Shown piece by piece: positions 1-64,000 of a stretch of 64,000 nt of DNA (the first letter of the stretch is position 1; every line of letters starts with the position of its first letter). The DNA is from Deltaproteobacteria bacterium (GTDB lineage: Bacteria; Myxococcota_A; Polyangia; HGW-17; SLPX01). Location: contig JAGGXR010000010.1 in assembly GCA_021162935.1 (NCBI GenBank), positions 1 through 64,000 of the forward strand, in the 5' to 3' direction. The notes beneath the pieces are model-generated. The model was not told the origin of the DNA. It ran no database searches and saw only the letters and a list, made by a program, of their open reading frames with translations. Made by a program: the position numbers and the translations under genes.

Positions 1-688
1 AGCGGTGTTCTCCCTTGAGTCCTCGGTCTCCCTGCGGTGAAAGGACCAATGCTGCGGCCTCATACAGGTTCTGTTCCATTAGGCGCTCGCATAGAATGCG
101 ATACCGCTCCGAGTACGAGGAATTATTGAATTCGGGAAATACATGATAGTGAGGAGAAGAGACATCGACAGATCGAGTTGAAGCGTCACAGTCCTCAAGA
201 AGCATCAGGTAGCCGAGAAACGGTGGTCGCGGATCGCCTCCGTTGCGCTTAGTAGAAGCGCTTCTATGGTTCCCGGGATGGTACGCGCCATGTTGGGCTG
301 CAACCCATAAGTCAGAGGCATTGCCGATGACTTCTTCGGTTCGATTGTTGAAGTTGTTCCCGAATGAACCGACCTGCGACTTGAACTCAAGCACGGCTAG
401 CAGTCGTTCCCGGTGTACAATTACTACGTCCCAGTTTTTGGTGGGGCGATAGTAGCCCGGCAATGTGAGGTCACGACGACCATTGGTGAATACTGATGAA
501 TCTGGAATTCCGCAGTGACGCGCGATCGCTTGAACAACCGCAAGAAAGCCGTCCAAGTTCTTTCCAGCGATCACGTTGCCACGAGTACCACCCTGGGTGG
601 ACGAGCCAGTTGAGCGAGTTTTCCAAAAGGTAATCACAGCTTCGCGCAGTATTTGTTCGAAGTTGGAAGGTAGAATTCGGGTGGTCAT
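1..688 (-). CDS. Type II restriction endonuclease, PaeR7I/XhoI family (3' end cut by window edge)
   Basis: Members of this family cut CTCGAG. The frame opens at the ATG at 688 and runs 229 codons to the window edge without a stop; PaeR7I is about 245 aa, so probably only the last 15-20 residues are missing. Visible hallmarks are D87 in NWDVVIV and E101-F-K103 in LEFKSQVG (a PD-(D/E)xK core), then FGNNFNNR, and [12 protein letters not shown] near residue 156. The start overlaps the stop of the methylase gene as ATGA (685-688), so translation is probably coupled, with the nuclease made last. CTCGAG sites occur in the window, for example at 6921 and 17955, so the host needs the partner methylase. 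The family call is from remembered conserved blocks; the exact specificity is inferred. Confidence 0.9.
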
Positions 689-2436
689 TTCTTTTCCCTC
701 GTCACTCGTGCCGAGGCAGCAAAAATGGCAAACTGCCGAGCTTGTTCAGTCCCCAATCCGAAGGCCTGAGCCACACCATCGTCCACCTCACTCTGATCCG
801 GAGACGTCGCAACTTGAGCTAGATTTTGACGTTGTGCTTCAGAGAGTGAAGACCAGCGTGGTATTCGAATTCGGCGCAGATACTGAGCTTGGAACCGCAG
901 AAAACCACCGGACATTCTAACGCAATATGCCGCGACAAACGTCAAAGCGATGGAAGATCTCAAAACAGCCTGGAGAGCTCGAAGATCCCAATCCTGCGAG
1001 GTAACAACGTAGAGATTGTGATGGGGATAGTATTTGCCTTCATCATAGACGACAGTTGCTTCGCCTTTGATGTCCGGTATGAGAAGTTTGGGTTGTGTCG
1101 TGAGAGCCGGGTACACTCTATCGATTGTTTTGTACCAAGATCCAGGGTTCTTCTGCGCGGTATGCCTCCGTTTCAACGCGGATTCATGTTTCTGCATGTA
1201 TGCCGCGAACTTCGGAAACGCATTCAAATCTGCAAGCGAACCGTCCTCCATCCACGGATTGACGATGCCTTTTCCTGACCATTTGACCCCATTGAGCGTG
1301 AGGTCAGCAGACATGGCCAACGGCAGCCGGCGTTCTTTCTCTACAGGGAGGTCCTCATATTGGCCGATGTAAATCTTGTCGGCGCCGGTCGCCACTCCAA
1401 TACCCACCTTCGCGCCGGCTTGTTCCAGGGTTGGAAATTGATGTTCAAGATCTCGCAGGGTTTCCAATATTTCGGGTGCATCGATAAGCCACGGGTCTCG
1501 ACCGCATCCAACTTCATGGACGTACCCAATGTTCGACGAAGGATGGTCCGATGAATCGGACAGGACATCGAAGATCTCTGGAAGAGCCATACCACCATTG
1601 CGTGTACCGGTAACTACTCGAGTAACCGACTGCGGAACTCGGCGGATTATCGTGATAGCTGGGTAGGCGTCCACCTGTTCGTGAAATGCATCCACCTGTT
1701 CCAAGTCGATATAAACATCAAGATTGAAATTCTTTGCAACCTTCTCGCGCAGCGGGCCACCGTATTTATTCTTGATCCATCGATTGGCACATATAAAACC
1801 GAGCACCCCTTGTGGTCGAAGGAGGTCAAGACATTTCTCGAAAAACAACACATAGAGATCTGCGCGGTCGTAAAGAGTGGCAAAACGACGCTTGTATTCA
1901 GAAAGAAGTACGTCGGGAATTCTCTCCTGACGAACATATGGAGGATTTCCAACAGCTACATCGAATCCTCCATCGAGGGAAGTGAGCAGGAAATCATCTT
2001 GCCTAAGCCACCTTTCGGCCACACCAGTCGCTGCACGCTGGTTTAGCCCTGAGCCAACTAGTAAAGAAACGGCTTTTCCCTTTGTTGATTCGTATGTCGA
2101 ATGATGCAGCTCAACGCCACGAAGACAATGAGCAAGAGCCGGGGCATGGTCAGACGGTGGACCATGATATCGACGGCACGATTCGAGAAGACGAGTCGCC
2201 GCTGTCAACAGAAACTCGCCGTCGCCAACAGATGGTTCTATCAACCGTTTCGACAACAGGTCAGCTGCTGCAGTGTATCCGCAGAGGTCAAGGATGCCAT
2301 CCACAACCTCGGCCTTAGTAAAGACAGCGCCCCTTTGTGCGACGTTTCCCGTGTGAGCAATCATCCGCAGGGCTGCCTCCACTGGTGCGGTTCTGTCCAG
2401 CTCAAACGGAAGAAGCATGTTTGAGCCTCCAGTCAT
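685..2436 (-). CDS. Adenine-specific DNA methyltransferase of the PaeR7I-type RM system
   Basis: A 583-aa N6-adenine methyltransferase of the Eco57I/TaqI-like gamma class, expected to methylate the A in CTCGAG and protect the host from the adjacent nuclease. SAM-binding motif I is visible as [10 protein letters not shown] (about residues 67-76) and the catalytic motif IV as NPPY (164-167) in [12 protein letters not shown]. The C-terminal half, from about residue 330, would hold the target-recognition domain. The start ATG (2436) overlaps the stop of the HTH gene and the stop overlaps the nuclease start, both as ATGA, giving a tight three-gene operon. The region is by eye richer in A and T than most of the window, consistent with acquisition by transfer. 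Confidence 0.9.
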
Positions 2437-2639
2437 CCTACTTCTGACCTCCTCTTGTCGCGTCTGGCTTCACTCGATTCTACCCACTCGTCCACCTCGG
2501 AGAGCTTGAACTTCCACAGGCGGCCGATGCGATGGGCGGGCAGGCCCTTGGATTCAATCCAGCGGTAGACGGTGTCTTTGGCTATGCCCACGTGAGTGGC
2601 GACAACATCGACAGACACCCAGGGTTCCTGCTGTGGCAT
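2433..2639 (-). CDS. Small excisionase/MerR-like HTH protein at the head of the RM operon
   Basis: A 68-aa protein with a winged-helix HTH of the excisionase (HTH_17) type: residues give [20 protein letters not shown] followed by [10 protein letters not shown] and DEWVES. Such proteins bind DNA. At the front of a restriction-modification operon it probably controls expression, in the position of a controller protein, although classical C proteins belong to a different HTH family. I start it at ATG 2639 because GGAG at 2647-2650 lies 7 nt upstream; the ATG at 2645 is only 1 nt from it. Its stop overlaps the methylase start (ATGA). On the minus strand, TTGAGC then ATAGCG about 17 nt apart around 2700-2730 is a weak possible promoter. 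Confidence 0.8.
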
Positions 2640-2957
2640 TGGCATGCTCCGAGCCGGTTGGCGTCCCCAGGACGCACGTACTCCATTAGAAAACGGCCTA
2701 CGCTATCATGATCTGCCTTATTCGCTCAAGATCGAAGTGGCTCGATTTGGATCGGTTTAGCTCGGTCGAGAATAGGTGACGGTGGTGAACTATTAAGTAA
2801 TATCTAATGATTCAGGGGCGTTGCGGAATGAGCCGATGCAGAAGCTCCGACGGCTTCGACGACCGCCACACTTCAATCCGTTACACGCAACCGCATGGCC
2901 TCAACGGATCAAGATGGGGTTATCAGGGCGCGATGTGGATCAGCGGGGCGTCACCGA
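2640..2957 (-). other. Intergenic region upstream of the RM operon and downstream of the kinase gene
   Basis: About 318 bases without a convincing gene. The part at 2700-2770 must hold the RM promoter; it has irregular repeats of CTCG/CGGT around 2739-2773 that could be binding sites for the HTH protein. Short ORFs on the plus strand here lack ribosome sites and protein-like composition. Confidence 0.4.
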
Positions 2958-4739
2958 TCAGTAGGGAGAGTCATAGATGCTCCTGGGCCGGGGTTTTCGC
3001 CTCAGCCAAACCCGAAAGGATCGGTCGCGGTATGCAAAGAAGCATTTGAGATAGCGCGGGAACCCCGGAACCTTGACCTGGACGCAATGCTCCCTGTGGT
3101 CCTTTTGGACCATGATGGGATTTTTGACCGGGCGACCGTCGAGCCAGATGCGATGCTTTGCAGGCAGTTTCTGGAGGGTGATCAGAATGTGGTTCTTGTC
3201 CGGTCTGGGGGACGGGACCGAAGTACCCGAGGCCATCGATGCCCCTGCATCCATGGCGGTCGCCGGTTGCATGGTCCCAGGTTGAACCATGGCCGTCATG
3301 GCATGCGTCCGTGGTCTCATGGCTGTTGGCCCATGCATGGGACCAGGGGCGATGGCGCCGTCCTTGCGTGATGCGACGACCGGCGCATCGGGCAGGCCGT
3401 GAGATGCGCCATTCTGGGGCGGAGTCGCTGCGGGACGCAGCGCTCGATCGTGGGACGGGAGCGCCTTGGATGAGCGTGTCAGCAGGTACCAGGTCGTCCC
3501 AATAGCAGCAATGAGCAAGAGGAGCGAGGCGCCAGCCAACACGAGTCGGCCCTGTCCGTGACGAAACACATCCAGGGTACGAAAGCTCTGGGACATGTTT
3601 TCGCCCGATGTGATCGTCTCCTTGGGCAATACCTGCCGTCTGCCGGGATCGCTCAAGGACAGGCGTCCATCGAAGGGGGCCGTCGGATTTTCGGTGTTGT
3701 CGGCAGGAACGGCACGTCTGTCCGAATCTTCGGCTTCGTCGGATTCTTTCAGGGCCTGGCCATCCGCCGCGATGCCCAAGCCAGCCATGGTCTTGTCCAT
3801 TTCTGGGGCTCGTTGGTCCGTGACCTTGAGTTGGACCTGGATGGACTGGGGAGAAAGACTGAATCCGCCCACGTCGACGGGCCCGTCTGGGAGTAGTTCC
3901 GTGATGTCGGCCATCATTTCGGCTGCCGAGCCGTATCGTTCGATGCGATTCTTTTCGAGAGCCCGATCCACGATGCGGTCCACGATGGCCGGCAGGTCTG
4001 GTTCTACACTTCTGGCCGTGATGTGGGGCTTGATCAGGATGTTCGCCATGACCTCGTTGTAGTTTTCCCCATCGAACGGGACGATTCCAGTGAGCATTTC
4101 GAAGAAAATGATACCGGCAGCCCAAAGGTCGCAGCGTCCGTCTAGGTCTCTTTTTCCCGAGGCCTGTTCTGGGCTCATGTAGTAGGGGCTGCCCAGGACG
4201 GCGCCCGTCCTGGTGAGGTTGAGTTCCTGCTTCGAGTCGGTGAATTTCGAGATGCCGAAGTCCAGAACTTTGGCGAAGTATCCTCCTTGGCGGTCCCGTG
4301 AGATGAAGATGTTGTCCGGTTTGAGATCCCGGTGGACGATGTGTTTGTGGTGGGCCGCCTGCAGCGCCGAGAGGATGTGGGACATCACCACTGCTGCGGC
4401 CCGAGGGGACAAGTGCCCCTGCTCGTCCAGGATCTGCTCCAGGGACTTGCCGTCCATCAATTCCATGACCATGTAGGCGGCTCCGTCAGGAGCCCGACGG
4501 AAATCGTAGACCTCGACGATGTTGGGATGGCCGATGGCCGAGGCAGCCCTGGCCTCCTGGACCATCCTCGTCAGGAGTTCTTCGTTTGTTTCGAGTGCTT
4601 CGTGCAGAACCTTGATGGCGCATCGGCGGCCGATGAGCCGATGCTTTGCTTCATAGACGATGCCCATCCCTCCGGTTCCGAGGATTCGGACCAGGTCATA
4701 GACATCAATCTGTTTTTTTTCTTTTTCTTCTTCACTCAT
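2958..4739 (-). CDS. Membrane-anchored serine/threonine protein kinase (PknB-like)
   Basis: A 593-aa Hanks-type kinase. The catalytic domain spans about residues 14-285: glycine loop GTGGMGIVYE (21-30), K43 in CAIKVL, HRDLKPDN with D138, DFG at 160-162, and SPYYMSPEQ in the activation segment, so all catalytic residues are present. A Ser/Pro-rich juxtamembrane stretch is followed by one membrane helix at about 399-420, then a Met/Pro/Ala-rich linker and a small basic C-terminal domain (about 510-593), presumably periplasmic, which resembles a PEGA-type or ligand-sensing tail. I chose ATG 4739; a TTG four codons upstream is less likely. No partner phosphatase or obvious substrate gene lies nearby. 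Such kinases are abundant in Myxococcota-type bacteria. Confidence 0.93.
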   Translation of the reverse strand: MSEEEKEKKQIDVYDLVRILGTGGMGIVYEAKHRLIGRRCAIKVLHEALETNEELLTRMVQEARAASAIGHPNIVEVYDFRRAPDGAAYMVMELMDGKSLEQILDEQGHLSPRAAAVVMSHILSALQAAHHKHIVHRDLKPDNIFISRDRQGGYFAKVLDFGISKFTDSKQELNLTRTGAVLGSPYYMSPEQASGKRDLDGRCDLWAAGIIFFEMLTGIVPFDGENYNEVMANILIKPHITARSVEPDLPAIVDRIVDRALEKNRIERYGSAAEMMADITELLPDGPVDVGGFSLSPQSIQVQLKVTDQRAPEMDKTMAGLGIAADGQALKESDEAEDSDRRAVPADNTENPTAPFDGRLSLSDPGRRQVLPKETITSGENMSQSFRTLDVFRHGQGRLVLAGASLLLLIAAIGTTWYLLTRSSKALPSHDRALRPAATPPQNGASHGLPDAPVVASRKDGAIAPGPMHGPTAMRPRTHAMTAMVQPGTMQPATAMDAGASMASGTSVPSPRPDKNHILITLQKLPAKHRIWLDGRPVKNPIMVQKDHREHCVQVKVPGFPRYLKCFFAYRDRSFRVWLRRKPRPRSIYDSPY

Positions 4740-5342
4740 GAACGATACCAAAGTCGATACCTATGCATTATATCGGAAAACAGAGGAAATGCGAGTCCGG
4801 CCGCATCGCTGCATCGATTGGACTGGGTAGCCTGTTCGGCCGTCTGGTCGTCCGCATGGGATCCAGGCGTTGATGGCGGTAAAACCAGTCACGGCTAGGT
4901 TTATGGAAGATGTACCATGAGCCCCGCGAAAAGGGTCAAAAATGTCGTGAGGCTTGGATGTACGGCCAGGTCGATTTCAGGCCTGGCAGCCTCGGTGCTG
5001 GGATAGACCATGGTTTCGGTTTGACATGTCTGCAAAAGAACGTATCCTTGTCAAACGTCGCAGATGGCTTCCCGTCGAAGCGATGACAGGGAGATGGTTG
5101 GTGGCGCCAAAATGAGTTGGTGCCGCTTGGAGAACAAGCGTGGGATGTCCCGCGTAATGAGGAGGCTAGTCAGAATAAATCTGCCATCTGGAACGCCGAT
5201 TCACCCCGCCTGGCATTGTCGCTCCTGGGGTGCGTATCGCCCGGTACGCGTCATCGTCGCTTCGTGCCAGACGGGCGCCTCGACGCCCAAAAAAGGCAGC
5301 TCTGTTTTGAACAGCTTTCTTAGGATGGAGGAGATAGTGTCT
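4740..5342. other. Long intergenic region with a 5' leader
   Basis: About 600 bases between the divergent kinase and lipoprotein genes. It contains a promoter-like TTGACA/TATCCT at 5021-5048. From there to the lipoprotein ATG is about 290 nt of leader. The lipoprotein frame happens to stay open back to 5064, but the encoded Arg/Trp/Cys-rich stretch is unlike its mature sequence and would bury the signal peptide, so I read the leader as non-coding. Confidence 0.5.
5021..5048 (+). promoter_or_regulatory. Sigma-70-type promoter for the 5343 lipoprotein
   Basis: TTGACA at 5021-5026, a 16-nt spacer, then TATCCT at 5043-5048. The -35 box is a perfect consensus match and the -10 keeps 4 of 6 bases. 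Transcription would start near 5055 and reach the lipoprotein ATG at 5343. Confidence 0.55.
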
Positions 5343-5753
5343 ATGAAAAAGGGAGTGCTTACGATGCTGGTGATTTTGGGCCTGGCTGCCAGTGCTGGCT
5401 GTGGCTCGAAGGTGACCTGCAAGACCGTCAACACAAAGAACACGAAGTGCAACGACGCACTCAGTGCTGCGATGCTCGACTACACCATGGACAAGGTCAA
5501 GTCTCAGACCAAGGCTCGGCTGGCGAAATTGCCGCCCGAGGCACAGAAGAAAGCAATGGAAGCAGCACGAGCGGCCAGCAAGAAGCAGGTGGACGCCATG
5601 ATGGGAACACTGCATGGCGATGCGTTCATGAAGCTCTGTAAAAAGAATGGCTTTTCCGCTGCCGAGAAAAAGAGCCTTGGCAAGTGCATGAAGAAGGACT
5701 GCAAGGGCTACGCTGCGTGTTTCGTGGACGCTGTCATCAAGGCTGCGAAGTAG
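5343..5753 (+). CDS. Small cysteine-containing lipoprotein, function unknown
   Basis: A 136-aa lipoprotein. The start at ATG 5343 is fixed by GGAGGAG at 5326-5332 and by the signal peptide MKKGVLTMLVILGLAASAGC, which ends in a lipobox (ASAG-C). The mature part is Lys/Ala-rich and helical, with a central stretch rich in QKKAMEAARAASKKQ, and has seven cysteines besides the lipid-bearing one if counted to the end. The C-terminal block KLCKKNGF...LGKCMKKDCKGYAACF recalls the DCxxFA block of the proteins at 29361 and 30508, suggesting a distant shared fold. I do not recognise a named family. It probably sits in the outer membrane or periplasm and is transcribed alone. Confidence 0.85.
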   Translation: MKKGVLTMLVILGLAASAGCGSKVTCKTVNTKNTKCNDALSAAMLDYTMDKVKSQTKARLAKLPPEAQKKAMEAARAASKKQVDAMMGTLHGDAFMKLCKKNGFSAAEKKSLGKCMKKDCKGYAACFVDAVIKAAK

Positions 5754-5918
5754 CTTTCCTCCCGACCGTTCACTTGGTTCCAGGGGCCGCTATCCAACTG
5801 CTTTCCCTCTTCATTCATGCCGACATCGATGGACGCCTGCGCTCGGTCGCGATTGGCAGGCGATGGCTCCGATCGTCGCTACTCCGTCTCTTTCTGCGTC
5901 TGTTCAGACCGTGCCTGT

Positions 5919-6842
5919 TTATGCGCCAGCCGGAAGCGTCCGTTCTGGCCCTGGGAAATGGCCGGTGCGGTAGAACTCATCCAGGAGGGCGTCTTTTTCC
6001 ACGTACCGATCCATGATCCAAGAGGAAAGGGATTCGTGGTCCGTGGGGAGTTCCTCGATGGGATATCGTCGGACGTGGAGGTGTGCCACGCGCGTGAATC
6101 CCTCGATGAACTGCCAGAGGGTCGGCACGCCTGCTTCATAGCCCAAGGTGAAGTCATAGACCGCCCGGACGTGCTCTCGGAGCCCCACCATGGAGGCGAC
6201 GAATCCCTTGGTCCTGGGCAGGAGGAGATGTTTCAGTTCGGGCAGTTTCTTGCTTTTTGCATACTGCTGGCTCTTTTCAAGTTTCTTGGGCGTGATTCTG
6301 GTGCCTTCTGGAAAGGAGATGAGCCAGGTCGGAACGTCGTTCTGGGTCAGGTTCGCAAAGGTGGCGCGAATGTGTTCTTCGTCCGAGGCCCAGTCTCGGT
6401 CCAGGAATACCGTGTCCAGAAACAACAGACCCCATCCCACGCCTGGGACGTACTTGATGATGTTTTTGGCCATCCATTTCAGGTCTCCCAGTCGTCCCTT
6501 GGCCAGCGCCAGAAAAAAGATGTACGGGATGTCTGTCATCTGTTGGTGATTGGCGATGCAAATGGCGTTTTCACCATAGGGCACGTCGTCTCCGGTCATC
6601 ACGATGTGTGTTCCGTATATCTTGTCGGCCACGACGACGCACATGCCCCAGAACGAGGCGGCTACAGTTTTGTTCAAGAATCGGAACTTCTTTTTGGAAA
6701 ACGGATAGACTACAAGGCTGGCGACTTGTGCCGCGTTGAAGCCGATCAGTGATGTGAACAAAAAGGCGCTTGTCGGCACGCCGACAGACAGACCCATGAT
6801 TCGTTGCTTGGTGTCTTTGGGATTGTCGAGAGGTTTCTGCAT
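5919..6842 (-). CDS. 1-acyl-sn-glycerol-3-phosphate acyltransferase (PlsC/AGPAT-like)
   Basis: A 307-aa lysophospholipid acyltransferase that would put the second acyl chain on lysophosphatidic acid or a related lysolipid at the inner membrane. The two family motifs are clear: N98-H99-QQMT-D104 (NHx4D) and FPEGTR at 177-182. A hydrophobic segment near residues 17-45 would be the membrane anchor. Downstream KYVPGVGWG and FLDRDW are typical of the AGPAT3/4/5 branch, including many deltaproteobacterial homologues. I start at ATG 6842; longer in-frame extensions upstream are Arg/His-rich and not protein-like. It stands alone, convergent with the lipoprotein gene. Confidence 0.9.
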   Translation of the reverse strand: MQKPLDNPKDTKQRIMGLSVGVPTSAFLFTSLIGFNAAQVASLVVYPFSKKKFRFLNKTVAASFWGMCVVVADKIYGTHIVMTGDDVPYGENAICIANHQQMTDIPYIFFLALAKGRLGDLKWMAKNIIKYVPGVGWGLLFLDTVFLDRDWASDEEHIRATFANLTQNDVPTWLISFPEGTRITPKKLEKSQQYAKSKKLPELKHLLLPRTKGFVASMVGLREHVRAVYDFTLGYEAGVPTLWQFIEGFTRVAHLHVRRYPIEELPTDHESLSSWIMDRYVEKDALLDEFYRTGHFPGPERTLPAGA

Positions 6843-7274
6843 GGTACTGCTGTCTTTCTTGGTTGTCTTGTGTCGTCTTGTGTTGTGGCGGCTCACCGCA
6901 CGTGAGGAAAATGTCCTGACCTCGAGAGGCAAAACTCGTCTGTGGCCACGATAAATACCACGATTCAATCGATGATGAAAGTGGAGCGCGAACCCCAATC
7001 AGTGTTGGAAGTTCTGCGATTCCTGTATGGTTCGTCTTGACGAAGCGGGCCGGACGGAAAATAGTTTTCTGGTACCCAGCTGCGGATTGGAGACACTCGG
7101 AATCGGTCGGTTGGCTCCACGAAAAGGGAGATCGTTGGTCGTCGTTTCTGGGTGACAACGCAGGTCGGCATGGCTGGATGTCCTCGTCGCACGATGCGTC
7201 CGTGGCCTGTCGCCGAACCACGAATCGCCTGATCCACGAGACCGGGCGGCCATCATCGGATAGAGGAGGACGAG
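6843..7274. other. Intergenic region between divergent acyltransferase and threonine aldolase genes
   Basis: About 430 bases without a convincing gene. It holds a candidate promoter for the aldolase gene (7037-7065) and a CTCGAG site at 6921. No stable hairpin with a T-run was seen. Confidence 0.4.
7037..7065 (+). promoter_or_regulatory. Candidate promoter for the threonine aldolase gene
   Basis: TTGACG (7037-7042), a 17-nt spacer and AATAGT (7060-7065) match the sigma-70 pattern moderately (5/6 and 4/6). It would give a leader of about 200 nt before the ATG at 7275. Confidence 0.35.
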
Positions 7275-8300
7275 ATGCATCTTCCCGTTGATTTGAGGAG
7301 CGACACCGTGACCAGGCCGAGTGCGGCCATGAGAGAGGCCATGGCTTCGGCCGAAGTGGGCGACGACGTGCTTCGCGACGACCCCACGGTTCAGGAGTTG
7401 GAGCGGCGGGTGGCTGCCATGGTCGGCAAGGAGGCCGCGCTCTACGTAACATCGGGGACCATGGGAAACGAGCTGGCCCTCATGACACACACGCGTCGTG
7501 GCAATGAGGTGATCTGTGGCAGGCCCTGTCACATTCAGGAACACGAGGTTGGGGCGGCGGCAATCCTGTCGGCCGTAACCCTCGTGCCCATCGATGCACC
7601 CACCGGGACGATGGGCCTGGATCGGATCCACGATGCCATTCGGGAACCCGATATCCATCATCCAGAAACAGGTCTGATCTGCGTCGAATGTGCTCACAGC
7701 AGTGGAGCCGTGCAGGACATCGCGTATCTGGAGTCGGTCAAGGCCTTGGCTGTGGAGGCTGGGCTGCCGGTGCACATGGACGGGGCCAGGTTGTTCAACG
7801 CATCGATTGCATCAGGTGTCCCGGTAGATCGCATCGCCGCCTGTGGCGATTCGGTCATGTTCTGTTTGAGCAAGGGAATGGGCGCTCCGGTTGGTTCGAT
7901 GCTCTGTGGTACGAAGGAATTCATCGAACGAGCCCGCAAAGGGCGAAAGATTCTGGGCGGAGGCATGCGACAGGCCGGAATCTTGGCTGCAGCCGGTCTC
8001 TTTGCGTTGGAGCACAATGTCGCCCGGCTCGACGACGACCATCGATTGGCGGAACGTCTGGCCCAGGCGCTTCGAGACGTGCCGGGCCTGCACGTGATCG
8101 AGGATCAGCGAGACATCAACATTGTTTGGTTCCGTCTCGATGGCGAGCGGGACGACGAGGCCTTGGTGAAACAACTCCAGGAACGGAACGTGCTCGTGTT
8201 CGGGCCCTCGCATGGACAGTGGAGGCTGGTGACCCACATGGATCTGGACGAGGAGGCGGTTGAGTACGCCGTGGATCAGCTTCGGAGTGTGTTGGCCTGA
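7275..8300 (+). CDS. ltaE: Low-specificity L-threonine aldolase
   Basis: A 341-aa fold-type I PLP enzyme that cleaves L-threonine or L-allo-threonine to glycine and acetaldehyde. It begins with the family signature VDLRSDTVTRP and GDDVLRDDPTVQELE. The PLP-binding region includes TSGTMGNE and the MDGARLFNA strand, and the Schiff-base lysine is K200 in LSKGMGAPVGSML. The length fits the family. AGGAGG lies just upstream (about 7262-7267) of the ATG. It stands alone on the plus strand, with an uncertain promoter at 7037. Confidence 0.95.
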   Translation: MHLPVDLRSDTVTRPSAAMREAMASAEVGDDVLRDDPTVQELERRVAAMVGKEAALYVTSGTMGNELALMTHTRRGNEVICGRPCHIQEHEVGAAAILSAVTLVPIDAPTGTMGLDRIHDAIREPDIHHPETGLICVECAHSSGAVQDIAYLESVKALAVEAGLPVHMDGARLFNASIASGVPVDRIAACGDSVMFCLSKGMGAPVGSMLCGTKEFIERARKGRKILGGGMRQAGILAAAGLFALEHNVARLDDDHRLAERLAQALRDVPGLHVIEDQRDINIVWFRLDGERDDEALVKQLQERNVLVFGPSHGQWRLVTHMDLDEEAVEYAVDQLRSVLA

Positions 8301-8364
8301 AGGCGCGCTCATCTGTGGTGGTTTTCGGTATCAGGGCGTCGGCTTCTGCCGCGATGGCCTGTGA

Positions 8365-10770
8365 CTACCGAGATTTCGGCAGGCGAGTTTCCAGGTCTTT
8401 CGAGAACGCGGGCTTGAGTTGGGTCGGAGTCCCCCAACGGTTTTTCTTCCATCTGGTCATGTAGGCATTTTGCAGTGAGAACAGGGTGCGACACAGATCC
8501 TCTGCCACTGCATGGTCGGTGGTCGCTAGCGGATGCTGCTCGCCTGGGTCTGCCTGGAGGTCGTAGAGGAGGCTGGACTGCGGCCGCCGCGTGAGCCACT
8601 TGTATCGTCCCACGAGGATGGCCCGCTGGGCTCCGGCATGAACGGCAAAGGCCGCCTGGGGCATTATGTGGCCGCCGCCCCGAATCATGGGTAGGAGGCT
8701 GCCGCTCTGATTCGTGGCGGGAGGCTTCAGCCCAGAGACGTCGAGGGCTGTTGCAAAGAGGTCCATGACCTCGACGCGGTTGTGGATGCGAATCGACTGC
8801 TGGATCCCCTTCCACCAAAAGATGAGCGGTACCCCGATTTCTTCTTCGTAGAGGCTCTTGTCGTGGCCGAAGCTGCCGTGTTCATGGAATTGCTCGCCAT
8901 GGTCGGCGGTCATGATGATGAGGCTTTGGTCATAGATGCCCATGCGTTTGAGGTCTGCGATCATCTTGCCGAACCAGAAGTCGTTGAAGGAGACCTCGCC
9001 TTGATAGAGGGCCTTGAGCCGCCTCAAGTCTCTGGCTCTGAGGCGAACCCGTCGGGTGATGTACTTGCCGAGGGTCATGCCTGTGACCCGGCGAGGCACT
9101 GGGCCGTGGTAGCGTCCGGGCCAATAGAGCTTGAGGAAGCGTTTCGGCGGATCATACGACACGTGGGGATCGATGGTGGCCAGGTACATGAACACGGGTT
9201 GGGACCGATGGTTCGCCAGATAATGTCCGGCCCGTTTCCACAGGTGGGCGGCATCGGAGTTGAGTCCCCTGCGGATGAAGTTGATGTACTTGTTCAGACC
9301 ACGGCGGAATCCCCACCTGTCCGAAACGTATCCATTGGACGAGAACATGGCGGTTACGAATCCTGCCCGTCGGAACACCTGGTAGAGCAGGGTGCCTTTG
9401 ACCTTGTTTCTTGGGGTCTCGAACGTGTGGACCGGTGGATAGCGTCCCGTCAGGATCGAACCCTGGCCCGGCAAGGAATGGTTGCCCTGGATGGTGGCGC
9501 GCTCGAACCACACCCCTTTGCGGGCCAGGGCGTCGAAGTTCGGTGTCTGGACGTGCGAGCCGTAGATCCCCACGCAGTCGCGCCTCAGGGCGTCAGAGAG
9601 CCAGATGAACACATATTTGATATGGGTGGGCACAATGCGGTGGCGTGGCGTGGCCGGTGTGTCGATCCGGACGTTCGACCATTGTCCGGTCGCAGCAGGG
9701 TTCGACAACTCGATGGCGACGGCGCCTTCATTCGTGTCGGGTAAGGCAATGTCGGCCTTGCGCCAACGTTTCGTGCCTCGGGCATGGAAGACGATGCGGT
9801 CGGGCATGCCGTCCCGCCGGAATCGTACCACGAAGGATCCTGGGCCTTGGTAGCGGAAACGTAGGCGGGCCGCCTTGGGAGGCACCATGGAGAAGCGAAC
9901 CGCTCCTCGTGCCGGGATCCGTACGAGCCCCTGGGACGACGTCCTGTCCACGTATCCGTCGGTTGCAGGCGGGCCGGGGGGAAGGGCGAAGCCGGACGGA
10001 CCGATGCCGACCGCTTCGACCGCGCCGGCGGACAACGGCACTTTCCTGTGTCGGAGTCCGTATCGCCCCGTGCTGCGCCAGGCAGGCATAGGGATGTCGG
10101 AACGTCTGCGGCTTCGACGAAAGATGACCGTCAGTCGGTTGACGTGCTCCGCCAGGGAGCCCGTGTCGACCTGGAATCGTACCACGTTGCGTCCTTTGCT
10201 CAGCAAAGTGGGCCTCAGGATGGTTTTGCCGTTCAGTCGCAGCAGGATTTTTTGCCGCCGGACCTGATTGTGCACCACGATGATTCCCGTGAGCGATCCG
10301 GCGGGCATGTGGGTAGCCATGGCGAGGAATTGACTCTTGGCAGGAAGGAGGATATCGGCCTTCCTTCCGTAGACGAATGCAACCGGCCGGCCGTCGGCGG
10401 TTTGGTTCAGGATCCATGGATTTTTCCATGTGCCCAGGACATACTTGGCGAAGTCGGGCTGTCCGGCGTACAGGACCAGACCCGATCGGAAGTACAACGA
10501 TGTTATGGCTCGGTTGTCCGTCAGCCTCCAGGCCGGTCCCCAATTTGTTGGGGCCCGGTTTTGGTGGCTCCGACGGCGTGGGGCAGCGGCGTATCGGAGC
10601 ATCCTGTGGATCGAGTCATTCCAACCAGAGCTTCGACGAGCGGAACCGTCCGTCGCGCCGCGCAGAGTTCCTGCAAGCAGGATGGCCGCCGTGGCCACCG
10701 TGACGGTCGCTGTTGCGGCAGATGGAACCAACTGGGAGAGCCTATTCGTTGCGGTCACTTTCATGGCCAT
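8365..10770 (-). CDS. Exported alkaline-phosphatase-superfamily (sulfatase-like) protein
   Basis: 801 aa. An N-terminal signal or anchor segment (about residues 15-37) is followed by roughly 340 residues of beta-rich sequence and a C-terminal sulfatase-like domain from about residue 386: IWLSDALRRDCVGIYG (metal-binding Asp), TPNFDALARKG, HSLPGQGSILTGRYP, and TADHGEQFHEHGSFGHDKS (second metal site). Classical sulfatases have C-x-P-x-R at the nucleophile; here S432 replaces Cys and Gln replaces Arg. The enzyme may therefore be a Ser-type sulfatase variant or another hydrolase/transferase of the superfamily; the substrate cannot be predicted. It is divergent from the DUF4340-like gene, with about 190 bp between. 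Confidence 0.85.
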   Translation of the reverse strand: MAMKVTATNRLSQLVPSAATATVTVATAAILLAGTLRGATDGSARRSSGWNDSIHRMLRYAAAPRRRSHQNRAPTNWGPAWRLTDNRAITSLYFRSGLVLYAGQPDFAKYVLGTWKNPWILNQTADGRPVAFVYGRKADILLPAKSQFLAMATHMPAGSLTGIIVVHNQVRRQKILLRLNGKTILRPTLLSKGRNVVRFQVDTGSLAEHVNRLTVIFRRSRRRSDIPMPAWRSTGRYGLRHRKVPLSAGAVEAVGIGPSGFALPPGPPATDGYVDRTSSQGLVRIPARGAVRFSMVPPKAARLRFRYQGPGSFVVRFRRDGMPDRIVFHARGTKRWRKADIALPDTNEGAVAIELSNPAATGQWSNVRIDTPATPRHRIVPTHIKYVFIWLSDALRRDCVGIYGSHVQTPNFDALARKGVWFERATIQGNHSLPGQGSILTGRYPPVHTFETPRNKVKGTLLYQVFRRAGFVTAMFSSNGYVSDRWGFRRGLNKYINFIRRGLNSDAAHLWKRAGHYLANHRSQPVFMYLATIDPHVSYDPPKRFLKLYWPGRYHGPVPRRVTGMTLGKYITRRVRLRARDLRRLKALYQGEVSFNDFWFGKMIADLKRMGIYDQSLIIMTADHGEQFHEHGSFGHDKSLYEEEIGVPLIFWWKGIQQSIRIHNRVEVMDLFATALDVSGLKPPATNQSGSLLPMIRGGGHIMPQAAFAVHAGAQRAILVGRYKWLTRRPQSSLLYDLQADPGEQHPLATTDHAVAEDLCRTLFSLQNAYMTRWKKNRWGTPTQLKPAFSKDLETRLPKSR

Positions 10771-10961
10771 GAAACCTCGTCATTGCATCGTGGGGGCCCT
10801 GGACGTGATGTCCGCCTTGGGCGCAGGGGTCCGTTATAGCCTGTTTCCTCGATTTGAAAACCCTTGCATCCAGACGGTTTTCCCCTTGGCCTTGTTCACT
10901 CCAATCTTGATTCTTGTTCAATGGCTCTGGCGAAGGTACAAATGTGGAGACAGAGGTGACC

Positions 10962-13184
10962 ATGAGCACAGATGTGGTGGCGAACAGAGAATACGGGTTG
11001 TGTTTCGAAACATGCGAGGGATCTTGGAGCCTGCGTTTCGGCAGCGTTTCCTTGACCCTCGTTTTTGTCCTGGCGACGGCTCTCGGGGCCTGCCGCAAGG
11101 AGGAACAGACGGCTCACGGTAGACGGGTTCTGTTTGCGATGCATCCGGAATCGGTGACAGACCTTTCGCTTCGAGGCAAGGGCGGTTCCCTTGCCTTGGC
11201 AAAGCGAAAGGCTCATTGGTATGTTGGTGCCGACCAGGGTTTCCCCGCCGATCGACAGGTGGTTCGGGAGCTTATCGACAGGTGGGCACGTCTGGAATCC
11301 AGGAAGGTCTTGCTCTCGCCTTCCTTAAAGGTGCGACGGAAGCTTGGCCTCGACCATCCCTGCCTCATTGCCCGGTTTGGCCAGGGGCCCAGAGAGTCGA
11401 TCGAAGTTCGCGTGGGTTGTTCGTCGGGCAAGGATCTGGCGATGATGGTGACCGGCGACGCGGATGTCCATTTGGTTCGGAAGCCGTTGGACTCCCTGGG
11501 GGAGCGTTCTTCATCCGTCTATATGAACCGGGCTGTCTCGGTCCTGCCGAGCAACGAGGTGGTCCGATTCGTCGTGAAGTCTGATGGATCGTCCGCGCCC
11601 GTGGATGTACGGCGTGCAGCGTCGGGAGAGTGGCAGCTCGTGACGGCGACTCACGGCGCATTGGCGGCGGATCGCGGGAAAGTCTGGTCTTTTCTGCATG
11701 CACTCGATGCAGCCTCCTGGTCAGAGGTTCCGAAGGTGGGTCCATCATCGGCGCCTGGAACGGCGACCATCGAGTTATGGAATCTGAAGAAGGGGCCTGC
11801 CGCTGAGCGGATCGCGGTGGGCGGAACTTGTTCCGCAGGTGTCCGGGTTGCGCGTACAGGTCTGTTTCCTGCTTCTGGATGCCTTGCGCGGACAGCGGTG
11901 GCACGTCTGACGGTTCGTGGCATGGATCTGCTCGACAGGCGGTTGCTACCCCTGGATCCGGCGGATGTTCGACGAGTGGAATGGCCCGGGACGTTCCAGT
12001 TGCTGCGGACGGCCTCCAGGTGGGTCGGGAAGGTTGGGGGCCAATTTTTTTCCTGCGATGCAGAGCAGGTGGTCGGGTTCGTCAAGACCCTGGCGTCTAC
12101 CAGGGGACAGCGGGTGGTGGCGGTTTCGAATCGCGATCGGAACCTGAGATGTATCAAGGTGGAATCGGAACGGCACCAGACCATGGCCATCTGTCTTCGT
12201 CGCGGTGTCGATGGCCTCAGGATCCGGCGAGGAGACGAGCCAATCGAATTGGTGGTCTCCGAGTCTGTCTCGGATCTGTTCGCGCCAGCGCCTTTGAAAT
12301 TTCGCTCTCGTGTCCTCGCAATGCTGCCCCTGTCTCAGATCGATGTGGTCACGGTTCGGCGCGGGCGTATCGTGGAACGAGTGCACCGATCGAGCGGCGG
12401 TTCGTTCGTCATGGCGTCTCCGGTCGTTGGGCGGCCCGATCCGGAGATTTTGAATCAACTGGGCCAGGTCTTGTCCCACTTTTCTGTGACGTCATTTCTC
12501 GACAAGGCCCCTTCGTGGTTTCATCCCGACATGACCCTGTCCATCGGCCTACCCGACCTGACGCAGCCCCTTTCCGAGGTGGAGACGTTTCAAGGACTCT
12601 TGACCCTGTTGATCCAATCGCTTTGGCCGGCGGTTTTGGATTTCCATCTGAGCGTGGAGCGGCATCACGGATTGTGTGTCGGGCGTCTGTGGAATCTGAC
12701 GTTCCGGCTCGATGCCCGGACCTGTCGGATCTTGTACCAGCCTCTTGCTCCGAGGCGGCTCTTTCCTTCGGTGCTCGTGGATTCAGTTCGAGGCCTGACG
12801 CTCTGTCGAAAAGGAGTCTGCCAACGGCTTCGACGAGATCATGGCCAGTGGAGGAAGACATCGGGTGGCCAGGATGGACAGCCGAACTCCGTGAATCAGG
12901 CTGCGGTCAGCGATCGAGTGACGACCGTAGTTTTCTTGCGGGCAAATCGAGTGCTGGACTACAGCAAGCCACCAAAAACTGCTCAGATGAGAATCTGCCT
13001 CGACCGATCCATCCCCATCCAGATTCGTGGCATCGCCGGAGCGCAGCGCCTGGCTCGGCTCTGTATCCTATTCGATTCTGCTGATTCCCAGCACGGTGGT
13101 CGTTCCGTTTGGGTGCAGGGCCGGTCAGTGCAGTACGTGCTCACCAGTTCCCAGGTGCATCGCCTCCTGGCTCCCATCTCGTAG
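10962..13184 (+). CDS. DUF4340-like lipoprotein
   Basis: 740 aa. The start at ATG 10962 follows GAGGTG at about 10952-10957. A hydrophobic segment ends in the lipobox LGAC (LVFVLATALGACRK), so the protein is probably membrane-anchored by lipid on the periplasmic side, although the n-region is long (about 25 residues). The segment WYVGADQGFPADRQVVRELIDRW with SRKVL and the following LGLDHP is the hallmark of the DUF4340 domain, which usually occurs beside GldG-type gliding or ABC-transporter genes; no such neighbour is seen here. Later parts look like further divergent copies of the same beta-rich domain. The function of the family is unknown. Confidence 0.8.
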   Translation: MSTDVVANREYGLCFETCEGSWSLRFGSVSLTLVFVLATALGACRKEEQTAHGRRVLFAMHPESVTDLSLRGKGGSLALAKRKAHWYVGADQGFPADRQVVRELIDRWARLESRKVLLSPSLKVRRKLGLDHPCLIARFGQGPRESIEVRVGCSSGKDLAMMVTGDADVHLVRKPLDSLGERSSSVYMNRAVSVLPSNEVVRFVVKSDGSSAPVDVRRAASGEWQLVTATHGALAADRGKVWSFLHALDAASWSEVPKVGPSSAPGTATIELWNLKKGPAAERIAVGGTCSAGVRVARTGLFPASGCLARTAVARLTVRGMDLLDRRLLPLDPADVRRVEWPGTFQLLRTASRWVGKVGGQFFSCDAEQVVGFVKTLASTRGQRVVAVSNRDRNLRCIKVESERHQTMAICLRRGVDGLRIRRGDEPIELVVSESVSDLFAPAPLKFRSRVLAMLPLSQIDVVTVRRGRIVERVHRSSGGSFVMASPVVGRPDPEILNQLGQVLSHFSVTSFLDKAPSWFHPDMTLSIGLPDLTQPLSEVETFQGLLTLLIQSLWPAVLDFHLSVERHHGLCVGRLWNLTFRLDARTCRILYQPLAPRRLFPSVLVDSVRGLTLCRKGVCQRLRRDHGQWRKTSGGQDGQPNSVNQAAVSDRVTTVVFLRANRVLDYSKPPKTAQMRICLDRSIPIQIRGIAGAQRLARLCILFDSADSQHGGRSVWVQGRSVQYVLTSSQVHRLLAPIS

Positions 13185-13303
13185 AGGGCCGCCAGGGCGA
13201 TGGGTGTTGGGTTCCTTCCAGCAACGCCGCTGCACTCCAGGTGTCGAATGAGGCTTCGTGTGTGACGATCGGGGCTGGACCGATGGTTGGATGTCCGGGG
13301 GGG

Positions 13304-14377
13304 TCAGGGTTTGGTGCGAACAGTGATCTGAATTTTTCCAAGCGCTTGGAGGAGGGCCGTGGATGCAGCCATGGGGAACATGGCACTCAGGGAGTCGGTT
13401 GCAATGAGGATGTGGGTCGGGGCCACGCCCGGTTCCGGCCTGGTTCCGTCGAAGGGGATCCAAGTTCCGCCGATCAGAAACTCGGTCCACATGTGGTAGA
13501 CGAAGACATTTCGGTGTCCGCTGAAGGTTGGGGTGAAGATGAGCCCGGAGGCGACCCGAGAAGGCAGACCGGCGGCCCGTCCGAGAGCGGCGAGGAGGAA
13601 GGCGTGCTCCGTGCAGTCGCCGCGTTTCAGTCGCGCCACGTCCAGGGCCGTGGCTGCGGGGAGACTGTAGCCTTTGTGGACGATGTAGCGGTACGTGAAC
13701 CAGGTCAGTGCCATGGCAGCCTTGGCAGCATCACGGTGACCAGCCACCGCCTTGTGAGCGAGAGTGCGAAGCAGCGGATTGTGGATCTGAAGGGAAGACG
13801 TGGCCCTGAGAAATTCGGCCCACTTGCCCTTGGAGGAGACAGCCCCGAGACGGGCATGGGGCAGGTGTCGGTAGTTGGGGCGTCGCACTGTGACCAGATA
13901 TCGATGGGGACCCAATTTCGTGACTTTTTGGTAGGTGTCGCTCGGGATCACAGCCTTGGAATGGGTGTCCACGATGTAGGAGACGGAGTCGGCGCCTGGT
14001 GGAGGCGGAGCGGAGACCGGGACCAGGGCCAGGTCCATGATGTCGGGATTGCCATGTCGATCATCTGGTCGGCTTTGCGGGTTCGTGCCATGGGAACCTG
14101 GAGGCGGGGTTCCTGTGTCGGTCGAGTCCAGTCGATTGGAAGCAGGTCCTGGTTCGGAGTTTTTGCTGGACGCCGACATCGATCCGGACACGGATTTCGA
14201 TCCGGTCGCGGCGGCATGCGCCCCGGCTGCAGACCTCTTTTCTTGTGCCGTTGGGTCGTGGTGGCTGCGCCGTCCGACTTGAGTATGACCGTCGTCCCTG
14301 CTGCGGGCGTTTCCGCGGCAACCAATCAGGATGATCGTGGCCAGCAGGCTACTTGTCAGGATCTTTCGTTGGGTCAT
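13304..14377 (-). CDS. Transglutaminase-like lipoprotein
   Basis: 357 aa with a lipoprotein signal (SSLLATIILIGC) and a Ser/Asp-rich linker of about 100 residues, then a transglutaminase-like core. The putative triad is visible: C255 in RGDCTEHAFLLAALGR, H295 in VYHMWTEF and D310 in IPFDGTRPE. Bacterial members act as periplasmic proteases or amidases rather than cross-linkers. It is the second gene of a pair: its start overlaps the end of the upstream lipoprotein gene by 29 bp, so the two are cotranscribed and probably work together on a periplasmic substrate. No clear terminator follows. Confidence 0.88.
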   Translation of the reverse strand: MTQRKILTSSLLATIILIGCRGNARSRDDGHTQVGRRSHHDPTAQEKRSAAGAHAAATGSKSVSGSMSASSKNSEPGPASNRLDSTDTGTPPPGSHGTNPQSRPDDRHGNPDIMDLALVPVSAPPPPGADSVSYIVDTHSKAVIPSDTYQKVTKLGPHRYLVTVRRPNYRHLPHARLGAVSSKGKWAEFLRATSSLQIHNPLLRTLAHKAVAGHRDAAKAAMALTWFTYRYIVHKGYSLPAATALDVARLKRGDCTEHAFLLAALGRAAGLPSRVASGLIFTPTFSGHRNVFVYHMWTEFLIGGTWIPFDGTRPEPGVAPTHILIATDSLSAMFPMAASTALLQALGKIQITVRTKP

Positions 14378-15287
14378 TTTTTTCGATGAGGTCCATATGC
14401 ATCGTGACGATGCCCATTGCGAAGGTCATGTTGTACGCCATGCCTCGGTCGTCGACGCATGCGTCCTGGGGGGGGAATTGGGCTGCGGTGACTCGAATCT
14501 TGTGGCAGTGCACCGTCTTGCCCTTAAAGGTGGCCGTGCCGTCACCCAGGATTTGCCTGGTTACCGTGACCCCCTTGAGTCCCATCTGCGGCTGGAATTT
14601 CAGATAGGTCGTCGTGCCTTTGTGTCGATAACCGGCCTTTCTGGCCATGCGACTCTCGGCTCCAGGAAAGAGCCAGCGTTTGTCGTACTTGACCTTTTGT
14701 TTGGTGCCCGATCCGTCATCCACCACCATGAATCCGTTTTGGTAGACGCCGGACATCTTGATCTTGCTTGCACCTTGATCGAACAGGATTCGAAACGAGA
14801 CGGGCGTGCCGTCGAGTTTTTCGTTGTAGAGCTCAGAGGATGCGATTTTGATCTGCGTTCCGGCCCGGAGCAGTTTGAATGATGCGCGTACCGATGTGGT
14901 CATTTGGCTCGCGTGGTAGCGTTCCTCTGCCACGAGTCGCCCCACGACTTGGCCGTTGAATCGGACACGATAGACCGCGCGGCTGTCCCGCGGATCCATG
15001 GCCTCCCATTCGGCCTCTCTGGTGAGTCGACCGCTGTCGAGGCGGGCGCTGGGCCTAGCCGGTCTGGCGCCCTGCCGTGGGCGAGGAGCTGCCATGTTTT
15101 CGGCAGCCGCACGAGACACCGGCTTGCTCGTTCCCCCAGTCGAAGAGGACGTCGCTTTGTCAGTCTTGGTGTCGGATGCCTTGTGCCGACCGCATCCGTT
15201 CCAGACCAGCATCAGGGAAAATGCGGCGATGAGGGTTAGTGCGTGACGCCACCTGGCTGCGGTTCGTGGGGGGGCGACTTTGGTCAT
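14349..15287 (-). CDS. Lipoprotein paired with transglutaminase, function unknown
   Basis: 312 aa. A signal peptide (LTLIAAFSLMLVWNGC) gives a lipid-modified Cys near residue 32, followed by a low-complexity Lys/Ala/Arg linker. The conserved-looking part begins near residue 90 (RAVYRVRFNGQVVGRLVAEERY) and consists of beta strands with patterns such as RILFDQG and YLKFQPQMGLKGVTVTR, reminiscent of DUF3108-type or outer-membrane-assembly-like beta domains; I do not assign a family. Its 3' end overlaps the transglutaminase start, and such a beta domain is often fused to or paired with transglutaminase cores, so a substrate-presenting role is possible. Only 16 bp separate it from the end of rocD upstream, which suggests readthrough. 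Confidence 0.78.
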   Translation of the reverse strand: MTKVAPPRTAARWRHALTLIAAFSLMLVWNGCGRHKASDTKTDKATSSSTGGTSKPVSRAAAENMAAPRPRQGARPARPSARLDSGRLTREAEWEAMDPRDSRAVYRVRFNGQVVGRLVAEERYHASQMTTSVRASFKLLRAGTQIKIASSELYNEKLDGTPVSFRILFDQGASKIKMSGVYQNGFMVVDDGSGTKQKVKYDKRWLFPGAESRMARKAGYRHKGTTTYLKFQPQMGLKGVTVTRQILGDGTATFKGKTVHCHKIRVTAAQFPPQDACVDDRGMAYNMTFAMGIVTMHMDLIEKNDPTKDPDK

Positions 15288-15303
15288 TGCAATCTCCCGT
15301 CTC

Positions 15304-16527
15304 TTATTTGCCTCGCGTTGGAGCAGGTCCAGTCAGGACGGCTTCGATGTGTTCCAGGGCCCAATCGAGATCCTTCTTTTCTATCACGAGGGGTGGGGCG
15401 AACCGAAGGACGTTTTCGTGGGTCTCCTTGCACAGGAGACCCCGCTTCATGAGTGCCTCGGCAAAGGGCCTCGCGCTGCCGGCGTCGTTCTTGAGCACCA
15501 GGCCGATAAGCAAGCCTTTGCCGCGGACGTGGTCCACGTACGGGCTGCCCATTCCGAGCAGCCGCTCGGTGAAGTATCGTCCCAGTTCGTCGGCTCGTTC
15601 GGCCAGCCCTTCATCTTCGATGACCTTGATGGCCCGGCGTGCGACGGCTGCTCCCAAGGGGTTGCCGCCGAAGGTGCTGCCATGGGATCCAGGCTCGAAC
15701 AGGCCGAGGATCTCTCGTTTCGCGGCAATGGCTGAAACAGGATAGACGCCTCCCCCCAAAGCCTTGCCCATCACCAGAACGTCAGGCTCGATTTCGTCAT
15801 GCCAGTGGCAGAATCGTTTTCCCGTCCTGCCAAAGCCGGTTTGCACTTCGTCTAGGGCGAGTAGGACGTTGCGTTCGGTGCAGATACGTCGCACATCCTT
15901 GAGATATCCGTCCGGCGGGACCATCACGCCGGCTTCTCCCTGGATGGGTTCCACCAGGAACGCACAGGTCCGGTCCGTGATGGCGTCTTCGAGCGCTTTG
16001 CTGTCTCCGTACGGGATGATCGTGAATCCAGGCGTGTAGGGCCCGAAGTCCGCTCGGTAGGCCTGCTCAGATGAAAAGCTGATGACCGTAACGGTGCGAC
16101 CGTGGAAGTTGTCGTTGCACACGATGATTTCGGCCTGTTCGGCAGGAATGCCCTTCACCCGGTATCCCCATCGTCTGACTGCCTTGACGGCGGTCTCCAC
16201 AGCTTCGGCTCCCGTGTTCATGGGCAGGATCATGTCCATATGGGTGTAGTCCGCCAACTCTTCGAGGAATGGGCCAAGTTGGTCATTGTAGAACGCGCGT
16301 GAGGTCAGCGTCAGGCGCCCGAGTTGCTCGGTCAGGGCCTCGACGATTTTGGGGTGGCGGTGTCCGTGATTCACTGCTGAATAGCAGGATAGGAAGTCGA
16401 GGTATCGGTTTCCTTCCACGTCGTAGACCCAGATGCCTTCTCCCTTGGAGAGAACGACGGGCAGGGGAAGATAGTTATGGGCGCCGTAGCGGGTTTCTTG
16501 GTCCATGAGAGCTTGTGTTTGGGACAT
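15304..16527 (-). CDS. rocD: Ornithine aminotransferase
   Basis: A 407-aa class III PLP aminotransferase that converts ornithine and 2-oxoglutarate to glutamate semialdehyde and glutamate (arginine catabolism/proline synthesis). Diagnostic segments are the N-terminal YGAHNYLPLPVVLSKGEG, the NTGAEAVETAVK cofactor loop, LALDEVQTGFGRTG, and the lysine-bearing VMGKALGGGVYPVSA. These match RocD rather than acetylornithine aminotransferase, especially the N-terminus and SCYSAVNHGHRHP. ATG 16527 is chosen because GGAGG lies upstream (within 16536-16542); 26 extra upstream codons are not protein-like. Enolase lies about 190 bp upstream on the same strand and the lipoprotein/transglutaminase pair follows by 16 bp. 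Confidence 0.95.
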   Translation of the reverse strand: MSQTQALMDQETRYGAHNYLPLPVVLSKGEGIWVYDVEGNRYLDFLSCYSAVNHGHRHPKIVEALTEQLGRLTLTSRAFYNDQLGPFLEELADYTHMDMILPMNTGAEAVETAVKAVRRWGYRVKGIPAEQAEIIVCNDNFHGRTVTVISFSSEQAYRADFGPYTPGFTIIPYGDSKALEDAITDRTCAFLVEPIQGEAGVMVPPDGYLKDVRRICTERNVLLALDEVQTGFGRTGKRFCHWHDEIEPDVLVMGKALGGGVYPVSAIAAKREILGLFEPGSHGSTFGGNPLGAAVARRAIKVIEDEGLAERADELGRYFTERLLGMGSPYVDHVRGKGLLIGLVLKNDAGSARPFAEALMKRGLLCKETHENVLRFAPPLVIEKKDLDWALEHIEAVLTGPAPTRGK

Positions 16528-16714
16528 AATGGTTTCCTCCATTGGGCCTGCACGATCAGGTGCGGTTCCTTCGAAACTTTTGCTGTTGCTTTGTCGAGAC
16601 GACACATTTGGACGCCGTCTGCTATGAGGTCCTGCCTATCGCAGCAACGGGGCAGTCGTCAACGCATATCATCGAAGGGTGGAACGATTTGGGAGGCGTG
16701 TCAGGTGCTTCGTG

Positions 16715-18001
16715 TCACGCGACCACACCGCGAAAAGCGGCCTTGCCGGGGTATTCGGCCGAGTCGCCGAGTTCTTCTTCGATGCGCATGAGTTGATTGT
16801 ACTTGGCAATGCGGTCCGTTCGGGCCGCGCTGCCCGTCTTGATCAGTCCCGTGTTCATGGCCACGGCCAGGTCGGCGATGAACGTGTCTTCGGTTTCGCC
16901 GCTTCGGTGCGAGATCACCGCAGAAAAACCCGCCTTGTGCGTCATGTCGATGGCTTTGAGGGTTTCGGTGAGAGAGCCCACCTGGTTCAGCTTGATGAGT
17001 ACGGAATTCGAAGTGTGCTCCCGGATGCCACGGGCGATGAATTCCGGATTGGTGACGTAGATGTCGTCTCCCACGATTTGGAGTCGATCCCCCATGCTCT
17101 TCGTCATCAGGGCGAACCCCTCCCAATCGTTTTCGTCGAGTCCGTCTTCGATGGAGACGATGGGAAACTTTTTGGACAGTTCGTTCCAGAAGGCCACCAT
17201 TTCTTGCGAGTTGAGCTGCTTCCCTTCGATGCTGTAGGTGGCGAATTTGTAGTCATAGAATTCCGACGCTGCCGGGTCCAGAGCAAGGGCGACCTGTTCC
17301 ATGGGCTCGTAGCCGGCCTTTTCGATCGCCCGGACCAGGTGTTCGAGCACCTGTTCGGTGGATTCCAGGTTCGGAGCCACGCCGCCTTCGTCACCCACGT
17401 TCGTCGATAGGCCGGCGGTTTTGAGCTGGTCCTTGAGGGTCCAGTAGATTTCGACAGAGGCGCGTAGCGCCTCGCTGAATCGATCGAAGCCCCAAGGAAC
17501 CACCATGAATTCCTGGATATCGATATTGTTGTCCGCATGTTTGCCGCCGTTGACGAAGTTCATCATGGGAACCGGAAGCATCCTGGCTCCGGCGCCGCCG
17601 AGATATCGATAGAGGGGGAGCCCGACGGCATTCGCCGCAGCCCTGGCCGTGGCCATGGACACGGCCAGGATCGCGTTGGCCCCCATGTGTTGCTTGTTCT
17701 TGGTGCCATCCCGGTTCAACATGACGCCGTCTACGGCGCCGTGGTCGAGGGCGTCCAGCCCGATCACATCCGGGGCCAATTCTTCGACGATGTTCCTGAT
17801 GGCATTGCGGACACCCTTGCCACGAAATCGGGATTTGTCGCCGTCACGCATTTCGAGGGCTTCTCTCAGGCCCGTCGAAGCGCCGGAAGGAACCGCTGCC
17901 CTTCCGACTGCACCGCCAGCGAGGATCACGTCTACTTCGATGGTCGGTGTTCCTCTCGAGTCCAAGATTTCTCGCGCCCGCACCTCGACGATTTCGGTCA
18001 T
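16715..18001 (-). CDS. eno: Enolase
   Basis: 428 aa, full length for the family. It interconverts 2-phosphoglycerate and phosphoenolpyruvate in glycolysis. Visible signatures: [17 protein letters not shown] at the N-terminus, [36 protein letters not shown], the metal ligand region [22 protein letters not shown], the catalytic lysine in [14 protein letters not shown], and [26 protein letters not shown] (about 18009-18015) precedes the ATG. A promoter-like pair lies at 18093-18121 on the same strand, giving a leader of about 85 nt. Confidence 0.98.
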
Positions 18002-18092
18002 TGGTCTCTACCTCCTGTGGATCGAACGCGCCGTTCAATCGCCCCGATGGTATGGAAGTGTGCATGCCCCATTCTTCGTTCCCTTCCTGACC

Positions 18093-18121
18093 TGTATACG
18101 ACCGGGAAATTTTTCGGGCAA
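18093..18121 (-). promoter_or_regulatory. Candidate promoter for enolase
   Basis: On the minus strand TTGCCC (18121-18116), a 17-nt spacer and TATACA (18098-18093). Both boxes keep 4 of 6 consensus bases with ideal spacing, placed about 90 nt before the enolase start. Confidence 0.45.
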
Positions 18122-18309
18122 TGGATTTTTTGTCGCGTTGGCAGACAAGCACAGATTTTTTTTTCGTTGCATTGGAAAGCGAAAATATCTAGCCTTCATA
18201 TCAAGTTCCTCGGATGGTCCGGGGAGAGGGGTCTGCACCGTTAGGCCCGAGCTACGGTTGCAGATGCTCGTTGGATCAGGCTCGACTCGGGCAAGGACTT
18301 GGTAGAACA

Positions 18310-18597
18310 GTGAGGTTGTATGTAGGAAATGTGCCTTTCAGCACAAGCGACGACGAACTCCGTACCCTCTTCGAGCAGTATGGAAACGTTGAATCTGCAA
18401 CCGTGATCACCGATCGCCACACGGGGAGGTCCAGAGGCTTCGGTTTCGTCGAAATGACGGACAACGAAGAGGCTCGAAAGGCCATGGAAGCTCTCCACGA
18501 GTACGAACTCGGTGGGCGACCACTGGTGGTGAATGAAGCCCGTTCCCGGGAGGATCGGGGACGCAACAGGGGAGGACAGAGCAGAAGGAATTGGTAG
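18310..18597 (+). CDS. Small RRM-type RNA-binding protein
   Basis: 95 aa starting at GTG 18310. It is a single RNA recognition motif with both signatures: RNP2 LYVGNVPF at residues 3-10 and RNP1 RGFGFVEM near residues 40-47, then a short Arg/Gly-rich tail (RGRNRGGQSRRN). Such single-RRM proteins of cyanobacteria and proteobacteria are often cold-induced and bind single-stranded RNA. The start is placed by the family: the protein begins two residues before the RNP2 strand. AAGGA at 18293-18297 is rather far upstream (12 nt), so initiation may be weak or regulated. The upstream 300 bases are shared with the divergent enolase promoter; a strong terminator follows. Confidence 0.93.
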   Translation: MRLYVGNVPFSTSDDELRTLFEQYGNVESATVITDRHTGRSRGFGFVEMTDNEEARKAMEALHEYELGGRPLVVNEARSREDRGRNRGGQSRRNW

Positions 18598-18623
18598 GAG
18601 TCAGGGATTGAAAGAGAACTGGC

Positions 18624-18654
18624 AGCCCGATCGATTTGATCGGGCTTTTTTTTT
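18624..18654 (+). terminator. Rho-independent terminator after the RRM gene
   Basis: Perfect 9-bp stem AGCCCGATC (18624-18632) / GATCGGGCT (18638-18646) with a 5-nt loop, followed by a run of nine T (18646-18654). It lies 27 bp past the RRM stop codon and is oriented for plus-strand transcripts. Confidence 0.93.
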
Positions 18655-18719
18655 CTTTGAGTGGCGACTGGGCCGGTAGGGACGACGAGCGTGAAATGAA
18701 TTGGGGGGAGAATTAAAAA

Positions 18720-19979
18720 TCAGTTGTGGCGGGCGGCGGCACCGAAGCGGCCGGTGATCGAAAGGCCGATGAGGTGCGCCATGGCGCTGTAGGTGCCTTC
18801 AGGGCCTTCTTGTCCCGTGGTGGCCTTGGACGGCAGGAAATAGACGAACATGTAGCCGATGTCCGCCTTGATCCACTTATAGGCGTAGCCCACCCCGGCT
18901 GTGGCTGCGATGCGGTTTGCGTCGGGAAGAGAGGGATCGAGTTTGTCCTTTGGGGCCGGATTTTGATCGAAGAGAAATCCGGCGCGGATATTGAGTCTGC
19001 CTGCCGTGGAGCGCAAGGGGGCTTTGTAGTCCAAACCAAGTCGGACGGTGACGGCGTCGTGCCAGTCACGGTGTTTCACCACGTCGTCCGCTTCACTGAA
19101 GTCGAGCTTGATTTCCTTGTATACGCTCCAGAAGGTGACATTGGCATCCAGGGTCAGGGTCCATGATGGATGTGGCCGGTACATGAAACCCACGGTCAGG
19201 ATGTCGGGCAGGTCGATGACCGCCTTGCCTCCCTGGTCGGGTAAGTCCCGATCGAATTCTTCATGTTCCGGATCGAAATCTGCCCGGCCATTTTTGAAGT
19301 TTAGCCTGGCGCGGCTGCGATAGGCAACGGACGCATGGAACAGGCCGGGGAGTACCTTCCACAGGATGCCGATGTTTCCGCCAGCGGTCCAGGTGTCTCC
19401 TCCGACCTCCACCGTTCCGCCCATGACTTCGGGCAGGCCGCTCTTCATGTCCACGGACCCGTAGATGATGTCGACACCCACGCCGATGCTCACGGTTTTG
19501 TATACCTTGAACGCCAGGGTCGGGTTGATGATGATGGTCTGGATGGATGTGTCCAGCGCGTACTCGCGACCTACCCAGTTCGCTGGCCACTTGGTGCCGA
19601 GACCGAACGGCGTGCAGACTCCGAGTCCGACGGCGAACCAGTCCAGGATGCGGCCGGTCACGAAGGCGGAAGGAAGGAAATAATTGCCCCGTTTGGCATC
19701 CCAACTCTGTCCGGCATTTTTGGGGTCGAAGTGATTGCTCGACGTGACGTAGAGGCCACCGGCCGATGCCTGCCACCCAGGCATGAAGCCGACGGCTCCC
19801 GGATTGAACCAGATTGCCGACGGCTCATCGATGCTGGCGGAGAAGGCGGATGCCTTTCCCATCCCTTCGGCGGAGACGTCGTAGACGAGGAAACCGGCGG
19901 CTTGGGCTCGCCCCGTCCAACTCAGGGTCGCGATGACGGCCAGAACGGGCATTGCGATTCGACGGATTGCGTTTTTCAT
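18720..19979 (-). CDS. OmpP1/FadL-family outer-membrane porin
   Basis: 419 aa with a cleavable signal (LAVIATLSWTGRAQA-A). The mature N-terminus AGFLVYDVSAEGMGKASAFSA...DEPSAIWFNPGAVGF is the classic FadL plug region, followed by alternating amphipathic strands of a 14-stranded barrel ending with an aromatic-poor but barrel-like ITGRFG strand. The family passes long-chain fatty acids or other hydrophobic compounds across the outer membrane. The gene follows the VolA-like lipoprotein gene at 20027-21409 by 47 bp on the same strand, so the two are probably an operon. In Vibrio, FadL is paired with the surface lipase VolA. Confidence 0.93.
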   Translation of the reverse strand: MKNAIRRIAMPVLAVIATLSWTGRAQAAGFLVYDVSAEGMGKASAFSASIDEPSAIWFNPGAVGFMPGWQASAGGLYVTSSNHFDPKNAGQSWDAKRGNYFLPSAFVTGRILDWFAVGLGVCTPFGLGTKWPANWVGREYALDTSIQTIIINPTLAFKVYKTVSIGVGVDIIYGSVDMKSGLPEVMGGTVEVGGDTWTAGGNIGILWKVLPGLFHASVAYRSRARLNFKNGRADFDPEHEEFDRDLPDQGGKAVIDLPDILTVGFMYRPHPSWTLTLDANVTFWSVYKEIKLDFSEADDVVKHRDWHDAVTVRLGLDYKAPLRSTAGRLNIRAGFLFDQNPAPKDKLDPSLPDANRIAATAGVGYAYKWIKADIGYMFVYFLPSKATTGQEGPEGTYSAMAHLIGLSITGRFGAAARHN

Positions 19980-20026
19980 GGTCTACCTGTTGCCTTTGTT
20001 GGTTGAGGCGCTGATTGCATTTCGGT

Positions 20027-21409
20027 TCAGTCTGACGTGGTCGGGTCCGGATACGTGAACGCATACAAGTACACGATGTCTTCTCGTTTGAGGCGGGTCA
20101 GTGCCTGGAACTGAGGATCGTCGAGGAGCGTCTTCATCTGGAGGCGCCCGACTTCGAGTTGTGCGGCATCGGCATCCGAGAATTCGGCCACGTTGCTGTG
20201 ACCGTCCGCGTCGATGAGCTCTCCACGAGCTCGGAGCATGACCGTGACTGGGCTGGGAACGAGGCTGTTGAAGTCAGGATCACGCATGCTTTTGGAAAAA
20301 ATGACACAGTAGAGATCGCCGTCTATCATGGGGCCTTCGGTGTGGATGCCGACGCCTTGGCCGTCGAGGTAGGTGGCATCGAAAGTCGGGACTCCACCGA
20401 CGTTGTCTCCGTTGGCGAGTTTGGTCAGGTTCAGGAGCACGACCGTACCGTCAGGATTGGCCATGGTAGAACGGGACACGGTCGCCGGATTGACGGGCCC
20501 CTTGACAGGAACCATGATGTCTTGGGAGGAGGACACCTGGGGCAGCATGCCCAGCGTTGGTTGGAGTTCGGCGACGGTGGCCGACTGGATGGGCACCGCC
20601 CAGAGCATGGCCACCTCGTCACGAGGCATTTCCCCGAGCAGGCTCACCGCATCGAAGGCCGGAGAAAGTTGTTGCCGGATGCCTTCGAGCTGCACGAGAT
20701 TGACTCTGGCCGACTGCTCGTCCATCTGCTGGCCGAGCAGTTTCAGGTATTTGCAGTCCGACGGGATTTCATCGGCGCTCTGAGTGTCGCATGTCAAGGA
20801 TTCTTCCTGCTTGAGCAGGTAAAAGGTGGAGGCGGTCACGATTCTGGTGCCGTCCGTGGTCTTGACGCCATCATCGTACCCTCGTACGGCGATGACGTAG
20901 GTGCTCCCGAGGTCCCACCCGTTCTTGGGCTCGATATTCAGGAGATTGTCTGTGGCGTCGAAGGTCAGATTGACATCCGTGGCGTCGACGATACCAGCCC
21001 TCGTGGAGTTCAGGATGAACAGATTTGAGGGCATCGTGAGCGTGGACATGTCCAGAGATGCACTGACCGGAGCGGTCGCAGCCATCACGGTGGGGAACCC
21101 GTCGAGTTGCTCCATAAACTGGTAGAACTCGCATTGGGCCTCGGGCATGACGTCCTGGTTCTCACAGTCGTCTGGGACCTCGATACCAGCCAGGGAAAGA
21201 TCGAGGAGTCCTGTGTCGGGGTTCACCAAGGATGCGACCGGTTGCGGCAGCCTGGGAGGTGTCGCCGTTGGGTCGAAATCCATCTGTTCCGGGATGGGGT
21301 CGCTTCCAATGTGGACGCAGCCGGCGACCTGGCTGGCCCCCCACATGGCGCAGACCGCCGCAACGGAAGAGACGATGAAAGAACGTGCGTGCCGTGTGTG
21401 TCGTGTCAT
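20027..21409 (-). CDS. Lipoprotein resembling the N-terminal domain of VolA-type bacterial lipases
   Basis: 460 aa starting at ATG 21409, giving a signal peptide with the lipobox VAGC (residues 28-31) and a surface-lipoprotein-like acidic start. The segment NPDTGLLDLSLAGI, CEFYQFMEQLDGFPTV, SASLDMSTLTMPSNLFIL, LLNIEPKNGWDLGSTYVIAVRGY is the pattern I recall for the Lipase_bact_N (virulence-lipase N-terminal) domain. That domain is usually followed by an alpha/beta hydrolase with a GHSxG motif; none is present here, the second half being more Ig-like beta sequence. It therefore looks like a non-catalytic member. It lies directly upstream of a FadL gene, which fits a role in delivering hydrophobic ligands to the porin. 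Assignment from memory of the family. Confidence 0.75.
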   Translation of the reverse strand: MTRHTRHARSFIVSSVAAVCAMWGASQVAGCVHIGSDPIPEQMDFDPTATPPRLPQPVASLVNPDTGLLDLSLAGIEVPDDCENQDVMPEAQCEFYQFMEQLDGFPTVMAATAPVSASLDMSTLTMPSNLFILNSTRAGIVDATDVNLTFDATDNLLNIEPKNGWDLGSTYVIAVRGYDDGVKTTDGTRIVTASTFYLLKQEESLTCDTQSADEIPSDCKYLKLLGQQMDEQSARVNLVQLEGIRQQLSPAFDAVSLLGEMPRDEVAMLWAVPIQSATVAELQPTLGMLPQVSSSQDIMVPVKGPVNPATVSRSTMANPDGTVVLLNLTKLANGDNVGGVPTFDATYLDGQGVGIHTEGPMIDGDLYCVIFSKSMRDPDFNSLVPSPVTVMLRARGELIDADGHSNVAEFSDADAAQLEVGRLQMKTLLDDPQFQALTRLKREDIVYLYAFTYPDPTTSD

Positions 21410-21727
21410 GCCATAAACCTGTTCCCGCAAAGCGAGTGCCCTCAGAGTGAATATCTCTAGAAGCGTACCCAATTTTTCTAATGTTCTACTTGGTTACGAT
21501 GCTATTCATTTACAGGACTCCTCGACGTAATGCAAGTTCTTTTGATTGCGGCTCCTTTTCCCTGATGCCTCCCAGGTCATGCGGCCAGACGTAGGGCTGG
21601 AAGTTGTCGCCGATTTGCAGATATGGCGATGCCATGCTTTTGCTGTAGTGCCTGTGTTGCCGTCTTCCCGTGAGTTGGGTGGGCCTGAAACTCTTTCCGC
21701 CGGTTGCTCGTGCTTGGGGCGTCAAGG

Positions 21728-21832
21728 TCATTCGACCAGCCGAAACGCCCAATCGGGGTGGGGGCAGGCCGCAAGCGCGAGCGCCAAGGGCGCAATCAGG
21801 CCGATCGGGTGGAACAAGCGTGTCGTTTTCAT
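21728..21832 (-). CDS. Possible 34-aa lipoprotein or start of a broken lipoprotein gene
   Basis: ATG at 21832 is preceded by AAGGGGAT at good distance and opens a 34-aa frame with a textbook lipoprotein signal: basic KTTR start, hydrophobic core GLIAPLALALA and lipobox LAAC at residue 23. Only 11 residues follow the cysteine before a stop. The size recalls entericidin-like microlipoproteins, but the sequence is otherwise different. Alternatively it is the head of a frameshifted gene: the neighbouring minus-strand frame (21510-21752) stays open for some 80 codons. Too short to judge by composition. Confidence 0.35.
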   Translation of the reverse strand: MKTTRLFHPIGLIAPLALALAACPHPDWAFRLVE

Positions 21833-21865
21833 CGCCTATCCCCTTGAGAAATTACCGGAGCCGCC

Positions 21866-22096
21866 ATGGCTCACAACAGTACGGTCGTCGTGTGTCGTCT
21901 ATTCGAGTATCCTGCTGCTTCGTATATCGCTCCGATTCGTGTGGTGCTTATCGCCGGATTCGGTCCCGATATCAAGGGGCATTTCAGAGCCGGTGCATTT
22001 CGTGGAATCGCATTGCCGGCTTGCGAAAATTCACTGCGGACGTACCTTCGGGCAGAGGTCACCGTGAAAGGTGACAGGAAAGGAGATGCGCCATGA
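21866..22096 (+). CDS. Hypothetical 76-aa ORF overlapping the DUF1684 start
   Basis: The only support is position: GGAG lies 6 nt before the ATG, and its stop overlaps the next gene as ATGA (22093-22096), the arrangement used by true operon partners in this window. The sequence (a hydrophobic stretch IAPIRVVLIAGFG near residue 24) does not recall a family and may be chance. Confidence 0.2.
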   Translation: MAHNSTVVVCRLFEYPAASYIAPIRVVLIAGFGPDIKGHFRAGAFRGIALPACENSLRTYLRAEVTVKGDRKGDAP

Positions 22097-22656
22097 TGAC
22101 ACCAGACCAGCAGGATCGATGGCGTTCGGAACTGGAGGAGTTTCGTCGCGAGAAAGACGGATTCCTCAGGCGGAGTCCCTCTTCTCCCATTCCTCGGGAG
22201 CATGGCAGTCGATTCAAGGGCCTTGCGTACTACCCGGCCGACATACGGTACTATTTCGAAGTCGAGCTTCATCGATTCGGCCGTCCGGAGTCGATCGAGA
22301 TTCAGGATACGGGCGGAAATTTGCGAAAGTTCCTGATCTGGGGCGAGTTCCGATTCGAGGTCGATGGTCGTGACTGCGTCCTGCATGCCTACAAGTCGAG
22401 TCCGCGAGAATCGAATTTCTTCGTGCCGTTTCGTGACACCACGAGCGGCAAGGAAACGTACGGGGCGGGTCGGTATATGGACTTATATGAAGAACGGGAT
22501 CGGACCAATTGGGGGTGGGTGCTCGATTTCAATCTGGCCTACAATCCTTACTGTGCCTACAGTCCGCATTACGTCTGTCCATTCGTGCCACCGGAAAACT
22601 GGCTCGATGTGGCGATACGGGCAGGGGAGAAGTCATATCCGTTGGCAGTTACGTAG
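22093..22656 (+). CDS. DUF1684 family protein
   Basis: 187 aa, full length for the compact form of the family. Recognised by the N-terminal helix (SELEEFRREKDGFLRR), then FKGLAYYPADIRYYFEVEL, FRFEVDG, FVPFRDTTSGKETYGAGRYMDL and the cysteine/tyrosine-rich LDFNLAYNPYCAYSPHYVCPFVPPENWL near the C-terminus, which is the most conserved block. The biochemical role of DUF1684 is not established. No signal peptide, so probably cytoplasmic. A strong AAGGAGAT precedes the double ATG at 22093. Confidence 0.9.
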   Translation: MMTPDQQDRWRSELEEFRREKDGFLRRSPSSPIPREHGSRFKGLAYYPADIRYYFEVELHRFGRPESIEIQDTGGNLRKFLIWGEFRFEVDGRDCVLHAYKSSPRESNFFVPFRDTTSGKETYGAGRYMDLYEERDRTNWGWVLDFNLAYNPYCAYSPHYVCPFVPPENWLDVAIRAGEKSYPLAVT

Positions 22657-23362
22657 CAGGCTCGATGGGGGAGGATTTGTACCAGTGGCTCGGGTGCAAG
22701 AGACGAGCCCAGGGCGATGGCTCGTCGGACACGAGATGGGCATCCGGCGTGGGCTCGCAGGACGTCGATTACCTGTTTGAGCGCCAATGTCCCGCGACTC
22801 GAAACGGCCGAAGACGACTGCGAACTGCTGACGGTCAAGCGGGTCTATGGCAACGATACAGAGCTATAGCTCGACTGTTGAAAATCGGATTGGCGCCCAC
22901 ACATCCAGCGGGTATGATACAAGTTCATCATCAGCGGCATGGATCACATCGGCATGCTTTGCAAAGCACGGCTGCCGCGATTAGTGTTCGACGATTTAGT
23001 GTGGTTTCGTCTCTCCCTACGCGACGGAGTGGTGTGCCTCACCCTGGATACGCGAGCCGAAACCGTTGCTGAATGCCACGAGAAATACGTGGTTGGATTC
23101 GAACCATGGGTCCCCAAGATTGTATGTTTCGATTTGTGCCATGGGGCGCTCGTTTCGGGACTATGTGTCGAGGCTGAAGGTCGAGGCTGAAGAATGATGT
23201 ACGGTGGTCCGGCCGGAGGCGAGGGCGTGATGGTCCGGTCCGATGTTTGATGGGTAACGAACGTCGTCCGGACATTGACGGTCACTTGCATGCAACATGA
23301 CACGAATTGACTCGAAGATTCACGGTGTTTTGATCGAATTCGTCCTGAGGTAGTGGCTGCTC
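22657..23362. other. Gene-poor stretch
   Basis: About 700 bases with no ORF I can support. A plus-strand ORF at 22939-23190 lacks a ribosome site and any family feature. TTGACT near 23308 is a possible -35 for the transporter gene but no good -10 is seen. Confidence 0.4.
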
Positions 23363-24394
23363 GTGGCATCTGCGGTCGGCGTCGTCGTGACGTCGGTCTA
23401 TGCGAGGCATTGGCCTTCCTATTCCTTTGCCGAATGGGAGTTGTTGTTCATCCTGTTTGCGTTGTTCGTTTCGGTCAATGGGCTGCGATCGAGTGGCGCT
23501 ATTTCGAAAATTTCGCAGCGGATCGATCGCGGGCGGGCGATTCCATTCAAGCTGGTCGTGACGACGTTTTTCTTTTCGATGTTGGTGACCAACGATGTGG
23601 CTCTTGTCGTAATGGTGCCTCTCACGCTGGCATTGAACCTGGATCGCAAGGATCTGTTGGTCATCGCGGAGGCATTGGCCGCAAACGCCGGTTCCGCACT
23701 CACCCCCTTTGGGAACCCTCAGAATCTGTTCATTTACTGGTTCTACGGGTTGGGGCTGGGGCCGTTCCTTGCGACCATCGTCCCGTTTGCGGCTGTTTTC
23801 CTCATCCTGTTGGTCGTGGCCTCATTGTTCATCAAGGCCAGGCCGGTGGCGGAGTGCCCGGGAGTGTCGCAGCAGGTCGGTCGTTTGGCCTATGTGTATG
23901 GCATCTTGATTATCCTCGTCCTCCTGACGGTGCTGCACGTTTTGCCCGTTGGAACAGTTTTGTTGGTGTTTCTCTTCGCCGTGATATTCGATAGACAGGC
24001 GCTCCGGGTCGATTACGCCCTCTTGTTCAGCTTCTTGTTCTTTTTCGGATTGGCCGACAATCTGCAGGTTGTGTTGGCTGCTCGGGTGACGCACTCCGAG
24101 CACGTTTTCCTGTTTTCGGCCCTCGCCAGTCAGGTGATGAGCAATGTTCCTGCGACGCTGCTTTTTGCCAAGTTTACGACGAACTGGCAGGCTCTGCTCT
24201 GGGGCGTCAATGTGGGCGGATTCGGGAGCCTGTTTGGATCGTTGGCGAATCTGATTGCCTACAAGATTTATGTGACCCATGAGGATGTCGAACATTCGGA
24301 GACGTTCGCCGCCAGGTTTACGGCGAAGTTTCTCATCGCCGGTTATCTGGCCTTCTTTATAGGCATTGGATTATATTTCGTCGTACGCCGCTAG
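23363..24394 (+). CDS. SLC13/ArsB-NhaD-type anion or ion transporter
   Basis: A 343-aa polytopic membrane protein with about ten hydrophobic segments. The most telling pieces are WELLFILFALFVSVNGLRSSG, the half-site TNDVALVVMVPLTLAL, SALTPFGNPQNLFIY (the SNT/NPxN-type binding loop of the superfamily) and MSNVPATLL in the second repeat, so two inverted repeats are present. The substrate (citrate, sulfate, arsenite, or Na+/H+) cannot be predicted. The start is GTG 23363; a stop codon four codons upstream excludes a longer form, so the protein is slightly short at its N-terminus compared with larger homologues. No regulator or partner is adjacent. Confidence 0.85.
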   Translation: MASAVGVVVTSVYARHWPSYSFAEWELLFILFALFVSVNGLRSSGAISKISQRIDRGRAIPFKLVVTTFFFSMLVTNDVALVVMVPLTLALNLDRKDLLVIAEALAANAGSALTPFGNPQNLFIYWFYGLGLGPFLATIVPFAAVFLILLVVASLFIKARPVAECPGVSQQVGRLAYVYGILIILVLLTVLHVLPVGTVLLVFLFAVIFDRQALRVDYALLFSFLFFFGLADNLQVVLAARVTHSEHVFLFSALASQVMSNVPATLLFAKFTTNWQALLWGVNVGGFGSLFGSLANLIAYKIYVTHEDVEHSETFAARFTAKFLIAGYLAFFIGIGLYFVVRR

Positions 24395-24575
24395 GTTGTT
24401 TGTCCGTCAATCACGCAAGTGGATAGGCCAGACGGTCTGGAAAATCAGCGTTCCAGGCGGATTTTCCATCCTCCAGGTAATGTGCGCGTCCGGCATGCGC
24501 GTCCGGATAAGCGAGGGAGGAAGAATCGCTCATGATTACGATCGCTTGCACAACAGGATCGACCTTTGGTGCTGA
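24395..24575. other. Intergenic sequence before the transposase remnant
   Basis: No coding signal. It probably includes decayed transposase sequence, as the fragment that follows lacks its own start. Confidence 0.3.
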
Positions 24576-24911
24576 ATCGGCGATCCTCGGCGGCATGACA
24601 ACGCAGCTCTTCCCGAGGACGTCTTGCAGCCGAACACGTTGACGTTCTTTGACATGGGGTACTTGGACTTGGAGCGGTTCGTGGACATGACACAGCGTGG
24701 AGCGTTCTTCGTGACACGCCTGAAGTCTACCCACAATCCAGTCATCCGCCGTGTTCATGAGGGTTCCGGCCAGCGTGTGAAGGCCCGCGGGATGCGTCTT
24801 GATGAGGCCCTTCGGGATAACGTCCTGGAGTTCCGTCGGGAGTGCGCAGAGGCATATGCCGCAAAAGCAACATTCCACCTCTCGACTCGAAACGTTGCTG
24901 TCAACTCATGA
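24576..24911 (+). pseudogene. IS4-family transposase remnant
   Basis: An open stretch of about 111 codons with no start of its own encodes a piece of a DDE transposase core: LPEDVLQPNTLTFFDMGYLDLERF with RGAFFVTRLKSTHNPVI matches the IS4-type block (DLGYF...YFxSRLK) around the second catalytic Asp. The N-terminal DNA-binding part, the first Asp and the C-terminal Glu region are missing, and I found no clear terminal inverted repeats. It is a dead fragment of an old insertion beside a gene-poor region. Confidence 0.75.
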
Positions 24912-25206
24912 CCGTGGACCTTTATTGCATTGTAGCTCCAACATTTGATTCAATGCAATCCGTAAATTACTCTTCAATCAGTAATCAGTTCTTTCTGTCC
25001 GCTAGCCGGCAAAGTTGCATGATGAAGTGAGACGTGGTTTCCTCATTCATGTCTTCATTTTCGTTTTTGGCCCGTTGTGTAGAGTAAGACCTTCGTGGGG
25101 CGCATGAGATGGAGACCGCGAGGGTTGGAGGGAATCGCATGCTCGGTCTGGATCGGCTGCTTGCATCTCGTGGTCGGTGGTGGCACCGCCAAGGGAGGTC
25201 GTGGTG
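24912..25206. other. Intergenic region before the histidine kinase
   Basis: A/T-richer stretch (24912-25080) then GC-rich sequence leading to the kinase ribosome site. No gene or clear promoter. Confidence 0.3.
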
Positions 25207-26952
25207 ATGGACTCGCACCGAGAGGAGCGACGAGGTAGCCCGACGGAGGAGACTCCCAAGCATCGTTTCGTCATCGGGTTGAGGGGGCGTCTGGTGGTCG
25301 GCCTGGCCCTGGTGGTGGTGGTTCTCGTGATTTCGGTGGGGTTGGTCGCCCTTTGGGCCATGGAGCAGCAACTCGTTGCCGAGCAGGTCAGGGAGGCGGG
25401 AACCCTTGCCGATTCGGCGGCGAGTCTGGTCGGTGCCGCGGTCCGACAGACTCCGCGGGGACTCGGTCATCCCAATGTCCAGCGTTTTCTCAAGGATGCA
25501 TTCGGACGTTTGGTTGCACAGCCGGGGGCGGTCGAGTTTGCCGTGATCGATCAAAGGGCACGGACCATTCAAGTGGGCGATGGCCGCGGCCTGTCGGGGA
25601 TAGGGGACGATTCCATGGTTCGCGTGATGCGAGGAGGAGGAGGAGGTCGGCTGTTGCAGCGATCCAGGTCGGCGGGACATTATCGTGGCAAGGGGGTGGA
25701 CTTTCTGATCTATCGCCGCGTGCCCGGCACGGGGCTCGTGCTTCGGCTTGTCTACGATCGGGGGCGAGCCGTGCGTGCATTGATGCACAAGGCACGCAGG
25801 TCGGTCCTGATCCTGGCGGTCGTCGATGCGTTTTTGGTGATTGTGCTGGCCGCATTGTTTCTGACCCGTTCGGTCATCGGTCCGTTGCGGCGTCTGGAGG
25901 CTGCCGCCAGACGGGTGGCTGCAGGTGATCTGCAGCAGGACGTTGCGCCCGAGGGGGAGGCTGAAATTCTGGCTTTGTCTCAGGCTTTTTCCGTGATGAC
26001 CAGTCGATTGCGGGACAACCGGAATATCATGCAGGACCAGATCGAGCGTCTCTCGCATCAGGCTGCGGAACTCGAGGCGAAACAGCGCGAATTGGATGCT
26101 TCGTACCAACAGCTCGTCCAGACCGAAAAGTTTGCGTCCGTGGGACGTCTGGCTGCCGGAATCGCCCATGAAGTGGGCAACCCATTGACCGCGTTGCAGG
26201 GATACGTGGAGATGCTCCGCGGTGGCGATCTGAATGCAAAGACGGAATCTGATTTCCTGAATCGGATGGATCGAGAATTGAAGCGCATGGATGCGATCAT
26301 CAGGGGGCTGCTCGACTACGCGAGGCGGGAGAAGGAAATGGTTCAACCGGTGGACATGCGGAAGGTGGTGCTCCAGGCCGGGGAACTGGTCAAGGTGCAG
26401 CGGCGGTTCGCCGACGTGGATATCGTGGTGCGGGTGGGCGAGGACCTTCGGGTTGCGGCGTCTCCGAATCGACTCGTCCAGGTTCTCGTGAATCTGTTCT
26501 TGAATGCAGCGGATGCCATGGAAGGGCACGGGACCATCGTGATCGAAGAGAAATCCGAGAGCGAGGGTGGAACGACACCTTCGAGGAACGTTTCGCTGCT
26601 TGTCCGGGATTCAGGGTCCGGGATCGCTCGTGACATTCGAGATCAGGTGTTCGATCCGTTTTTCACGACCAAGGACGTGGGGCACGGGACGGGCCTCGGA
26701 CTGTCCGTCAGCTTGGCCCTTGTGGAGGCCATGGGTGGACACCTGGAATTGGTGAACGAAGGATCGGCCATTGCGCAGGACCGGGCGTCAGGAGGAGCAC
26801 CGAACCAAGAGCGGTCGAAGACGATGGATGACGAGCAGGCCCAAGCGATTGTGACCAAGGGAACTGTTTTCCGCATTGTACTGAGACGCTGGGACGAGGA
26901 TCGGGACGAATCTGCATTGGGCGGCGAATTTACCTCACAGAGTCAGGATTGA
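25207..26952 (+). CDS. Membrane sensor histidine kinase (NtrB/HydH-like)
   Basis: 581 aa starting at ATG 25207 after GGGAGG. Order: TM1 (about 30-50), a periplasmic sensor region of about 150 residues, TM2 (about 203-222), HAMP (LTRSVIGPLRRLEAAARRVAAGDL), a coiled coil, HisKA with phospho-acceptor H321 in GIAHEVGNPLTALQGYVEML, and HATPase_c with NLFLNAADAME (N box), VRDSGSGI (G1), FDPFFTTK (F box) and GTGLGLSVS (G2). A 25-residue Glu/Arg/Ala insertion lies between G2 and the last strand, after LVNEGSA. No response regulator is next to it, so it is an orphan kinase here. The HEVGNPL variant is typical of NtrB/ZraS-like kinases of sigma-54 systems. Confidence 0.94.
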   Translation: MDSHREERRGSPTEETPKHRFVIGLRGRLVVGLALVVVVLVISVGLVALWAMEQQLVAEQVREAGTLADSAASLVGAAVRQTPRGLGHPNVQRFLKDAFGRLVAQPGAVEFAVIDQRARTIQVGDGRGLSGIGDDSMVRVMRGGGGGRLLQRSRSAGHYRGKGVDFLIYRRVPGTGLVLRLVYDRGRAVRALMHKARRSVLILAVVDAFLVIVLAALFLTRSVIGPLRRLEAAARRVAAGDLQQDVAPEGEAEILALSQAFSVMTSRLRDNRNIMQDQIERLSHQAAELEAKQRELDASYQQLVQTEKFASVGRLAAGIAHEVGNPLTALQGYVEMLRGGDLNAKTESDFLNRMDRELKRMDAIIRGLLDYARREKEMVQPVDMRKVVLQAGELVKVQRRFADVDIVVRVGEDLRVAASPNRLVQVLVNLFLNAADAMEGHGTIVIEEKSESEGGTTPSRNVSLLVRDSGSGIARDIRDQVFDPFFTTKDVGHGTGLGLSVSLALVEAMGGHLELVNEGSAIAQDRASGGAPNQERSKTMDDEQAQAIVTKGTVFRIVLRRWDEDRDESALGGEFTSQSQD

Positions 26953-26968
26953 CGCTGCAAGGATGACG

Positions 26969-28891
26969 CTAGAGATCCAGGATGAGGCAAAGTACCACGG
27001 GGGCCCGGCTGAAGTGTTTTCGGAAGTACCGTCGTAGTTCGGTCCTGACCGTGTCGGACACCTCGTCCGGTTCAGCCATGGCTCCGTGTGGGAGCCTTGC
27101 GATGGCGGATTCGATTTCCCGTCTGGCACCCTCCATGATGTCGATGCGGTTCTGTTCCGATGAGATGAGTCCCCTACTGAGCAGTTCCGGTGGGCGTGCC
27201 AGGGTTTTGCTCGTCGGGTCCAGGAGTAGGACGGCCACGACCATGCCTGTGTGAGCCAGGGCGCGACGATCGCGTAACACGGGCAGCCCCACCTCTCCCA
27301 GTTCCTTGCCTTCCACGAGCACTTGGCCCGATGGAACCTGTCCGATTTTTTTGAGAGCTGCACCCGAGAGTTCGAATAAGGCGCCGTTGCGCGGAATGGG
27401 TGCGGCCTCGACTCCGCATTGGCCGGCGATTTCCGCGTGAGCGAGCTGCATTCGATACCTTCCGTGCACGGGCAGCACGAATCGTGGTCGCAGAAGGCCC
27501 AACATGTCGATGAGGTCCTGCCTGCTCCCATGGCCGGATGCATGAACGGATCGCGTTGCGCGTTGATCCTCCACGTCGGCGCCGAGACGACAGAGTCGGT
27601 CGACCATCCTGTCCACCTGACGGTTTCTTCCTGGGATGATTCGTGACGAAAAAATGACCGTGTCGCCCGGTTCGATGCGCAAGGTCGAGTGGTTCTGGAC
27701 GGCCAGCCGACTCAATGATGACCGTGGTTCCGCCTGGGATCCGGTGACGAGGACGACGGAGTGACGTCTCGGGATTTTATTGACGTCTTCAATGTCGGAA
27801 AGAGCAAGATGGTGCGGCAGGTCCAGGAGGCCGAGGTCCCGTGCGATCCGCGCCGTTGTTTGCAACGACCTTCCATCGAAGGCGACCTGTCGGTCGAATC
27901 GCTTGGCGAGTTCACAGATCGTGGCGATCCGGGCCACGTTGGTGGAAAAGAGCGAGACGAAGATCCGTCCCGGTGAACTGACGAAGATTTCTTCAAGGCC
28001 TTCAAGAACGGTTTCTTCAGAGGCGGTCGTTCCAGGCACTAACGCATTCGTGCTGTCGGCGACCAGAACGTCGACGCCGAGGTTCCCCATCTGTTCGAGG
28101 CTCTTTCGGTCCGTGTCCTGGTCACAAGCGCTGCCCGTACCAGTCATCTTGAAGTCGCCGGAAAACACGATGCGGCCGGCCGGGCTGTCCACGGACAGGG
28201 CGTAACTTTGTGGAATCGAGTGGGCCACTGCCAGCGCGTCAACGACGAGGTTGTCTCCGATTGGGATAGTGTCACCATGTTTGAGTTGACGCAGGTCGAC
28301 ATCGTGTAGGCCGTACTCGGCGAATTTGTCATTGAGCAGAGCCAGGGTGAACGGACTGCCATAGACCGGGGCCGGTGCGATTTCGAGGGCAAACGGCATG
28401 GCTCCGATGTGGTCTTCGTGTCCGTGCGTCAGAAAATAGCCGCGAACCCGTTCCTTGTTCTGTTCGAGGTACGTCAGATCCGGCAGGACCCAGTCGATGC
28501 CCGGCATCTCGTCGTTGGGGAACATGGCGCCGCAATCCACCACGATCATGTCCTCGCCGGATTCCACGCAGGTCATGTTCAGGCCGAATTGGCCGCAGCC
28601 TCCCAGAAAAGCGAGCCTCGTGGATGCTTTGATCGAGTGCTCCATGGACGGTTGGGATCGAGAGGCTCGGCGATGATCCCCAGGGATCCCCAATGACGCT
28701 TTTTCGGGGGACGGATTGTCCGTGTTCGCTCTCTCGTTGTTCGTGCCGGTTCCTTCTTTTCGTACCGCTGCACTGATGTGCGCCGTGGGGCGGGCGATAT
28801 CCTCTTCCTGCCGTTTCTGTGTCTTGTGCTGTTTGGTTCGGCGACCTTGAGATGAATGTGTTTTGGTTGGCCGTTTCGATTTTGTGCTCAT
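26969..28891 (-). CDS. rnj: Ribonuclease J
   Basis: A 640-aa metallo-beta-lactamase/beta-CASP RNase, an exo- and endonuclease in mRNA decay and rRNA processing. The metal site THGHEDHIGA lies near residues 153-162, followed by VFSGDFKMTGTG and, in the beta-CASP part, FVSLFSTNVARI and ASGHGSRQDL. RFVLPVHGRYRMQLAHAEI is the third RNase J hallmark. An unusual basic, low-complexity tail of about 82 residues precedes the catalytic domain. I keep it because AGGGG lies before ATG 28891, whereas the internal ATG 28645 has no ribosome site. Similar N-terminal tails occur in actinobacterial RNase J. The start overlaps the stop of the upstream lipoprotein gene as ATGA. Confidence 0.94.
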   Translation of the reverse strand: MSTKSKRPTKTHSSQGRRTKQHKTQKRQEEDIARPTAHISAAVRKEGTGTNNERANTDNPSPEKASLGIPGDHRRASRSQPSMEHSIKASTRLAFLGGCGQFGLNMTCVESGEDMIVVDCGAMFPNDEMPGIDWVLPDLTYLEQNKERVRGYFLTHGHEDHIGAMPFALEIAPAPVYGSPFTLALLNDKFAEYGLHDVDLRQLKHGDTIPIGDNLVVDALAVAHSIPQSYALSVDSPAGRIVFSGDFKMTGTGSACDQDTDRKSLEQMGNLGVDVLVADSTNALVPGTTASEETVLEGLEEIFVSSPGRIFVSLFSTNVARIATICELAKRFDRQVAFDGRSLQTTARIARDLGLLDLPHHLALSDIEDVNKIPRRHSVVLVTGSQAEPRSSLSRLAVQNHSTLRIEPGDTVIFSSRIIPGRNRQVDRMVDRLCRLGADVEDQRATRSVHASGHGSRQDLIDMLGLLRPRFVLPVHGRYRMQLAHAEIAGQCGVEAAPIPRNGALFELSGAALKKIGQVPSGQVLVEGKELGEVGLPVLRDRRALAHTGMVVAVLLLDPTSKTLARPPELLSRGLISSEQNRIDIMEGARREIESAIARLPHGAMAEPDEVSDTVRTELRRYFRKHFSRAPVVLCLILDL

Positions 28892-29160
28892 GCTTGCCCC
28901 TGGATCACGGTTGTTTCCAAGTCATTCCCATCTGCTCCTGCTCCGTCGTTTGTCCCTGCTTCGTTGTTCGTCGTCCAGGATGCATCTGGGCGGTTGACAC
29001 CTCCAATGGTTCCTCCACAGCCGAAAACGCCCGTCAGGAGTCCCAGCCACGACAGGGAACAGACGAGTCCAATCCGCCTCAATCGCGTTCGGTTGCTCAG
29101 CGTCCGTGGATGCACTGCTATCATGGCGATGTCGTCAGATGTATAGAAATGATGATCCAT
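28888..29160 (-). CDS. Small lipoprotein translationally coupled to RNase J
   Basis: 90 aa starting at ATG 29160 after AGGAAG. A long polar n-region (about 28 residues, ending RTRLRR) precedes a hydrophobic segment IGLVCSLSWLGLLTGVFGC and a probable lipid-modified Cys, then a short Gly/Asn/Asp-rich mature tail with no recognisable domain. Real coding is supported by the ribosome site and the ATGA overlap with rnj (28888-28891). The pairing of a lipoprotein with RNase J is unexpected; it may only provide translational coupling. Confidence 0.6.
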   Translation of the reverse strand: MDHHFYTSDDIAMIAVHPRTLSNRTRLRRIGLVCSLSWLGLLTGVFGCGGTIGGVNRPDASWTTNNEAGTNDGAGADGNDLETTVIQGQA

Positions 29161-29360
29161 TCTGGCTTCCTGCCTCGATCCCGATCCGTTTCGACATGGC
29201 GCTTCCTCATTGATATCACAATCGGGCCTGATGATCAGACTCAATCAATGTTGCTCCTTGTTGAGGAATTGTCTAAGGTGGGCGCATTCATTTGGCATGC
29301 GATGGTTGACGGCTCCGTACATGGATCCGTTGTGGACGTCGAAAAGGAGGAGAGGTTGTG

Positions 29361-30428
29361 ATGATGCATGTTGTGGCAATGGCGTCGGGTAGCATTCTTG
29401 GGGCTGGAATTTTGGTTCTCGGACTGGTCGTGGCCGGGTTGGCCCTGCGATGGATGATGCGCGCAGAGGGAATGGGCAAGAAGGTGACGGCGCTCGTGAC
29501 GGCAATCGTCGGCCTCGGACTCGTGGGCGGCGGCGGTTGGTATGGTTTGGTTGGCTACAAAATGAGCAAGGTGGAGAACGCGAAGCACCGGGAGGCGGGC
29601 CAGGATGTCAAGACGCTGATTGGTCAGTTCGGACACCTGCTCACGACCTGTCGTGATCAGGTGTTTCCCAACATGCCCTACAAGCCTTCTGAACAGGCGA
29701 AGGAGGACAAGTACGTGACGGCCATCAAGGTGATGCAGGGCGAACTGCTCAACTGCTACACGGGGTCCAAGGGCGTGGGAGAGGAAAAGGGCGCCGAACT
29801 GGATCAGATCAAGTGGCTCGTGGCGGACAAGACTTGCGCCGGATTCGCCGATCGGCTTATCAAGAAGAGGACGTTTTGTCCCCAGATGATCGAGTCGTTG
29901 ATTGGAAAGGCTCACTTTATCGATCCGTTGGCTGCCGCCGAAGGCCAGGGCGATACGGACAAGAAGGACGATCCGGCGAAGGTCGCTGCCGGTATCACGA
30001 AGTTGGTGGCGAGGATCAACCAGTGCCACAAGGACGTGCTTTCGGTTTACGTTGCGCCCAAGGATAAGCCCGAACAAGCGGCTGTCGATGCGGCGGTTGC
30101 GGCGACGGGGGCTGCGCTCAAAGCCTGTGCGGCAGGAAAGGGCGGCGAGGAACTGGGGCTCAAGGACATCGATGCCCTGCTCAAAGTTACGGACTGCAAG
30201 CAGTTTGCAAAGGCCTACCGGGAGATGTCGGTTTGTTCGCCGGCCCTGGAGGCTCCCATGAAGGCCGGATGGGCCTTTGCGCAGCAAGGAAGCGAGAGCG
30301 GCGCAGGCAAGGACGAAACGAAAGCGCCTGTTGCCGGCCGTGCTGGGGGCATGACAGCGCCCAGGGTTGGCGCGCGACCGGTGGCTCAGCCCCGCAAGGA
30401 TCGAGCAGCCGTGCCCAGACCTCGATAG
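29361..30428 (+). CDS. Membrane-anchored protein with two copies of a Cys-patterned module
   Basis: 355 aa. The start is ATG 29361 after AAGGAGGAG. Two N-terminal membrane helices (about 8-30 and 43-66) are followed by a periplasmic part holding two similar modules: module 1 has C near 92, then LLNCYTGSKG and DKTCAGFADRL...FC; module 2 has RINQCHKD, LKACAAGKG, IDALLKVTDCKQFAKAY and MSVC. Both show Cys-(35-50)-Cys-x-x-GKG-acidic/ID-x-(D)C-x-x-FA-(9-10)-Cys. The C-terminus is Pro/Arg/Ala-rich. I do not recognise the family. The gene at 30508 carries a third copy and lies 79 bp downstream, so the two are related and probably cotranscribed. Confidence 0.85.
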   Translation: MMHVVAMASGSILGAGILVLGLVVAGLALRWMMRAEGMGKKVTALVTAIVGLGLVGGGGWYGLVGYKMSKVENAKHREAGQDVKTLIGQFGHLLTTCRDQVFPNMPYKPSEQAKEDKYVTAIKVMQGELLNCYTGSKGVGEEKGAELDQIKWLVADKTCAGFADRLIKKRTFCPQMIESLIGKAHFIDPLAAAEGQGDTDKKDDPAKVAAGITKLVARINQCHKDVLSVYVAPKDKPEQAAVDAAVAATGAALKACAAGKGGEELGLKDIDALLKVTDCKQFAKAYREMSVCSPALEAPMKAGWAFAQQGSESGAGKDETKAPVAGRAGGMTAPRVGARPVAQPRKDRAAVPRPR

Positions 30429-30507
30429 GGCCGTGCCTGTTTCAATGGCAAAAATGGACGAATCGATTAGGAAGATGAATCGTTTAGGAACGAGAGGAGA
30501 AGGACTC

Positions 30508-31131
30508 ATGAAGCGTTGTGGCTTGGCGATAGCGGTGGTGTTTGTGGTTGCGTGGTCTGTTGGCGGCTGCTACGGAAAGGACAACGGACCGAAGCATCCT
30601 CGGGCGTCGGGGCAGTTCGATACGACCGTGTCGAAGTTTCTCGTCCGGATGAAGCAGTGCATGCCTCAGGCGGTTCAGACGAATATGCATCGCCCGATGA
30701 CTGCGGCCGAATTAGCGAACAAGCAGCTGACGGGCAAGGCTCTTTCAAATTTCAAGATCGAACTCAGTCAGTGCCTGACTGGAAAGGGATACGGCAACGA
30801 GATCCAACTCGAAGGCGCCAAGGTGGATGCCTGGTTGGCGGCCCCGGATTGTGCGGGATTTGCCAAGGCGTTGTTCGATACGCCTGAGTGCAGCGCCTTG
30901 CAGATGGTGTTCGAAGACAGCGGTTTTTCCGAACAGACGACCGGTCCGGCCGCGATTCCTGCTGCAGGGACGGGTGCGGCTGCAAAGCCCGCCGCAGCTC
31001 GTCCGGCCGGTGCTGCGCCTGCAGGCGTCGAGTCACGTCCTGCTGCTGCACCGGGGACCGCTGCTCCTGGGACCTCGCCGGCAGCGGGTCGGCCGGCCGG
31101 TGGGTCTGGCCATACGCCCAAAGGGGAATGA
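30508..31131 (+). CDS. Lipoprotein with one copy of the same Cys-patterned module
   Basis: 207 aa. ATG 30508 follows GAGGAGAAGG. The signal peptide CGLAIAVVFVVAWSVGGC ends in a lipobox (VGGC). The module runs from about residue 45 to 132: RMKQCMPQ, LSQCLTGKGYG, KVDAWLAAPDCAGFAKALF and TPEC, the same spacing of four cysteines as in the neighbour. A long Ala/Pro/Gly-rich tail (about 145-207) follows, typical of periplasm-spanning or surface linkers. Function unknown. It is probably a partner of the preceding membrane protein, arising by duplication. The codons of the tail are highly GC-rich. Confidence 0.87.
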   Translation: MKRCGLAIAVVFVVAWSVGGCYGKDNGPKHPRASGQFDTTVSKFLVRMKQCMPQAVQTNMHRPMTAAELANKQLTGKALSNFKIELSQCLTGKGYGNEIQLEGAKVDAWLAAPDCAGFAKALFDTPECSALQMVFEDSGFSEQTTGPAAIPAAGTGAAAKPAAARPAGAAPAGVESRPAAAPGTAAPGTSPAAGRPAGGSGHTPKGE

Positions 31132-31223
31132 CTCTGAAGGGTTCGAGTGTCGGTGGGAATCCTGGTCGAGATGTACGGACTCCTACGAAAGGAGACGGAG
31201 ACGTCAGATCCGTCGGTCGTTCC

Positions 31224-32330
31224 ATGGTCGGGCCTATGCTGATTTGGCCTGGAAAGGATCGGAGCGATCCGGCGTTGGTGCAGCCCGTTTCGTTTGAAAC
31301 GATGCGTTCCTTTGAAACGATGCGTTCCATCGATGGAAAGGGGGAGACTCGTGAGAAATTTGGGCCGGGGGCTCAGCGTGTTTCCGGCAGGCTTCTGCTT
31401 GGAGACAACCTTACTATCTTGGCATCCCTGAAGGCCGAGTTGGAGGGGCGGATCGACCTGTTGTACGTGGATCCGCCCTATGGTACCGGGAAGAAGAAGC
31501 ATGGCATGGTTCGAGGAACGGCGACCACGGGGCGCCAGGGATCAGACGATGAGGCATCAGCGGTGGCATATGAGGATCCACCTGCAGACGATCCTCGCTA
31601 CTTGGACAGACTTTGGACGTTTTTCCGACTCGTGGCGCCTCTGCTCAGCGACCGGGGCCAGGTGTTCGTGCATCTGGACCAACGGGCATCTGCGTTGGTC
31701 CGGTTGATTCTGGACGAGGTGTTCGGCCGCCGTTCGTTCCTGAACGAGATCATCTGGCATTATTCGAGTGGCGGACGGGCGACCAAGTTCTATGCGCGGA
31801 AATCGGATTCCATTCTGTGGTATGCACCACGGAGCGGGTATCGGTTCTATCCGGAACGTTTGGCTCGACCAAGGAATCGCTGTTGGAAATGTGGATCCAT
31901 CGTCGAGGATCGAAACCACATGAAACGGCATCGAGACGACGACGGCCGCGTCTACCGGAGCATCCGCAGTGGCGGTAAGACGTATCGATACTACGACGAC
32001 GACCCGGTGGCTCCATCGAACGTATGGCTGGATATCGGTCACATCCAGCAAAGGGATCCGGAGCGTATGGGCTATCCGACGCAGAAGCCTGAAGCTTTGC
32101 TCGAACGGATTCTGCTCGGCCATTCGGACGAGGACGATCTGGTAGCGGACTTTTTCTGCGGCAGTGGAACGACCTTGGCGGTGGCGCATCGACTGGGACG
32201 CTCCTGGATTGGCTGCGATGCGTCTCGGGATGCGGTGGAGGTTTCGGCTGCTCGTCTCGAAGTGCAGATCGGTCGGTTCGGCGGAGCCATGGTCGTGGAA
32301 CGGACCGTGCCGTCACAGGGCCGGAAGTGA
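31224..32330 (+). CDS. Solitary DNA (N6-adenine or N4-cytosine) methyltransferase
   Basis: About 368 aa from ATG 31224 (ATG 31236, 31302 or 31320 are alternatives; none has a good ribosome site). It is a beta-class methyltransferase of the N6_N4_Mtase family: catalytic DPPYGTG in DLLYVDPPYGTGKKK precedes the SAM motif ADFFCGSGTTLAVA near the C-terminus, with GYPTQKPEALLERI between. The target-recognition part contains CWKCG...NHMKRH (C-x2-C-x8-H-x3-H), which could bind zinc. No restriction enzyme gene is adjacent, so it may be an orphan methylase with a regulatory role. Its stop overlaps a GTG at 32327, but that is probably not the start of the next gene. Confidence 0.9.
   Translation: MVGPMLIWPGKDRSDPALVQPVSFETMRSFETMRSIDGKGETREKFGPGAQRVSGRLLLGDNLTILASLKAELEGRIDLLYVDPPYGTGKKKHGMVRGTATTGRQGSDDEASAVAYEDPPADDPRYLDRLWTFFRLVAPLLSDRGQVFVHLDQRASALVRLILDEVFGRRSFLNEIIWHYSSGGRATKFYARKSDSILWYAPRSGYRFYPERLARPRNRCWKCGSIVEDRNHMKRHRDDDGRVYRSIRSGGKTYRYYDDDPVAPSNVWLDIGHIQQRDPERMGYPTQKPEALLERILLGHSDEDDLVADFFCGSGTTLAVAHRLGRSWIGCDASRDAVEVSAARLEVQIGRFGGAMVVERTVPSQGRK
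31293..31328 (+). repeat. Tandem 18-bp duplication near the methyltransferase start
   Basis: TTTGAAACGATGCGTTCC occurs twice back to back (31293-31310 and 31311-31328) without a mismatch, adding the hexapeptide FETMRS and a second ATG in the same frame. A recent slippage event is likely. Confidence 0.9.
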
Positions 32331-32431
32331 ACAGGAACGTGATGAGGAACGTAGAGATTGATATGACGACGAATCCAGTGATGGAGAGGCCGGACGTCGT
32401 ACGACGGCGTGGATCGAGCACGGAGAAGACG

Positions 32432-34420
32432 ATGCGTCCGAACGTGAAGCGAGGATCGATGGGCCGTTTCGGTCGAGGCAGGCCCCTAGCCCTCACCGTG
32501 ATCGGTTCCTGCTTGTTGTACTGTGCCTCATGCGGAACGGCAGGGGCCTCTCCCGGCGGAACGGGGCGACATGCGATGTCCCCGCAGCTTGGCAGTCCGA
32601 CTCTGCAACCGGTCCGGGTGATTGCTCAGGCGGGCGGGCCGTCGGCATCGCCAGCGTTGGCGCGTCCAGCAGCTTTGGTCGAAGCCCTTCGTGTGGCGTC
32701 ACAGTTGGAGGCGGCCCATCGCTACTTCGAGGCCGCTTCAGCGTTCGTCAAGGCCGCCTGGCTCTCTGTTCCCACGAATCGAACGGGGTCGTTCATTCGT
32801 GCGGCAGGGCTCTTCGAACGGGCGGGGCGCGTGGACATGGCGGTCAAGTGCTTGGGGGAGGCAGCCAGGTTCGGCGGCGCGTACGTCCGCGTGTATGCAG
32901 TGTCGCGGATGGACCGTTTGGCGATCCAGTTGGTGGGGAGACGATCGGTCTTGTGGCTCCTGCGAGGGGCCGGTCCGAAGTCGGTGCTCGCGGGCGTCAT
33001 GGCGCCTTTGAACGCGGATTACTGGCGCGTCCATGGGAATCCGCAGCGGGCGGCGTCGATCCTGAAACAGTACGCATCGGCCATGCGCGTCGTGGCCTCT
33101 TTGAGGCGCCAGGGATCGATCGGATTGTCACGCCGTCTGGGTTGCCTCGTGTCCCTGAAGGGATGGTACCGTCGCGTGTCTCAGTCGGTCCTGCGCGGCG
33201 CGCTGCTCGCCTTAGATCTGTATGCTCGTCGCAGGGTGTGGGCCGGGACGAAACCTTGGCATCTCTATGTGTCCGACCTGGCCACCAAGGGGGCGCTTGC
33301 GGTGGACATGGCCCGCTTCGATGGTAGGGTGACCGCGCTGATCGGGCCTGTGGACCCCAAAATGGCCAAGTTGGCGGCGGCTCGGGCTCATGCGCTCGGC
33401 GTGCCCATGATGGCGGTCAGTCCGTCTGATTCCGTGGCCACGATGGGGCCCAGGATTTTTGATTACCTGCCGGCTCCGCAGCAGCGGACTCGGGAGTTGG
33501 CCGTTCGACTCGCCAAGGCGTTGGGAGTGGTGCCGGTGGCTCACAAGGCGAGCGGCGTCGTTGGTGACGCCACATCGGGCCGTGGTGCTGCTGGTTCGGG
33601 CGGATCATCTGTGACTGGTTCCGTCGGTCGGCATGGGCGGCGCAGCGGTCATGGTACAAGGCGTCGTCGGCTCGTGGCGGTGATCGTGCCGAAAACGAAG
33701 TCGGCAGCGGCCATGGCCGCGACGGTGGTCTCGACCTTCGGCCAAGACGCGGTTCTGATGCTCCAGTATGAGCGTCGGCAGACGACCTTCAGCGATCTGA
33801 TTTCCAAGATGAAGAGGGCGCACGTCAAGGGGGTCGTGGCAGCGGTTCCAGCCTCGATCCTGGAACTCCTGGTGACCCAGATGGCGGCAGCGGGCCTGTG
33901 GGCGGGCCGTCCTCCCTGGTATCAGCCGCTCGGTCGGCGGGTGCGCCGGCACGGACGGCGTGGGAGGCGGCGTCGGAGACGACGTCGGGTGCATTGGGTG
34001 ACCATGGCGGCCACCGCTGATGGGCTCAACCCGACACGATTCGGTCGGATCAGACGATACCTCCAGGGGGCGCTCTTGTGTCCCGGGTTCTATCCATCGC
34101 CGATGGATCGGCGTTGGGGTGCGTTCGTGCGCGACTTTCAGCAGGCCTACGGATCCCTTCCCGACGCGGTCGCTGCATATGCATACGAAGCGGCGAGTCT
34201 GCTGCGTCTCGGGGTGGAATTGGGGCACGTGGAGGGAGGCGACCTGGCCGCCTGGCTGGTGCGAACCAAGCGAGGCGGCAGGCCCCTGTTCGATGCCAAT
34301 GGGCGGATCACTCGGTCATCGCAGATCTATCGAGTCACAGGGAGTCGGCTCGTTTCGCTTCGATTCAGCGTTTCTGCCCCGCGTCCAGAGGCAGCGGCTG
34401 GTGCTCGGGTGCATCGATGA
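32432..34420 (+). CDS. LppC/periplasmic-binding-type lipoprotein (Peripla_BP_6-like)
   Basis: About 662 aa from ATG 32432, which has GGAG 7 nt upstream and gives an n-region of normal length before LALTVIGSCLLYCASC; the GTG at 32327 would put 50 residues in front of the signal. A helical tetratricopeptide-like N-terminal part (about 70-220) precedes a type-I periplasmic-binding fold: LGCLVSLKGWYRRVSQSVLRG, VTALIGPVDPKMAK, VPMMAVSPSD, and LLCPGFYPSPMDRRWGAFVRDFQQAYGSLPDAVAAYAYEAA. This is the layout of LppC/LpoA, an activator of penicillin-binding proteins, and of branched-chain amino-acid receptors. Two Arg-rich insertions (for example around 33937-33996) interrupt the second lobe. The stop overlaps the rlmB start as ATGA. 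Confidence 0.8.
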   Translation: MRPNVKRGSMGRFGRGRPLALTVIGSCLLYCASCGTAGASPGGTGRHAMSPQLGSPTLQPVRVIAQAGGPSASPALARPAALVEALRVASQLEAAHRYFEAASAFVKAAWLSVPTNRTGSFIRAAGLFERAGRVDMAVKCLGEAARFGGAYVRVYAVSRMDRLAIQLVGRRSVLWLLRGAGPKSVLAGVMAPLNADYWRVHGNPQRAASILKQYASAMRVVASLRRQGSIGLSRRLGCLVSLKGWYRRVSQSVLRGALLALDLYARRRVWAGTKPWHLYVSDLATKGALAVDMARFDGRVTALIGPVDPKMAKLAAARAHALGVPMMAVSPSDSVATMGPRIFDYLPAPQQRTRELAVRLAKALGVVPVAHKASGVVGDATSGRGAAGSGGSSVTGSVGRHGRRSGHGTRRRRLVAVIVPKTKSAAAMAATVVSTFGQDAVLMLQYERRQTTFSDLISKMKRAHVKGVVAAVPASILELLVTQMAAAGLWAGRPPWYQPLGRRVRRHGRRGRRRRRRRRVHWVTMAATADGLNPTRFGRIRRYLQGALLCPGFYPSPMDRRWGAFVRDFQQAYGSLPDAVAAYAYEAASLLRLGVELGHVEGGDLAAWLVRTKRGGRPLFDANGRITRSSQIYRVTGSRLVSLRFSVSAPRPEAAAGARVHR

Positions 34421-35253
34421 GGGACGACAGGAAGAGGAGCCGATCGGCGACTGGCCATGAAGCAAGCGAGTTGGCTGGATCCGACGAAGAACGACCTCGA
34501 TCGGGACGTCTCGTCTATGGCGTCCATCCCGTTCTGTCCGCGGTTCGGGCGGGACAGAAGATTCGCAGGCTCTACGCGACGGCACAAGTGGCCCAGCGCA
34601 TCCGGGACGAACTCGGCCGATCGGTGGAGCCCATCGTGGTGGACCGTTCGGCGTTGGACGTCTGGACCGACCGGGCCAATCATCAAGGGGTCGTCGCCTT
34701 CACCGGCGCCTTTTCATATCTCGACCTGCCTGAGATCGAGGACCTCGTTACCGATCGGAACGAAGCGGGCAGGCCAGTCCTCCTGGTCGTGTTGGATCGA
34801 ATCGAAGATCCGAGGAATCTTGGGGCCATCCTGCGATCGGCTCATGAACTCGGAGCCGATGCGGTGATCCTGCCTCAGCGTCAGGCCGCAGCGGTGACTC
34901 CGGCGGCCATCAAGACCTCGGCCGGCGCCTGCGAATTCGTTCCCGTGGCTCGGGTGGTGAACCTTGCCAGGACGCTGGAAATTCTGTCCCGTCTTGGCGT
35001 TTCTGCCATTGGAGCCGCCGGGGAGCAGGGCCAGGCGCCCGAGGACGTGGACATGACTGGTTCGATTGCCCTGGTGCTCGGGTCCGAGGGGCGTGGTATC
35101 CGGGAGCACTTGCGGCATCGATGTATGGCTCAGGTGGCGATCCCCATGCAGGGCAACGTGGGATCGCTCAACGTGTCCGTGGCGGCCGGTATCCTGCTGG
35201 CCGAGGCGGCCAGGCAGCGTCGGGCGCATCATTTCAGTGATCCTGTCGGGTGA
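34417..35253 (+). CDS. rlmB: 23S rRNA 2'-O-methyltransferase RlmB/TrmH family
   Basis: 278 aa. After a 30-residue polar leader, the substrate-binding domain (VYGVHPVLSAVRAGQKIRRLY...) is followed by the SPOUT knot domain: DRIEDPRNLGAILRSAHELGADAVILP, AIKTSAGACEFVPVARV, and the motif 3 strand LVLGSEGRGI...IPMQGNVGSLNVSVAAGILLAEA. In E. coli RlmB methylates G2251 of 23S rRNA; some homologues modify tRNA G18, so RlmB versus TrmH specificity is inferred. The ATG overlaps the stop of the preceding gene (ATGA, 34417-34420). Confidence 0.92.
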   Translation: MRDDRKRSRSATGHEASELAGSDEERPRSGRLVYGVHPVLSAVRAGQKIRRLYATAQVAQRIRDELGRSVEPIVVDRSALDVWTDRANHQGVVAFTGAFSYLDLPEIEDLVTDRNEAGRPVLLVVLDRIEDPRNLGAILRSAHELGADAVILPQRQAAAVTPAAIKTSAGACEFVPVARVVNLARTLEILSRLGVSAIGAAGEQGQAPEDVDMTGSIALVLGSEGRGIREHLRHRCMAQVAIPMQGNVGSLNVSVAAGILLAEAARQRRAHHFSDPVG

Positions 35254-35303
35254 GTCGATCGGATGAGATCTGCGAGTTGAACCAGGAGAGGACGGAGGAC
35301 GAA

Positions 35304-37694
35304 ATGTCCAGGTCACGGAGCGATTCATTGCTGGATCGTGGCTCGTCGTGGCTGCGCGGCGGCTTTGATTCCTTGGAGGAGCGGCTGGATCGGACCTACC
35401 TGCGCAGAAGCTTGCCACTGGCTCTGGTCCTCTTGTTGGTCGAACTCGCCGTTTTCCCTTTTTCCTATGCATCGTCGTTTGTGACCGCGACCTCGGACTG
35501 GGTCCTATTGTCGGTCCAGGCCGTGGCATTGGCACCGGTCATCGGGTTTGCGGTGGCGGTCGTGGTGAGCCACGTTGGCTGGCTGGGTGGGCGGTTGCCT
35601 CTTGCCGCTGCCACGTGGGCGAGGTGGGCTGCCCTGGCCTTTATGGCCTGTTTCGGCCTGGCGATCGCGGGAAACGCCCCGGGCCGTCTGGTTGGCGTGG
35701 GGCCCCTGTGGTCCTATGGACTGGTGGCGGCGCTCGTGGCGGCGCTTTGGTGGTGGACCCGACTGTCGCGATTGCCCGAGGGCAGTCGGGCCAAGTTCGC
35801 GGCGGAGTTGTTCGCCGTCCTCTTGTTCCTCGTCTGGCTCGTGGCGCACGACGCCGTGGATTTCTATTTCGGCCGGTTCGGGTTTCGTTCGGCGAAACAG
35901 TCCGTCTGGTCGGCGCTCCTGCTCGTCGTCGTGTGGACATCGGTGATGGCGCCTGGTGCCATGGTGCGGCTCGACGGATGGTCTGCTCGGGCCGGGAGTC
36001 GGTCGTCTCGCGGATTCGGGGCCTGTTGCTGGACCGGATGGCTGCTGGCTGTCGGTCTGTTTTCCTTGGCCGGCGCCGTCTTTTGGGCGACGGGGCACTT
36101 TTACGTGGACAACTACCTCGAACTCCATTCGTGGCTGCTCCTGTTGGGCGTGGCGTCGGCCTGGTACGGGACGGTGCTCGTCCTTGGGCCGACGAGACGG
36201 CCCGGATCCGCGTCATCGACGGTAGGCGTGGGGCTCCGTTCGGCCCGAGCGTTTCGTTCATCCGGCCTGACCCTGCTGTCCCTGGCTGTGTCGCTCGGCC
36301 TGCTGGTTGGCATCGGGATCCGCACGAACGTGGGCTACGTGGGCTCGATCCACACGGTGATGCAGCGGGCCGGGTTGGAACTCGTCTATGGGGATGTCCC
36401 GTCGATGCTTTCCTGGCCTGGTCGCCGTTTGCGTTTCCTGTGGAATCGGTACGAGCGATTTCGAGGTCGCGCCCTGCCGGTGGATCGACAGGGCCGTCTG
36501 CCGTCCACGTTTGCGCCCATGGAGCAGCACCCGAGCCTGGTACGACGAGACCTTCGAGGCCTGGTCATCTTTTTCTTGGATCGAAAACGTCCCCAGGATT
36601 TGGGGCCCTACGATCAGCCGGGCACGACACCGCGGATTTCCGCCTGTTTTCGAGACGCTTTTCGGTTCGATCACTGTCTTTCGGCCGGCACCTGCACCGA
36701 GGTGTCCTTTCCTGCAATCTACACCTCCACGTATGCCAGCACGAGGTGGCAGCGACGCGGGACGAATCTGCGGCGCCCGTACTGGTTTGCATACCAGAAG
36801 GGCTACAACCTGCCCAAGGTGTTCGAACGGGCCGGTTTCACGACCACGGTGGTGACGAATCGGTGGTACTATGAAGTGTTCTTCACGTCGCCTCTCAAGA
36901 CCGCCATGTTCGGCGGGTTCGACCACATCGTGCGTGACGACCCGAAGGTGTCGGACCTGACCGAGTCGTTGCGTCACGCGTACCGGGCCACGGGCGGTCT
37001 CGTGCCCTCGTCGGGTCGGTACCTGCTCGTGTTCCACATCCAGGTGCACGGTTTGGCAAAGATGAACGAGGTGGATTCCTTTGTGGGCGATGTCTGTGAC
37101 GAGATACGAAAGCAGGGGAGGTGGAACGATACCGTCTTGTTGCTCACATCGGATCATGGGGTCCAGTTTCGCGAGCACGGCCGGACCAACTATGGCCACA
37201 CGCTCTTCGAAGAGGAGGCTCGGGTGCCGGTTCTCCTGAGGATTCCGGGCATGCGTGGGCGTCACGTGTCCGAGCCCATCAGTTCGTTGGACCATCTGCC
37301 CACGTTCGTGGACCTATTCGGGATGACCGAGCATTTCGAGGTGGAGGGGCGTTCGTACCTTCCATTGCTCGCGGGGAGCGAGGATCCTGGTTCTTCGGTT
37401 TCACTGACATCGTCGCAAAGCAGGCGATGGCAGCGGTGGCGCGAGGCATGGAACCGGCGATTCCTGTTCACCGAGACGCGGAAGCACTTTCAGTCCGCGG
37501 CGATGCTGCAGGGCAGACTGAAACTCATCTGGTGGGCCAAGACGGGAGCCATGGCCCTGTTCGACCTGCGTACCGATCCTCATGAACGACGCAATCTCAT
37601 CGACAGTCGGAGATACGATTCAGCGCGTCGTCGTCTCTGGTGGGCGCTCCATCAGTTCTTGGCGCAGCGAAACGAGTTGCATTGGCCGTGGTAG
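35304..37694 (+). CDS. Polytopic membrane alkaline-phosphatase-superfamily enzyme
   Basis: 796 aa starting at ATG 35304 with GGAGG 5 nt upstream (a GTG at 35250 overlapping rlmB is less likely). About eight membrane helices occupy residues 34-380, then a periplasmic catalytic domain: GTCTEVSFPAIYTSTYAS with a likely nucleophile Thr (T465 or T463), HIQVHG, TSDHGVQFREHG and FEEEARVPVLLRIPG for the metal site. The Thr nucleophile and membrane domain resemble phosphoethanolamine/phosphoglycerol transferases (EptA/LtaS group) more than true sulfatases, which need CxPxR. A cell-envelope modifying transferase or phosphodiesterase is plausible; the substrate is unknown. It lies between rlmB and tyrS on the same strand. 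Confidence 0.87.
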   Translation: MSRSRSDSLLDRGSSWLRGGFDSLEERLDRTYLRRSLPLALVLLLVELAVFPFSYASSFVTATSDWVLLSVQAVALAPVIGFAVAVVVSHVGWLGGRLPLAAATWARWAALAFMACFGLAIAGNAPGRLVGVGPLWSYGLVAALVAALWWWTRLSRLPEGSRAKFAAELFAVLLFLVWLVAHDAVDFYFGRFGFRSAKQSVWSALLLVVVWTSVMAPGAMVRLDGWSARAGSRSSRGFGACCWTGWLLAVGLFSLAGAVFWATGHFYVDNYLELHSWLLLLGVASAWYGTVLVLGPTRRPGSASSTVGVGLRSARAFRSSGLTLLSLAVSLGLLVGIGIRTNVGYVGSIHTVMQRAGLELVYGDVPSMLSWPGRRLRFLWNRYERFRGRALPVDRQGRLPSTFAPMEQHPSLVRRDLRGLVIFFLDRKRPQDLGPYDQPGTTPRISACFRDAFRFDHCLSAGTCTEVSFPAIYTSTYASTRWQRRGTNLRRPYWFAYQKGYNLPKVFERAGFTTTVVTNRWYYEVFFTSPLKTAMFGGFDHIVRDDPKVSDLTESLRHAYRATGGLVPSSGRYLLVFHIQVHGLAKMNEVDSFVGDVCDEIRKQGRWNDTVLLLTSDHGVQFREHGRTNYGHTLFEEEARVPVLLRIPGMRGRHVSEPISSLDHLPTFVDLFGMTEHFEVEGRSYLPLLAGSEDPGSSVSLTSSQSRRWQRWREAWNRRFLFTETRKHFQSAAMLQGRLKLIWWAKTGAMALFDLRTDPHERRNLIDSRRYDSARRRLWWALHQFLAQRNELHWPW

Positions 37695-37907
37695 ACCGGT
37701 CGGCGATACTCGGATCCGGGACGCAGATCGCCTTGCTTGCCTGCTTTGCATTCGGCCTGGGCTCGGCTATAAGTGAGCCTGCCGATTGCGAGGTGGCATG
37801 AGCCTTCCCGTCCGCGCCAAGGCGTGGCGAGGGGCATCGCAGGTGCGTCCGGAAGGCACGGAAATCTGGAGCGGATTGAACGAGCAACACAAGGAGATGT
37901 GACGACG

Positions 37908-39197
37908 ATGCGTTCGGTGCAGGAGCAGATAGACTACTTGTTGCGTGGCACTTTGTTCGCCGATGAAGTGGGGGCGGGTGGTGAGTATCGACCGGCCCAA
38001 GACGGACAAACGGATGAGATCGCGGGCCTGCGGCAGCAGGCGCGTAAGGAGCTTGCAGAGCGGCTCGAAGCTGGACGCCCGCTACGCGTCTATCTGGGCG
38101 TGGACCCCACGGCGTCGAGTCTGCACATTGGGCATCTGGTTCCCGTGCTCAAGCTGAAGCAGTTCCAGGAACTCGGGCATCAGGTCGTATTCTTGATCGG
38201 CGATTACACCGGCCTGATTGGCGACCCGAGCGGTAGGAGTCAGGCCCGAAAGCAACTGACCCCCGAGACGTTGGTCGAGATGAGTCGTGGATACGAGGAC
38301 CAGGTGTTTCGTATTCTGGACCGGGACAAAACCGAGGTGCGCCGCAACAGCGAGTGGCTGTCCAAATTGAGCTTCAAGGACATCATCGAACTGGCGGCCC
38401 TGTTCCCACTCAAGCAGATCGTGGCGCGTCGTGATTTCCAACAACGCATGGCTCAAGGCGAATCCCTGCGGTTCCACGAGACGCTCTATGCGCTCATGCA
38501 GGGCTATGATGCCTATGCCCTGAACTGCGACGTGCAGGTCGGCGGATACGATCAGCATTTCAACCTGCTCGCCGGTCGGGTCATCCAGGAGGCCCGTAAG
38601 CAGACGCCTCAGATCATGCTGACCCTTCCGCTGCTGCCCGGCACCGACGGCCGCAAGATGAGCAAGTCGTACGGCAACACCATCGACGTGGCGGACAACG
38701 CCAGGGACATGTACGGCAAGGTCATGCGTATCGAGGACGAACTCATCGAGACGTATCTGGACCTGGCTTGTTTGCTGCCCACCGAGGAACTGGACCGCAT
38801 CAAGGTGGAGCTGCGCTCGGGTTCCGTCAATCCCATGGTGGTCAAGAAGCGGCTTTCGTGGGAGGTGACACGTCTCTACCACGGTGAGGAGGCGGCAGGT
38901 GAGGCGCAGGAGACGTTCGAACGCCTGAGCCAGCGGCGCGAAGTCCCCGTGGACGAGGACATCCCCGTGCGTGAAGTTCCTGTTGCAATGTCCGACGGAA
39001 AGACACCCTGGGCCGTGGTCCTGGCCGAGTTGGGCCTGGTCCAGTCGCGGGGCGCGGCGCGGCGTCTCATGGAAGGCGGAGGGGTCAAGGTGGACGGTCA
39101 GGTCATTCGCGATCGGAATGCCATCTACGATGCGACGAGTCGGGTCATGGTGCAGTACGGCAAGAGGAACTTCGTGTTTCTGGAGCCGATTCATTGA
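37908..39197 (+). CDS. tyrS: Tyrosyl-tRNA synthetase
   Basis: 429 aa starting at ATG 37908 after AAGGAG. It charges tRNA-Tyr. Class I signatures: HIGH-like H73-I-G-H in SSLHIGHLVPVL and K250-MSKS in GTDGRKMSKSYGN. GDYTGLIGDPSGRS and QVGGYDQHFNLLAGR complete the TyrRS core and mark the TyrZ-like type that carries the HIGH spelling. A C-terminal S4 RNA-binding domain begins near residue 365 (SRGAARRLMEGGGVKVDGQVI). A short Gly-rich insertion follows the first helix (residues 22-40). No T-box leader was seen in the 210 bp upstream. glpD follows after 17 bp. Confidence 0.97.
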   Translation: MRSVQEQIDYLLRGTLFADEVGAGGEYRPAQDGQTDEIAGLRQQARKELAERLEAGRPLRVYLGVDPTASSLHIGHLVPVLKLKQFQELGHQVVFLIGDYTGLIGDPSGRSQARKQLTPETLVEMSRGYEDQVFRILDRDKTEVRRNSEWLSKLSFKDIIELAALFPLKQIVARRDFQQRMAQGESLRFHETLYALMQGYDAYALNCDVQVGGYDQHFNLLAGRVIQEARKQTPQIMLTLPLLPGTDGRKMSKSYGNTIDVADNARDMYGKVMRIEDELIETYLDLACLLPTEELDRIKVELRSGSVNPMVVKKRLSWEVTRLYHGEEAAGEAQETFERLSQRREVPVDEDIPVREVPVAMSDGKTPWAVVLAELGLVQSRGAARRLMEGGGVKVDGQVIRDRNAIYDATSRVMVQYGKRNFVFLEPIH

Positions 39198-39214
39198 TTC
39201 TTGGAGCCGCCTCG

Positions 39215-41026
39215 ATGCCTGACTCCTCTCCTCATGAGCAGGCCATGTCGGGTTCGCGGGGTTCATCCGAGGCCAACGAATCGTTGGTCAGCAGTGGAGG
39301 GCGTCGCCGTCGCGCCGAGCATTGGGATGCTCTGACGTCTGGGACATTCGACCTGCTCATTATCGGCGGGGGGATCAACGGTGCCGGACTGGCCAGGGAT
39401 GCGGTGCTGCGCGGTCTCAAGGTCGCCTTGGTGGACCGAGGCGACTTTGCCGAGGGGACGTCGTCCCGGTCTTCGAAGTTGATCCACGGGGGCCTGCGGT
39501 ATCTGGAAACCTACGAGTTCGGCCTGGTCCGCGAATCCACGGCCGAACGGGCAGTCCAGATGAAACTCGCACCCCATCTCGTGAAGCCGATTCCTTTCTG
39601 GTTCCCCATCTACCGCCAGCACAAGCACGGTGTGTTCTTCATGGACCTCGGCCTGTGGCTCTACGATATCCTGGCGTTGTTTCGGGTGCCCAAGGTGCAT
39701 CGGGCCTATGCGTCTCAGTTCGTCGAAACCAAGATTCCAGATCTTCGACGCGACGGGTTGACCGGCGCCCTGTGGTACTTCGATTGCGCCACCGACGATG
39801 CCAGGTTGACCCTGGAGAACGTGCTCGACGCGGCGGATTTGGGGGCGGTGACCCTGAATCATGCCGAGGCGGTGGATCTTTTGCGATCCGGAGATCGCGT
39901 GGAGGGCGCCGTCATCCAGGACAAGCTGTCGGATCGAACCGTGGAGGTTCGGGCGAAGGTGGTGGTGTCCACCCTGGGGCCCTTTACGGATGCCTTCTTT
40001 GAAAAGGCGGGGCTGACCGGCTCCAACGGACCGGTGCGGCAGCGTCTGCTCCGACCCACTCGCGGGAGTCACTTGGTGTTTTCCTCTGAGCACCTGCCGG
40101 TTCCTGGGGCGGTGGTCATGCTGTCGCCCAGGGACGATCGGCCGGTGTTCGCGATTCCTTGGGGCGACCGGACGTACGTGGGCACGACGGACGTGGACCA
40201 CGAAGGGCCCTTCGACCAGGTTTTTTGTACGAGCGACGAAGTGGAGTATCTTGTCGAGACGCTCTCCTTCTATTTTCCTGAGTTGGATCTGAGCCCGGCG
40301 GACGTGGTCGGTATCTGGTCCGGCCTGCGGCCTTTGGTGGACGAGCCTGATGTGGAATCGGCGTCCAGGGTGAGTCGGGAGCACGAGATTCTGGACGTGG
40401 CGCCTGGCCTCATCGCCTTGTTTGGAGGAAAGTTGACCACCTATCGTCTCATGGTGTCTCAGGTCATGGATCGGGTGTCCCATGTGCTGGGACGCGACTT
40501 GGGGCGCTGTCCCACCCGACATCGGTTGCTTCCCGGAGCGATCGGATTTGCCGACCCAAAGGCAGCAGCCGATCGGATCGGGGAGAACCGGGGGGCGGCC
40601 TCGGACGTGGCGCGGCATCTCGTTTCCGTCTATGGAAGCCGGGCGGACCAGGTGGCGACCCGCGGTGCGGAGCGCATTGCACCGGGGCGGCCCGTGGCTT
40701 GGGGGCAGGTGGACTATGCGGTCGAGACCGAGATGGCCCAGACCATCGAGGATGTGTTGATCAGACGGACCAGCTTTGGACTCAAGGATGTCAGGACGAG
40801 CCTGGAGGTCGCCGAGTCCATTGCGGACCGGATGGGAGCCCTGTTGGGGTGGGATGAGGCGAGACGCCACGATGAGGTGGCGGCCTATCGGGGTTGGGTG
40901 GAGCAGAGTCTTCGATGCCTGGGAGGCTCGTCGGAGGCCACGATGGATCGGTCTGCATCGGACGAGGTTTTGGCGTGGTCGGCGTCCCAGGAGCAGCAGG
41001 ACCGGAAGAGAGGGGGCGAATCATGA
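39215..41026 (+). CDS. glpD: FAD-dependent glycerol-3-phosphate dehydrogenase
   Basis: 603 aa starting at ATG 39215 with GGAG 8 nt upstream. It oxidises sn-glycerol-3-phosphate to dihydroxyacetone phosphate and passes electrons to quinones at the membrane. Signatures: FAD motif FDLLIIGGGINGAGLARDA near residues 45-64, GTSSRSSKLIHGGLRYLE, VSTLGPFTD, IPWGDRTYVGTTDVD, GIWSGLRPLV, FGGKLTTYR and the C-terminal domain with ERIAPG and EMAQTIEDVLIRRT. The first 35 residues are a polar extension. glpK, glpF or a glp regulator are not next to it. Its stop overlaps the MscS gene start as ATGA. Confidence 0.96.
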   Translation: MPDSSPHEQAMSGSRGSSEANESLVSSGGRRRRAEHWDALTSGTFDLLIIGGGINGAGLARDAVLRGLKVALVDRGDFAEGTSSRSSKLIHGGLRYLETYEFGLVRESTAERAVQMKLAPHLVKPIPFWFPIYRQHKHGVFFMDLGLWLYDILALFRVPKVHRAYASQFVETKIPDLRRDGLTGALWYFDCATDDARLTLENVLDAADLGAVTLNHAEAVDLLRSGDRVEGAVIQDKLSDRTVEVRAKVVVSTLGPFTDAFFEKAGLTGSNGPVRQRLLRPTRGSHLVFSSEHLPVPGAVVMLSPRDDRPVFAIPWGDRTYVGTTDVDHEGPFDQVFCTSDEVEYLVETLSFYFPELDLSPADVVGIWSGLRPLVDEPDVESASRVSREHEILDVAPGLIALFGGKLTTYRLMVSQVMDRVSHVLGRDLGRCPTRHRLLPGAIGFADPKAAADRIGENRGAASDVARHLVSVYGSRADQVATRGAERIAPGRPVAWGQVDYAVETEMAQTIEDVLIRRTSFGLKDVRTSLEVAESIADRMGALLGWDEARRHDEVAAYRGWVEQSLRCLGGSSEATMDRSASDEVLAWSASQEQQDRKRGGES

Positions 41027-42174
41027 GTGCCGTGTGGCAGCTCGCAAGCAGGTCGTGGGTGTCTGCGGCGTCCCTGTGGGGTGCCATGAGCGATTGGGCC
41101 TGTCCGGCCTGGACGAGCGGGTGGTCCGGGTGGGTGCATGGCCGGTTGGGGCGGACCTTCTACACGCTCTCCATGCTCCTGATCGTTGTGCTGCTGCGCT
41201 GGGCCTTGGGCAAGGCGGCGGATCGTCGGATTTCCGATGGCGCGAGCTATCGCAAGGTGCTCCGGCTCTTGAACTATGGAGCCGTGACGGTCGTGCTCGT
41301 CAGTCTGTGGCGGATCTGGATCGGGAAATTCGGGTCCATTGGAACGTTCTTGGGCCTGGTCAGTGCTGGTATCGCCATCGCCATGCAGGACACCATTGCG
41401 AACCTTGCTGGCGCCATGTACGTGTTCTGGACGCGGGCCTTCCACGTAGGCGATCGCATCTCGATCGGAGAGACCACTGGGGACGTCATCGACACCGGAC
41501 TGTTCCAGTTTACCATGGTCGAGGTGGGCAAGTGGGTGGACGCGGACCAGAGCACGGGCCGCATGGTCACGGTGCCCAACAGCAAGGTGCTCAAGACGCC
41601 CTTATACAACTACACGCGTGGTTTTGCCTTCATTTGGCACGAGATGCCCATCTTGGTGACCTTCGAGAGCAACTGGAGAGCGGCCAAAGAAATTGCCCTT
41701 CGGGCAGGACAGGAGGCCAGTCATGGCCTTTCGAAGGAAGCTGCGTCCCAGATGAAGCGTATGACAAGGCGGTTCAACATTAAGTATGGAAAGCTGACGC
41801 CCGTGGTTTATACGAAGGTGGTGGATTCCGGCATCCTGTTGACCCTGCGATTCCTGACACGGCCTAGACAGCGGCGCGGAATGGAAGAAAAGGTGTGGGA
41901 GTATGTCTTAGATGCCTTTGCGCATCGCGTGGATATCGATTTTGCCTACCCAACCACAAGGTACTATGACAACCGCCGGGAAGGAAAGCCTGAGACCGGA
42001 GGGCCTCAGGCCCCTGGTTTCGACGAATCTGGATTCATGGATTCCCGCAGCGGAGCAACCGATTCGGACGCCAGCCCAGCAGATGGCGTTCGCCTGGACG
42101 GGCCGGATTCCGATTCGGGAGCCGAAGCGTCAGGCACGATCGATTCCGGCCGTGACGCCTCGTCCTCGTCATGA
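41023..42174 (+). CDS. MscS-family mechanosensitive ion channel
   Basis: 383 aa. ATG 41023 follows AGGGGG. Three hydrophobic helices (about 43-60, 80-97 and the pore-lining 105-135) precede the MscS beta domain: pore helix GSIGTFLGLVSAGIAIAMQDTIANLAGAMY, then AFHVGDRISIGETTGDVIDTGLFQFTM, VTVPNSKVLKTPLYNYT and a C-terminal alpha/beta part. These channels open under membrane tension to release solutes on hypo-osmotic shock. An acidic, Ser/Asp-rich tail of about 60 residues is unusual. The 4-bp overlap with glpD suggests one transcript with tyrS-glpD. Confidence 0.93.
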   Translation: MSAVWQLASRSWVSAASLWGAMSDWACPAWTSGWSGWVHGRLGRTFYTLSMLLIVVLLRWALGKAADRRISDGASYRKVLRLLNYGAVTVVLVSLWRIWIGKFGSIGTFLGLVSAGIAIAMQDTIANLAGAMYVFWTRAFHVGDRISIGETTGDVIDTGLFQFTMVEVGKWVDADQSTGRMVTVPNSKVLKTPLYNYTRGFAFIWHEMPILVTFESNWRAAKEIALRAGQEASHGLSKEAASQMKRMTRRFNIKYGKLTPVVYTKVVDSGILLTLRFLTRPRQRRGMEEKVWEYVLDAFAHRVDIDFAYPTTRYYDNRREGKPETGGPQAPGFDESGFMDSRSGATDSDASPADGVRLDGPDSDSGAEASGTIDSGRDASSSS

Positions 42175-42348
42175 TGGGACGCTGGGGCCAGGGTTGCGCG
42201 ATGAAGGTTTTTTTGTCTTTTCTCACTGCCGAAATGGGCTAGTATTTGGATTCCCGAGTGGCTTCCGTCGGTTGGAGGCACCATCAAGCAGGTCGGAAGG
42301 TCGTCGTTGCTCGCGGGCGAAGGCCGATTCGTCGGGAGGTAGTTGAAG

Positions 42349-44235
42349 ATGCGAGGTGTGGCGGCCCTTTGGGCTGTGATGATGTTTTGGAGCGCACCGG
42401 CTGTGGCTGGTCCGGTGCGGCGGACCGGAATTGGTGCCAGGCTGGCCACGATTCCGGTCAGTCAGATTCGGCGCGGAATGGTGGGGTATGGGCTGACCGT
42501 GTTCCACGGCACCAAGCCCGAACGGTTCCACGTTCGGGTCCTCGGGATCCTGCCGAACGCGTTTCCCCACGAGGATCTCATCGTCATCATGTGTGACGAT
42601 CCCAAGTTCAAGCATGCGGGCGTAGCGGCCGGGATGAGCGGCAGCCCCATCTATTTCAACGGCAAGATGGCCGGCGCCTTGGCCTATGGCCCCAGGTTCG
42701 CCAAGGACCCCCTGGCCATGGTAACCCCCATCGGGAACATGCTCGCCGAGTTGAAACGACCGCTGCACGGCATGGGTGGGGTTAAGCCGCCGGCTCCCAC
42801 GGCAACGTTTCCGTTCCAGCGCCGCTCCGCACGTGCCGTCGTCCGGGTGCGCAGCCGCGCCGTGGCGCTGGCTGATCGGGCTCTGGGCCGCAGTCCGCTC
42901 GTGGACCTTTCCATGACCAATCGGTTGATGGTGCCTGGTGCCGGACGCAGCGTGTTGGCCGGCGGGATTCGGCCCCTTGGACTGCCCGTCACGGTGTCTG
43001 GCTTCGATTCGGAAAGTCTGGGCGAACTGAACGGCATGCTGAAGCAATACGGCATGTTTGCAGTTCGCGGTGGAGCCGGCGGTTCGGCGGCGGTTCGTCG
43101 ATACGGCCCCCAGAAAGGATTCGTGGACGGTGGCCCCATCGGAGTGCAGTTCGTACGTGGCGATTTTACCGCCATGGCCACGGGAACAGTGACGGCGGTG
43201 GTTGGAAAGCAGTTGGTTGCCTTCGGTCATCCGTTTTTTGGAAATGGCGAGCATTACCTGCCGGCGGTCGGTGCCTGGATCCATCTCATCGTGGCGTCGA
43301 TCTACAGCAGTTACAAGATGTCGAGCCCACTGAATGAGCTGGGCAGTCTCATTCAGGACCGCCGAGCCTGCATTGCGGTGGACGAGAGGCGCCGGGCTCC
43401 CATGATCCCCTTGTCCGTGGCTGTGCGTTCCACGCGTGGGCTGTCGAAAATGTACCACGTGGACGTGCTGTCCAATCCGGCCATGGCGCCCTGGTACATG
43501 TACCTGGTGGTCAAGGCGGCCCTGCGTGACGCGGTTTCGGACATGACGAACGCTTTCGTGACCACGAAGGTGGTCATCAGGACGAAGCGTTTTGGCGCCC
43601 TGAGCTTCACGGATTACCTTTCCTCCACCAAGGGTGCCTATCGGAGCTTTTTGGCGAGTCGGAGTCGCGGCATTGCCCTGCTGCGACTGCTCTTTTCCAA
43701 TCAATTTGGCAGGGTGCAGGTCCAGGGGATGGATGTGCAGGTCAAGGTGGACTACCAGATGCGAGTCGCCAAGATCGTGGCGCTGGACGTGGAACGGCCC
43801 ACGGTGGAACCAGGTTCCATCATGAACCTGAGGGTCACCCTCCATCGTTGGCGTGCTGGGCGTTACCACGTCAATGTGCCGGTGCGCATCCCAGTGGTGC
43901 CGGACGGGTCGGTCTTGAGGATTCGCGTCGAGGCTGGGAGCCAGGTGAAGCCGGACTTCGCCCCGCCCAGGACGGTCAAGGACGTGATCCGAATCTATCG
44001 GCGGACGTACAGCTCGAAACAGTTGGTGGTCACGGTGCGAACCGCCGGTGAGGGAACGACCGTTGGTGACCGGCTGATTACGGAGCTGCCTGGGTCTGTG
44101 CTGGACTCGATGCGTTCGGCGACCCACGCCGAGAATTCGAAGGTTTTGACCAAGGCCTGGCGCAAGGTCATGTGGCTCGGCAACATGCTCATGGGGAGCA
44201 AGGACATCAGGATACGGGTTCAGAGCCGAAGGTGA
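42349..44235 (+). CDS. SpoIVB-like (peptidase S55) exported protein
   Basis: 628 aa starting at ATG 42349 with GGGAGG upstream and a signal peptide (LWAVMMFWSAPAVAG). The first 140 mature residues match the S55 protease domain: RRGMVGYGLTVFHGTKPERF with H53, DLIVIMCDD, GVAAGMSGSPIYFNGKMAGALAYG with the candidate nucleophile S97, and FAKDPLAMVTPIGNML. The remainder is large: a long basic linker and beta-rich domains (GTVTAVVGKQLVAFGHPFFGNGEH is a second family-typical block). SpoIVB cleaves a substrate in the sporulation signalling pathway of Bacillus; in a Gram-negative without sporulation genes here the role is unknown. It may be functionally linked to the beta-propeller gene that follows by 74 bp. 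Confidence 0.82.
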   Translation: MRGVAALWAVMMFWSAPAVAGPVRRTGIGARLATIPVSQIRRGMVGYGLTVFHGTKPERFHVRVLGILPNAFPHEDLIVIMCDDPKFKHAGVAAGMSGSPIYFNGKMAGALAYGPRFAKDPLAMVTPIGNMLAELKRPLHGMGGVKPPAPTATFPFQRRSARAVVRVRSRAVALADRALGRSPLVDLSMTNRLMVPGAGRSVLAGGIRPLGLPVTVSGFDSESLGELNGMLKQYGMFAVRGGAGGSAAVRRYGPQKGFVDGGPIGVQFVRGDFTAMATGTVTAVVGKQLVAFGHPFFGNGEHYLPAVGAWIHLIVASIYSSYKMSSPLNELGSLIQDRRACIAVDERRRAPMIPLSVAVRSTRGLSKMYHVDVLSNPAMAPWYMYLVVKAALRDAVSDMTNAFVTTKVVIRTKRFGALSFTDYLSSTKGAYRSFLASRSRGIALLRLLFSNQFGRVQVQGMDVQVKVDYQMRVAKIVALDVERPTVEPGSIMNLRVTLHRWRAGRYHVNVPVRIPVVPDGSVLRIRVEAGSQVKPDFAPPRTVKDVIRIYRRTYSSKQLVVTVRTAGEGTTVGDRLITELPGSVLDSMRSATHAENSKVLTKAWRKVMWLGNMLMGSKDIRIRVQSRR

Positions 44236-44309
44236 CGAGTAGGGTAGGATTCTCCCATGGGTCATGGACAGAAACAGTGACGGAACGAGAGAGCAATCGA
44301 GGTAGATGG

Positions 44310-46520
44310 ATGCGAGACACGAGTTGCAGTTGGAAGAACGGATGTTCCAAGGCGAAGCGGACAGAGGCGACGAGAGGGACCACAAGCATCTGGGGCCGAT
44401 TGGCGGCCATGCGGGGGCGGCTGGTGCGGTCTATTGGAATGGGGCTCGTCGTCTTGGCGGCCTGTTCCTGGTCGGCTTCGGCGCGGGCGGTGAGCACCCA
44501 GGTGTGGGTGAACCAGACCTACGCTGATTTCAACCAGGGCGAGGGCCACGGTGTGCTGGTCGATTCGCGAGGACTGCTGCGGCCCGGCCTCGTGCTCAAG
44601 CGGCGAGCCGTCAAGGGCGTGTCCCTCGTGTTCGCCTTGCTCGAGCATGGTGGCAAGGTGTATGTGGGCACCGGGGACAAGGGTGAGGTGTGGGTCTTCG
44701 ATGGTTTTCGAGCGAAGAAGCTGGTTTCTCTTCCCGGTGCCGTGCTCGTGACCAGTCTGGTGGCGGGACCGAAAACGACCATCTATGCGGGAACGATTCC
44801 GGAGGGAAAGATCTTCGCTGTCGACACGAGGACGGGCAAGGCCCGTCTGTTCGCCAAGCTCAAGGCCAAGCACATCTGGGCCATGGTGGCCGAACCGAAA
44901 ACTGGCGCCATTTTTGCCGGGACTGGGCCCAAGGGCGAGCTGTACCGGGTTTCTGCGGCTGGCAAGGCGACCCTCTACTGGAAGGCGCCCGACAAGCATG
45001 TGTTGGCCCTGACCTATGGGCCGGGCGGCGCCCTCTATGCCGGCACTTCGCCCAAGGCTATCGTCTATCGCCTCGTGAGGAAGGGCGTGGCCAGGGCGGT
45101 TCACGACTTCGACGCCACCGAGGTGCGGGCGCTCGCGGGCAACCGTCGGGTGCTCTATGCGGCGGTCAACAAGATCAAGGGCCCAAGGACTTGGTCGGTG
45201 AAGGTGCCGTCGCGTCACAAGAAAGCGGGGACGGCTGTCCACGGCGTCGTTCGTAAGCGTCCTCCCGAAATTCGTATTCCACGTCTGGGAGCAAAGAAGG
45301 GCATGGGCGGCGTGTTTCGTATCTGGGGAACCGGTGCCGCCGAACAGCTCTACGGTTTGAAGCAGAGCTACTTTACGAGCCTGGAACTGACGGGCAACGA
45401 CAACGTCTATGCCGCCGAGGGCATGCGAGGACAGGTGTTGCTGCTGGGGCGGGATCACAGCGTGGCCACCGTGGCAGACGTGAAGGAGCGGCAGGCCCTT
45501 TCGTTGCATCTGACCGGCAGGATCCGCTGCATTGGAACCGGCGATGCCGGCGCCCTGCACGTGATGGTCCCAAGGGGTGCGAGACGATACCTGTCCAAGG
45601 CGTTTGACGCTGGTTCGGCGAGCCGTTGGGGGCGTCTCGATCTGGCCGCTTCGGGGAACTTGGCCATCGAGACGCGGACCGGCAACACGGCCAAACCAGA
45701 CGCGGGATGGAGCCGTTGGCAGCCTCTCGCCCGACTGGCCATGCTCGCCGGCGGGCGTCGTGGCGGCTTGGTGGCGAGCCAGCCTGGTCGCTACCTACAG
45801 TATCGGATTACCCTGAGGAGTCCTCGCGCCCGGGTCACCGGGGTCCGCCTCTATTTTGTTCCCATCAATCGGCGCCCCAGGATTGCGAGTGTCACGATTG
45901 GCAACCAGGGCGCTCAGAAGACCAAGTCCAAGGTGCTCAAGGCGTCTTGGCTCACCAAGGTGACGAGCGCGGCTCCGAGCAGCTACAAGGTGTCCTGGAA
46001 AGTGGACAACCCCGATGGTGATGCGCTCGTTTATCGTCTGTACTATCGTGTCGTGGGCAGCGCCCTGTGGCGCAAGTTGGGTTGGTCGCAAACGCCTCTG
46101 ACCGGCACGTCGGTCACCTGGAAGACGGTCAATTTGCCCGATGGCTGGTACTTGGTGCGGGTCGTGGCATCGGACGAACGGTCGAACGCCGCTGGTCGAG
46201 CCAAGTCGGATACCTGGATCAGTGAGCCGTTCCTGGTGGACAACGTCAAGCCGGCCGTTCGGGCGCTCGTGGTCCGCGTTCCGCGTGTGTTCGGCACGTC
46301 GGTCGATTCCTTTAGTCGCATCGTGGGGATCCAGTATTCGCTGGACGCTCAGAATTGGTTCCCAGTGGATCCGACCGACGGTGCCTTCGACCAGAGGGCC
46401 GAGAACTTCTCGTTCAGACTTCCTTCCGGTATGAGGCGCGGCCCTGCCTTGCTCCTGATCCGGGTCTTCGATGCGGCTGGCAATTCCGTGGTGGTCAAGA
46501 AGGCGTTTCGAGTGCGTTGA
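44310..46520 (+). CDS. Exported beta-propeller protein with C-terminal Fn3-like domain
   Basis: About 736 aa from ATG 44310 (GAGGT upstream); ATG 44409 would give a shorter, more standard signal (MGLVVLAACSWSASARA), so the start is uncertain. The mature part has repeats of beta blades, each with an aliphatic-Gly-Thr pattern: KVYVGTGDKGEVWVFDG, TIYAGTIPEGKIFAVD, AIFAGTGPKGELYRVS, ALYAGTSPKAIVYRLV, VYAAEG. This is a WD40/SMP-30-like propeller without enzyme signature. Residues about 480-600 look like a discoidin or jelly-roll domain (GRYLQYRITLRSPRARVTGVRLYFV), then a Fn3-like segment (SYKVSWKVDNPDGDALVYRLYYR). Probably a secreted or periplasmic binding protein. Confidence 0.82.
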   Translation: MRDTSCSWKNGCSKAKRTEATRGTTSIWGRLAAMRGRLVRSIGMGLVVLAACSWSASARAVSTQVWVNQTYADFNQGEGHGVLVDSRGLLRPGLVLKRRAVKGVSLVFALLEHGGKVYVGTGDKGEVWVFDGFRAKKLVSLPGAVLVTSLVAGPKTTIYAGTIPEGKIFAVDTRTGKARLFAKLKAKHIWAMVAEPKTGAIFAGTGPKGELYRVSAAGKATLYWKAPDKHVLALTYGPGGALYAGTSPKAIVYRLVRKGVARAVHDFDATEVRALAGNRRVLYAAVNKIKGPRTWSVKVPSRHKKAGTAVHGVVRKRPPEIRIPRLGAKKGMGGVFRIWGTGAAEQLYGLKQSYFTSLELTGNDNVYAAEGMRGQVLLLGRDHSVATVADVKERQALSLHLTGRIRCIGTGDAGALHVMVPRGARRYLSKAFDAGSASRWGRLDLAASGNLAIETRTGNTAKPDAGWSRWQPLARLAMLAGGRRGGLVASQPGRYLQYRITLRSPRARVTGVRLYFVPINRRPRIASVTIGNQGAQKTKSKVLKASWLTKVTSAAPSSYKVSWKVDNPDGDALVYRLYYRVVGSALWRKLGWSQTPLTGTSVTWKTVNLPDGWYLVRVVASDERSNAAGRAKSDTWISEPFLVDNVKPAVRALVVRVPRVFGTSVDSFSRIVGIQYSLDAQNWFPVDPTDGAFDQRAENFSFRLPSGMRRGPALLLIRVFDAAGNSVVVKKAFRVR

Positions 46521-46552
46521 TCAGGGTGTGCGTTCGGGAATGAGAATCAGAC

Positions 46553-46628
46553 AAAAAAAAGACCAGAACTTCTCCGTCCGATGTCGTCAGGGGGGCAACG
46601 GCCATGGGAACGGGGGGAATTCCGGTCT
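46553..46628 (-). terminator. Intrinsic terminator of the candidate small RNA
   Basis: Minus-strand stem GACCGGAA/TTCTGGTC, extendable to 11 bp with G-U pairs, closing a long loop and followed by eight T. The wide loop makes this also the main fold of the RNA. It could alternatively terminate readthrough, but no minus-strand gene lies upstream of it. Confidence 0.6.
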
Positions 46629-46653
46629 GATTCAGATTTCTTCCGTCTAACTA
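46553..46653 (-). ncRNA. Candidate small RNA (about 100 nt) with own promoter and terminator
   Basis: On the minus strand a near-consensus promoter (46688-46660) would start a transcript near 46653. It ends about 100 nt later at an intrinsic terminator: the arm 46628-46618 (AGACCGGAATT) pairs with 46571-46560 (AAGTTCTGGTCT) apart from G-U pairs, followed by eight T (46560-46553). There is no ORF with a ribosome site inside. The enclosed loop holds two C6 tracts (at about 46612-46617 and 46590-46595 on the complementary strand), complementary to Shine-Dalgarno sequences, which suggests a regulator of translation. It is not 6S, SRP or tmRNA by sequence. Confidence 0.6.
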
Positions 46654-46659
46654 ATTATT

Positions 46660-46688
46660 CCTATAATGCATGACTCCTTACATGTCAA
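46660..46688 (-). promoter_or_regulatory. Near-consensus sigma-70 promoter of the small RNA
   Basis: TTGACA (46688-46683), a 17-nt spacer, TATAGG (46665-46660). The same bases read on the plus strand give TATAAT at 46662-46667, which could serve as -10 for tgt although its -35 is poor. The two would be divergent and mutually exclusive. Confidence 0.65.
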
Positions 46689-46866
46689 CCCTTAAAACGG
46701 AATTATGACTGTTTTTGTGATTTTTGTTGTTTTTTTGGTCCGCCCATGACACTGGCTGCCAAATGGTCTGCACAGGGCCCTTTCGCAGGTCATTCGTTCT
46801 GTACTCGACTGAAATAGCGTGTTTTTCGATCATGCCGAGTCCCAATGACCCGAAGGAGAGATGTCG

Positions 46867-47961
46867 ATGAAGTTTTCCGTTGTGGCACGATCGGGAACGA
46901 GCCGTGCCGGTGTCTTGGATCTCGCCCACGCCCGGGTCGAGACTCCTGTGTTCATGCCCGTTGGTACCTATGGGACGGTCAAGGGCCTGGATCCTTCGGC
47001 GATCGAGTCCCTCGGTTTTCGGCTGGTCCTCTCGAATTCGTATCACCTTCATCTGTCGCCAGGAGAAGATTTGGTGGCGGCCGCCGGGGGCCTGCAGCGG
47101 TTCATGGGATGGCCGGGTGCGGTGCTGACTGATTCGGGGGGCTACCAGCTTTTTAGCCTCAAGGACGTGGTGAAGGTAACTGACGAGGGGGTCGAGAGTC
47201 GTTCGCCCCTGGACGGGGCGCGTGAGTTCATCACCCCGGAACGCATGGTTCAGGTCCAGGTGCGCCTGGGGGTGGACATCGCCATGGTCCTGGACCATTG
47301 TCCACCTTCGGACGCGCCCAAGGACAAGGTGGCAGAGGCCATGGAGCGGACCACGAGGTGGGCGAAGCGCTGCCTCACCGTGGCGAGGCCCGACGAAACT
47401 GCTTTGTTCGGCATCGTCCAGGGCGGGGTGCACCTCGACCTGCGACGGGCGCACCTGGACGAGGTGGCGTCTCTGCCGTTCGATGGCTTGGCCCTGGGAG
47501 GCTTCAGTGTGGGCGAGCCGCCCGACGTGATGCACGAACTCGTCGACGACCTGGCACCCAGGTTGCCCGACGAGCGGCCGCGTTATCTGATGGGCGTGGG
47601 CACGCCCATCGATCTCATTCGATCCGTTCAGGCGGGTATGGACATGTTTGATTGCGTCATGCCCACGAGGCACGCCAGAAACGGACAGCTCTTTACCTCG
47701 CGTGGCCGCATCAACGTGGCCAATGCCCGGTTCCGCACGGACATGGACCCGCCGGATCCGGCGTGCGGATGCCCCACCTGCCGCCGATTCTCCACGGCCT
47801 ATCTGAGCCATCTCTATCGCCGCAAGGAGATCCTTTATTCCGTCCTGGCCACGACCCATAATCTGTGGTTTTACCGCCAACTCATGACGGATCTGCGCCA
47901 GGCGATCCTCGATGGCCATCTCGAAGAAACGGCTCACCGGCTCTCACAGCCCTGGTTGTAA
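46867..47961 (+). CDS. tgt: Queuine/preQ1 tRNA-ribosyltransferase
   Basis: 364 aa starting at ATG 46867; AAGGAG (46853-46858) is 8 nt upstream, whereas the ATG at 46861 is only 2 nt from it. TGT exchanges guanine 34 of GUN-anticodon tRNAs for preQ1 on the way to queuosine. Signatures: TPVFMPVGTYGTVKG, LSNSYHLHL, the catalytic LTDSGGYQLFSL, IAMVLDHCPP with the first Asp, FGIVQGG, LGGFSVGEP, YLMGVGTP, MFDCVMPTRHARNG (nucleophilic Asp) and the zinc site CGCPTCRRFSTAYLSHLYR (Cys x3, then H). The region upstream has a 340-bp gap holding the candidate small RNA on the opposite strand. No queA or queC neighbour is visible. Confidence 0.96.
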   Translation: MKFSVVARSGTSRAGVLDLAHARVETPVFMPVGTYGTVKGLDPSAIESLGFRLVLSNSYHLHLSPGEDLVAAAGGLQRFMGWPGAVLTDSGGYQLFSLKDVVKVTDEGVESRSPLDGAREFITPERMVQVQVRLGVDIAMVLDHCPPSDAPKDKVAEAMERTTRWAKRCLTVARPDETALFGIVQGGVHLDLRRAHLDEVASLPFDGLALGGFSVGEPPDVMHELVDDLAPRLPDERPRYLMGVGTPIDLIRSVQAGMDMFDCVMPTRHARNGQLFTSRGRINVANARFRTDMDPPDPACGCPTCRRFSTAYLSHLYRRKEILYSVLATTHNLWFYRQLMTDLRQAILDGHLEETAHRLSQPWL

Positions 47962-48068
47962 TGCCTATGGGACATCTGCATCAATGCTCCAGATTTGTCG
48001 AGGCGCAGCCAAACGCGGCCGACAGCCGCATTCACACACAAGGCAGAAGGTCATCCGCGTGATGCGGG

Positions 48069-49241
48069 TCACCCGTCCAGGTGGATGCGGCTGATGATGG
48101 ACAGGTCGGTGGTGCCCAGGCCGCGGGCCACGGCATTGAGCAGGTGGGTGACCTGATCGGGTTCGAGGCCCAGCAGAGGCAGGAGTGCGGCGTCCACGGT
48201 TGCAGGGTCGGTGCCGGCCACGAGGACCTTGGTTTCCTTCACATCCGAGAGGCGGCCGCCGGTGGGGCCATGGCGCATGAGCACCCGGGAGGCGTCGGCC
48301 ACCACGAGAGTCGGTGGGAATGCGGCGATCAGGTCCACGATGGTGGTGCCGATGTCCTGGTGGAGTCGCCGCCTCGTGCCGCCGGCGATGCCGATCCAGT
48401 TCTTCAGGGCTCCGGTCATCCGGCTCAGACTGTGGTGCTTGGGAACGGGCAGGTCAATGATTTTGTCCACCTTGTAGAGGAGCGACAACACCGGCCAGGA
48501 CTGGAGTCGTCTGCCTGCCAGTCGAGCCGTGACGTAGTCGTTCGAGCCTGGAATCACCAGTCTTGCCCCGGCCTTGGTGCAGGCCTGTTCGATGCCCGAA
48601 CGCCGAGCGGCGCGATGTGGGTCCGACACGCTGTGGTCGGAAACGATGACCTGCTTGGCTCCCGCCCGTTTGCAGCGCCGGATCAACAGTTCCACCAAGG
48701 CGGGATTCGTGGTGGCCGCGTAGTCGGGTTCTCGATCCCAGGCCATGTTGGGCTTGAGCAGAACCCGGTCTCCAGGTTTGATGAAATGGCCGAGTCCGCC
48801 CAATCGATTGAGGGCCGCATCGAGTCGCTTTGCCAGGTCGGATCCGGTGACCATGACCCCTGTGGGCGAGCCCTTGGGCGAGACGACGCGAAAGGATCGG
48901 GCCGGCTGGAGATTTTGTCCCTTGGTGAGTCGTTGGCCGCGGCCGCGGTGGAGGACCAGGCTGCCCGCAGCGAGAAGGCCGCCTACGGCCACACCGCCGA
49001 CGGCTCTCGTGAGAAACTCACGGCGGCTCGCCAGGGCGGAATCTTGGTAGGGGTCGGCTCTTTCCGATGCGTCGTTCGCATGCTCCGGGCGGCCAGCCTG
49101 TTTCGACGGGGACAGGTGGGCGTTTTCTTTGTCCGACGACGGGTGAGCGTCTCCCTGCCGCAACGATGGACGGTCATCTCGTTTCGAGTCCGTGTCCCGT
49201 CGTTCGTCGTCGATGCTGGTCACCAGGTCCCTCCGATCCAT
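48069..49241 (-). CDS. Tat-exported DUF362 family protein
   Basis: 390 aa. An unusually long polar n-region (about 70 residues) leads to a twin-arginine signal SRREFLTRAVGGVAVGGLLAAGS. The mature domain is DUF362: DRVLLKPNMAWDREPDYAATTNPALVELLIRRCKRAGAKQVIVSDH, KIIDLPVPKHHSLSRMTGALKNWIGIAGG (a conserved block), LVVADASRVLMRHGPTGG, VKVLVAGTDPATVDAAL. Some DUF362 proteins carry 2x[4Fe-4S] clusters; the Cys pairs are absent here, so it is the cluster-less type. Tat export suggests a folded, perhaps cofactor-bearing protein. The biochemical function is unknown. ATG 49241 has AAGGGC upstream. tgt ends 108 bp away and is convergent. Confidence 0.88.
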   Translation of the reverse strand: MDRRDLVTSIDDERRDTDSKRDDRPSLRQGDAHPSSDKENAHLSPSKQAGRPEHANDASERADPYQDSALASRREFLTRAVGGVAVGGLLAAGSLVLHRGRGQRLTKGQNLQPARSFRVVSPKGSPTGVMVTGSDLAKRLDAALNRLGGLGHFIKPGDRVLLKPNMAWDREPDYAATTNPALVELLIRRCKRAGAKQVIVSDHSVSDPHRAARRSGIEQACTKAGARLVIPGSNDYVTARLAGRRLQSWPVLSLLYKVDKIIDLPVPKHHSLSRMTGALKNWIGIAGGTRRRLHQDIGTTIVDLIAAFPPTLVVADASRVLMRHGPTGGRLSDVKETKVLVAGTDPATVDAALLPLLGLEPDQVTHLLNAVARGLGTTDLSIISRIHLDG

Positions 49242-49544
49242 GTCTTTTCAGCCCTTGCCTTCCGGTCGCTTCATCAAACAACGATAGCATAGAACGAAGG
49301 ATGCAGTGCGTCCATCTTCCGTGCAGACCAAAAGAGCCGCTGGTGATTTGGGATGGTTCGATCGCTCCGCCGGCGAGGTCTCACGCTGCGCGTCGGTCCG
49401 TTGGTTCCGATCTGCTTCGTCTCCGTTTTTTCTGCACGAGGATGCCGGTCGCCAGGAGGGCAGGCTCGTGTCCGTTGCCCGCGTGTCGTAGAATTCGTAG
49501 ATGGCCCCGCCGTTTCGATCGATGACCAGGGCGTCGATCGGTTT
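49242..49544. other. Intergenic region between the DUF362 and sigma-factor genes
   Basis: About 300 bases. One minus-strand frame just past the sigma stop reads protein-like for a short way (IDALVIDRNGGAIYEFYDT) but has no start codon, so it may be decayed coding sequence. No terminator found. Confidence 0.3.
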
Positions 49545-50129
49545 TCAGGCATCTTCTTCGACAAGGCGCTCCTTTGTCGCTTGCGCAGCTACCTCGTCGA
49601 TGCGTAGTTCCGTCGCAAGTCTCTTACGGGCCCGGTCGAGGATGCGCTCGATGGCCTTGGTCGATACCTTCATGGCCGCCGCGATTTCCGCATAGGACAT
49701 CTGCTCGAAGTACTTGCCGATCACGGCCATTTGCTGTCGAGGTGGCAAGCGGCAGAGCGCATGGCGCACCTGCGCCGCGTCCTCGTGGGCGGAGGCGGCC
49801 TGTGAAGGGGTCGCCCGGACATCTGCGGTGTCTGGCGACGACCCTTCGGTCTGCAACCGCTGTCTGCGACGCCCCACGTCCATGGCGAGCCGCGACGCGA
49901 TTCGGAAAAGATAGCTGCGCAAGGATGCCGTCGGGCGGTACCGAGGCGCGGCCTTGAGCAGTCGAAGGAAGGTTTCTTGGGCAACGTCTTCCGCTTCGGA
50001 TGCATCGGAGAGGAATTGGTAGGCAACCCCCCAAACGAAGCGCTGGTGCCGACGAACGAGTTCTCCCAGAGCAGCCATGTCCTGCCTGGCCAATGCCTGC
50101 ATGAGGTGTTCATCTGATCGCGTGATCAC
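49545..50129 (-). CDS. ECF RNA polymerase sigma factor
   Basis: 194 aa starting at GTG 50129 with AGAGG 7 nt upstream; longer forms are Arg/Cys-rich and implausible. Region 2 is clear (LGELVRRHQRFVWGVAYQFLSDASEAEDVAQETFLRLLKAAPRY), followed by SLRSYLFRIASRLAMDVGRRRQR and region 4 (LPPRQQMAVIGKYFEQMSYAEIAAAMKVSTKAIERILDRARKRL), so it can direct promoter recognition. It is the last gene of the minus-strand pump cluster, 115 bp after the second permease, while a zinc-finger anti-sigma gene stands at the head of the cluster. It probably drives the whole cluster under envelope or antimicrobial stress. Confidence 0.93.
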   Translation of the reverse strand: MITRSDEHLMQALARQDMAALGELVRRHQRFVWGVAYQFLSDASEAEDVAQETFLRLLKAAPRYRPTASLRSYLFRIASRLAMDVGRRRQRLQTEGSSPDTADVRATPSQAASAHEDAAQVRHALCRLPPRQQMAVIGKYFEQMSYAEIAAAMKVSTKAIERILDRARKRLATELRIDEVAAQATKERLVEEDA

Positions 50130-50244
50130 TGAGTGCCTCTTTTCGAGACGGTCATCAACGTTCTCGGCGCGTTTTCCGGGTCTCTCCTGTCCTGCACGGC
50201 ACGATGGCATCATGCAGGCCATGGTCAGCAGGCGCATGGGCGGT

Positions 50245-51462
50245 TCACTCCGTGCGCAGGGCTTCGATGGGTTCCAACCGGGCGGCCCGCATGGCCGGAT
50301 AGATTCCAAATATTATACCTAGGGTTATGGAGAACGCCAGGGCGACCGCTGCGGAGGGCCAGGACAGGACGGTTTTCCAGTAGCCGAGCCATGACACCAG
50401 CCATGCGATTCCAGCCCCCAGGGTGACCCCCAGGAGACCTCCTCCAGATGCCAGCATGGCAGCTTCCATCAAGAATTGATTGCGGATGTCCCGCCGTAAT
50501 GCGCCTATCGCTCGGCGCAGTCCGATTTCTGCCGTGCGTTCCCGAACCGAGATCAACATGACGGCCAAGATGCCGACGCCTCCCACCAGCAGGGAGATGC
50601 CCGCTGCTCCGCCGATGAGCCAGATCATATTTTGAGTCGTGGCGCGTTCGGCATCGATGAGCGTCGACTGGTTTTGGATCGTGAAGTCGTCGGGCTTGCG
50701 GCGCAGCCGATGCCTTCTGCGTAGGATCCGTCGGATTTCCCGTTCTGCATCGGACAGCGCATTGGCACTCGTGGCCTGCACGTACACCGTGTCCACGGAG
50801 GTCACGTGAAACAGTCGATTCATGGCCGTGGACACCGGGACGACGATCAAATCGTCTTGGTCGGCTCCGTTTGCATCAGTGCCCTTGGGAGCTGTGACTC
50901 CGATGACCTCGAATGGAACTCGGCCGATCCGGATGCGTTCGCCCACAGGGTCGTCGTCACCGAAAAGGTTTCGAGCCGCTGTCGGAGCCAGGAGAGCCAC
51001 CCTGCGGCTCCCTCGGCTTTCTTGATCGTCGAACATGCGTCCAGATGCCACTTGGATGTTGCGAATTTGAAAGGCCTGCCTGGACATGCCCACCACGTTC
51101 GTGGTGGCGTCTTGCGAACCGGACCGAACCGCCCGTTTCTTGTTGCAGGCCGAGGCTGCAAGGCGAACGTGGGGACAGTTGGCCTGAATTGCCTTGGCAT
51201 CGGCAGGAATCAGCGTGGTGGCCGTGCCGATCTGGCGTCGACGACCTGCGATGATTCGGGTTTGGCCTGCGTTCACGATGATCAGATTGGTCCCCATATT
51301 CCGAATGCGGTTCAAAATCTCTTTTTGGGCACCTCGTCCCCCAGCCACCATGAGCACCACGGCGCCCACGCCCACCACGAGACCGAGAATACTGAGTAGA
51401 GTTCGCGCCTTATGCGCGACCAGGATTTCCAACGAGACGGCAAGACTTTGTGTGACCTTCAC
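50245..51462 (-). CDS. MacB-type ABC transporter permease (second copy)
   Basis: 405 aa with the MacB/FtsX layout: an N-terminal helix (ARTLLSILGLVVGVGAVVLMVAGG), a periplasmic domain of about 220 residues (residues 45-270), and three C-terminal helices including GGAAGISLLVGGVGILAVMLISVRERTAEIGLRRAIGA, the coupling motif that contacts the ATPase, and EPIEALR at the end. Together with the preceding permease (17 bp upstream) and ATPase it would form a heterodimeric transporter of tripartite type. MacB pumps are usually homodimers with ATPase and permease fused; here they are separate and two permeases exist. Confidence 0.93.
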   Translation of the reverse strand: MKVTQSLAVSLEILVAHKARTLLSILGLVVGVGAVVLMVAGGRGAQKEILNRIRNMGTNLIIVNAGQTRIIAGRRRQIGTATTLIPADAKAIQANCPHVRLAASACNKKRAVRSGSQDATTNVVGMSRQAFQIRNIQVASGRMFDDQESRGSRRVALLAPTAARNLFGDDDPVGERIRIGRVPFEVIGVTAPKGTDANGADQDDLIVVPVSTAMNRLFHVTSVDTVYVQATSANALSDAEREIRRILRRRHRLRRKPDDFTIQNQSTLIDAERATTQNMIWLIGGAAGISLLVGGVGILAVMLISVRERTAEIGLRRAIGALRRDIRNQFLMEAAMLASGGGLLGVTLGAGIAWLVSWLGYWKTVLSWPSAAVALAFSITLGIIFGIYPAMRAARLEPIEALRTE

Positions 51463-51479
51463 GACGACTCCTCATGTGA

Positions 51480-52688
51480 TCATCGAAGCGCATCGACCGG
51501 CGAGGATGCGGCGGCCTTCCGTGCAGGTTGCACCCCGAAGATTGTGCCTACCAAGAGGGCAAAGGCCACGGAGATCCCCACCGACTCCCAGGACAGAACG
51601 GCAGGCATGCGCGTGTACTGCCCCAACAGCAGCGTGATGCCCGCGCCGAGAAGGCCGCCGATGAGCATTCCGATCAGTGTCACCGACAGAGCTTCGATCA
51701 GGAACTGCATCCCGATTTGTCGCTTGGTCGCGCCCACGGCGCGACGGAGACCGATTTCTTTTTGCCGCTCGCCCACTGAGATGAGCATGATGTTCATGAG
51801 CACCACACCGCCCACGAGCATGCTCAGCACAGCCAGGGACAACAGCAAGATGGACAGGGTGCGCGCCGTCCGCCGTGCCATTTTTTGAATACGGTCCGAA
51901 GAGAGCACCCGAAAGTCGTCCTCTTTTGGTGGCGTGATATGATGCCGACGATGCAAGAGGGCTTCGACGGCCCGTACCGTCTTTCCCAAGTTCGTTCTGG
52001 ATTTGGCGATGATCCGGATGGCACCCAAATAGTCCACGTTGAGCAGGCGGCGCATGGCCGTGGTGATAGGGACGAGGATCCGGGCGTCGAAGTCGCCCCC
52101 TAGGGGCGTCCGTCCTCGCTTGGTGAGAAGGCCTTTGATTCGGAGTCGGACCTTGTTGACGTAGATGGTCTGACCGACGGGGTCCTGGTCCCCAAACAGT
52201 TGCTGGCGAACGGTTTCACCGATGACGCATACCCGAGCGAGGGTGGCCACATCTTCGTCGGAGAACTCTTCGCCTGAGGAGACGTACCAGTGATACGAAT
52301 CATGAAAGGCGGGTTCGACGCCCCAGACCATAGCCTGGTATTCATGTCCGGCGGCCCGAAGGCCCATGCGAAGTTTCCGTGCAATTGAGGTGACGATTTT
52401 CAGGTTGGGAATGCCCTGCCGAATGGCGTTGGCGTCTTCGAGGGTGAGGGTTGTGATGTTCATATTCGGAGGACCGAGCTGTTTGCCTCCCCCGGTGAGC
52501 ACCATGATGGCATGTGGGCCGAAGGTTTCCACCTTCTTCATGATCTTTCGTTCCGTTCCCTTGCCGATGGACATCACCAAGACGAGTGCCGCGATTCCGA
52601 CGATGGTGCCGGCCATCATGAAGAAGGTGCGGACCTTGTTGCCTCCCAAGGACCGCATGCTTTCGCGAAACAGGTTCGAGAGCGTCAT
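51480..52688 (-). CDS. MacB-type ABC transporter permease (first copy)
   Basis: 402 aa, paralogous to the next gene: LFRESMRSLGGNKVRTFFMMAGTIVGIAALVLVMSIGKG at the N-terminus, a periplasmic MacB_PCD domain, then SMLVGGVVLMNIMLISVGERQKEIGLRRAVGATKRQI and two closing helices, ending SPVDALR. Its ATG overlaps the ATPase stop (ATGA, 52685-52688). It probably forms the membrane channel with the second permease to move a substrate (peptide, antibiotic or lipoprotein) from the periplasm or inner membrane to the TolC duct. Confidence 0.93.
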   Translation of the reverse strand: MTLSNLFRESMRSLGGNKVRTFFMMAGTIVGIAALVLVMSIGKGTERKIMKKVETFGPHAIMVLTGGGKQLGPPNMNITTLTLEDANAIRQGIPNLKIVTSIARKLRMGLRAAGHEYQAMVWGVEPAFHDSYHWYVSSGEEFSDEDVATLARVCVIGETVRQQLFGDQDPVGQTIYVNKVRLRIKGLLTKRGRTPLGGDFDARILVPITTAMRRLLNVDYLGAIRIIAKSRTNLGKTVRAVEALLHRRHHITPPKEDDFRVLSSDRIQKMARRTARTLSILLLSLAVLSMLVGGVVLMNIMLISVGERQKEIGLRRAVGATKRQIGMQFLIEALSVTLIGMLIGGLLGAGITLLLGQYTRMPAVLSWESVGISVAFALLVGTIFGVQPARKAAASSPVDALR

Positions 52689-53446
52689 TGTGTAGTCTCC
52701 TCGTCGCCGAGTTCCGCGAGTTCTGTGTCCGGATTACGGGGGGTCGCCACGGATCGATCTTCCGCTAATTTGCCATCCCTCATGACGAGGATGCGTTGGG
52801 CGTGTTCGGCCACCGCCTCGTCGTGCGTCACCATGACGACGGTGTGGCCCTTGGCATGGAGTTTTCGGAAAATTCTTAGCACGCCGAGTCCGCTCCTTCT
52901 GTCCAGGGCGCCGGTGGGTTCGTCCGCCAGGAGCACTTCAGGGTTGTTGATGAGCGCCCGGGCGATGGCCACCCGCTGCTGCTGCCCACCTGACAGTTCG
53001 TTCGGCCGATAGCGGATGCGATCCCCCAGACCGACGGCGGACAAAGCCGCTTCGCCCCGTTCATTGGCGTCATCCGGGTAGTCCTCTGTGTAGAGGAGGG
53101 GCAGGAGCACGTTTCGCAGAGCCGTGGCCCGTTCCAACAGGTAGAACTGCTGGAACACGAATCCGAGTTTTCGATTCCGAAGGTGGGAAACGTCGTCATC
53201 GTCGAGTGTGTCCACGCTGACCCCGTCGAGGCGATACTGTCCGCCTGTGGGTTTGTCCAGGCACCCGAGTATATTCATCAGGGTGGACTTCCCCGTCCCC
53301 GAGGTGCCCATGATTGCCACGTATTCGCCTCGTGCCACCTGGAAGCTGATGTCGTGGAGGACCTGGGTGGCTGTGGCGCCAGCGCCGTAGGTTTTTTCCA
53401 GACCGTCGGCCTCCATGATCATTCGTTTTTCCGTTTCTTGATCCAT
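52685..53446 (-). CDS. MacB/LolD-type ABC transporter ATPase
   Basis: 253 aa. Complete nucleotide-binding domain: Walker A GTSGTGKSTL near residue 46, Q-loop FVFQQFYLLERATA, signature LSGGQQQRVAIARAL, Walker B VLLADEPTGALD, and the H-loop VVMVTHDEAVAEHA. This is the MacB/LolD/FtsE family of small ATPases that power mechanotransmission pumps. It follows the adaptor gene by 37 bp and overlaps the first permease by 4 bp. Confidence 0.96.
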   Translation of the reverse strand: MDQETEKRMIMEADGLEKTYGAGATATQVLHDISFQVARGEYVAIMGTSGTGKSTLMNILGCLDKPTGGQYRLDGVSVDTLDDDDVSHLRNRKLGFVFQQFYLLERATALRNVLLPLLYTEDYPDDANERGEAALSAVGLGDRIRYRPNELSGGQQQRVAIARALINNPEVLLADEPTGALDRRSGLGVLRIFRKLHAKGHTVVMVTHDEAVAEHAQRILVMRDGKLAEDRSVATPRNPDTELAELGDEETTQ

Positions 53447-53483
53447 GATTTACCTCGATGCGCCTGTGTGTGCATGATTCATT

Positions 53484-54596
53484 TCAATGTGTCGACAGGA
53501 GGATGGTTTCTCCTTCCTTCAAGCCGCTGCAGATTTCGACCCACCGACCATCCTTCCATCCTACCTTCACCGGGCGTTGCACCGGTCGGCCTCCTGAGCG
53601 GACGACCACCACGGTTCGGCCCCGAATCCGTCGCACGGCCCTTGCCGGCACAGCGAGGACTCCCTTCCGAGCCTGAATCTGGATGGTTACATTTGCCGTC
53701 ATGTCGGGTCGCAGGAGGCCTTCGTAGGGCGTCAGGATCGACAAGACCACGTCGTAGTTTACCACGTTGTCCTGGATCACGGCCTTCGGGTAGATGGCGG
53801 TCACCGTACCCTGCATCTCGCGTCCGGGCAGTGAGTCCACCGTGAAGATTGCGTGCTGTCCCACCTGCACTTTGCCAATGTCCACCTCGTCCACGTAGGC
53901 GTCCACCTGGAGACGTTTCAGATCCAAAATGGTGACGAAGGTAGGAGCCTTGAGTCCGGCCGAAACCGTTTCCCCTTCCTGGGTGGCGACCGAGGCGATC
54001 ACGCCGTCGATAGGAGCTGTGAGTACCGTGTAGGAAACCTTCACTTTGGCTTCCTTGAGTGCGGCTTTGGAGGCGTCTACCTGTCGCGTCGCCAGGATCA
54101 ACCCGGCGTGGGCGCTTGCTTCTTCGCTTCGGGCCCGGTCCAAGGCATCCTGGGTGGTAAAGTCCTTTTTTTTGAGCCGTTCCTGGCGTTGGAGTTGGAG
54201 TTGCGACAGCAGCAATCGGGCCTTTGCGTCTCCCACCCGAGCCTGGGCGACCCTGACCTCGGCTCGTCGACGTCGTACTCCTGCCTCCAGGTCCGCCTTT
54301 TCCAGTTCTGCGATCACCTGCCCCTTTTTGACGTTGTCCCCAATGTTGGCGCGCAGGTGCTCCACCTTGCCCGAGATCCGGGCACCCACCCGGACTTCGG
54401 CACCCACCTGGGGCTTGACGGTTCCGGTGGCCATCACCGTGGTTCGGAACTCACGGCGAATGACGCGAGCCCGTTTGCCCGGAGATTTCTTTTGTTTTGG
54501 ATTGTAACCCCACTGCCAATATGCCCAAAATATCCCGACCAAAACGAGGGCCAGCACCAGGATGCGTTTCAACCGTTTCTTTTTAGCCTTCTTCAT
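53484..54596 (-). CDS. Periplasmic adaptor protein (MacA/HlyD family)
   Basis: 370 aa. An N-terminal membrane anchor (ILVLALVLVGIFWAYWQW, residues 11-28) is followed by a lipoyl half (VKPQVGAEVRVGARISGKVEHLRANIGDNVKKGQVIAELE), a coiled-coil hairpin (about 105-180, rich in QLQLQRQERLKKK), the second lipoyl half (VLTAPIDGVIASVATQEGETVSAG) and beta-barrel domains. Such adaptors bridge the inner-membrane pump and TolC. The start overlaps the tolC stop. No signal peptidase site, so it stays anchored. Confidence 0.95.
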   Translation of the reverse strand: MKKAKKKRLKRILVLALVLVGIFWAYWQWGYNPKQKKSPGKRARVIRREFRTTVMATGTVKPQVGAEVRVGARISGKVEHLRANIGDNVKKGQVIAELEKADLEAGVRRRRAEVRVAQARVGDAKARLLLSQLQLQRQERLKKKDFTTQDALDRARSEEASAHAGLILATRQVDASKAALKEAKVKVSYTVLTAPIDGVIASVATQEGETVSAGLKAPTFVTILDLKRLQVDAYVDEVDIGKVQVGQHAIFTVDSLPGREMQGTVTAIYPKAVIQDNVVNYDVVLSILTPYEGLLRPDMTANVTIQIQARKGVLAVPARAVRRIRGRTVVVVRSGGRPVQRPVKVGWKDGRWVEICSGLKEGETILLSTH

Positions 54597-56146
54597 TGTG
54601 CCGGCCTCCTCGTTTCTGATGGCCGGGTCGCAGACGGGGCGTTGCCCGGTGTTGGCGTTTTATGGAGCCGCACCTTCACTGTCGAGTGCATGGCACTTGG
54701 CGGTCCTTTGCGGGGAGGAGCTGTCTCACGAAATCGACCCACGGCCCAGCGCAGTTTGGCCATGTCTGCATACCAGGCGAGTCGAGCCTGGACCAACTGG
54801 AGTCGAGCCCGGACATGGGCGGTCTGAGCGTCCACGAGTGCAATGATCGACGCCACCCCCTCCCGGTACTGACCTTCGGCCGTCTCCACGCTTTCTTTGG
54901 CGCTCTGCACCAGCGTCCGGGCGGCTCGAATCGCGGCGGCGGCTTCCTTCAGTGAGGCGAAGGCGGTCCAGACCTGCATTTCGATGTCGCGGGCCACGCC
55001 GACCACATCGGTCTCGCTTTTTGCAGCCTCGAGTCTTGCCTGTCGGATCGCATACTCTCGGTCGAGACCGTCGAAAAATGGAAAGGTGATACCAAGTCCG
55101 ACGGTCCAGTTCGTGTATTGGGTGCTGGCTTTTCGGAGTTGAACCCCTGCCTGAGCGTTGAGCGTCAAGACGGGCCAGTATCGAGACTGGGCGCCTCGGG
55201 CCTTGGCGCGAGCTAGGCTCACCTCTGCCCGCGCCGCGTTCAATTCGGGCCGGTGTGCGGCGGCTTCCTGGAGGAGTGCTTGGATGCGGCCTACTGCCTC
55301 AAGAGGGTCGTGGGGAGGAACAGCCGCCACTCGGATCATCACAGTAGGGGAGAGCCCCATGGCATGGGCCAGTTGGCCTCGGGCCAGTCGGGTTTGGCTG
55401 CGTGCCCGTACCCAGGCGAGGGTCGCCTCGGCCTTCGCCGTCTCGGCCTGCATGACGTCCAGCCGAAGAGCGACGTCATTTTCCCTGCGGGCTTTGGCCA
55501 GGGCGACGTGTTCTGTTGCTTGCCGCACGGATTGCCGCGCAATACCTTCTTGTTGCTCAGTTGCCAGAAGCCCGTAGTAGGCAAGTTCCACGGACCGGAC
55601 CACTTCGCGAAGTTTTGCGTTGTGGGTCAATCCCGCTACCATGAGGTTGGCCTTTGCGGCAGCGACGCCTGCGGCCCGACCCCCTCCATCGAACAGGAGA
55701 TAATGGAGGCCTAGGTTTGCCTCCAGGACATACGAAACGCCCTTCGTTTGTGGACTGGACGGTTCGAGTGGATCGCCGATCACAGCTTGGGCCGATAGGT
55801 CGAGGGATGGCAGGTAGGCGGCCTTTGCCCTGCCGACGCCAGCGGCAGCAGCCCGTACGGTGAGCCAAGTGCCGCGCGTTTCCGGGCGGTGTTCCAGGGC
55901 CACCTGAATACATTGCGACAGGTTTATGCGCCTTTTGAAGTTCAGTGTTTCGTTGGTGGAAACGGCCGGGAGAATCACCCCTTGGCGGCCATTGCGAAAG
56001 GACGCAGCGGACGAGGACGGGACGCCGGCGAGCAGTCGATCCAGGCGTGAGACGGTGCAACCTTGTGTCCAGGTCGCGGCGCCGAGCATGAGTGCAGCGC
56101 CGCATAGGACGCGGAGAACGTGCATCGGTGCAAATGGACCGTTCAT
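54593..56146 (-). CDS. TolC-family outer-membrane efflux lipoprotein
   Basis: 517 aa starting at ATG 56146 after AAGGAG. The signal ends at a Cys in TWTQGC, so it is an OprM-like lipoprotein. The two OEP repeats with long helices are visible: ETRGTWLTVRAAAAGVGRAKAAYLPSLDLSAQ, LLFDGGGRAAGVAAAKANL in the first, and HRPELNAARAEVSLARAKARGAQSRYWPVLTLNAQ, PFFDGLDREYAIRQARLEAAK in the second. A short Pro/Arg tail ends the protein. It forms the outer-membrane duct for the MacAB-type pump encoded downstream. A 21-nt repeat lies in the 122 bp upstream. Confidence 0.94.
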   Translation of the reverse strand: MNGPFAPMHVLRVLCGAALMLGAATWTQGCTVSRLDRLLAGVPSSSAASFRNGRQGVILPAVSTNETLNFKRRINLSQCIQVALEHRPETRGTWLTVRAAAAGVGRAKAAYLPSLDLSAQAVIGDPLEPSSPQTKGVSYVLEANLGLHYLLFDGGGRAAGVAAAKANLMVAGLTHNAKLREVVRSVELAYYGLLATEQQEGIARQSVRQATEHVALAKARRENDVALRLDVMQAETAKAEATLAWVRARSQTRLARGQLAHAMGLSPTVMIRVAAVPPHDPLEAVGRIQALLQEAAAHRPELNAARAEVSLARAKARGAQSRYWPVLTLNAQAGVQLRKASTQYTNWTVGLGITFPFFDGLDREYAIRQARLEAAKSETDVVGVARDIEMQVWTAFASLKEAAAAIRAARTLVQSAKESVETAEGQYREGVASIIALVDAQTAHVRARLQLVQARLAWYADMAKLRWAVGRFRETAPPRKGPPSAMHSTVKVRLHKTPTPGNAPSATRPSETRRPAQ

Positions 56147-56183
56147 ACAATGTGCTCCTTCCAATCGAAACCCGCGGGTCTGC

Positions 56184-56289
56184 ACAATGATTCCGAGGGG
56201 GCAATTCAATGAGCTTGACGGTCGGCTCAATGATCCGTGGGGCCAAGCCACGGAGCGTACGGATCGGTTCAATGACTTCGAGGCATCCA
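56184..56289 (-). repeat. 21-nt periodic repeat between the Spy-like gene and tolC
   Basis: The plus-strand motif TCAATGA (TCATTGA on the coding strand) begins at 56206, 56227 and 56269, with ACAATGA at 56184 and a degenerate CCACGGA at 56248. Spacings are 22, 21, 21 and 21 nt. The last copy contains the stop codon of the Spy-like gene. A 6-bp hairpin CCGTGG/CCACGG sits at 56235-56253. Confidence 0.65.
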
Positions 56290-56739
56290 TCTCGGGCGCG
56301 AGAGCCGGCTGGTGCGCATGCGTTCTTTGAGTAAGGCAAAGAATCGGGTGCGCTGTTTCGGCGTGAAGATCCGACTCGCCTCGATCAGGTGATGGACCAC
56401 CTTCGCATGCATGTCGTGCTGGAGGACCTGGATATCCCGTACCACGGCCTGGATGGCGGCCTGGTCCGATGGACGGTTTGCCAGGAGATCCAGAAGATCC
56501 AGGCGTTTTGCCCTCATCCGTTCTCCGTGTTTTCTGATCGACTCCTTGAACGGGCGGCAGCCAGCAGTGAATCGCTTGAGTTGATCGGGACGCAGGTTGA
56601 GCTGTTTCAAGAGTGCGCGCGGAGGCTGTTGCCGCTTCTCTTTGTGAGATGTGGTCCTCCAGGCATAGAGTCGTCCGGCAATCAGCACAACGTTCAGTGC
56701 CACTGAGAACAGGATACCGAGGAACTTGAGTTGTTTCAT
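56269..56739 (-). CDS. Spy/CpxP-like periplasmic protein
   Basis: 156 aa starting at ATG 56739, overlapping the anti-sigma stop (ATGA) and preceded by GGGAG. One hydrophobic N-terminal segment (FLGILFSVALNVVLIAG), then an all-helical Arg/Lys-rich domain with LNLRPDQLKRF (the LTxxQ-type start) and FTPKQRTRFFALLKERM (the second LTxxQ-like repeat). This is the Spy/CpxP/ZraP/CnrX fold, which works as a periplasmic chaperone or heavy-metal and stress sensor. Encoded between an anti-sigma factor and a pump it probably modulates sigma release. The N-terminal segment looks like an uncleaved anchor. Confidence 0.78.
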   Translation of the reverse strand: MKQLKFLGILFSVALNVVLIAGRLYAWRTTSHKEKRQQPPRALLKQLNLRPDQLKRFTAGCRPFKESIRKHGERMRAKRLDLLDLLANRPSDQAAIQAVVRDIQVLQHDMHAKVVHHLIEASRIFTPKQRTRFFALLKERMRTSRLSRPRWMPRSH

Positions 56740-57284
56740 GGACCGAACTCCCGTGACCCCATCGGGGGCGCCGTTATCTTCACGCATGCCGAGGCAATGG
56801 ATCCGGGCGGCATGGAGGCGAACCATTCGAACCCGTAATCATCCGCCAGGGCCGGACCTGCCGTGGTTTGTACCCTCGTTTTGTTGCTCGTTTTCTCCAT
56901 TGCCGTCTTGGGACCGACCGACAGGAACACGCCCAGGGTCAGGGCCAGGGCCACGGTGCAACATCCTGAAAGCCATAGGGGTACCTGGCGGCCGGACTTT
57001 TCGGGGCTCAAGAGCCCACGCAGCCATGGCAGGCCTCGATTCGGTGCCGCCGAGGCGTCCACCTGTTTCCTGGCCGCCGACAGGACTCTGTCTGCAAAAT
57101 CGTCGGGAACGGCCGGCGTGGAGTCTGAAGCCAGGAGACGAGATTCCAGGGCCCGCAACTCAGCAACCCGGGCCCGACATCTGCGACATTCTTGGACATG
57201 GGAATCGACCTGGATACGAAGGTCTGTCTCCAGTTCGTTGTCCACATAGGCCGAAAGAAGGCGATTGACCATTTTGGACTTCAT
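56736..57284 (-). CDS. Zinc-finger anti-sigma factor
   Basis: 182 aa with a zf-HC2 anti-sigma domain: LLSAYVDNELETDLRIQVDSHVQECRRCRARVAELRALE has the H-x3-C-x2-C zinc motif (HVQECRRC, residues 29-36). One membrane helix (about 102-123, CCTVALALTLGVFLSV) separates it from a periplasmic tail of about 55 residues. It would hold the ECF sigma factor at the membrane until a signal frees it. The cognate sigma is probably the gene at 49545-50129, seven genes away at the far end of the same cluster. ATG 57284 follows CAGGAG. Confidence 0.9.
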   Translation of the reverse strand: MKSKMVNRLLSAYVDNELETDLRIQVDSHVQECRRCRARVAELRALESRLLASDSTPAVPDDFADRVLSAARKQVDASAAPNRGLPWLRGLLSPEKSGRQVPLWLSGCCTVALALTLGVFLSVGPKTAMEKTSNKTRVQTTAGPALADDYGFEWFASMPPGSIASACVKITAPPMGSREFGP

Positions 57285-57435
57285 TGCATGCTCCTGGGCT
57301 TAGAAGGCGCCATGTATCCCTAAAACGGGTCAGGATGAGAAAACCCCCGCAGGAATCGAAATATCTTTTTGAGGAACATGAGGATTCAAGCCCTGGTCGG
57401 GCTCGTTTGCCCTGACGTGACGGCCACCTGTGACG

Positions 57436-57702
57436 TTACCGTCTCTCGCGTTGCTTGGATGCCCGGACAAGGAGCCAGAGGATGCCCGCCATGATCAGGA
57501 GTAGGGTGGGCAGCCCTGGCAGTCCAGGCCGCCCTGGGTGGCCTGGCTGCCTAGTCGATGGCGATCCAGGGACGGCCCGACACCCACAGCCGCCTTCGCC
57601 GCCTCCAGAATTCGTACCCGAAGCGTCCGTTGGAACGGTTGCGTCCCTGCTGCCTCCGTCGGACCGGGGCCTTCCGTCCTGTCCGAGTCCGCCGTCGTCC
57701 AC
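57436..57702 (-). pseudogene. Orphan C-terminal sorting tail resembling MYXO-CTERM
   Basis: The last 45 residues of this open frame read GGEGGCGCR, a Pro/Gly stretch, a hydrophobic helix (LPTLLLIMAGILWLLVR) and a basic end (KQRERR): the tripartite layout of the MYXO-CTERM signal that anchors surface proteins in Myxococcota. Before it lies an Asp/Gly/Arg-rich linker. The only start, GTG 57702, has GGAGGA touching it with no spacing, there is no signal peptide, and the frame continues upstream to 57940 without a start. It looks like the surviving 3' end of a larger gene, or a frame-disrupted one. Confidence 0.45.
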
Positions 57703-57883
57703 TCCTCCATCGGTGGGTTTGGCGCGCAGGACGTCGGCCAGGCGGCGACGCTGGACGAGCCATTCACCTCCACCACTTCTTAATATTGATGTCGAGAAGT
57801 GGATGGCTGACCGAAGAGGTTGGTCCGCAGTCTCAGGGGCGCGGGCAGGGCAGGGCAGGAGGACGTTGGTTTTTGGTATCAGG

Positions 57884-58186
57884 CTATCCCTTCCAGTTGG
57901 ACTGTTCCTGCTGGAAGAAGGCCTGTCGTTCCTCGTCGGTCATGACGGCGAGGTCCACGCCCGTGACCTTGCCTCCTGCTTCGGTGACGGCCTTGGAGAC
58001 AGAGCCGATCATATAATCGCGAATCATGTCGGGAATGCCCATGAAGGGGATCACCAGAGTGAAGGTGACCTGGCTTTCTTCGTCCACCTTCACGTCGCGG
58101 ATCATGCCGAGATCGACGAGACTGACGGATACTTCAGGGTGTTCGACCTTGTTGATGGCTTCTACGATGGTTTCCTGTGTGGCCAT
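57884..58186 (-). CDS. DUF59/MIP18-type metal-sulfur cluster assembly protein
   Basis: 100 aa starting at ATG 58186, which follows AGGAGGTG. The protein has the MIP18/PaaD/SufT-like fold: ETIVEAINKVEHPEVSVSLVDLGMIRDVKV, then TFTLVIPFMGIPDMIRDYMIGSVSKAVTEAGGKVTGVDLAVM. Family members help mature Fe-S proteins. The usual catalytic Cys after the VxLTTP-like strand is replaced here (PFMGIPD has no Cys), so the canonical cluster-transfer function is uncertain. It lies between the alpha-2-macroglobulin gene and the MYXO-CTERM-like tail on the same strand. Confidence 0.85.
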   Translation of the reverse strand: MATQETIVEAINKVEHPEVSVSLVDLGMIRDVKVDEESQVTFTLVIPFMGIPDMIRDYMIGSVSKAVTEAGGKVTGVDLAVMTDEERQAFFQQEQSNWKG

Positions 58187-58345
58187 TGAGGCACCTCCTG
58201 CTTGCCGGGCCTCTGTGAAGGGCCCCAGTGGTTGTTTCGGACAGAATGTGCGGTTTCTTGTCTGCTTGGTCAAGGCTGAAATCGATGTTTTGGCCAAGTG
58301 TCCATGATGATGTCGGAGTGAGCGTCCGGGCGGGCGCGGCGTTGG

Positions 58346-61300
58346 TTAGCGGATGACGAGGGTTTGCGGGTGGACGTACGCCTTGCCTTCCGGGTAGTAG
58401 TAGTCGTAGATCGAAGAGAGGTTGGTCGAGAACCGACCGGTCAGGGTGGGGACCATGCGGAGGGAGAGGCTGCGACTCGTTCCATGGGGGAGTCTGGACA
58501 GGTAGAAGACGATTCGTCCGGGCGATACCTCGTAGCGTTGGATCTGTTTGGTTCGGACCATGGCGTCCAGGTCGGAGCGCATGGGTGTCATGCCGGGAGC
58601 GAGGCGCAGTTCCACCATGGGAGCCTTGGATGAGTACCCTGTGCGGTTTGCGACCTCCAGGTACGTGGTGATGGATTCGTACCGTCGCAGGGCGCGGCGA
58701 GGGTAGGTCATTTTTGCGGACAGGATGGGGCCCTCTGGATTGGCGCGTGCCCGGGCCGCCACGTCCACGAGGAAGCGATTCGAGCCGCCGACCGCGGTCC
58801 GTGGTAACCGCCGGGATTGCGGAGTGGCTGTGGTCCTGGGCTCTTCGTTTGCTGCCGGTGCTGCCGGTTTTGGGTCGGTTTTGTACGAGAGGGCGATGCG
58901 GTACAGGACAGAGCCTCGTTTTGATGGAACGAGTCGGATTCGGTGTCTGCCGGGGGTGAGCATGGCGCGGTCGAGGGTGAGGCTGGACAGCGAATGGCCT
59001 CTTCGGTGACCGGACAGCGTGATGTGTCCTGCCGGCCTGCCGTCGAACAGGACGGCCACGGTGCCCACGGATCGGCTTCCGAGGAATCCTTGTCCGGCCC
59101 GCAGGGCCTGGAGCGCCAGGACCGTGGCCTGCGTGCTGTACCAGGCTCCGCCTTGGTCCCGGTGGGTGAGAAGGTATTTGATGGCTCGGCGAGCCAGATC
59201 GAAGCTGTTGGAACGCTGGGCCAGGACTCGGGTGGCCAGCCCCGTGATTTCGGTCTTGGCCGAAAGACCGGCGGATCCAGACAGGGTGAAGATGCCTTCT
59301 CCACCTGCGGGAATGGCGCGGTTGCCTGCGGAGCGCGCAGCGGCGGCGGCCTTGGTTTCCCAGAAACGGCTGCCATCGCGTGCACGTCTGGCCGTTGCGG
59401 ACAGGGAGGCGAGCAGACGAGCGCCGAGTCGAGTCTTGATTCGTCTGGCCGCGCCCAGGGCGCTCGCAGCCAGGGCGGTTGCGTACGGACTGGCGAGGAG
59501 TTTGGTCCTCGAAGAGCGCAGGAAGCGGATGGCCCGGGACACGGTGTTGCTGCGCCGTCGATGTCGGGCCATGGCCCAGGCCACGTAGGCGGTCAGCTTC
59601 GGGTCGTCCGCAAAGGCTCCGTTCGACTTTTGGTGGTCACTGAGGAATCGGATCGATCGTCGGATTACGATCGGATCCACGGGGACGAGCCCCTTGAGGT
59701 CCGCCATCATGTGGAGGCCGAGCGCGGTCAGGAAGATGCTGGACGGCTTTTGGCCGAACAGGGAAAATCCGCCTCCGGGGACCTCGTAGGAGAGCATGCG
59801 CTGATAGCCGGCCAGGACGAAACGATGGGCCTTTTTCCACAGGGCGTCCTTGCGGCGTCCCAGGATGTGATGCACGAGGATGTTCGGGTAGGTGATCGAT
59901 GCGTTTTGTTCGAAGCATCCGGAGGGCTGGCGCAGCAGACCGGACAGGCTGTCTCGGATCACACCGGGCAGGCCGGACTGCAGGGTGACGGTGAGTTTTC
60001 CGGTTCCTTTGGATACGGACGGTGGGATCGTGATGCTTCCAAGCAAAGACGAGGAGAGGGTGCCGCTCGTCGCGAGCTGGACGGGCATGCCGCGGGGTTC
60101 TACCAGGGTGGTTCGGGTCAGACCGTCGCCGAGCGAGCGGCCTGTGACCATGGCCGTGAGCTTTTGGGGCCCCAGGCGGCGCACCTCGATGGGGAACAGG
60201 ACCTGCTTGGTGCCGTGAGCCGGGAGAACGACCCGTTTCGTTGCGTTTGGAGTGTGGTACCAGCCAGCGGGCCGCAGAGAGACGGTCACAGGGCGTCTGT
60301 GGGATGTTTCGTTGTGCAGCACGACGGGCAGGTTCAGTCGGTCGCCTCGGCTCAGGCGCAGGGGAAGGTTCATGTCCAAGAAAAGTTTCTTGAGGGCGCG
60401 CGACCGGGCCACGGTGAAGCCAAGCCGTCCGGATCGATCGGAGGCGAGGATGCTGGCGACCCAGGTGGTGATGTTGTCGGCCAGGCTGATGCGCACCTTG
60501 GCGTGCCCCTGGTCATCGGTGCGCAGCAAGGGCTGCCAGGTCAGGGTCTCCGCCATGCGTTTGCGGACTGTGATTCGTTGTTGGTTCGCAAAACCGGGAG
60601 GCCGAAGATTGGCGTGGCCCATCCGGATGAAAACACTGTGGCCGAAGGCCGAGGGGCCACCGAATCCGCCACCTCCTCCGCATCCGCATCCAACGCTGCA
60701 GTTGTGGTTGCGGGGAATGGCCCGCATCGAGACTCGATACGGGCCCATGAGGAGGTCATCAGCGGTTTCGAATCGGCCGTCCGGTCCGGCGGATTGCAGC
60801 ATAATCATCAGGATACCGGACTTCGGGTACATCGGACAGCAGCCGTTTCCATCCTTGCCCTGGATCTGCATCCTGTGGCCCCAAGGGTCTTGTGCGTCCT
60901 GTGCATTGAGCGCATTCTTGCGCAGCAGCTTGGCGACCGTTGGAAACAACGGCCACTCGTTGTCACAAAGAGATTTGTTGCGGTATTTGGCCTTCCAGAA
61001 TCGTTTCATGGCCGCGCCGATCACTTTTGCCCTACGGCGAAACCAGGGCTTGAGGACCCGGGCGAGCCGGCGATGGAGAGAGACCTGGTAGGCGGCGGCT
61101 TCCTGTTTAATGGTTCGGTGCAGGTCGTGCCAGAAGCCTTGGTATCCTTTCTTGAGGAACAGACCGGCCAGGGCGCCAGCCAGCGCCTGACGATCAGTGG
61201 ACGCCGGACCGGCGAGCAGTTTTTCCGCGGTGACGGACTGGAAGCTCATGGTCGATTCACGTGCGGGGTCGTCGAGCAGGAATCGTTCGATGTGGCTTTG

Positions 61301-63652
61301 GGGGTGGGTGCCGGTCATGGAATAGATGGCCTGGTCGATCACGGCGAGGCCGAGGGCCGCCTGCCTGGGTCTTCCCTGCTCGTCGGTGACCGAGATGGCG
61401 AGTGACGCTGGCTGGCCGGGTCGGTAGGCGGATTGGTTCCATGCCATGTGGACCCGCAATCGGTCGAGGGGCTGGACGAACAGGATCGTGTTCCCCTGTG
61501 GCGGCTGCTTCGTGCCATCGTCGAGTTGCGCCGAGAGGCGCATGGCTCCCACGGCAGACTTTGGAATTGCCGCCTCCATGCTGGCGCGTCCCGCCGTCAT
61601 GACGGCAGAAAGGGTGGTCGTGGTCTGACCCCAGCCACCCAGCTCCAGGTATAGGTTGCCATTGAAGTTCTTGGGACCGTACACGGTGATGCGGACCCGG
61701 TTGCCGGCTCGAATCAGGGTGCGGTTGGTGGTCACCACGAGTCCGCGTCCCTTCCAGAAGGCCAGTCTGGCCGCGTGGCGGCCCTGGTGGCCCTGTGGGT
61801 CTCGGGCCTGGATCACCATGCGAAGGCCGTGGTGCGAGCGCCGGTGCGCCAGGACCCACAGGGTCGCGACGCCGTGTCGGTCGGTTCGGACCTCCATGCG
61901 CCGACCCGGTCGTCTTGGCTGGTGGGCTTGTGCGTCTGACCTACGGGACCAGGGCCAGATGCGAGGCAGCGATGGGGCAGCGGGCCGAGCCACGAATCGT
62001 CCGTGGTCGAGGCGCACCGACAAGGTGGCCCTGGCCGGCCTGCCGTCCGGGGTGACGGCTACGATGGTCACGGGCTGGGGAAGTCCGGCCACGAGTTTGC
62101 CCATGTTGGGCAGAGCGTCGATGAGGATGCTTTGCTTGGAGACGGGCACTGAGATGGTTTTTTTGGCGGAAAATCCGCCGGACGCCGTGACCTTCATGGC
62201 CACGATCATGCGGTACCCGCCGTCCGCATATGCATACAGGCTCTTGGCTGACGGGATAGGGATGGTCACTCGGTAGATGCCCTGGGCATCGAAGTTTCCT
62301 CGGTAGCTGCCTTGCTCATGCGTGGTGACGCCTCCTCCCTTCAGGTGCATTTCGAGATGAGACGAGACCGAGACCCGACCGGTCTGGACCTTGCTGCCCC
62401 ACATGTGGTGCGCCCTGACTTCCAAGACGGCGTGCGCGCCGGGACGGTAGAAAGGACGGTCCATGTGGGCCTCGACCGCAAGGATCGGAGGCCTGTAGGC
62501 GAAGACCTTGATGGTTTTCGTCATGCGGACCGTTCGTTCGCCTTGCCGGGCGTCGTCGAGTCCGGCCTGGATTGTGTAGCGTCCGGTCAAGATTCCTGTG
62601 GCCAGGGGTGCATCCGTGGCTGCCACGCCGAAGTCATCGGTTCGAAGGTGTTCTTCGAAGACCAAGTTCTTGCGGGGATCCCGCAAGGAGACGGTCACTT
62701 TGGTGCCTGCCTTGGGTTGTCGAGCCGGTTCGGTCAGGGCCAGGATGCGAAGGTGGACCGTCTGCCCTGGTTGGTAGATGGGTTTGTCGGTGTGGAGCAG
62801 GATCTGAGCACGTCTGGCAATGCGTGCCGGCAATCGGATGCGACGCCGCAGCCCAGCCGACCAGGCTGTGATGGTGATGCTCGCCGGGCCTGGAGTCCAT
62901 CGCGACGGGATGTGCATGGACAGGCGTGCCAGGCCGGCCGAGTCGGTGCGACTGCGTGCCGTGACCGGTGGACGGTGCTTTCTTGTAATGGCCACATCCA
63001 CGCGTGCATTGGCGAACGCGCGGAGTTGTGGGCTGCGGACCACGATCTTGAGGGACGCCACGGCCCCGATGATCAGGGTGCGCTGACCATCGAGGGTGAT
63101 CATGGGATAGTTGATGATGCGACTCAAAGGGAGGATGATACTTCGTTTGGCCCTGTTCTTTCCGGACGGTTGGAATTCGACCCTGAGGCGGTACAGGTCC
63201 AAATCCGCCGTTCGTCTCGGCAGGGCGAGCCGAAATCGCATGGTGTGTTTCACCTTCGGAAGGGCGGTCGTCCGGCTGCGGCTCACCAGTCCGCCGGCCG
63301 GTTTGAGCAGGACGAGGGTGACCGTCCCCGCGCCCTCCAGGGCCACGGAAACAAGAAGGTCATGGCCCGAGATGGTCGCCGACGCGCCGTTCCATGCTCC
63401 ACTGCGCAGTGGATAGGGATGCAGGCGGCGATGTCGTGCGTGGCGGCGGGGACCGGCGATCGCCGTTTGCGCCATCACGATCGCCACAACGGCAAGGATC
63501 CATCGTGCCGTACCCACCGATCGCCTCAACCGGACCCGGTGTGTCGTACCTGCCGATCGCCCCGCGCCTCGCCGGCCCGTGAGGTCTGGAAGAGCCGCTC
63601 GATTCAGGTGTTCGTCCCGATTCGTGTCGTTTTGCGTCGTGATTCTCGGCAT
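58346..63652 (-). CDS. Bacterial alpha-2-macroglobulin-like protein with intact thioester
   Basis: 1768 aa starting at ATG 63652 after CAGGAG. A basic n-region of about 45 residues precedes a signal/anchor (ILAVVAIVMAQTAIAG). Then come MG (macroglobulin) domains (LLHTDKPIYQPGQTVHLRILAL is the MG-type start) and the A2M signature WQPLLRTDDQGHAKVRISLADNITTW. The thioester is C1246 in PSGCFEQNASITYPN, which keeps C-x-E-Q, followed by the alpha/alpha toroid and receptor-binding domains. Such proteins trap proteases in the periplasm. Two insertions are notable: a pseudopilin-like segment (about residues 915-970) and a Cys/Gly-rich loop CSVGCGCGGGGGFGG just after it. The usual partner PBP1C is not in the window. 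Confidence 0.94.
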   Translation of the reverse strand: MPRITTQNDTNRDEHLNRAALPDLTGRRGAGRSAGTTHRVRLRRSVGTARWILAVVAIVMAQTAIAGPRRHARHRRLHPYPLRSGAWNGASATISGHDLLVSVALEGAGTVTLVLLKPAGGLVSRSRTTALPKVKHTMRFRLALPRRTADLDLYRLRVEFQPSGKNRAKRSIILPLSRIINYPMITLDGQRTLIIGAVASLKIVVRSPQLRAFANARVDVAITRKHRPPVTARSRTDSAGLARLSMHIPSRWTPGPASITITAWSAGLRRRIRLPARIARRAQILLHTDKPIYQPGQTVHLRILALTEPARQPKAGTKVTVSLRDPRKNLVFEEHLRTDDFGVAATDAPLATGILTGRYTIQAGLDDARQGERTVRMTKTIKVFAYRPPILAVEAHMDRPFYRPGAHAVLEVRAHHMWGSKVQTGRVSVSSHLEMHLKGGGVTTHEQGSYRGNFDAQGIYRVTIPIPSAKSLYAYADGGYRMIVAMKVTASGGFSAKKTISVPVSKQSILIDALPNMGKLVAGLPQPVTIVAVTPDGRPARATLSVRLDHGRFVARPAAPSLPRIWPWSRRSDAQAHQPRRPGRRMEVRTDRHGVATLWVLAHRRSHHGLRMVIQARDPQGHQGRHAARLAFWKGRGLVVTTNRTLIRAGNRVRITVYGPKNFNGNLYLELGGWGQTTTTLSAVMTAGRASMEAAIPKSAVGAMRLSAQLDDGTKQPPQGNTILFVQPLDRLRVHMAWNQSAYRPGQPASLAISVTDEQGRPRQAALGLAVIDQAIYSMTGTHPQSHIERFLLDDPARESTMSFQSVTAEKLLAGPASTDRQALAGALAGLFLKKGYQGFWHDLHRTIKQEAAAYQVSLHRRLARVLKPWFRRRAKVIGAAMKRFWKAKYRNKSLCDNEWPLFPTVAKLLRKNALNAQDAQDPWGHRMQIQGKDGNGCCPMYPKSGILMIMLQSAGPDGRFETADDLLMGPYRVSMRAIPRNHNCSVGCGCGGGGGFGGPSAFGHSVFIRMGHANLRPPGFANQQRITVRKRMAETLTWQPLLRTDDQGHAKVRISLADNITTWVASILASDRSGRLGFTVARSRALKKLFLDMNLPLRLSRGDRLNLPVVLHNETSHRRPVTVSLRPAGWYHTPNATKRVVLPAHGTKQVLFPIEVRRLGPQKLTAMVTGRSLGDGLTRTTLVEPRGMPVQLATSGTLSSSLLGSITIPPSVSKGTGKLTVTLQSGLPGVIRDSLSGLLRQPSGCFEQNASITYPNILVHHILGRRKDALWKKAHRFVLAGYQRMLSYEVPGGGFSLFGQKPSSIFLTALGLHMMADLKGLVPVDPIVIRRSIRFLSDHQKSNGAFADDPKLTAYVAWAMARHRRRSNTVSRAIRFLRSSRTKLLASPYATALAASALGAARRIKTRLGARLLASLSATARRARDGSRFWETKAAAAARSAGNRAIPAGGEGIFTLSGSAGLSAKTEITGLATRVLAQRSNSFDLARRAIKYLLTHRDQGGAWYSTQATVLALQALRAGQGFLGSRSVGTVAVLFDGRPAGHITLSGHRRGHSLSSLTLDRAMLTPGRHRIRLVPSKRGSVLYRIALSYKTDPKPAAPAANEEPRTTATPQSRRLPRTAVGGSNRFLVDVAARARANPEGPILSAKMTYPRRALRRYESITTYLEVANRTGYSSKAPMVELRLAPGMTPMRSDLDAMVRTKQIQRYEVSPGRIVFYLSRLPHGTSRSLSLRMVPTLTGRFSTNLSSIYDYYYPEGKAYVHPQTLVIR

Positions 63653-63884
63653 GGTCGTCTCCTGTCGCGGGCATCGGCCGGATGTCCACTGCGTTGGTTC
63701 GCCTTCATTGAATCTTTTTTCGATCGCCGCATCTTTTGACAGCCGGTTCAAGGAAAAGTTCCCATGATGTGTTGGACTGACCCCAAATCCTGAGTTCACC
63801 AGCTTGGATCGTTTCTATCGATGACATCGACGGCTTTGACTTGACGGCTTTGACTTGGACAGGCGGCTTGGTTAGTATGCGCCC

Positions 63885-64000
63885 ATGATAGTGCTCTGTG
63901 ACGCTTGTGGCCGGCAGTACGACGTGAGTGGATACGCGCCCGGCGAGAAAGTTCGGTGCGCCTGTGGCACGATTCTGACGGTTCCGAGGCAGCAGTCGCT
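63885..64000 (+). CDS. Zinc-ribbon protein, start only (cut by window edge)
   Basis: 38 codons of an open frame from ATG 63885 to the window end. The residues MIVLCDACGRQYDVSGYAPGEKVRCACGTILTVP contain two C-x2-C or C-x-C pairs (CDAC and CACG) forming a zinc ribbon of the type found at the start of many myxobacterial regulators and FHA or TPR proteins. The ribosome site is weak. The remainder lies outside the window. It is divergent from the alpha-2-macroglobulin gene. Confidence 0.7.
   Translation, partial: MIVLCDACGRQYDVSGYAPGEKVRCACGTILTVPRQQS

Follow-up and report, generated by a model that had tools for sequence, protein, structure and literature searches.

A conserved hairpin with a C6 loop as a candidate trans-acting small RNA in an uncultured order of myxobacteria

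Does the DNA opposite the leader of tgt encode a small RNA of its own, and if so, how might such an RNA act? The question was raised by the minus strand of the 64-kb window (the whole stretch of DNA analysed, 64,000 nt), which from 46688 to 46553 reads TTGACA, 17 nt, TATAGG and, 31 nt later, a long hairpin ending in T8. The original prediction regarded this arrangement as the promoter and terminator of a free-standing small RNA with no gene between them, and the sequence bears out each of these elements. TTGACA-N17-TATA occurs once in the window, against 0.00 expected from 100 shuffles, and a generic sigma-70 scan overlooked it because that scan accepts only -10 boxes whose sixth base is T. 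We infer that the RNA starts about 7 nt past the -10 box, near 46653. The list of open reading frames contains no gene of substance between the end of the convergent frame at 46520 and the start of tgt at 46861. The transcription signals and parts of the predicted RNA are as follows.

46683..46688, minus strand: -35 hexamer TTGACA, read from the sequence, with identical hexamer and identical spacing in genomes G002, G005 and G003
46660..46665, minus strand: -10 hexamer TATAGG, after the 17-nt spacer
46629..46653, minus strand: predicted 5' leader, without sequence conservation in the alignment
46553..46628, minus strand: conserved hairpin body and terminator, 76 nt, supported by covariation and a covariance-model score of 91.2 bits
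46612..46617, minus strand: C6 tract in the 5' arm, partly paired and not conserved
46589..46596, minus strand: apical loop GCCCCCCU, the proposed pairing seed, identical in 10 of 10 copies in the order
46553..46560, minus strand: U8 tract of the intrinsic terminator, read from the sequence

The distribution of the hairpin was determined by several searches. BLASTN of the region detected one copy in its own genome and matches of 79-91% identity, limited to the hairpin, in eight genomes of the same order. A covariance model of the 76-nt hairpin, built from nine copies, recognised this hairpin as its single match in the window. Searching related genomes for the stem and loop had been proposed as a check, and 10 of the order's 13 genomes gave a match of about E 1e-19 or better. 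Every one of the six near-complete genomes (at least 90%) is among them; the three without a full-length match are 65-73% complete. When the other 305 genomes of the class were searched with stricter filters, one clear further copy was found in G013, which belongs to another order; it is weaker (E 4.5e-9) and structurally equivalent. Weak matches of 20-31 bits elsewhere were rejected, since those inspected proved to be ordinary terminators, matched through the basal stem only, or unrelated hairpins. A pattern of 20 specified bases matched nine contigs among 84,980 named genomes, all of them metagenome-assembled genomes labelled Myxococcota, Polyangiaceae or Deltaproteobacteria. One of these contigs, L024, carries 76 nt identical to G007 and evidently represents the same genome. 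A single viral contig matched the 16-base core without the conserved flanks, which looks like chance, and the plasmid collection yielded no match. Likewise, cmscan against Rfam of the window, five relatives and G013, at both the gathering score and a permissive E-value, returned nothing credible. The best Rfam similarity to the window was to the mmgR/suhB RNA (RF00519), through C-rich stretches and the U tract; its score of 13.6 bits (E 3.4) falls short of the cut-off of 41 and is at chance level, and it was dismissed. The RNA looks like a new, previously uncatalogued family of a known type of small RNA.

The predicted transcript folds into an 11-bp basal stem, short helices and an 8-nt apical loop. 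Its folding energy is unremarkable (z -1.4) and was rejected as sole evidence; the structure is significant because of covariation across relatives. In the nine aligned copies, standard pairs make up 97.4% of pair cells and 12 of the 26 pairs have changed on both sides, neither value being matched by any shuffle (0/500), and pairing falls to 36-56% when the partners are slid by 1-3 columns. RNAalifold, run without a supplied structure, recovered the same helix with one extra pair. The 30 G-U cells against three A-C cells, together with the U tract, establish that the RNA is the minus strand. The G013 copy has a C7 loop on a stalk made up of other base pairs (folding z -5.8). That a promoter-like sequence and a hairpin merely fell together by chance would agree with a folding energy that alone is not exceptional, but covariation and conservation across families refute it, and its probability is negligible. 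From sequence comparison, a conserved, structured and independently encoded RNA is well supported, its expression being predicted.

Is the hairpin the end of its own gene, or does it serve its neighbours? The flanking features on the plus strand are as follows.

44172..46520, plus strand: convergent gene, secreted and beta-propeller/fibronectin-like by appearance, with its true start probably further in
46662..46667, plus strand: TATAAT overlapping the -10 box of the predicted RNA, without a recognisable -35
46861..47961, plus strand: tgt, queuine tRNA-ribosyltransferase (PF01702, E 1.5e-140)

In the copies of the order the covarying basal stem is followed by a U tract, present in 10 of 10 though interrupted in some, as in an intrinsic terminator. 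The U tract, and the convergent gene that the hairpin faces in families f1, f2 and f3, would also be expected if the hairpin were a strong terminator for adjacent transcripts with no function in trans. Such a role is very unlikely, however: a terminator has no need of an invariant 8-nt loop 26 pairs away from the U tract, yet this loop is the most conserved part of the hairpin; the window has no same-strand gene ending ahead of the hairpin; and the hairpin has its own promoter in three families. In these (G000, G002, G005 and G003), TTGACA-17-TAnnnn ends 28-32 nt ahead of the stem. The promoter is weaker in G010 and G004 of family f4, and in G006-G009 of the same family no good sigma-70 promoter could be recognised; the full-length hairpins on L036/L024 (G007) and L034 (G006) stand without one. 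Family f4 may depend on a different sigma factor or on a start lying further away. Loss of promoter and hairpin beside retained flanking genes had been named as the observation that would speak against a small RNA gene; instead, hairpin, promoter and convergent gene are found together in G002 and G005. The convergent gene has no Pfam match in this genome and an fn3 match in the G002 relative; it is a conserved neighbour in families f1 and f2, with 48% identity to its counterpart in G002 and G005. An open reading frame with a match to the SpoIVB peptidase S55 domain (42343-44235, plus strand, E 3.9e-6) adjoins this propeller gene, in a genome that is not of a Firmicute. In addition, an inverted repeat, GAATCAGAC/GTCTGATTC, seen in this genome only, brackets the hairpin beyond the U tract (46544-46552 and 46625-46633), so a read-through transcript would form a longer hairpin.

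The other neighbour, tgt, was originally proposed to be transcribed from the overlapping TATAAT, so that the two transcripts might exclude each other. A cis element of this kind, with overlapping divergent promoters linked to tgt, would explain why the -10 box overlaps a TATAAT on the plus strand, and the overlap is real. The promoter role for tgt is not supported: about 195 nt separate TATAAT from the tgt start, at most about 3 of 6 bases match a -35 at spacers of 16-18, as read from the sequence, and TATAAT is absent from G002 and G005, where the -10 box is TACGAT. Moreover, the ribosome site of tgt, AAGGAGAG, has no G6 tract. Mutual exclusion is likewise not supported, as both the tgt neighbour and the overlap are private to this genome. 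Among the relatives examined tgt is the divergent neighbour only here; uvrD lies upstream of the RNA in f2, and in f4 the divergent gene is a TonB_C gene in two genomes and one related to it in a third. A tgt-linked element is therefore highly improbable. Given the differing neighbours and the promoter of its own, a free-standing gene with its own promoter and terminator fits better than a cis element, and conservation and covariation support this part of the original prediction.

What, then, could the loop do? Within the order, no copy departs from the loop GCCCCCCU or from the helix CGUU/GACG, whereas the basal stem carries compensated changes. Two C6 loops had been proposed. Both tracts exist, but 46595-46590 alone is a loop and invariant; the tract at 46617-46612 is replaced in other families by AGTC, AGTT or AGCT-like sequence.

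C-rich loops of this kind are known from several bacterial RNAs. The loop on the terminator hairpin of RepG (HPnc5490) of Helicobacter pylori base-pairs with a run of G residues in the leader of an mRNA (PMC8295292). The present RNA resembles RepG in being free-standing with a putative pairing loop on its own terminator hairpin, a likeness of anatomy; RepG belongs to another phylum, has a C/U-rich loop, and is known to target a G repeat of variable length. In Actinobacteria, the C6 loops of 6C RNA/B11 (RF01066) pair with a six-G leader tract, as demonstrated by compensatory mutations (PMC10470900), and B11 is independent of RNA chaperones according to the title of Mai et al. 2019, cited in the same paper. 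6C RNA has two hairpins with C-rich loops, whereas the present RNA is one interrupted hairpin with one conserved C6 loop, and no match to RF01066 was detected in its own genome or by cmscan of the window, five relatives and G013. sX13 of Xanthomonas uses C-rich loops at G-rich sites near start codons and does not need Hfq (PMC3771888); it differs in having three separate stem-loops with C4/C5 loops. Closer in lineage is Pxr of Myxococcus xanthus, in which primers reveal a C6 tract at nt 28-33 in SL1 (PMC5568312) and a C-to-A change in the SL1 loop abolishes function (PMC5684412). Both are myxobacterial RNAs from a lineage without Hfq, which is reported absent from myxobacteria (PMC5684412). 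Nevertheless, Pxr has three stem-loops, a separate terminator hairpin and a sigma-54 promoter, unlike the single interrupted hairpin and sigma-70-type promoter described here. Similarity to the published parts of pxr, with 14 nt left out, is limited to TTCCCCCC, which 48% of shuffles equal, and no pxr pattern was found in a sample of the phylum. That the present RNA works like RepG, 6C/B11 and sX13 is the best explanation by analogy, and perhaps it works like Pxr.

Together with the conserved anatomy, these analogies make it probable that the locus encodes a free-standing small RNA of about 100 nt that acts in trans. It would be independently transcribed, and its one long hairpin would serve both as intrinsic terminator and as a stalk displaying the invariant 8-nt loop. 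The loop would initiate duplexes with AGGGGGGC-like tracts in the leaders or ribosome-binding regions of mRNAs, altering the translation or stability of these mRNAs, most likely by repression. Such pairing would proceed without Hfq; no match to PF17209 was found in the 13 genomes, and the control search was positive in E. coli and others. The analysis shows conservation, structure, strand, a promoter in four genomes, a free-standing position and the absence of Hfq; that the RNA is expressed, that it acts by pairing, in which direction and on which targets is what we infer in this proposal. The original suggestion that the C tracts pair with ribosome sites survives in part: the C-rich loop is suited to G-rich sites, but it is likelier to act on selected G6 sites than as a general anti-Shine-Dalgarno element, because C6 perfectly matches AGGGGGGC and not plain AGGAGG.

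The main rival holds that this conserved small RNA uses its C6 hairpin mainly to bind a protein, as a regulator sponge or scaffold, and not as an antisense seed. The CGUU/GACG helix around the loop is conserved more strictly than a pairing seed would demand, which a protein site could also explain. Loop and closing helix are invariant whereas the basal stem only covaries, and no target conserved across families was found. Against it, hairpin C tracts have a tested pairing role in several bacteria, and the C7 of G013 indicates that loop length can change. Protein binding is an unlikely alternative, and pairing through the C6 loop stays the preferred reading.

Candidate targets were sought on this reading. 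AGGGGGG stands 2-10 nt ahead of ATG at 58 places in the own genome against 21 in the reversed control, an excess that Shine-Dalgarno sites alone could explain. After filtering for a credible downstream gene, the list includes an HlyD-type membrane-fusion gene (L182) and an AcrB-type transporter (L185), whose duplexes have energies of -16.5 and -19.1 kcal/mol, whereas 34 window genes average -9.8, a comparison biased by selection on the motif. In G008, an ExbB/TolQ gene has AGGGGGGC before its start. A leader in G001 contains GTCAGGGGGGCAACGGC, which is perfectly complementary over 17 nt to the apical hairpin of f1/f2; a simple count puts the expectation for any one 17-mer in this genome at about 0.0004 occurrences. 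A second copy with one inserted base follows about 75 nt on, upstream of an open reading frame with a sub-threshold PHP-associated match. The region was considered as a diverged copy of the RNA and rejected, since the bare loop alone matches and it does not fold into the stalk; the incomplete assembly of G001 yielded no copy of the RNA itself. Across the order, antisense sites extended to 15 nt, with up to 2 mismatches allowed, are scattered and mostly degenerate with no shared gene recognised, and none of the predicted targets recurs across families. In a doubtful, speculative extension, envelope and surface proteins would form a leader-based regulon with the RNA as its hub, and the G sites would have spread in some relatives as duplicated or dispersed leader elements, RNA and repeat co-evolving.

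Pxr, a well-studied myxobacterial small RNA, is still without confirmed direct targets (PMC11928866). If a C6-loop RNA is conserved across families in an uncultured order of myxobacteria, pairing with G tracts from a stiff hairpin may be a widespread way of managing without Hfq in that group; it would be a new RNA family to catalogue, and GCCCCCCU supplies a precise seed for testing.

Complementary sequences were also observed in more than one copy. In G001, L094:1330-1560 (G001:C355) contains two near-identical GTCAGGGGGGC(T)AACGGC sites complementary to the apical hairpin, with an array of 19-nt direct repeats further upstream. G007 has six copies of a dispersed repeat (L097, L101, L103, L104, L105 and L106), mostly at contig ends; every copy includes GCATCAGGGGGGCAAA, in which 12 nt are complementary to the RNA. 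Three of them stand 150-220 nt upstream of lipoprotein-like open reading frames and one before a tRNA-like sequence.
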